Assembly (NCBI GenBank): GCA_946482655.1
Contig: CAMLSA010000059.1
Location: 1-20,248, forward strand
From: an uncultured Sphingomonas sp.
Lineage (GTDB): Bacteria > Pseudomonadota > Alphaproteobacteria > Sphingomonadales > Sphingomonadaceae
DNA: 20,248 nucleotides
Direction of reading: 5' to 3'
The notes below the pieces were generated by a model, which was not told the DNA's origin, made no database searches, and was given only the letters and a program-made list of their open reading frames with translations. Position 1 is the stretch's first letter. Every line of letters starts with the position of its first letter. A program made the position numbers and the translations under genes. Positions 1 to 20,248 of the stretch are shown here, in pieces.

Positions 1-1143
1 CCGCATTGCGAGGGCACCGGCCTGATCCGAACCGCCTCGTCGGCGGGCCTGTCCGCGCTGCGCATGCTCGAGGATGAGGCCGCGCGCGGCCGCGGTTCGC
101 GGCTGATGCTGCGGGCGAGCCAGGAAGCCGCCTTCTATGTGCTCAACCGCAAGCGCGCCGAGCTCGCCGAGATCGAGGAACGCTATGGTGTGATGATCGA
201 GATTCTCTCGGACGGCACCCTCGAAGGCGCGCGCATGAGTGTCGAGGCCGGTGGCCCGCCGCCAAGCCATGCACCGCGCCTCCCGACGCCGATGGCAATC
301 GAATCCGACGACGATCTCGAGGAGGTCGAGGTCGAGGAGGAGGAAGAAGAGGAGTTCGAGGCCGAAGTCGAAGGCGGTGAGGGCAGGGGCCAGGAGGAAG
401 GCGAGCGCGGCGAAGGCCGTGGCCGCCGCCGCCGCCGGCGTCGCCGCCGCGGCGGTCGTGGCCGCGATCAGGAGGGCCAGGCCGATACGGAAGAGACCGC
501 CGAGCCTTCGGGCGAGGGCGACGAAGCTGCCGAAGCTGCCGAAGCCGGCGACGACAATGGTGAGCTCCGCCGTGGCCGCCGCCGTGGCCGTCGTTCTGGC
601 CGGCGCCGGGGTGGTGAAGGTGCGGGCGTTGCCGATGAAGCTCCCGGCGAACAGGTCGAGGCGATCATGGCCGAGGAAGTTCCGCTCCCGACCGCCGAGG
701 CTCCGGCACCCGCGGAAGAGGCGCCCAAGGGTCGCCGTCGCCCGCGTGCCCGCAAGGTCGATGCCGTCTCCGTTCCGGTCGAGGAAGCGGTAGCTGCCCC
801 GGTGGAGGCTGTTGCCGAGATCACGGCCGAGGCACCCCCCGAGGAAGCCAAGCCGCGCCGTGGACGCCGCAAGAAAGTCGATGCTGGAGCCGGGGCGGTC
901 GAGACCCCGGTCGTCGAAAGCCTAGCCGAAGCAGCGCCCGTCCGGGCGTCCGCGGCCGAGGAGGCCCCCGTCGAGGAAGCCCCCAAGCGCCGCAGCCGCG
1001 CCCGCGCCAAGGCGGCGCCGGGCGAAGCCGCCGAAGTGATGGCGGCTCCGGTCGAAGCCGAGCCGGCTGCGGGTGTCGGCGAGGACGAGGAGGCGGACGG
1101 ACCGCCGCGGCGTGGCTGGTGGCAGCGGACCTTCGGCGCCTGA
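1..1143 (+). CDS. rne: Ribonuclease E, C-terminal part (5' end outside window)
   Basis: This is the 3' part of RNase E, the endonuclease that starts mRNA decay, matures rRNA and scaffolds the RNA degradosome. The frame is open from base 1 and begins PHCEGTG, the second half of the Zn-link CPxC motif of RNase E/G; the first Cys lies just upstream. The small-domain sequence follows (LRMLEDEAARG, then YVLNRKRAEL and IEERYGVMIEI). From about base 300 the protein is low-complexity: an acidic Glu run (about 319-365), an Arg run (about 418-465), then alternating acidic/Ala-Pro and Arg-rich blocks typical of the disordered scaffold half. The last residues include RRGWWQRTFGA. In Caulobacter RNase E a C-terminal GWW-containing peptide binds PNPase, so the same contact is inferred here. 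A weak hairpin follows the stop. The identity is secure; the catalytic S1 and DNase I-like domains are not in the window. Confidence 0.95.
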   Translation, partial: PHCEGTGLIRTASSAGLSALRMLEDEAARGRGSRLMLRASQEAAFYVLNRKRAELAEIEERYGVMIEILSDGTLEGARMSVEAGGPPPSHAPRLPTPMAIESDDDLEEVEVEEEEEEEFEAEVEGGEGRGQEEGERGEGRGRRRRRRRRRGGRGRDQEGQADTEETAEPSGEGDEAAEAAEAGDDNGELRRGRRRGRRSGRRRGGEGAGVADEAPGEQVEAIMAEEVPLPTAEAPAPAEEAPKGRRRPRARKVDAVSVPVEEAVAAPVEAVAEITAEAPPEEAKPRRGRRKKVDAGAGAVETPVVESLAEAAPVRASAAEEAPVEEAPKRRSRARAKAAPGEAAEVMAAPVEAEPAAGVGEDEEADGPPRRGWWQRTFGA

Positions 1144-1150
1144 TCATGAT

Positions 1151-1178
1151 CGGCGGGCCGGCCATGACCCGCCCGCCG
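1151..1178 (+). terminator. Possible hairpin after rne
   Basis: CGGCGGG (1151-1157) pairs with CCCGCCG (1172-1178) across a 14-base loop, starting 8 bases after the rne stop. No T-run follows, so it may be only a stable 3' end, or a chance GC-rich repeat. Confidence 0.25.
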
Positions 1179-1225
1179 TATCGCTTCACGCGCGGTTCAG
1201 CCGCACGCGGCCAGGATTGACGAGC

Positions 1226-2608
1226 ATGGGCGAAATTGCCGGATCGTCGGGATATTTGCGCCGGGGGCTGCGCGCGCTGGCCGTCGCGCTACTGTCGCTG
1301 TCGATCGCCACTCAGCCGGTGATGGCGCAGTCGATCCTGCGCGATGCCGAAACCGAGGCCTATCTCAAGGAGATTTCGGCGCCGCTGGTGACGGCGGCGG
1401 GTCTCCAGGCCGGCAATGTCGACATAGTCCTGATCGGAGACAAGCAGATCAACGCCTTCGTCGCCGGTGGCCAGGCAGTCTACATCCATAGCGGTCTGAT
1501 CGAGGCGGCCGACAGCACCAACGAGCTGCAGGGCGTGATCGCGCACGAGATCGGCCATATCGTGGGCGGCCATATCGTCCGCTTCGGGGAAGGCGCCAAG
1601 GGAGCGACTGCGATCACGGTGCTGTCGCTGCTGCTTGGTGCCGCGGCGATGGCGGCTGGCTCGGCGGATGCCGGCATGGGCGTGATGATGGCGGGCCAGC
1701 AGGCCGCGATGGGGAAATTCCTCGCCTTCAACAGGGTCCAGGAATCGAGCGCCGATGCGGCGGGACTCAGTTATCTGACCAAGGCGGGAATCTCGGGCAA
1801 GGGCATGCTCAGCTTCTTCCTCAAACTCAGGAAGGAGGAGTTTCGCTACGCCTCCACCTATGCCGAGGTCGATCCGTTCATGCAGACTCACCCGATGTCG
1901 GGCGACCGCGAGGCGACCCTGTCGGCGGATGTGCTGCGATCGCCCGCCTACGGTACCAAGACCGATCCCGCGCTGGAAAGGAAGTTCCAGCGGATCAAGG
2001 CCAAATTGATCGGCTATATGGACGAGCCGACCAGCGCACTTCGCAAATATCCCGAAACCGATCAGAGCCAGGCGGCACATTATGCGCGTGCCTATGCCTG
2101 GCATCGCGGGGCCTATCCCGAGAAGGCGATCGAGGAGGTCGGCAAGCTGGTCGCCTCGGCCCCCGACGATCCTTATTTCCGCGAGCTCCAGGGGCAGATC
2201 TTGCTCGAATCGGGCAAGCCGCAGGAGGCGATCGCGCCGTTGCGGCTCGCCGTCCAGCGCGCGCGGGGCGCTCCGCTGATCTCGGCGCTCCTCGGCCATG
2301 CGCTGGTCGCGACCGAAGATCCGGCCAACCTCAAGGAAGCACGTGATGTGCTCAAGGTCTCGGTGGCTCGCGATCGTGACAATCCATTCGCCTGGTATAC
2401 GCTCGGCATGGCCTATGCCCGGCTGGGCGACGAACCGCGCGCGCAGCTCGCGACCGCCGAGCGCTATGCCCTGATCGGCGACAATGGCCGGGCCATGGCG
2501 AGCGCCGAAGCGGCCATGGCGCGGATTCCACGCGGCACTTCCGACTATCTGCGCGCGGAGGACATCGCCCTCTCGGCGCGCGCCGCGGCGAATGATCGCA
2601 AGAAATGA
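1226..2608 (+). CDS. Exported M48 family zinc metalloprotease with C-terminal TPR-like repeats
   Basis: A 460-residue protein of the BepA/YfgC-like M48 group, periplasmic proteases that serve outer-membrane quality control. The ATG at 1226 is chosen because it gives a clean signal peptide: Arg-rich n-region, hydrophobic core at about residues 15-30, and likely cleavage after PVMA (34). The frame is open further upstream but would overlap rne without a plausible signal. The zinc site is HEIGH at residues 107-111, with the third ligand in ESSAD (Glu173). A hydrophobic Ala/Leu/Met segment lies at about 130-165. The C-terminal half is helical and repeat-like (for example EKAIEEVGKLV and PQEAIAPLRLAV), as in TPR domains. 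The stop overlaps the following dsbA-like gene as ATGA, so the two are probably translationally coupled. The family is secure; the exact orthology to BepA is not. Confidence 0.9.
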   Translation: MGEIAGSSGYLRRGLRALAVALLSLSIATQPVMAQSILRDAETEAYLKEISAPLVTAAGLQAGNVDIVLIGDKQINAFVAGGQAVYIHSGLIEAADSTNELQGVIAHEIGHIVGGHIVRFGEGAKGATAITVLSLLLGAAAMAAGSADAGMGVMMAGQQAAMGKFLAFNRVQESSADAAGLSYLTKAGISGKGMLSFFLKLRKEEFRYASTYAEVDPFMQTHPMSGDREATLSADVLRSPAYGTKTDPALERKFQRIKAKLIGYMDEPTSALRKYPETDQSQAAHYARAYAWHRGAYPEKAIEEVGKLVASAPDDPYFRELQGQILLESGKPQEAIAPLRLAVQRARGAPLISALLGHALVATEDPANLKEARDVLKVSVARDRDNPFAWYTLGMAYARLGDEPRAQLATAERYALIGDNGRAMASAEAAMARIPRGTSDYLRAEDIALSARAAANDRKK

Positions 2609-3360
2609 GCATCCGGGATTTCATGCTGCGTCACCGGCAGCTGGCTGCCACGATCGGCGCCGGTTCGGCGATCCTGATCGGAGGCGGGGCGGCCTGGCTG
2701 ACCCATCAGCGCTCGGCGGCGCCGAGCGACAAGGCCGAGATCGAGCGTGTGGTGCGCGACTATATTCTCGCCCACCCCGAGATCATACCGCAGGCGCTGG
2801 AAAAGCTGCGCGCGCAGCAGAGCGAGACGGCCTATGCCAGCAGCAAGGCCGCGCTCGAGACGCCCTTCGCCTCCGCCTGGGCGGGCGCCGAGAATGGTGA
2901 CGTAACCCTGGTGATGTTCACCGATTACGCCTGCGGCTATTGCCGGACGAGCCTGCCGGATATCGACCGGCTGCTCGCCGAGGATCCGAAGCTCAAGGTC
3001 GTGTGGCGGGAGATACCGATATTGGGGCCGGGCAGCGAGATCGCCGCCAAGGCGAGCCTGGCCGCCGCACAGCAGGGAGCCTTCCGTGAATTCCACCAGC
3101 GCATGTTCGCGACCGGCCAACCCGATGGCGACAAGGTCTCGGCGGTGCTGCGCTCGATGAAGCTCGATCTCCGGCGCGTTCAGGCCGATCTCGACAGCCC
3201 GACGGTAATGGCGGAACTGCGCAAGAACATCGAGCTTGCCCAGCGAGTCGACGAATCGCTCGCGACCCCGACTTTCGTGGTTGGCGGTCAGATGCTGAAG
3301 GGCGCGGTGGGCTATGACGCGCTGAAGAAGGCGGTCACCGACGCGCGGAAGCGGGCATAG
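2605..3360 (+). CDS. DsbA-family thiol:disulfide oxidoreductase
   Basis: A 251-residue thioredoxin-fold protein of the DsbA/DsbG-like group (thioredoxin_4/Com1-like), acting on cysteines of exported proteins. An N-terminal hydrophobic segment (residues about 13-32) is a signal anchor or uncleaved signal; the rest should be periplasmic. A helical region at about 41-75 (IERVVRDYILAHPE) precedes the catalytic fold, as in many alphaproteobacterial members. The active site is CGYC at Cys110-Cys113 in the context TDYACGYCR, and the cis-proline loop is ATPTFVVGG near the C-terminus. It starts inside the stop of the M48 protease gene (ATGA) with no clear Shine-Dalgarno, which suggests translational coupling and a shared role in envelope protein folding and turnover. 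Whether it oxidises or isomerises cannot be told from sequence. Confidence 0.9.
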   Translation: MSIRDFMLRHRQLAATIGAGSAILIGGGAAWLTHQRSAAPSDKAEIERVVRDYILAHPEIIPQALEKLRAQQSETAYASSKAALETPFASAWAGAENGDVTLVMFTDYACGYCRTSLPDIDRLLAEDPKLKVVWREIPILGPGSEIAAKASLAAAQQGAFREFHQRMFATGQPDGDKVSAVLRSMKLDLRRVQADLDSPTVMAELRKNIELAQRVDESLATPTFVVGGQMLKGAVGYDALKKAVTDARKRA

Positions 3361-3397
3361 GATTTCGTCGCCCGCCGGAGGGTGGACGACGGCCGAA

Positions 3398-3835
3398 TTA
3401 CCGCTCCACCACCCCCTCGATCGTCGCGCTCCCCGGATGATGCTTGTCGAGGTGCCGCTTGATGATCTTCAGGTTGCGGCTGTTCGAGCGGAAGAAGAAG
3501 TCGGGAATGGCGCCGACCCAGGGGATCGCGCCGAGCAGAAGATCGACTCCGACATTGCCGAACATCCGCGCGATCTGCCATTTCGACATGCCGAGGTTGC
3601 GGGCCTCCCAGGCGAGCCAGCTTCCCATCACCGCGCCGATCGTGGGGCCGACGACCGGGACCATGTCGAGCAGCACGTCGAGTCCCAGGGGCTTGTTGAT
3701 CCCGGGGACGACGAACATCCGCTCGAGGAGCGCTTCCATCGTCTCGATCCGGCGGCGCACCGAGGCGGCGTCGCGGCCCATGCCGGGCATGCGATCCGCT
3801 AAATCATCGAAATCGGCGCTCGTCGGGCGTCTCAT
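3398..3835 (-). CDS. DUF4112 domain membrane protein
   Basis: A 145-residue protein recognised as DUF4112, a small membrane-associated family of unknown function common in proteobacteria. It carries two related hydrophobic segments, LGLDVLLDMVPVVGPTIG followed by SWLAWEA, and GVDLLLGAIPWVGAIPDFFF. Each has the family's Pro-hydrophobic-Val-Gly pattern, and the second is followed by FRSNSRNLKIIKRHL. The ATG at 3835 is preferred because GGAG sits 8 bases upstream; an in-frame GTG at 3856 lies ahead of that site. It follows the second substrate-binding protein by 33 bases on the same strand and may be the last gene of that unit. It converges with the dsbA-like gene; the 37-base gap shows no convincing terminator. 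Confidence 0.85.
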   Translation of the reverse strand: MRRPTSADFDDLADRMPGMGRDAASVRRRIETMEALLERMFVVPGINKPLGLDVLLDMVPVVGPTIGAVMGSWLAWEARNLGMSKWQIARMFGNVGVDLLLGAIPWVGAIPDFFFRSNSRNLKIIKRHLDKHHPGSATIEGVVER

Positions 3836-3868
3836 GCAAATTTCTCCGTAATCCACGGGTGGATCGCC

Positions 3869-5362
3869 TCAGCGGTTGCTTTTGTTCCCGATCAGCGGGG
3901 CGAGCGGATGAACCGCGCGCGGGTTGAGCTTGAAGCCGGGCAGATCGGGCGCGGCCAGCGACCAGCGCACCGGTTGGGCGATCGGAATGAACGGTGCGAT
4001 CGCGGCGAGCCGCGCCTCGGTGTCGGTGATCATCCGGGCACGCAACGCCGGATCGGCCGTGCCGCGGGCGATCCGGAACGCCTCGTCGGCCTGAACGCTG
4101 CACGGTCCGCCCTGATTGCACAGAAAATGGGCGAGGAACCAGTCGGCGTGGCCCGCCGGCGCGACTTCGTCGATCAGCCGCAGGTCGGCGCGCGCACGGG
4201 GGCCGACCCGCTCCACCTCCACACCGATCGCGCGCCACTGCCGGCGGACGGCGGCGAACAGGATCGCCGAGCCAGGCCCCGCGGGCATCGCCACGGTCAG
4301 GCGGACCGCGCCGTCGACGCCATTTTGAGCGCGCCAGATGCCGATGATGCGCCGCGCGGTTTCGACCCGGCCGGCAAGCGCGCGTCCATCCGCCCCCCCG
4401 ACGTTGGCGAATGCCTGCGCCCAGAAGGGGCGGGTCGGTTCGACGACGTCGGTGAGGCCAGGGGGCAGGATCGCCTGGATCGATCGCCAGCCGGGCACCC
4501 CCAGCGCGGCGCCGATCGCGTCCCGGTCGAGTGCCATCGCCAGGGCCTGGCGGACCTCGGCGGCCATCAGCGCCGGCGAGTTGCGTGCGACGCGAAAGCC
4601 GAACAGTCCGGTCGCGGGGTCGATCTGGACGTTACGCGGGGGAATGTTGGCGAGTCGGGTATAGAGGAAATCGTCGAAGCTGCCCCCCGTGACCAGTTCC
4701 GCCTCGCCATTGGCGAAGCGCGCCACCGCGAGGCCGGCACGTTCTCCGCGCAGAAAAATGCGGCGTTTGGCCTCGGCCTTGGCGCCATCGTCGTCAAGGC
4801 TCTCGGCAACCGGCGGAGGGCGCAATATGGTCAGCCGGCCTACCTTGCCATCGAGCAGCAGCGGCCCCGTACCCTCGCTGTCGAGCAGCAGGGCGAATGC
4901 GGGCCCGGCGAGCAACGACATCAACTCGGGACGTGGCGCCGACAGGCGGATCTCGATCACTTCGGGGGTGACCGCGACTACTTCGCGCACCCCGTCGAGG
5001 CCGGTGCCGAGCGAAGCGTCGCGATAGCGGTGCAACAACCGGCGCAGCCGTGCGGCGACTCTCTCGGCGTCGGCGCGGTCATGATCGAGCCGGAAGGTGT
5101 AATAGAGGCCATCGTCCGAGATCGCCCAGCGCATGGCGAGCCCCGGTTCGACCTGTGCGGCCATGTCGAGTCTGACCAGCCCCTGGGCGACCGCGCCGAG
5201 CAACGCCGCTTCCACGCGGCGCGGCGGTCCCGCGGCCGGATCGCGCAATCGTATTTCGCGGCCGATTACGCTGACCGTTACCCGATCGTCGTTGCCGCTC
5301 TGGCCGCAGCCAGCCAGCAACAGCAGCGCAGTCGCGGCTGTGATGGGGATGGGGCGCATCAT
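3869..5362 (-). CDS. Peptide ABC transporter substrate-binding lipoprotein (SBP_bac_5), distal copy
   Basis: A 497-residue member of the oligopeptide/dipeptide/nickel-binding family (DppA/OppA-like, SBP family 5). The N-terminus ends in a lipobox LLAGC followed by GQSGND, so it should be a lipid-anchored periplasmic lipoprotein. The family outline is visible: an early segment [20 protein letters not shown] matching the usual 'pgLAesWevSdDGltytFkL', and later [14 protein letters not shown], matching the family's 'vRqAls.aiDr..i'. The ATG overlaps the stop of the upstream paralogue (ATGA), and ATG is doubled (5362 or 5359). No permease or ATPase gene is adjacent, so the ligand and transporter are unknown. 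The sequence is more divergent than its neighbour and may bind a different ligand or serve a non-transport role. Confidence 0.88.
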
Positions 5363-6888
5363 TTCAGCTTCAGCGTCCGGCTCGGGTGCATATTCGGAGC
5401 ATTGTCGTGCCAGCCTATGACGCGGGGGGCAACCAGTGCGCGGCTGACATAATGGTAAAGCGGGATCAGCGGCGCATCATTGACCAGGATCGCCTCGGCC
5501 GCGCGCATCGCCCGGATACGGGCGGCCGGATCGGCGATCCCCATCGCCCGGTTGAGCGCGGCGTCGAAGGCTGGGCTCGCATAGCCCGAATAGTTGAGCT
5601 GCCCCGCATCGGATCGGTGGATCGCGAGATAATTTTCGGGCGCCGCGATATCGCCGATCCAGCCTGAGCGCGCGACCTCGAAATCGCGGCGTCTGAGGTT
5701 GGCGAAGTGGAGCGAGGCTTCGCTGTTCAGGAGATGCGCCTCGACCGGGAGCGGCCGCCACATCGCCGCCATCGCCACCGCGACCCGGCGATGATCGGCA
5801 TCGCTGTTGAAACGCACGTCGAAGACCAGCTTTCGGTCCGGCCCATAGCCCGCGGCGGCGAGCAGCGCACGCGCCGCCATCAGCCGGCGTTCGCGGCTCC
5901 AGTCCGCCCACGCCGGGCGATAGCCGCCGGCCCCTCCCGTCACGCCCGGCGGCACCACGCCCCAGGCGGGCCGCGTGCCGAGTCCGATCAGCTTGCCCGC
6001 GATCCATTGCCGGTCGATCGCGATCGAGAGCGCGCGGCGGACGCGGATGTCGTCGAAGGGCGGGCGGCCGGTGTTGAATACGAAATAATAGCTGCCGTTA
6101 TAGGGCGCCACATGCGCGGCCCCCGGCAGCCGTTCGGCGATCCAGCCGGCGCGGGCGGGCGGAAAATCATTGGTCGTATCCACTTCGCCCGCGGCGAAGC
6201 TGCGCAGAGCCGTCAGCCGATCGGTCACCGGCCGCCATTCGACCTCGGCGATCGGGGCTTGCCCCCCATGCCAATGCGGGTTGCGAGCGAGGCGGAGACG
6301 CTCATTGAGCCGCCATTCGGTCAGCCGATAGGGTCCTGAGCCGACCAGCGGCCTCTCGGCGGTCCAGCCGTCTCCCGCCGCGGCGATGCGATGGACCGGC
6401 AGAGCCGCCATCGCGGGCAGCGCCAGCAGCTCCGGCAACGAGGGCATCGGAGCATGCAGATCGACGACCACGGCGCCGCCATCGGCGGTGACGTTCGCGA
6501 TGGCGGTGAACAAGGCGGCGCTCGGTGATGCGGTGCCGGGATCGCGCAGCCGCGCGAAGACCGCGGCGAAGATCCGTGCCGTGATCGGCCGGCCATCCGA
6601 GAAGCGCAGGCCGGAGCGCAGCGTGAAACGCCATCGCAGGCCGTCGGCCGAGATGCTCCAGCCCTCGGCCAGTCCGGGCTCGGCGCGGCCGTGGCCGTTG
6701 ATCCGGGTGAGCCCTTCGAACTGATCCCGGGCGACGCGGATCGTCGCCAGGTCGGAGGCCTTCTGCGGATCGAGGCTCTTCACTTCATCGTCGGCGAGGC
6801 GGATGATGCGGTCCTCTGGCAACGCCTCCCGCTTCCCGCCATGGCAGGCGGCCAGGATCAGCAGCAGCGGAAGGATGAGGCGGCGCAT
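5359..6888 (-). CDS. Peptide ABC transporter substrate-binding lipoprotein (SBP_bac_5), proximal copy
   Basis: A 509-residue member of SBP family 5 (OppA-like). The N-terminus [18 protein letters not shown] is a lipoprotein signal with lipobox LAAC. Family hallmarks: [64 protein letters not shown] and, near the end, a segment [11 protein letters not shown] typical of OppA proteins. The ATG at 6888 is preferred; a GTG two codons earlier (6894) is also in frame, and neither has a strong ribosome site. The downstream paralogue starts inside its stop. These residues support binding of a short peptide or similar ligand, but specificity cannot be read. It is the first gene of a probable three-gene unit with 3869-5362 and 3398-3835. 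Confidence 0.9.
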
Positions 6889-6987
6889 CTTCACTGCGAG
6901 TTAGGCCCGATGGCTGCCCTGCGCTCAACCCCAAATCGCCGTTACGCCGAACTTGTCTCAGCAGCCGCTTGCGGCGGCGGCTTTGAT

Positions 6988-8003
6988 CTACGAGCCGGCA
7001 GCGGACGGCACGACACCGATCACCGCCCCTGGCGACCGGTGGTACGCAAGCTTCGCCAGTCCAATTTCCAGCGCCGCCCTCAGCCGATAGGCGGCCGCGA
7101 TGGCCGCGCCGGCAAGGAAACAGCCGGCGACGACGTCGGTGAGATGATGGCTGCCGTGCGGAATGGCGGACATGATGACGCCGCCGTTGAACAACAATGC
7201 CGCCACCCGAGTGCGCGTACCTCCCAAAATGCCCATGCGAACAGGACGCCGGCCGCCGCATGATAGCTCGGGAAGGTCATCAGCCCCAGAAGGCCATCTG
7301 ACGGAAAGACGAGAGTGCCACCGGCGCGGAGCGCGGAAACATGCCCGACCGTCAGCGCCTCGGACAGGAGAGAGACATCCGGATGCACGGTTTTCGAAAG
7401 TCCAAGGGCGCCATAGGCGCCAATTGCCGGCCAGAAATAACCCACGGTATGGACGACCATAAGCGCAATGGCGTTGGCCGCCACGAATATGGAAAGCCGT
7501 GTGCCCTGGCCAGTGATCGCCAAGGCCAGGACCAGCACGCCGATCTGCTGCCCGCACCAGGCGTAAGGAAATCCCAGGAGGTGGGTCAGCGCCGGGTGGG
7601 CGTTGAACCAGGCCAGCATCCGGGGCCAGTCAAAGCCCATCGCGTGATCGGCGGCCAGGAGCTCCGCGTCGATCAGCGGGAAATTTCGGCCCGAATGAAA
7701 GATGGCATAGCCGAGCGACATTCCAAAGATCGAGAGGATGTAGCCGGCGAAGAGGGCGGCGAAAACGCATGCCACCGTCGGTCTCCGCCAGCGTAGCGCG
7801 GCGACGATTGCCGCCGTAGCGATGATGGCGATCTTGGCGAGTTCCAGCATGATGAAAGGCAGTGGCAGATGGTCGCCCAGGGCCACCAGGCCCCAGCCGG
7901 CAAACAACGCGGCGGGGATGATAGCGCACAGCACCGACGATCCGGCGTCGTTCGTTTCGCTCGCGGGGACCTGCACGAAAATTTTTCCAAATGATGGGCG
8001 CAA
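6988..8003 (-). pseudogene. PAP2-superfamily phosphatase (PAP2_3 type), broken by a frameshift
   Basis: A multi-span membrane protein of the type 2 phosphatidic acid phosphatase superfamily, which removes phosphate from lipid phosphates. The start is TTG at 8003, supported by a perfect AGGAGG 5 bases upstream. The first frame carries several hydrophobic segments and the second phosphatase motif FPSYHAAAG (near 7255-7285), then degenerates after WAFWEVRAL (about 7210) and would end at 7080. The expected continuation is in another frame: RVAALLFNGGVIMSAIPHG, then SHHLTDVVAG, the third motif with the catalytic His and Asp, stopping at 6988. The total span is 1016 bases, one short of 339 codons, which fits loss of one base near 7205-7230. 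The disrupted product would lack the catalytic His, so the gene is probably inactive unless the base is a sequencing error. Confidence 0.8.
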
Positions 8004-8195
8004 GCCGACCTCCTGCGCAGATCGAGTACAGTCGGTTGCCTTATATTCGGTTAAGCGGGCTCGCTACGCTGCGATGCGGCGATCAGACCCCCTCCGCGCC
8101 ATCCACAGTGCCGCCCGACATCGTCGATTTCGCTGCTGACATCCGCGTCATGAATATCGGCCAAGAGCGCCGCTGCAACGATTCGGGCGGAGTAG
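8004..8195. other. Non-coding gap between two divergent pseudogenes
   Basis: I see no convincing gene here. The left edge holds the strong ribosome site AGGAGG (8009-8014, read on the minus strand) for the PAP2 gene. A TATAAG-like element on the minus strand (8040-8045) could be a -10 box, but no matching -35 is present at normal spacing. Confidence 0.5.
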
Positions 8196-8907
8196 ATGGT
8201 GTGGTTATCGAGTCCCGAAGCTGGTTGGGCATGGCTATTGCTGACGGCCTGTGGCGGCTCGGCCGCCGTGGCGCAGCGGACGGGGACACACACGGGTTCT
8301 CCGCAAGAGATTCAGAGCGAATCCGAAGAGAGTGACGACGGGGATTTGATCCTCGTCCGAGGGCAGCGGGAGCGTGCTGCGGTGATCGGCGATATCGCGC
8401 CGGAGCAGCAGCTCAACGGCGGCCGGGCGGGCCAGGCGGACAGGGCGGCCGCTTGCAAATCTCGATGTTCCACACTGGTACTTCAAGGACGAGGTGCTGA
8501 TCCGCCGGAGGCTGCCGGCGCTCGATCTGCTCGGGCGGCGGCACCGCCGAACATGAGCTCGAGGCGCAGCTCGTCTATGCCGATAACGGCGTCGGGGGAC
8601 GCGTTAACGCGAGCTGGCGTAGCGGCACCAGGGTATTCGGCTCGGTCGGTTCGCCGACAGGCGATCTGCGCTTCTCGCCGCGCCCGACGGTCAATGCACG
8701 CATCTTCGTCCAGCTCGTGCAGATGCCGGCGCTGATCGACTCCGGCTGGGCACAGGGCGCGCGCATCTCGCTGCGCATCGACAATATGTTCCATTCGTAC
8801 CTGAGGTCCGCGACGCGACCGGGGCAACGCCGCTGCGCTACCAGCGCGGCTATCTCGATCCGGCCGGCAGGACGATCCGAATCGAGTTCCGCAAGCTCTT
8901 CTTCTGA
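8196..8907 (+). pseudogene. Degraded TonB-dependent-receptor-like gene (N- and C-terminal remnants)
   Basis: The remains of an outer-membrane receptor-like gene of a type I recognise from sphingomonads. From ATG 8196 one frame gives a signal peptide (LLLTACGGSAAVAQ) and then a plug-region start: LILVRGQRERAAVIGDIAPE, then QQLN. The large middle, which in intact relatives would be most of the protein, is absent. From about 8444 another frame reads GGRLQISMFHT. One lost base later comes WYFKDEVLIRRRLPALDLL, then one extra G near 8533 leads to GGGTAEHELEAQLVYADNG and on to ARISLRIDNMFHSYL. Another lost base near 8802 leads to the C-terminal strands EVRDATGATPLRYQRGYLDP and RTIRIEFRKLFF, stop 8905-8907. 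Ending on aromatic residues is typical of beta-barrel proteins. At least four lesions make it non-functional. The family assignment is by pattern memory of the terminal motifs. Confidence 0.75.
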
Positions 8908-8910
8908 CCC

Positions 8911-10188
8911 TTACCGCGCCGGCAGCACCACCGCCCGACATTCGCCGAGACCGATCGGCGCGAAGCCGTCGGCCCGCGCCGTCGCCGACAGGATGATCTC
9001 GTCGCCATCGGCGAGAAAGCCGCGCTCTTCACCATTGGGAAGCCTCACCGGCTGACTGCCGCCGCGCGACAGTTCCATCAGGCTGCCGAAGCCGTCCTCG
9101 CTCGGGGCCGAGATGGTGCCGGTGCCGAGCAGGTCGCCGGGCTGGAGGCTGCAGCCGTTCGACGCGTGATGGGTGACGATCTGGGCGACGGTCCAGTACA
9201 TGTTCGCGGCCGGGCTGTGGCTCAGCCGGTGCGGGATCTCTCCAGCCTCGCGCATGCTAGTGGTAAGCAGATGGACCTCGAGGTCGATCGACAGCGCACC
9301 GCTCCGCTGATCGGCCTCGTCCCAAAGATAGTCGAGCGGGCGGGGATCGCTCTCCGGCCGCGAAGGCTGCGGGATGCGGTAGGGCGCGAGCGCCTCGATG
9401 GTGATTACCCAGGGCGAGACGGTCGAGTGGAAGTTCTTGGCGAGGAACGGCCCGAGCGGCTGATATTCCCACGCCTGGAAATCGCGCGCCGACCAGTCGT
9501 TGAGCAGGCAGAAACCCGCGATATGATCGCTGGCCTCGCCGATCGGTATGGGGTGGCCCAGATCATTGCCCCGGCCGATCCAGACCCCGAGCTCGAGTTC
9601 GTAATCGAGCTGCGTGGTCGGTGCATAAACCGGAGCGTCGGCGCCGAGCGGCTTGCGCTGGCCGGCCGGCCGCACCACCGGCACGCCCGAGGGCCGGATC
9701 GACGAGGAACGGCCGTGATAGCCGATCGGCACATATTTATAATTGGGCAGCAGCGGGTTGTCGGGCCGGAACTGGCGGCCGATATTGCTGGCGTGATGAA
9801 TGCCGACATAGAAGTCGGTATAGTCGCCGATCGCTGCGGGCAGATGCATCGTGACCGACGGGATGTCATGAAGATAGGGCGCGAGCGCAGGGCGGTGGCT
9901 CTCGTTCGAAAGCAGTTCCGACAACTTCCGGCGCAGAGCGACCCTCCGCTCGGGCGCGAGCGCGAAGAGCGTGTTGAGCGTCGCGCATTTGACCTCCACC
10001 GGCAGCAGCCAGGTGATCGCGGCGAGATCGAGCAGCTTGTCGCCGATCGCGACCGCAGGGCGCCGGTTGCCCCCATCCACCGAGAAGATGCCATAGGGCA
10101 GGTTCTGGATCGGGAAGTCGGGATGGCCGTCCGCGCCGGGAACCCAGCTCGTCAGCGCCTGGTCGTGGGTCTCGTCGATTGCGATCAC
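8911..10188 (-). CDS. fahA: Fumarylacetoacetase
   Basis: A 425-residue enzyme that splits fumarylacetoacetate to fumarate and acetoacetate, the last step of tyrosine breakdown, in the cytoplasm. The N-terminus [15 protein letters not shown] and [11 protein letters not shown] is the small SH3-like domain of FAH. The catalytic domain follows, with [13 protein letters not shown], the metal-binding region around [18 protein letters not shown], and [20 protein letters not shown], then [13 protein letters not shown]. The start is GTG at 10188 because it begins inside the hmgA stop (GTGA), has GGAG 8 bases upstream, and gives the expected N-terminus. The frame is open further upstream only as an overlap with hmgA. 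It is the last gene of hppD-hmgA-fahA. Its stop lies 3 bases from the stop of the convergent receptor relic, so there is no room for a terminator between them. Confidence 0.95.
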
Positions 10189-11459
10189 CTCGGCAGCTCC
10201 GCCTTGGCGAAGCCGGCCCAGCAGTCGTCGTAGTCGACCTGCATCAGCGGGCTTTCCAGCGCGAAACGGGTCGGCCGCAGCACCGCGCGGCTCTCGAACA
10301 TGAAGGCCATGCTGTCCTCGATCCTGTAGGGTTTGAGTTCGGCGGCGATCGCGGCCTCGTAGCTCGCGCGATCCGGCCCGTGCCCCGCCATCTGGTTGTG
10401 GAGCGATCCGCCGCCGGGGGCGAAGCCGCCTGCCTTCGCGTCGTAGCTGCCGGTGATCAGGCCCATATATTCGCTCATCACATTGCGGTGAAACCAGGGC
10501 GGGCGGAAGCTGTCCTCGGCTACCGTCCAGCGCGGCGGAAAGATCACGAAGTCGCAATTGGCGATGCCCGGCGTGTCGCTGGGAGAGGTCAGCACGGTGA
10601 AGATCGACGGGTCTATATGGTCGAAGCTCACCGTATTGATCGTGTTGAAGCGGCGCAGGTCATAGCGGCAGGGGGCGAGGTTGCCGTGCCACGCGACGAC
10701 ATCGAACGGCGAATGGCCGAGTGTCGTCGACCAGAGCGAGCCCTGGAATTTCTGAACCAGCTCGGTCGGCGCATCGATATCTTCGTACCAGGCCGCGGGC
10801 GTCTCGAAGTCGCGTACGTTGGCGAGGCCGTTGGCCCCGATCGGGCCCAACTCGGGCAGGCGGAAGGAGCGGCCGCCATTTTCGCAGACATAGCCACGGG
10901 CGTGGCCGTCGATCAGCTCGACCCGGAAGCGGATGCCGCGGGGGATCACGCCGATCCAGAGCGGCCCGATCTCGATCGGACCGAGTTCGGTGACGACGCG
11001 CAGACGTCCTTGCTGCGGCACGATCAGCAGTTCGCCATCGGCGTCGAAGAAGGCGCGCTGCTCCATCGACCGGTTGGCGGCGTAGAGATGGACCCCGAGA
11101 CCCGTATTGCCGACGAAGCTGACCAGCCCGTCGATGAAATCCGTAGGGGCGACTGGCAAGGGCAGCGGATCCCAGCGCAGGCGGTTCGGAGTCGGGGGCA
11201 CCTCGTCGAACGGCTCGGAGCGGAGCAGCGACGGCTTGGCGTAGGGCTTGAACGGCGGATGGTTGGCGGCCGGCCGTATCCGGTAGAGCCAGCTTCGCCG
11301 ATTTTCTCCACGCGGGGCGGTGAAGGCGGTGCCCGACAGCTGCTCGGCATAAAGGCCGAAGGGGACGCGCTGGGGAGAGTTCCGGCCGACGGGCAAGGCG
11401 CCGGCGACCGCTTCGGTGGAGACATGATTGCCAAAGCCGGGGATGTAAGCGGAATTCAT
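10185..11459 (-). CDS. hmgA: Homogentisate 1,2-dioxygenase
   Basis: A 424-residue non-haem iron dioxygenase that opens the ring of homogentisate to maleylacetoacetate. The N-terminus [19 protein letters not shown] followed by GRNSPQ is diagnostic. The iron-ligand region is present: [14 protein letters not shown] with the His and Glu, then [14 protein letters not shown] with the further His. The length matches the family. The start ATG at 11459 is preceded by a purine-rich GGAGAGGAGGG. It lies 45 bases downstream of hppD and overlaps fahA by 4 bases, so the three are probably one transcript controlled at the hppD promoter. Maleylacetoacetate isomerase, the next step, is not in the window and must be encoded elsewhere or bypassed. 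Confidence 0.96.
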
Positions 11460-11504
11460 CCCTCCTCTCCTTCAGGGGAGCGGCTTAGCGACCGGCGGCT
11501 CAAC

Positions 11505-12584
11505 TCACTCACCGACCTTCACCACACCCCGGCGGATCTGGTCCTGTTCGATCGATTCGAACAGCGCCTTGAAATTGCCTTCGCCGAAGCCCTCATTGCC
11601 CTTGCGCTGAATGATCTCGAAGAAGATCGGGCCGACCATGTTCTCGGTAAAGATCTGCAGCAGCAGTCCGCCGCCTGTCTCGGGCGCGCCGTCGATCAAT
11701 ATGCCGCGCTTGCGCAGTTCCTCGATGTCATGGCCATGACCGGGCAAGCGTCTGTCAATTCTGTCGAAATAGCTGTCGGGGGACGTTTGAAAACGGATGC
11801 CGTTGGCGCGCAGCTTGTCGACGGTCGTGAAAATATCGTCGGTCGCGAGCGCGAGATGCTGGATGCCTTCCCCCTTATATTCGCGCAGGAATTCCTCGAC
11901 TTGGCTGTTTTCGTCCTGGCTCTCGTTGAGCGGGATGCGGATCTTATCGTCGGGTGCGGTCATGGCGCGGCTCAGCAGGGCGGTCGCCTTGCCCGCGATG
12001 TCGAAGTGTCGGATCTCGCGGAAGTTGAAGATGCGCTCGTAGAATTCCGCCCAATAGTTCATCCGGCCGCGCTGGACATTGTGGGTCAGGTGATCGAGCG
12101 TGTGCAGACCGACGGAGCGATCGTCCCTTTTGGCGCCCGGCGCCGGCCGGAAGTCGACATCGTAGATTTCCTGCGCACCGTAGCGGTCGACCAGATAAAG
12201 GTTCGAGCCGCCGATCCCCTCGATGGCCGGGATGTTGAGCTCCATCGGGCCGACCGGCGCCTCGACCTTGTTCGCGCCGCGCTTGACCGCTTTTTCAAGC
12301 GCCTTGGGGGCATCGTGGACGCGGAACGCCATCGCGTTGGCCGAGGGGCCGTGGGCGGCGCGGAAGTCGGCAGCCTGGCCACGCGCGTCCATGTTCAGGA
12401 TGAAGTTGATGTCGCCCTGGCCGTAGTGGCGGACATTCTTCGAACGATGATCGCCGAGATGGGTAAAGCCCATCGCCTCGAACAAATGGGCCAGCGCCTG
12501 CGGATCGGGCCCAGTGAACTCGACGAACTCGAAGCCGTCGAGGCCGAGCGGATTATGGTGCGGCTCGAGATGGCGATCGTTCAT
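11505..12584 (-). CDS. hppD: 4-Hydroxyphenylpyruvate dioxygenase
   Basis: A 359-residue Fe(II) enzyme of the vicinal oxygen chelate fold that turns 4-hydroxyphenylpyruvate into homogentisate. Two tandem half-domains are visible: LDGFEFVEFTGPDPQALA starts the first, and LHTLDHLTHNVQRGRM starts the second and holds the first iron His. The other ligands are the His of GIQHLALATDDI and the Glu of GPIFFEIIQRKGNEGFGEGN; the latter is the C-terminal signature, followed by FKALFESIEQDQIRRG. The start ATG at 12584 has GAGAGG 5 bases upstream. It is the first gene of the degradation unit; its promoter overlaps the operator pair upstream, facing the MarR-type gene. The enzyme is certain from these motifs. 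Confidence 0.97.
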   Translation of the reverse strand: MNDRHLEPHHNPLGLDGFEFVEFTGPDPQALAHLFEAMGFTHLGDHRSKNVRHYGQGDINFILNMDARGQAADFRAAHGPSANAMAFRVHDAPKALEKAVKRGANKVEAPVGPMELNIPAIEGIGGSNLYLVDRYGAQEIYDVDFRPAPGAKRDDRSVGLHTLDHLTHNVQRGRMNYWAEFYERIFNFREIRHFDIAGKATALLSRAMTAPDDKIRIPLNESQDENSQVEEFLREYKGEGIQHLALATDDIFTTVDKLRANGIRFQTSPDSYFDRIDRRLPGHGHDIEELRKRGILIDGAPETGGGLLLQIFTENMVGPIFFEIIQRKGNEGFGEGNFKALFESIEQDQIRRGVVKVGE

Positions 12585-12600
12585 GGCAGCCTCTCAAATA

Positions 12601-12620
12601 GTAACATTTGATACAAATAG
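12601..12620. promoter_or_regulatory. Putative MarR-family operator, left copy
   Basis: The box contains ATTTG-ATA-CAAAT (12606-12618), a perfect 5+3+5 palindrome of the kind MarR proteins bind, within 20 bases that recur inverted at 12631-12650 with 17 of 20 identical. The TTGATA at 12608-12613 could serve as the -35 box of the regulator gene on the plus strand. Confidence 0.75.
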
Positions 12621-12643
12621 GGGTTTGCCCCGATTCGTGTCAA
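12614..12643 (-). promoter_or_regulatory. Probable hppD promoter overlapping the operators
   Basis: On the minus strand TTGACA (12638-12643) is followed after 18 bases by TATTTG (12614-12619), a weak -10 box. Transcription would start about 20-25 bases before the hppD ATG. Both hexamers fall in the operator copies, so a bound repressor would block polymerase. The -35 is convincing; the -10 is inferred. Confidence 0.5.
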
Positions 12644-12650
12644 ATGTTAC
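12631..12650. promoter_or_regulatory. Putative MarR-family operator, right copy
   Basis: The inverted copy of the left box, with 17 of 20 bases identical and the first 11 (GTAACATTTGA) perfect. It ends 9 bases before the regulator start. Read on the minus strand it contains TTGACA (12638-12643), a consensus -35 box for hppD. Confidence 0.75.
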
Positions 12651-12659
12651 CAACGCGCG

Positions 12660-13118
12660 ATGGCCGCGAAACGTCTCATCCTCGATCGCTTCATTCCTTA
12701 CCGCCTGTCGGTAACGTCGAACGTGGTGAGCGATGTGATCGCGAGCGCCTATGAGGCGCTGTTCGGCCTCACCATTCCGGAATGGCGCGTGATGGCGGTG
12801 GTTGCCGAAAATGATGGCATCACCCAGCAGGGGATCTGCACCGCCACGCGCATGGACAAGGTGACCGTGAGCCGCGCGGCGATCGGGCTGGTCGACCGCG
12901 GTCTGATCGCCCGCGCTCCCAACAGCGCCGACCGGCGATCGCGGTTGCTCGCGCTGACCCGGTCGGGCCGGGCGCTCTATGCCGAAGTCGCGCCCAAGGC
13001 GCTCGAGTTCGAACAGCGTATCTTCGCGAGCTTCCCGCGGGAAGAACTCGATCGCTTCATGACGATGCTGCGCGCCATCGAGGCAAAGGCGCTGGAGGTG
13101 GGGGAGAACTCTGAATAG
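12660..13118 (+). CDS. MarR-family transcriptional regulator, likely controlling homogentisate catabolism
   Basis: A 152-residue winged-helix protein of the MarR family. The N-terminal helices (FIPYRLSVTSNVVSDVIA) and C-terminal helices form the dimer part. The winged helix runs from LTIPEWRVMAVVAEN through TRMDKVTVSRAAIGLVDRG to the wing ADRRSRLLALTRSGRALY, with the family's conserved D-R-R/S-x-x-L-T-x-G pattern. The start ATG at 12660 lies 9 bases after the right operator copy and has no Shine-Dalgarno, so the transcript may be nearly leaderless. It is divergent from hppD across the dyad, the usual arrangement for a repressor of the adjacent catabolic unit and of itself. The inducer is not known from sequence; homogentisate or a related aromatic acid is the natural guess. 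It resembles HmgR/HpaR-type regulators in role. Confidence 0.88.
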   Translation: MAAKRLILDRFIPYRLSVTSNVVSDVIASAYEALFGLTIPEWRVMAVVAENDGITQQGICTATRMDKVTVSRAAIGLVDRGLIARAPNSADRRSRLLALTRSGRALYAEVAPKALEFEQRIFASFPREELDRFMTMLRAIEAKALEVGENSE

Positions 13119-13128
13119 GCTCCTCCCA

Positions 13129-13159
13129 AGCTTCGCCTGGAAAGAATCCTTACGAAGCT
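13129..13159. terminator. Possible shared hairpin between convergent regulators
   Basis: AGCTTCG (13129-13135) pairs with CGAAGCT (13153-13159) around a 17-base loop, between the convergent MarR and TetR genes and touching the TetR stop. The stem is only 7 bp, with no T-run, so function is doubtful. Confidence 0.3.
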
Positions 13160-13797
13160 CAGGCTCGCACTTTTTCGTTCAGATGCGCCTCGATCAGCGC
13201 GTCACCGGTCGCGACCATGGCGGCGCAGGGGCCCTGGCTGCCGAAAATATGGTGCGCGGCAATGGCGCCTTCGATGATCAGCATCAGCCCGTCGGCCAAT
13301 TCCTCGGGGCGGGCTATGTCGAGCCGCCGGGTGATGTCGACGATCAGGCGCCGCATATCGGCCTTGCAGGCTTCGAGTACGGCGCGCCCTGGATGGCCGG
13401 GCTCGGGAATCTCGACGGCGGTGTTGCTCATCGGGCACCCGCGGAAATCGGGAGAGGCGATCTTCGCCGCAAAATAACGCACCATCCCCCGGAGCTGGTC
13501 GCGCGGATCACTGCCGGCCTGTTCGAGCGCGACGCCGAGAGCGGCCCAGTTTTCGCGACCGCTCTCCTCCAGGCAAGCAGCGATCAACTCGTCCTTGGAA
13601 GCGAAGGCGCGGTACAGACTCGGCTTGGTCACCCCTGCCTTGCAGACGATTTCGTCGACACCCACGGCGCGAATGCCGCGATGATAGAACAGGTCGCGCG
13701 CGGCCTCGAACACGCGGGCAGCCGCCGTTTTCTTCACTCCCGTCCCGTCGTCATCGCAACAGGCGGTGTTCTTGGGTGCAGGCACAGGCAATCCCAT
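13159..13797 (-). CDS. TetR/AcrR-family transcriptional regulator
   Basis: A 212-residue one-component repressor. The helix-turn-helix is clear: RVFEAARDLFYHRGIRAVGV then DEIVCKAGVTKPSLYRAFAS and KDELI. The ligand-binding half is divergent but carries YFAAKIASPDFRGCPMSNTA, a pattern common in a TetR subgroup. It is Cys-rich for its size: adjacent Cys13-Cys14 in an N-terminal extension, one Cys in the recognition region and others in the ligand domain, so thiol sensing is possible but unproven. The start is uncertain. ATG 13797 lies directly against GAGG, TTG 13791 would have better spacing, and GTG 13737 would remove the extension. It has its own likely promoter in the 46 bases after pabB. 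Its target is not evident; no transporter or oxidoreductase gene is adjacent. Confidence 0.88.
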   Translation of the reverse strand: MGLPVPAPKNTACCDDDGTGVKKTAAARVFEAARDLFYHRGIRAVGVDEIVCKAGVTKPSLYRAFASKDELIAACLEESGRENWAALGVALEQAGSDPRDQLRGMVRYFAAKIASPDFRGCPMSNTAVEIPEPGHPGRAVLEACKADMRRLIVDITRRLDIARPEELADGLMLIIEGAIAAHHIFGSQGPCAAMVATGDALIEAHLNEKVRA

Positions 13798-13813
13798 CCT
13801 CGTCAGCCAGTGC

Positions 13814-13842
13814 TATGTAACAGATCGGTACGGCTATTTCAA
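13814..13842 (-). promoter_or_regulatory. Putative sigma-70 promoter of the TetR-type gene
   Basis: On the minus strand TTGAAA (13837-13842) is followed after 17 bases by TACATA (13814-13819). It sits between the pabB stop and the TetR start, and would give a leader of roughly 10 bases. The -10 match is moderate. Confidence 0.45.
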
Positions 13843-13843
13843 C

Positions 13844-15238
13844 CTATCCGTCACAATCCGTCGGTTGTCCCCCGGCGTGCTCATCGCCCAGGAAATCTCT
13901 CCTGAGGAACGGCCCTCGGGGCTCCCCCAGTACGGGATCGATCTTCGCGCGCAGCTCGGCATATTCGGCGGCGGGATCGCTGTCGGCGACGATGCCGCCG
14001 CCGGCGCGCGCGATCAGCCGGGTCGGCGTGACGGCGATCGAACGGATTACGATCATGCTGTCCATCGCGCCGTCGCCGCCGAGCGCGAAGACGATGCCGA
14101 AGAAGGGGCCGCGGCCCGATTCCTCGACGGCATCGATGATCTCGACCGCGCGGCGCTTGGGCGCACCGGTAATCGAGCCGCCGGGGAAGGTCGCCGCAAG
14201 CAGGTCGATCGCGTCCTCGCCCGAGCGCAATTGCGCATGCACGGCGGAGACGAGATGCCAGACCGACGCGAACCCCTCGAGCTTCGCGACCTGCGAAACC
14301 GTGACGCTGCCTTCCTCCGCCACCCGCGAGAGATCGTTGCGCAGCAGATCGCAGATCATCAGATTTTCGGCGCGGTCCTTGGCCGAACGGGCGAGGCCTT
14401 CGCCATTGCGGCGGTCCTCATCCGGATCGGCGGCACGGGGCGCCGTCCCTTTGATCGGGCGGGTCTCGATCCGTCCCGCGGCATCGCACTGGACAAAGCG
14501 TTCGGGCGACGCGCTGAGCAGGGCGCTTCCTTCACCCAGGTCGAGATAGGCGGCGAACGGCGCCGGAGTGCGGCGGCGCAACGCGAGATAGGCGGCCGCG
14601 GGGGAGAGACCGGCCGGTCGAAACGCCATGAAGCGTGTGCTGATATTGGCCTGATAGATATCGCCGGCGCGCAGATAATCGAGCACCGCCTCGATCATCG
14701 CGCGGTGGCGCTCCGGGCTGGTCTCCTCCAACCATTGTGGCGCAGGGGCGTTGGCGCCGGGCGGGGCGGCGTGCGCTAGGAGCCGATCGAGCCGTTCATT
14801 CGCGCTCAGCTCGCCGCGCGGCCGGGCGAAGCCCCAGGCGCGACGCGCGCGATGGTCGAAGCCAAGCAGCAGGTCGTAGCGGCGGACGACCAGCGCGGGG
14901 AGTTCCGGATCGGGCGCATGGCGGCTCTCCAGCCCCAGCGCGCTCGGCCCCAGATCATAGGATAACAGGCCGATCAGCCCGCCGGTAAAGGGCAACGGCC
15001 CTGCCGACCGCGCGGGCTGGTGAAGGCGGCGCAACGCCGCGAGCGCCTCCTCCATCGAAACATTGGTGAGCCGCATCTCCTCCGCCGGATCGACCGCGAT
15101 GTAGGAGGCTGCCGAACGCGGGTCGCCTACCGCAGCACTGTCGAGAAAAGCGACGCCGGGATGGCCCGCGAGGCGGGCGAACATCTCGGCGGGATCGCTC
15201 CACGGCAACTCGCGGATCAGCAGCGCGCTCTCGATCAT
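13844..15238 (-). CDS. pabB: Aminodeoxychorismate synthase component I
   Basis: A 464-residue chorismate-using enzyme that, with a glutaminase partner (PabA, not in the window), makes 4-amino-4-deoxychorismate for folate. The N-terminal domain includes FTGGLIGLLSYDLGPSALGL. The chorismate-binding domain contains GDIYQANIST (192-201), SASPERFV, then PIKGTAPR (261-268). The Lys of PIKGT is the feature that separates PabB from anthranilate synthase TrpE, which has Ala. Further motifs are ENLMICDLLRNDLSRV, FPGGSITGAPKRRAVEIID and RAGGGIVADSDPAAEYAE. The start ATG at 15238 overlaps the upstream nucleotidyltransferase stop (ATGA). The frame stays open far upstream, but only opposite other genes. 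There is no fused PabC lyase domain. Its place at the end of the HprK/PqqD unit may be simple co-transcription. Confidence 0.93.
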   Translation of the reverse strand: MIESALLIRELPWSDPAEMFARLAGHPGVAFLDSAAVGDPRSAASYIAVDPAEEMRLTNVSMEEALAALRRLHQPARSAGPLPFTGGLIGLLSYDLGPSALGLESRHAPDPELPALVVRRYDLLLGFDHRARRAWGFARPRGELSANERLDRLLAHAAPPGANAPAPQWLEETSPERHRAMIEAVLDYLRAGDIYQANISTRFMAFRPAGLSPAAAYLALRRRTPAPFAAYLDLGEGSALLSASPERFVQCDAAGRIETRPIKGTAPRAADPDEDRRNGEGLARSAKDRAENLMICDLLRNDLSRVAEEGSVTVSQVAKLEGFASVWHLVSAVHAQLRSGEDAIDLLAATFPGGSITGAPKRRAVEIIDAVEESGRGPFFGIVFALGGDGAMDSMIVIRSIAVTPTRLIARAGGGIVADSDPAAEYAELRAKIDPVLGEPRGPFLRRDFLGDEHAGGQPTDCDG

Positions 15239-16248
15239 TTGGCGCGCGCCTTGGTCCACAGATGCCGCGCCAGCATCAGCGGCGGCATCCTGATCCAGTG
15301 CGAACGGACATAAAAGCCGAGCCGGTTGAACGGACGGGTCGGCCGTCCCCAGCCGTCGCGGGCGAGAATTCGGCGGATGAACAGCAGATCGCTTGGCCGG
15401 TCGTAGCCGGCGATGCGCGGCTCGACCGGCGTGGCGAATATGCGGTCGGCGAGGCGTAGCGCCAAGCCCAGCGGCTGGCGCATCTGGTGGAGAATCGCTC
15501 GGCGTTCGAGGTCGTTCCAGAAAGGGGGCGTCGAGGCGAACAACCGCAATAGCCGATCGATGTCCCAGAGATTGCGAAGGCCACCGGCGAGATCGCCGTC
15601 GGCCAGGAGATGGGCGACCGCATGGACGATCATGTCGGCGGGGCTGAGGAGGCGCAGGCCCGGTGCAATCTCGATGCTCTCCGCGATCAGCGCCGCTGCG
15701 TCGGGCGTGCGCCCGGCGGTCAGTGGCAGGATGGTATGATGGACATCGATCATACTGCCCCGATCCTTGTGCACCAGCGGCGGCAGCTCGTGCATCCAGC
15801 GCCGGTAATAGGCCTGGTCGTAGGCGTTTTCCTTGACCCACATGAAGCCCGCGTCGAGCAGCGCCGCCTCGGCTTCGTCCAGCCGATCGCGCGGCACGAG
15901 GATGTCGAGATCGCCAACCAGGCGCCCGGCCCCGGCCGGCAAGCCCGAAAAGGCGAAGGCGCTGCCCTTGAGCAGGATGGGCGCGATGCCGAGCGGGTTC
16001 AGTGCGCGGCGCGCCATCTCGATTTCCCATAGCGCCTGTGTGCGGCCGAACGCCGCCTGCGCGCGGGCATCTTCGAGCGCCCTGGCGACCATGTCGGGTA
16101 CCGGCAGGTCCGCGAGCCGGTAGGCGAGGCTGCCGTCGAGACGCTCGGCGCGGGCGACGGAGAGCAGGCCGGTCCAGTCCTCGGGCCGGAGGGTTAGCAC
16201 CGAGACCGGATCGGCGAGCGCCACGGCGAGGGGCCGGGCGTCCTTCAA
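15235..16248 (-). CDS. Nucleotidyltransferase-family protein (NTP_transf_5-like)
   Basis: A 337-residue protein of the polymerase-beta-like nucleotidyltransferase fold (PF14907-like). The core is APILLKGSAFAFSGL, then GRLVGDLDILVPRDRLDEAE, where Asp113 and Asp115 form the metal-binding D-x-D, followed by LLDAGFMWVKENAYDQAYYR, MIDVHHTILP and LLSPADMIVHAVAHLL. The substrate is unknown. The start is placed at TTG 16248 because it lies within the stop of the HprK-like gene (TTGA) and the reading frame before it covers the kinase gene. It also overlaps pabB at the other end. Nucleotidyltransferases of this sort occur beside HprK-like kinases in peptide-modifying clusters such as the paeninodin lasso-peptide cluster, so a role in modifying a phosphorylated peptide or protein is a reasonable inference, not a demonstrated one. 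Confidence 0.82.
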   Translation of the reverse strand: MKDARPLAVALADPVSVLTLRPEDWTGLLSVARAERLDGSLAYRLADLPVPDMVARALEDARAQAAFGRTQALWEIEMARRALNPLGIAPILLKGSAFAFSGLPAGAGRLVGDLDILVPRDRLDEAEAALLDAGFMWVKENAYDQAYYRRWMHELPPLVHKDRGSMIDVHHTILPLTAGRTPDAAALIAESIEIAPGLRLLSPADMIVHAVAHLLADGDLAGGLRNLWDIDRLLRLFASTPPFWNDLERRAILHQMRQPLGLALRLADRIFATPVEPRIAGYDRPSDLLFIRRILARDGWGRPTRPFNRLGFYVRSHWIRMPPLMLARHLWTKARAK

Positions 16249-17111
16249 AGGCCCGCCTCGGCGGCGAACTGCTCGACGATAGCCATGCCGGTGGCGCTGT
16301 CGGGATAGGCGAAGCGCGCGGCGGGGACATTCTCGGCCAGGCGCAGCATCGCTCTGAATCCGGTCTGGCCGAGGGCGACATAGTTGGTCGACCCCTCGGT
16401 CAGCCGCATGAACAGCTCCGAGCGGCTGACGCCGTCGCTGGCGGGATCGAAGCCGTAGCTCGGGAAGAGGATGAGCGCCGGCCGGGCGGGTTCGTCCATC
16501 CGCGCGATCGCCTCGGCGTTCGGCCGCAGGTGGCGCAACTGGCCCTTGGGCGTGCCGCTCAGATGCGGGCCGAAGCGGGCGGGGTCGGCGATCCGCGCCT
16601 CCATCTCGGCGATGGCGCTGTTCTTGAGGCTGATCGCGCGGGGAAAGGGCAGGGCCATGCCCGCCGCCATGTCGATCATCACGAACTCGTCGGCCAGCAG
16701 CCGCCAGCCATTCTCGCCGAGCAGCGCCGCTAGCGTCGATTTCCCTGATCCCGAATCGCCCGGCATGATCAGCGCCTTTCCGCCGCGCTCGACCGCCGCT
16801 GCGTGGATCAGGAGGTGGCGGCGTTCGCCGAGCGCGACCTGCATGTTCATCGCCATCTCGGCGGCGAGCAGCGCGTGACGTAGGGCCATCGGCACGGTGT
16901 CCGGCAGACTGTGATCCCCCCCGATCGCGACTTGCGGCCGGATCCAGCGCCGCCACGGCCGCGGCGGCCCGATCCACGCCGTCGCGGTCGCGATCCCATC
17001 CTCGGGCGGGGGGTAGCCGGCATAGAGACGGCGCAACTCGGCGATAGGCGCCGGCCAGGCCGAGCCCAGGCGATAGGATATGGTGCCGATCCTGAGCGAA
17101 AGACTGTGCAT
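16245..17111 (-). CDS. HprK-related kinase A (HPr-rel-A system)
   Basis: A 288-residue protein resembling the C-terminal catalytic domain of HPr serine kinase/phosphorylase. The P-loop MPGDSGSGKSTLAALL is at about residues 117-132. It is preceded by LLIHAAAVERGGKAL, as in HprK-like kinases that start this fold with 'iHaaav', and followed by GWRLLADEFVMID, whose Asp141-Glu142 lie where HprK has its acidic site. The conserved HprK N-terminal domain and the standard HprK/P signature are not seen, so HPr is unlikely to be its obvious target. Its ATG shares one base with the stop of the PqqD-like gene (TGATG), and the nucleotidyltransferase starts within its own stop. This tight coupling says the three act together. 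The substrate is unknown; a small protein encoded just upstream is a candidate. Confidence 0.88.
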   Translation of the reverse strand: MHSLSLRIGTISYRLGSAWPAPIAELRRLYAGYPPPEDGIATATAWIGPPRPWRRWIRPQVAIGGDHSLPDTVPMALRHALLAAEMAMNMQVALGERRHLLIHAAAVERGGKALIMPGDSGSGKSTLAALLGENGWRLLADEFVMIDMAAGMALPFPRAISLKNSAIAEMEARIADPARFGPHLSGTPKGQLRHLRPNAEAIARMDEPARPALILFPSYGFDPASDGVSRSELFMRLTEGSTNYVALGQTGFRAMLRLAENVPAARFAYPDSATGMAIVEQFAAEAGL

Positions 17112-17392
17112 CAGCTGCTCTGTATCAAACCGCTGGCGATCAGCTCGGCGAGGCGTGCCTCGACCACGGCCAAGGCCTCGTCGTCATCCGGCAAGCCGAG
17201 CTGCGCGCATAGCCGCCCACAGAGCGTCGCCGCATCCATCGGCGCTTCGGCAAGCAGCGCCAGCATCTCGGGCGCGGGGCTGTCGAGAAAATGGGTGGTC
17301 CCCGACGGCCGATGGAAGACGAGCGTCAGCCCGTCGATCGCATGCGTCTGGCAGTGGCTGGGGAAATCGGTACGATAGATTGGGGCTGTCAC
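17111..17392 (-). CDS. PqqD-family protein of the HPr-rel-A system
   Basis: A 93-residue protein of the PqqD fold, the RiPP recognition element that binds leader peptides and presents them to modifying enzymes. The visible pattern is a strand region TLVFHRPSGTTHFLDSPAPE, helical MLALLAEAP, then ATLCGRLCAQLGLPDD and a final helix ALAVVEARLAELIASGLIQ. This matches the winged-helix-like PqqD layout ending in 'L...GLi'. The start is GTG at 17392, 21 bases after the stop of the small exported protein; no strong ribosome site is present. The stop shares a base with the kinase start. In PQQ or lasso-peptide systems such proteins work with a precursor peptide; the precursor here is not known. The name follows the uncharacterised kinase/PqqD pairing I recall from family models. 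Confidence 0.85.
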   Translation of the reverse strand: MTAPIYRTDFPSHCQTHAIDGLTLVFHRPSGTTHFLDSPAPEMLALLAEAPMDAATLCGRLCAQLGLPDDDEALAVVEARLAELIASGLIQSS

Positions 17393-17413
17393 CGTTGGGC
17401 CATCATCGGCCGC

Positions 17414-17833
17414 TTATTGGCGGCTTGGACTCTGCAGCGACGCATAGCAGGTATAGCCTTGCTTCCCGATCGTCAGCTTCTTGATGTAATTGTTATAGGC
17501 TTCGGTCTTGGCGGCATTGTAGCCGGGATAGTTGGTGCCGTATTTGAGTGAATTCTTGACGTCCTCGCCCTTCAGCGGCGAGCTTGGTCCGGGAAAGGCG
17601 TTGGCGGTGTTGGGATTGACCACATCGCCGTTTTTCTTGATCCACTTGCCGGCTTGGCTGCTCTGCGGGACGCGGATCGAGCAGGTCAGAGCGGAGGATG
17701 CGGCCTGAGCCATGCCGGGGCGGACGGTCACCACGGCAGCGGCGCTAAGTGCGCCGATCCGCAGCATCGACCGCCGGGTCGGGCGCTGCTCCGCGCCGCC
17801 CGCGGCTTCCGGTCGTTCATCCTTGCTACGCAT
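17414..17833 (-). CDS. Small Tat-like exported protein upstream of the PqqD/HprK module
   Basis: A 139-residue protein I do not recognise. ATG 17833 has GGGGA about 6 bases upstream; the frame is open further up, but only opposite phoR. The N-terminus carries a twin-arginine signal pattern TRRSMLR (residues 19-25), then hydrophobic IGALSAAAVVTV and a likely cleavage after GMAQA (44). The mature part is about 95 residues, rich in Asn, Tyr, Gly and Lys, with two Cys (51 and 129) that could pair, blocks such as WIKKNGDVVNPNTANAFPG and NYPGYNAAKTEAYNNYIKKL, and a Ser-rich end (ASLQSPSRQ). It heads the run that continues into the PqqD-like, kinase and nucleotidyltransferase genes, 21 bases away. 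It might be the protein they act on or one exported alongside. The coding call is good; the function is unknown. Confidence 0.8.
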   Translation of the reverse strand: MRSKDERPEAAGGAEQRPTRRSMLRIGALSAAAVVTVRPGMAQAASSALTCSIRVPQSSQAGKWIKKNGDVVNPNTANAFPGPSSPLKGEDVKNSLKYGTNYPGYNAAKTEAYNNYIKKLTIGKQGYTCYASLQSPSRQ

Positions 17834-17975
17834 AACGGTCCCCACACCCCTTCGCACCAAAGCTAATATCGCCATTCTCGTGGTGAAGCGAGGGGCAGAA
17901 TGCAGATGCCAGGCTCTGGACCGGCAACGGCTTTTATGTCCGACAGATTTCACAATTTGGTTATAAAGGGGTCTG
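17834..17975. promoter_or_regulatory. Divergent intergenic region between the exported small protein and phoR
   Basis: This 142-base gap must hold promoters for both directions. On the plus strand AAGGGG lies just ahead of the phoR ATG as its ribosome site, with AT-rich TTATAA (17960-17965) before it. I see no clear pair of Pho-box repeats and no good -35/-10 pair on either strand. Confidence 0.4.
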
Positions 17976-19226
17976 ATGAAGCATGATCCCTTGCCGCCGA
18001 CAGGCCAGGATGCCGAGGTGACCGACCGCCGGGTGATGCGCACCGTGCTTTCGCTCGGCCTTGTCGCGGGGACCGCCTGGCTGCTGTCCGCTCCCGCCGC
18101 CGCCGCGCTGGTCACCGGATTGATCGCCGCCTTCTTCACCTGGGTAGCCGGCAAGCCGGCGGGAATGCCACCGGCGCTGCTGCCGGCCCCGTCGCAGCTT
18201 GAAATGGGGGATCGTGCCGACCGGACCGAGGAGCTGATCGACGCGGTCGACGATGTGGTGCTGATCCTGGATCGGCAGCGGATCACCCACGCAAATGCCG
18301 CGGCGCGCCGGCTGTTCGGCAAGGAAAAGATCGAGGGCGATTTCCGCCTCGCGCTGCGCCATCCTATCGCTGCCGAGCTTATCGCGTCGGATCGCGAGAC
18401 CCGCACGCCGGTGGAGATCGCCGGGCTGGGCGAGCCCGACCGGCGCTGGGCGATGAGCGTCCGGCGCATCGCCGGCGGTGCCCGGCTGGTGACCTTGCGC
18501 GACCGCACCGACAGCTGGGTGGCCGAACGGATGCGGGTCGATTTCGTCGCCAATGCCAGCCATGAGCTCCGTACCCCGCTCGCCACAATCCTCGGCTTCG
18601 TCGAAACTCTGGAAGGGGGCGCCGGTGAGGACCCGGCCACCCGCGCCCGTTTCCTCGGGATCATGCTCGGCGAGGCCAAGCGGATGCAGCAGCTGGTTGA
18701 CGACCTGATCTCCCTCTCGAGGATCGAGGCCGACAGATTCGCGGTGCCTCAGGACACGCTCGCGCTTGGACCGGTGATCGACGAGGTCGTCGGCGTCGTC
18801 CGCTCGGGCATGGACGGCGATGGGGACCGCATCCAGGTCGATGCGGACTGGGCGTCCGAAGTCCGCGCAGATCGCGTCCAGATCGCCCAGCTGCTCCACA
18901 ATCTGATCGGCAATGCGATCAAATATGGCCGGCCGGGCACCCCGATTCGCGTGTCGCTCAAAGCGGTCGACGACAAGGTCAGGCTGCGTATCATCGACCA
19001 AGGCGACGGAATCGCGCCCGAGCATCTGCCGCGGCTTACCGAACGCTTCTACCGGGTCGATCCTGGGCGGAGCCGCGCGGTCGGCGGCACCGGCCTCGGC
19101 CTCGCCATCGTCAAGCACATCGCCGAGCGCCACCGCGCGACCCTCGACATCGCTTCCAGGGTTGGCGAAGGCACGGCGGTCACTGTAACATTCCCGGCTC
19201 TCCGGTCGGGGCCGATGTCATCATAG
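17976..19226 (+). CDS. phoR: Phosphate regulon sensor histidine kinase PhoR
   Basis: A 416-residue membrane kinase that, with PhoB, controls the phosphate-starvation response. A hydrophobic region at residues about 22-58 is long enough for two short membrane spans. A PAS domain follows (ELIDAVDDVVLILDRQRITH at 86-105, then ANAAARRLFG). The HisKA box is DFVANASHELRTPLATILGF, with phospho-acceptor His196. The ATPase domain has the N box LLHNLIGNAIKYGRPG, the G1 box IIDQGDGIAPEH, the F-box-like RFYRVDPGRSR and the G2 box GGTGLGLAIVKHI. The DFxANvSHELRTPL wording and the phoU-phoB neighbours make it PhoR rather than another kinase. A 67-base gap separates it from phoU. The start ATG is supported by the AAGGGG ribosome site 4 bases upstream. 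Confidence 0.94.
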   Translation: MKHDPLPPTGQDAEVTDRRVMRTVLSLGLVAGTAWLLSAPAAAALVTGLIAAFFTWVAGKPAGMPPALLPAPSQLEMGDRADRTEELIDAVDDVVLILDRQRITHANAAARRLFGKEKIEGDFRLALRHPIAAELIASDRETRTPVEIAGLGEPDRRWAMSVRRIAGGARLVTLRDRTDSWVAERMRVDFVANASHELRTPLATILGFVETLEGGAGEDPATRARFLGIMLGEAKRMQQLVDDLISLSRIEADRFAVPQDTLALGPVIDEVVGVVRSGMDGDGDRIQVDADWASEVRADRVQIAQLLHNLIGNAIKYGRPGTPIRVSLKAVDDKVRLRIIDQGDGIAPEHLPRLTERFYRVDPGRSRAVGGTGLGLAIVKHIAERHRATLDIASRVGEGTAVTVTFPALRSGPMSS

Positions 19227-19293
19227 TGCAACAACCGGCTTCCATAGGCGGCGTCAAAGCGGCGCCGGCCTCCGGAGCCCGAGGGAAAAGACC

Positions 19294-19992
19294 ATGGCAA
19301 CGGGACATACGGTTAAGGCGTTCGACGAGGATCTCGGCCAGCTTCGGGCGTTGATCTCCGAAATGGGCGGCAGGGCCGAGACGGCGATCACCGGCTCGCT
19401 CGAGGCGCTGGTCAACCGCGATCTCGAATCGGCGGGGAAGATCGTCGAGGGCGACAAAAAGATCGACGAGCTCGAGCAGGAAGTCGAACGCCAGGTCGTG
19501 CGCCTGATCGCGCTGCGCGCGCCGATGGCCGACGACCTGCGCGAGATACTCGCCGCGCTGAAGATCGCCGGCCTGGTCGAGCGGATGGGCGACTATGCGA
19601 AGAATATCGCGAAGCGCGCTCCCTTGCTTCAGGATGCGCGCGGTATGGAAGCACTGTCGGTGCTCCCGGCGATGGGCAAGATCGCGACCGAAATGGTCCG
19701 TAACGTTCTCGACGCGTTCGTGTTGCGCGATGCCGACGCCGCGGTCGCGGTCTCGGCGCGCGACAAAGCGGTCGACGATTTCTACAACAGCCTGTTTCGC
19801 ACGCTGTTGACCCATATGATGGAAAATCCTCACAACATCACCGCCTCGACCCATTTGCTGTTCATCGCCAAGAACATCGAACGGATCGGCGACCATGCCA
19901 CCAACGTTGCCGAAATGGTCTATTTCGCGGCGACAGGCCGCCAGATGGCGGAGCGCGCCAAGGGCGAGGACCCCTTGGCGGGAGAGGCCTGA
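19294..19992 (+). CDS. phoU: Phosphate signalling complex protein PhoU
   Basis: A 232-residue all-helical cytoplasmic protein that lets PhoR sense phosphate through the Pst transporter and keeps PhoR off when phosphate is plentiful. Two similar three-helix repeats are visible. Each ends with the metal-cluster pattern of PhoU: GLVERMGDYAKNIAK in the first and NIERIGDHATNVAEMVYF in the second. The N-terminus TVKAFDEDLGQLRALISEMG and the segment RAPMADDLREILAALKIA are standard. GAGGGA lies about 7-8 bases before the ATG. The stop shares one base with the phoB start (TGATG). Full length. Confidence 0.96.
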   Translation: MATGHTVKAFDEDLGQLRALISEMGGRAETAITGSLEALVNRDLESAGKIVEGDKKIDELEQEVERQVVRLIALRAPMADDLREILAALKIAGLVERMGDYAKNIAKRAPLLQDARGMEALSVLPAMGKIATEMVRNVLDAFVLRDADAAVAVSARDKAVDDFYNSLFRTLLTHMMENPHNITASTHLLFIAKNIERIGDHATNVAEMVYFAATGRQMAERAKGEDPLAGEA

Positions 19993-20248
19993 TGGCGCGT
20001 GCACGCGTCCTCCTGGTGGAGGATGATGCAGCGCTCGCGGAACTGGTCAGCTGGCATCTGGAACGTGAGGATTTCGAGGTCGAGCGCACCGGCGACGGCG
20101 AGGAGGCGATCCTCCTCGCGCGTGAGACGCCGCCCGATCTGGTCCTGCTCGACTGGATGATCGAAGGGGTTTCGGGGATCGAGGTATGCCGGCGTCTACG
20201 CCGCCTGCCCGATACCGCCAATGTGCCGATCATCATGCTCACCGCGCG
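19992..20248 (+). CDS. phoB: Phosphate regulon response regulator PhoB (3' end outside window)
   Basis: The first 85 codons of an OmpR/PhoB-type response regulator. The receiver domain is evident: RVLLVEDDAALAELVSWHLE with the acidic pair, then PDLVLLDWMIEGVSGIEVCR with the phospho-acceptor Asp in LLDWM, and VPIIMLTAR with the switch Thr. The DNA-binding half is beyond the window. GGAGAGG lies just before the ATG, which shares a base with the phoU stop. The phoU neighbour and sequence point to PhoB rather than another OmpR-like regulator. Confidence 0.93.
   Translation, partial: MARARVLLVEDDAALAELVSWHLEREDFEVERTGDGEEAILLARETPPDLVLLDWMIEGVSGIEVCRRLRRLPDTANVPIIMLTA

What the first reader, a model, noticed from the sequence alone, without database searches (positions are those of the whole stretch)
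15235..17833. Compact PqqD-like / HprK-like kinase / nucleotidyltransferase module behind a small exported protein
Seen: four minus-strand genes in a row with overlaps of 1-4 bases (TGATG, TTGA) and one 21-base gap, encoding a Tat-like small protein, a PqqD-fold protein, a P-loop HprK-like kinase and a D-x-D nucleotidyltransferase. Known: PqqD folds bind peptides for modification, and HprK-like kinases with nucleotidyltransferases occur in lasso-peptide clusters such as paeninodin, where the kinase phosphorylates the precursor's C-terminal Ser. No Asn-synthetase-like cyclase, transglutaminase-like peptidase or radical SAM enzyme is in the window. Inference: a stripped-down system in which the PqqD-like protein presents a peptide or protein for phosphorylation and perhaps nucleotidylation.
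Basis: partly seen in the sequence, partly recalled or inferred. Interest (0 to 1): 0.75.

Follow-up and report, generated by a model that had tools for sequence, protein, structure and literature searches.

The report
Exported small protein with dedicated kinase
The four genes belong to a widespread bacterial cassette in which a kinase is almost always accompanied by a small exported protein, which is therefore the kinase's likely target, though no modification has yet been measured.

Summary
Four minus-strand genes with the stated overlaps encode a Tat-signal protein (SMALL), NCBIfam PqqD_rel_X, NCBIfam HprK_rel_A and a Pfam NTP_transf_5 nucleotidyltransferase; pabB overlaps the last by 4 bases and was missed. 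The kinase/PqqD pair is already named "HPr-rel-A system" in NCBIfam, but my searches of the held library found no paper on it, and SMALL matches no family. Outside that group the cassette mostly sits in exosortase-A/PEP-CTERM polysaccharide loci, again behind a twin-Arg small protein; a partner was seen in 132 of 133 kinase-positive genomes (10 judged by eye). Two partner families share a first Cys and a C-terminal [ST]-C-hydrophobic-x-Ser motif. Catalytic residues of both enzymes are invariant, and in one genome kinase and nucleotidyltransferase are fused. Best reading: PqqD presents SMALL, the kinase phosphorylates it (perhaps Ser132, as lasso-peptide kinases do a C-terminal Ser), the nucleotidyltransferase elaborates it, Tat exports it. 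Partnership is shown by co-occurrence; the chemistry is inferred.

The parts
17414..17833 (-). SMALL: 139-aa protein with twin-Arg (Tat-type) signal, two invariant Cys (C51, C129) and C-terminal T128-C129-Y130-A131-S132; proposed client and substrate
17111..17392 (-). PqqD_rel_X (TIGR04353), PqqD/RRE-type peptide-binding protein
16245..17111 (-). HprK_rel_A (TIGR04352) kinase; H103, K124, T126, D141 and E142 invariant in 80 of 80 aligned kinases
15235..16248 (-). NTP_transf_5 (PF14907) nucleotidyltransferase; D113, D115 and D168 invariant in 74 of 74 aligned sequences
13844..15238 (-). pabB (aminodeoxychorismate synthase component I), overlapping by 4 bases; found in 2 of 46 sphingomonad loci, so not a core part
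17976..19226 (+). phoR-type histidine kinase, divergent; conserved neighbour of SMALL in sphingomonads
17834..17975 (.). intergenic region shared by SMALL and phoR; no Pho box found

Best explanation
The genes form an HPr-rel-A system whose client is the small Tat-exported protein. SHOWN by comparison: the small protein goes with the kinase almost without exception, and the enzyme active sites are conserved. INFERRED: (1) the PqqD-like protein binds the N-terminal region of SMALL in the cytoplasm and hands it to the enzymes; (2) the HprK-like kinase uses ATP to phosphorylate a Ser of SMALL, most likely the invariant Ser132 of the C-terminal T/S-C-hydrophobic-x-Ser motif; (3) the nucleotidyltransferase transfers a nucleotidyl or sugar group, probably to that phosphate; (4) the modified protein is exported through Tat, where its two Cys may form a disulfide; (5) outside it works with extracellular polysaccharide, since beyond sphingomonads the cassette mostly lies in exosortase-A polysaccharide loci. 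My probabilities: SMALL is the client 0.75; SMALL is phosphorylated by this kinase 0.5; at Ser132 0.35; nucleotidyltransferase acts on the same residue 0.25; polysaccharide-linked role 0.45.
For: Co-occurrence: SMALL in 82 of 82 kinase-positive and 0 of 167 kinase-negative Sphingomonadaceae (Fisher 5.5e-68, kinship ignored). It persists when unlinked: in G043, G225 and G123 SMALL stays beside phoR while PqqD-kinase-nucleotidyltransferase lie elsewhere; in G041 SMALL-PqqD are together and kinase-nucleotidyltransferase elsewhere. SMALL-PqqD pairs without the kinase on the fetched stretch: L165, L167, L169. Phylum sample: profile A5 matches 39 of 398 genomes, all 39 kinase-positive, 18 of them outside its seed, and 0 of 337 kinase-negative. 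Motif C-[WYFLI]-x-S-[FLIVM] in the last 40 residues: 101 of 103 database relatives (the other two end before it) and 45 of 46 sphingomonad loci, against 2 of 379 other 90-300 aa genes without a twin-Arg signal. The two partner families align over signal, cleavage site and first Cys (hhalign probability 94.7). Active sites invariant; the HprK core match includes His, Walker A and acidic pair. In L149 kinase and nucleotidyltransferase are one 706-aa protein. Motif class follows the kinase tree with 2 changes. Lasso kinases phosphorylate a C-terminal Ser and one nucleotidyltransferase adds hexoses to that phosphate (PMC8498205, passages).
Against: No modification has been observed. Ser132 is not at the extreme C-terminus, unlike lasso precursors. 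Thirteen of 84 loci have partners without the motif, 10 of them longer twin-Arg proteins that I accepted by eye; there the acceptor would have to be another residue. Ser132 could be conserved for structure: residues 51-130 are predicted with high confidence. Hhalign did not align the two families at the C-terminus, so the shared motif could be convergent or too short to score. Ten of the 82 SMALL matches are weak (E 4e-9 to 2e-4) and mostly to the signal region, and each search scored only part of its candidates (at most 16 a genome; at most 8), so absences hold at that sensitivity. No test was corrected for kinship.
Confidence: 0.5

Rival explanations
1. SMALL is a partner or effector of the pathway but not the substrate: kinase and nucleotidyltransferase make an activated small molecule or sugar (for polysaccharide), and SMALL binds or carries the product outside.
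Against: A PqqD/RRE-type protein, whose known job is peptide binding (recalled), is in the operon; SMALL-PqqD can be separated from the kinase as a pair; Tat export suits a protein folded or modified in the cytoplasm (recalled); none of the 46 sphingomonad stretches showed stp1, stp2 or the XrtA amidotransferase at my thresholds, though G540 has them just beyond.
Confidence: 0.25
2. It is a phosphate-responsive system: the HprK-type kinase/phosphorylase responds to inorganic phosphate, and SMALL reports on or buffers phosphate, which is why it sits beside phoR and pst.
For: phoR is in 44 of 46 sphingomonad loci and pstC in 38 of 46; SMALL stays beside phoR even when the kinase has moved; the Vibrio plasmid copy lies beside aminoethylphosphonate genes; HprK uses phosphate for dephosphorylation (recalled).
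Against: No Pho box in the shared intergenic region: 1 of 36 loci at 0.05 or less. phoR at my threshold is in 0 of 38 other loci. The linkage may be inherited gene order.
Confidence: 0.12
3. It is a relic or variant of a lasso-peptide pathway that makes a true RiPP: SMALL is cut to a short modified peptide.
For: Same enzyme types as lasso tailoring (RRE-type protein, HprK-like kinase, nucleotidyltransferase, sulfotransferase domain in 10 of 38 loci).
Against: No cyclase or leader peptidase among the 20 called window genes; SMALL is 139 aa with about 80 residues predicted as a folded domain and a Tat-type signal; conserved residues are spread over the mature part.
Confidence: 0.08

Closest known systems
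HPr-rel-A system (NCBIfam TIGR04352 HprK-related kinase A and TIGR04353 PqqD family peptide chaperone)
   Same: Both window proteins score above the curated cut-offs
   Different: The family names seen here name no substrate; the small exported partner, its motif and the two gene settings come from this work. I have not seen NCBIfam's curator comments, which may say more.
Lasso-peptide tailoring by HPr-kinase homologue and nucleotidyltransferase (paeninodin, pseudomycoidin)
   Same: HprK-type kinase, nucleotidyltransferase, RRE/PqqD-type presenter, sometimes a sulfotransferase; a Ser near the C-terminus of the partner (PMC8498205, passages)
   Different: No lasso cyclase or B2 peptidase in the window; partner is a Tat-type protein of roughly 110-290 aa with a predicted folded domain; Ser not terminal. 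Whether the lasso enzymes are of the same families was not tested.
Exosortase-A/PEP-CTERM polysaccharide loci
   Same: Outside sphingomonads the cassette mostly sits among stp1, stp2, amidotransferase TIGR03108 or PrsR; in G540 cassette, phoR-pst-phoU-phoB and the XrtA locus are contiguous
   Different: SMALL has no PEP-CTERM tail; in 6 of 82 kinase-positive Sphingomonadaceae, including the window's nearest relative in my set (G221), XrtA is not above cut-off
HPr kinase/phosphorylase (HprK)
   Same: Nucleotide-binding core with His, Walker A and acidic pair aligned to 1jb1/2qmh
   Different: Far below the HprK cut-off (21.4 of 240 bits)

Membership tests
HPr-rel-A system | Kinase above TIGR04352 cut-off | tested here: met
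   227.5 bits against 200
HPr-rel-A system | Adjacent PqqD homologue above TIGR04353 cut-off | tested here: met
   73.4 bits against 35
HPr-rel-A system | Peptide modification by the system | not testable with these tools
   needs mass spectrometry
Lasso-peptide biosynthetic cluster | Asn-synthetase-like cyclase | tested here: not met
   none in Pfam scans of the 20 called window genes
Lasso-peptide biosynthetic cluster | Transglutaminase-like leader peptidase | tested here: not met
   none among the 20 called genes
Lasso-peptide biosynthetic cluster | Short precursor with threadable core | tested here: not met
   139 aa; residues 51-130 predicted as a folded domain, pLDDT 85-93
HPr(Ser) kinase/phosphorylase HprK | Above hpr-ser (TIGR00679) cut-off | tested here: not met
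   21.4 bits against 240
HPr(Ser) kinase/phosphorylase HprK | His, Walker A and acidic catalytic residues | tested here: met
   aligned with 1jb1; H103, K124, D141, E142 in 80 of 80; which residues are catalytic is recalled
Pol-beta-type nucleotidyltransferase | DxD plus third carboxylate on the fold | tested here: met
Tat substrate | Twin-Arg motif, hydrophobic stretch, A-x-A | tested here: met
   R20-R21 invariant in 50 of 50; transport itself not tested
Exosortase/PEP-CTERM substrate | C-terminal PEP-CTERM tail | tested here: not met
   SMALL ends SLQSPSRQ without PEP, membrane stretch or basic tail; no Pfam or NCBIfam match above cut-off

The most novel reading that the evidence does not exclude
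A new kind of bacterial protein phosphoglycosylation: a dedicated kinase and nucleotidyltransferase, guided by a PqqD-type presenter, build a phosphate-linked (in some lineages also sulfated) sugar on the C-terminal Ser of a small protein that Tat then exports, giving extracellular polysaccharide a protein anchor or primer. The lasso kinase/nucleotidyltransferase pair would then be a borrowed form of this protein-modifying system.
Probability: 0.13. Interest if true: 0.88.

Novelty: new variant of a known kind. Interest (0 to 1): 0.62.

Why it matters
The kinase family is common (82 of 249 Sphingomonadaceae and 61 of 398 genomes of the phylum sample), and I found no paper that names its substrate. 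A co-inherited small protein with one invariant C-terminal Ser turns that open question into one experiment. If right, it joins three topics that are not linked in the papers I could search: lasso-peptide phosphorylation, exosortase polysaccharide loci and Tat export.

Tried and rejected

Selections and rows left out. Wide stretches: 40 of the 82 family genomes (best-scoring rows without G026 and G001, plus G221) and 40 of the 61 phylum genomes. Of 27 small proteins found by HMM outside sphingomonads, L010, L137, L142, L143 (no C-terminal motif), L121 and L123 (no start codon picked) were not used in A5. The iterated HMM can be driven by the signal peptide. The joint alignment of 135 rows took locus rows only if they held the motif, so its 100% for C129 and S132 is partly circular; unfiltered counts are those. 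Kinase alignment and tree: 80 of 84 loci (gene caller failed on L082, L096, L122, L138); for the tree L077, L132 and L134 were labelled by small genes lying elsewhere or divergent. The bit thresholds are mine. The XrtA figure 76 of 82 was read by hand. In some searches four matches contain a stop codon read through by the tool (G113, G030, G053; G340).
Full report
Observation. The PqqD-like protein and the kinase are equivalogs in NCBIfam (TIGR04353, TIGR04352), both above cut-off, so the pair already has a name, 'HPr-rel-A system'. The protein database also carries a Pfam accession for the kinase, PF27840, on every relative listed. The fourth protein is PF14907. The small protein matches no family. 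The 20 called genes of the window were scanned with Pfam; there is no cyclase, leader peptidase or radical SAM enzyme.

The small protein is a family. A search of 5.8 billion proteins gave 103 relatives. An alignment of 50 shows R20, R21, C51, G126, T128, C129 and S132 among the invariant residues. Residues 1-47 are modelled with pLDDT mostly under 50 and 51-130 with about 85-93; the model has no PDB match at E 0.001.

Co-occurrence in Sphingomonadaceae. Of 249 genomes, 82 have the kinase above cut-off and 82 match the small-protein profile A3: the same 82, with 0 of the 167 others. A3 was built from the window, 48 database proteins and L001; some of these may come from the very genomes searched, so the telling side is the 0 of 167. 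Limits: ten of the 82 matches are weak (E 4e-9 to 2e-4), mostly to the signal region, nine of them at or next to the expected place and the tenth (G041) beside a PqqD gene; at most 16 candidates per genome were scored. In 77 the match lies 277-1618 bases upstream of the kinase match on the same strand. The five exceptions are G086 (contig end) and four real separations: in G043, G225 and G123 the small gene stays beside phoR while PqqD, kinase and nucleotidyltransferase are elsewhere; in G041 small gene and PqqD stay beside phoR and kinase with nucleotidyltransferase are on another contig. Retention without linkage is the strongest single argument for a functional bond.

Wider phylum. Of 398 genomes, 61 have the kinase above cut-off. 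I fetched wide stretches for 40 of the 82 and 40 of the 61 and called genes with my own script. Outside sphingomonads the gene before PqqD is, with few exceptions, again a small twin-Arg protein. Twenty-one of these gave profile A5, which matches 39 of 398 genomes, all kinase-positive, 18 of them not in the seed, and 0 of 337 kinase-negative; some non-seed matches are short and cover the signal region only (G349, G373, G540, G041), and at most 8 candidates per genome were scored. The other 22 kinase-positive genomes: 9 sphingomonads matched by A3, 2 with the sphingomonad form adjacent (L146, L147), 10 with a longer twin-Arg protein of another type adjacent (L117, L119, L120, L133, L136, L140, L141, L142, L144, L145; judged by eye), and G433, whose contig ends inside the kinase. 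In L132 and L134 no small gene precedes the kinase; A5 finds it divergent next to the kinase in G382 and on another contig in G329. Thus 60 of 61 here and, with 10 genomes shared, 132 of 133 in all; the one left cannot be judged.

Motif. C-[WYFLI]-x-S-[FLIVM] lies in the last 40 residues of 101 of 103 database relatives (the other two end before it) and in 45 of 46 sphingomonad loci; L077 has no small gene beside the kinase, and its genome's copy on another contig ends in the same motif. Outside sphingomonads the iterated profile found 27 of 38 loci, 23 with the motif. Among 379 other genes of 90-300 aa without a twin-Arg-like start in the same stretches 2 have it. Ten of the 13 loci without it carry [ST]-x-G-x-[WF] or [ST]-P-G shortly after the signal; no background was measured for that weaker pattern. 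On a kinase tree of 80 the motif class changes twice; species kinship would give the same, so this is consistent with recognition, not proof. Profile comparison aligns signal, cleavage site and first Cys of the two families (probability 94.7) but not the C-terminus.

Surroundings. In sphingomonads phoR is in 44 of 46 loci, pstC in 38 and glmU in 38. Elsewhere 28 of 38 loci hold at least one of stp1, stp2, XrtA amidotransferase or PrsR within the stretch fetched; ten do not, though in one of these (L117, genome G532) stp1, stp2 and XrtA lie some 12-16 kb away. Ten of 38 hold a sulfotransferase domain; a TPR-sulfotransferase lies between kinase and nucleotidyltransferase in L129, L130, L131, L150, L152 and L156 (four of the six scanned with Pfam). 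In G540 the cassette, phoR-pst-phoU-phoB and the exosortase-A locus are contiguous, a bridge between the two settings. XrtA above cut-off: 25 of 35 XrtA genomes of the phylum sample have the kinase against 36 of 363 others; in Sphingomonadaceae 76 of 82 kinase-positive against 87 of 167 kinase-negative genomes have XrtA. The window's nearest relative in the tree, G221, is among the six without, so XrtA is not required.

Mechanism. The data establish a partner, not a reaction. The reading that needs least: the PqqD-type protein binds the N-terminal region, the kinase phosphorylates a Ser, the nucleotidyltransferase adds to it, and Tat exports the product. Precedent: HPr-kinase homologues phosphorylate the C-terminal Ser of lasso precursors, in pseudomycoidin a nucleotidyltransferase attaches hexoses to that phosphate, and some lasso clusters also have a sulfotransferase (PMC8498205, passages). 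Whether the lasso nucleotidyltransferase is of PF14907 was not tested. Ser132 is the best candidate: with R21, C51 and C129 it is one of four positions that never vary across both families, and position 128 is always Ser or Thr (partly circular; unfiltered counts). Ser47 (97%) is a second candidate.

Known or new. The enzymes and the system name are known to NCBIfam. I found the small partner, its motif, its co-occurrence and the two settings in no paper of the searches made; subscription papers and NCBIfam comments were not seen. I rate it a new variant of a known kind: lasso-type tailoring enzymes that appear to serve a folded, Tat-exported protein.

Noticed in passing
window 17976-20246: phoR, phoU and phoB follow each other without the pst genes that separate them in most relatives (also in L086, L108, L113, L115, L116).
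   Followed up: partly
window 8911-12584: Homogentisate pathway genes: fumarylacetoacetase, homogentisate dioxygenase and 4-hydroxyphenylpyruvate dioxygenase with a divergent MarR regulator.
   Followed up: no
window 3869-6888: Two tandem solute-binding proteins of family SBP_bac_5 overlapping by 4 bases, without permease or ATPase genes among the called window genes.
   Followed up: no
L096 (G204): The small gene appears split between two reading frames while the kinase match is intact: a sequencing error or a decaying copy.
   Followed up: no
L165 (G372), L167 (G317), L169 (G429): SMALL-PqqD pairs on contigs other than the kinase hit; that of G429 is a second copy, so one kinase may serve several clients.
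   Followed up: partly
L149 5944-8064 (G429): Natural fusion of the kinase and the nucleotidyltransferase in one 706-aa protein.
   Followed up: yes
L010 8710-11777: Vibrio alfacsensis plasmid carries a 270-aa twin-Arg protein, the kinase and the nucleotidyltransferase beside aminoethylphosphonate genes, with no PqqD gene annotated between.
   Followed up: no
L120, L141 and relatives: Loci of the second partner type can carry a trypsin-like protease and PrsK/PrsR or PrsT next to the cassette.
   Followed up: no
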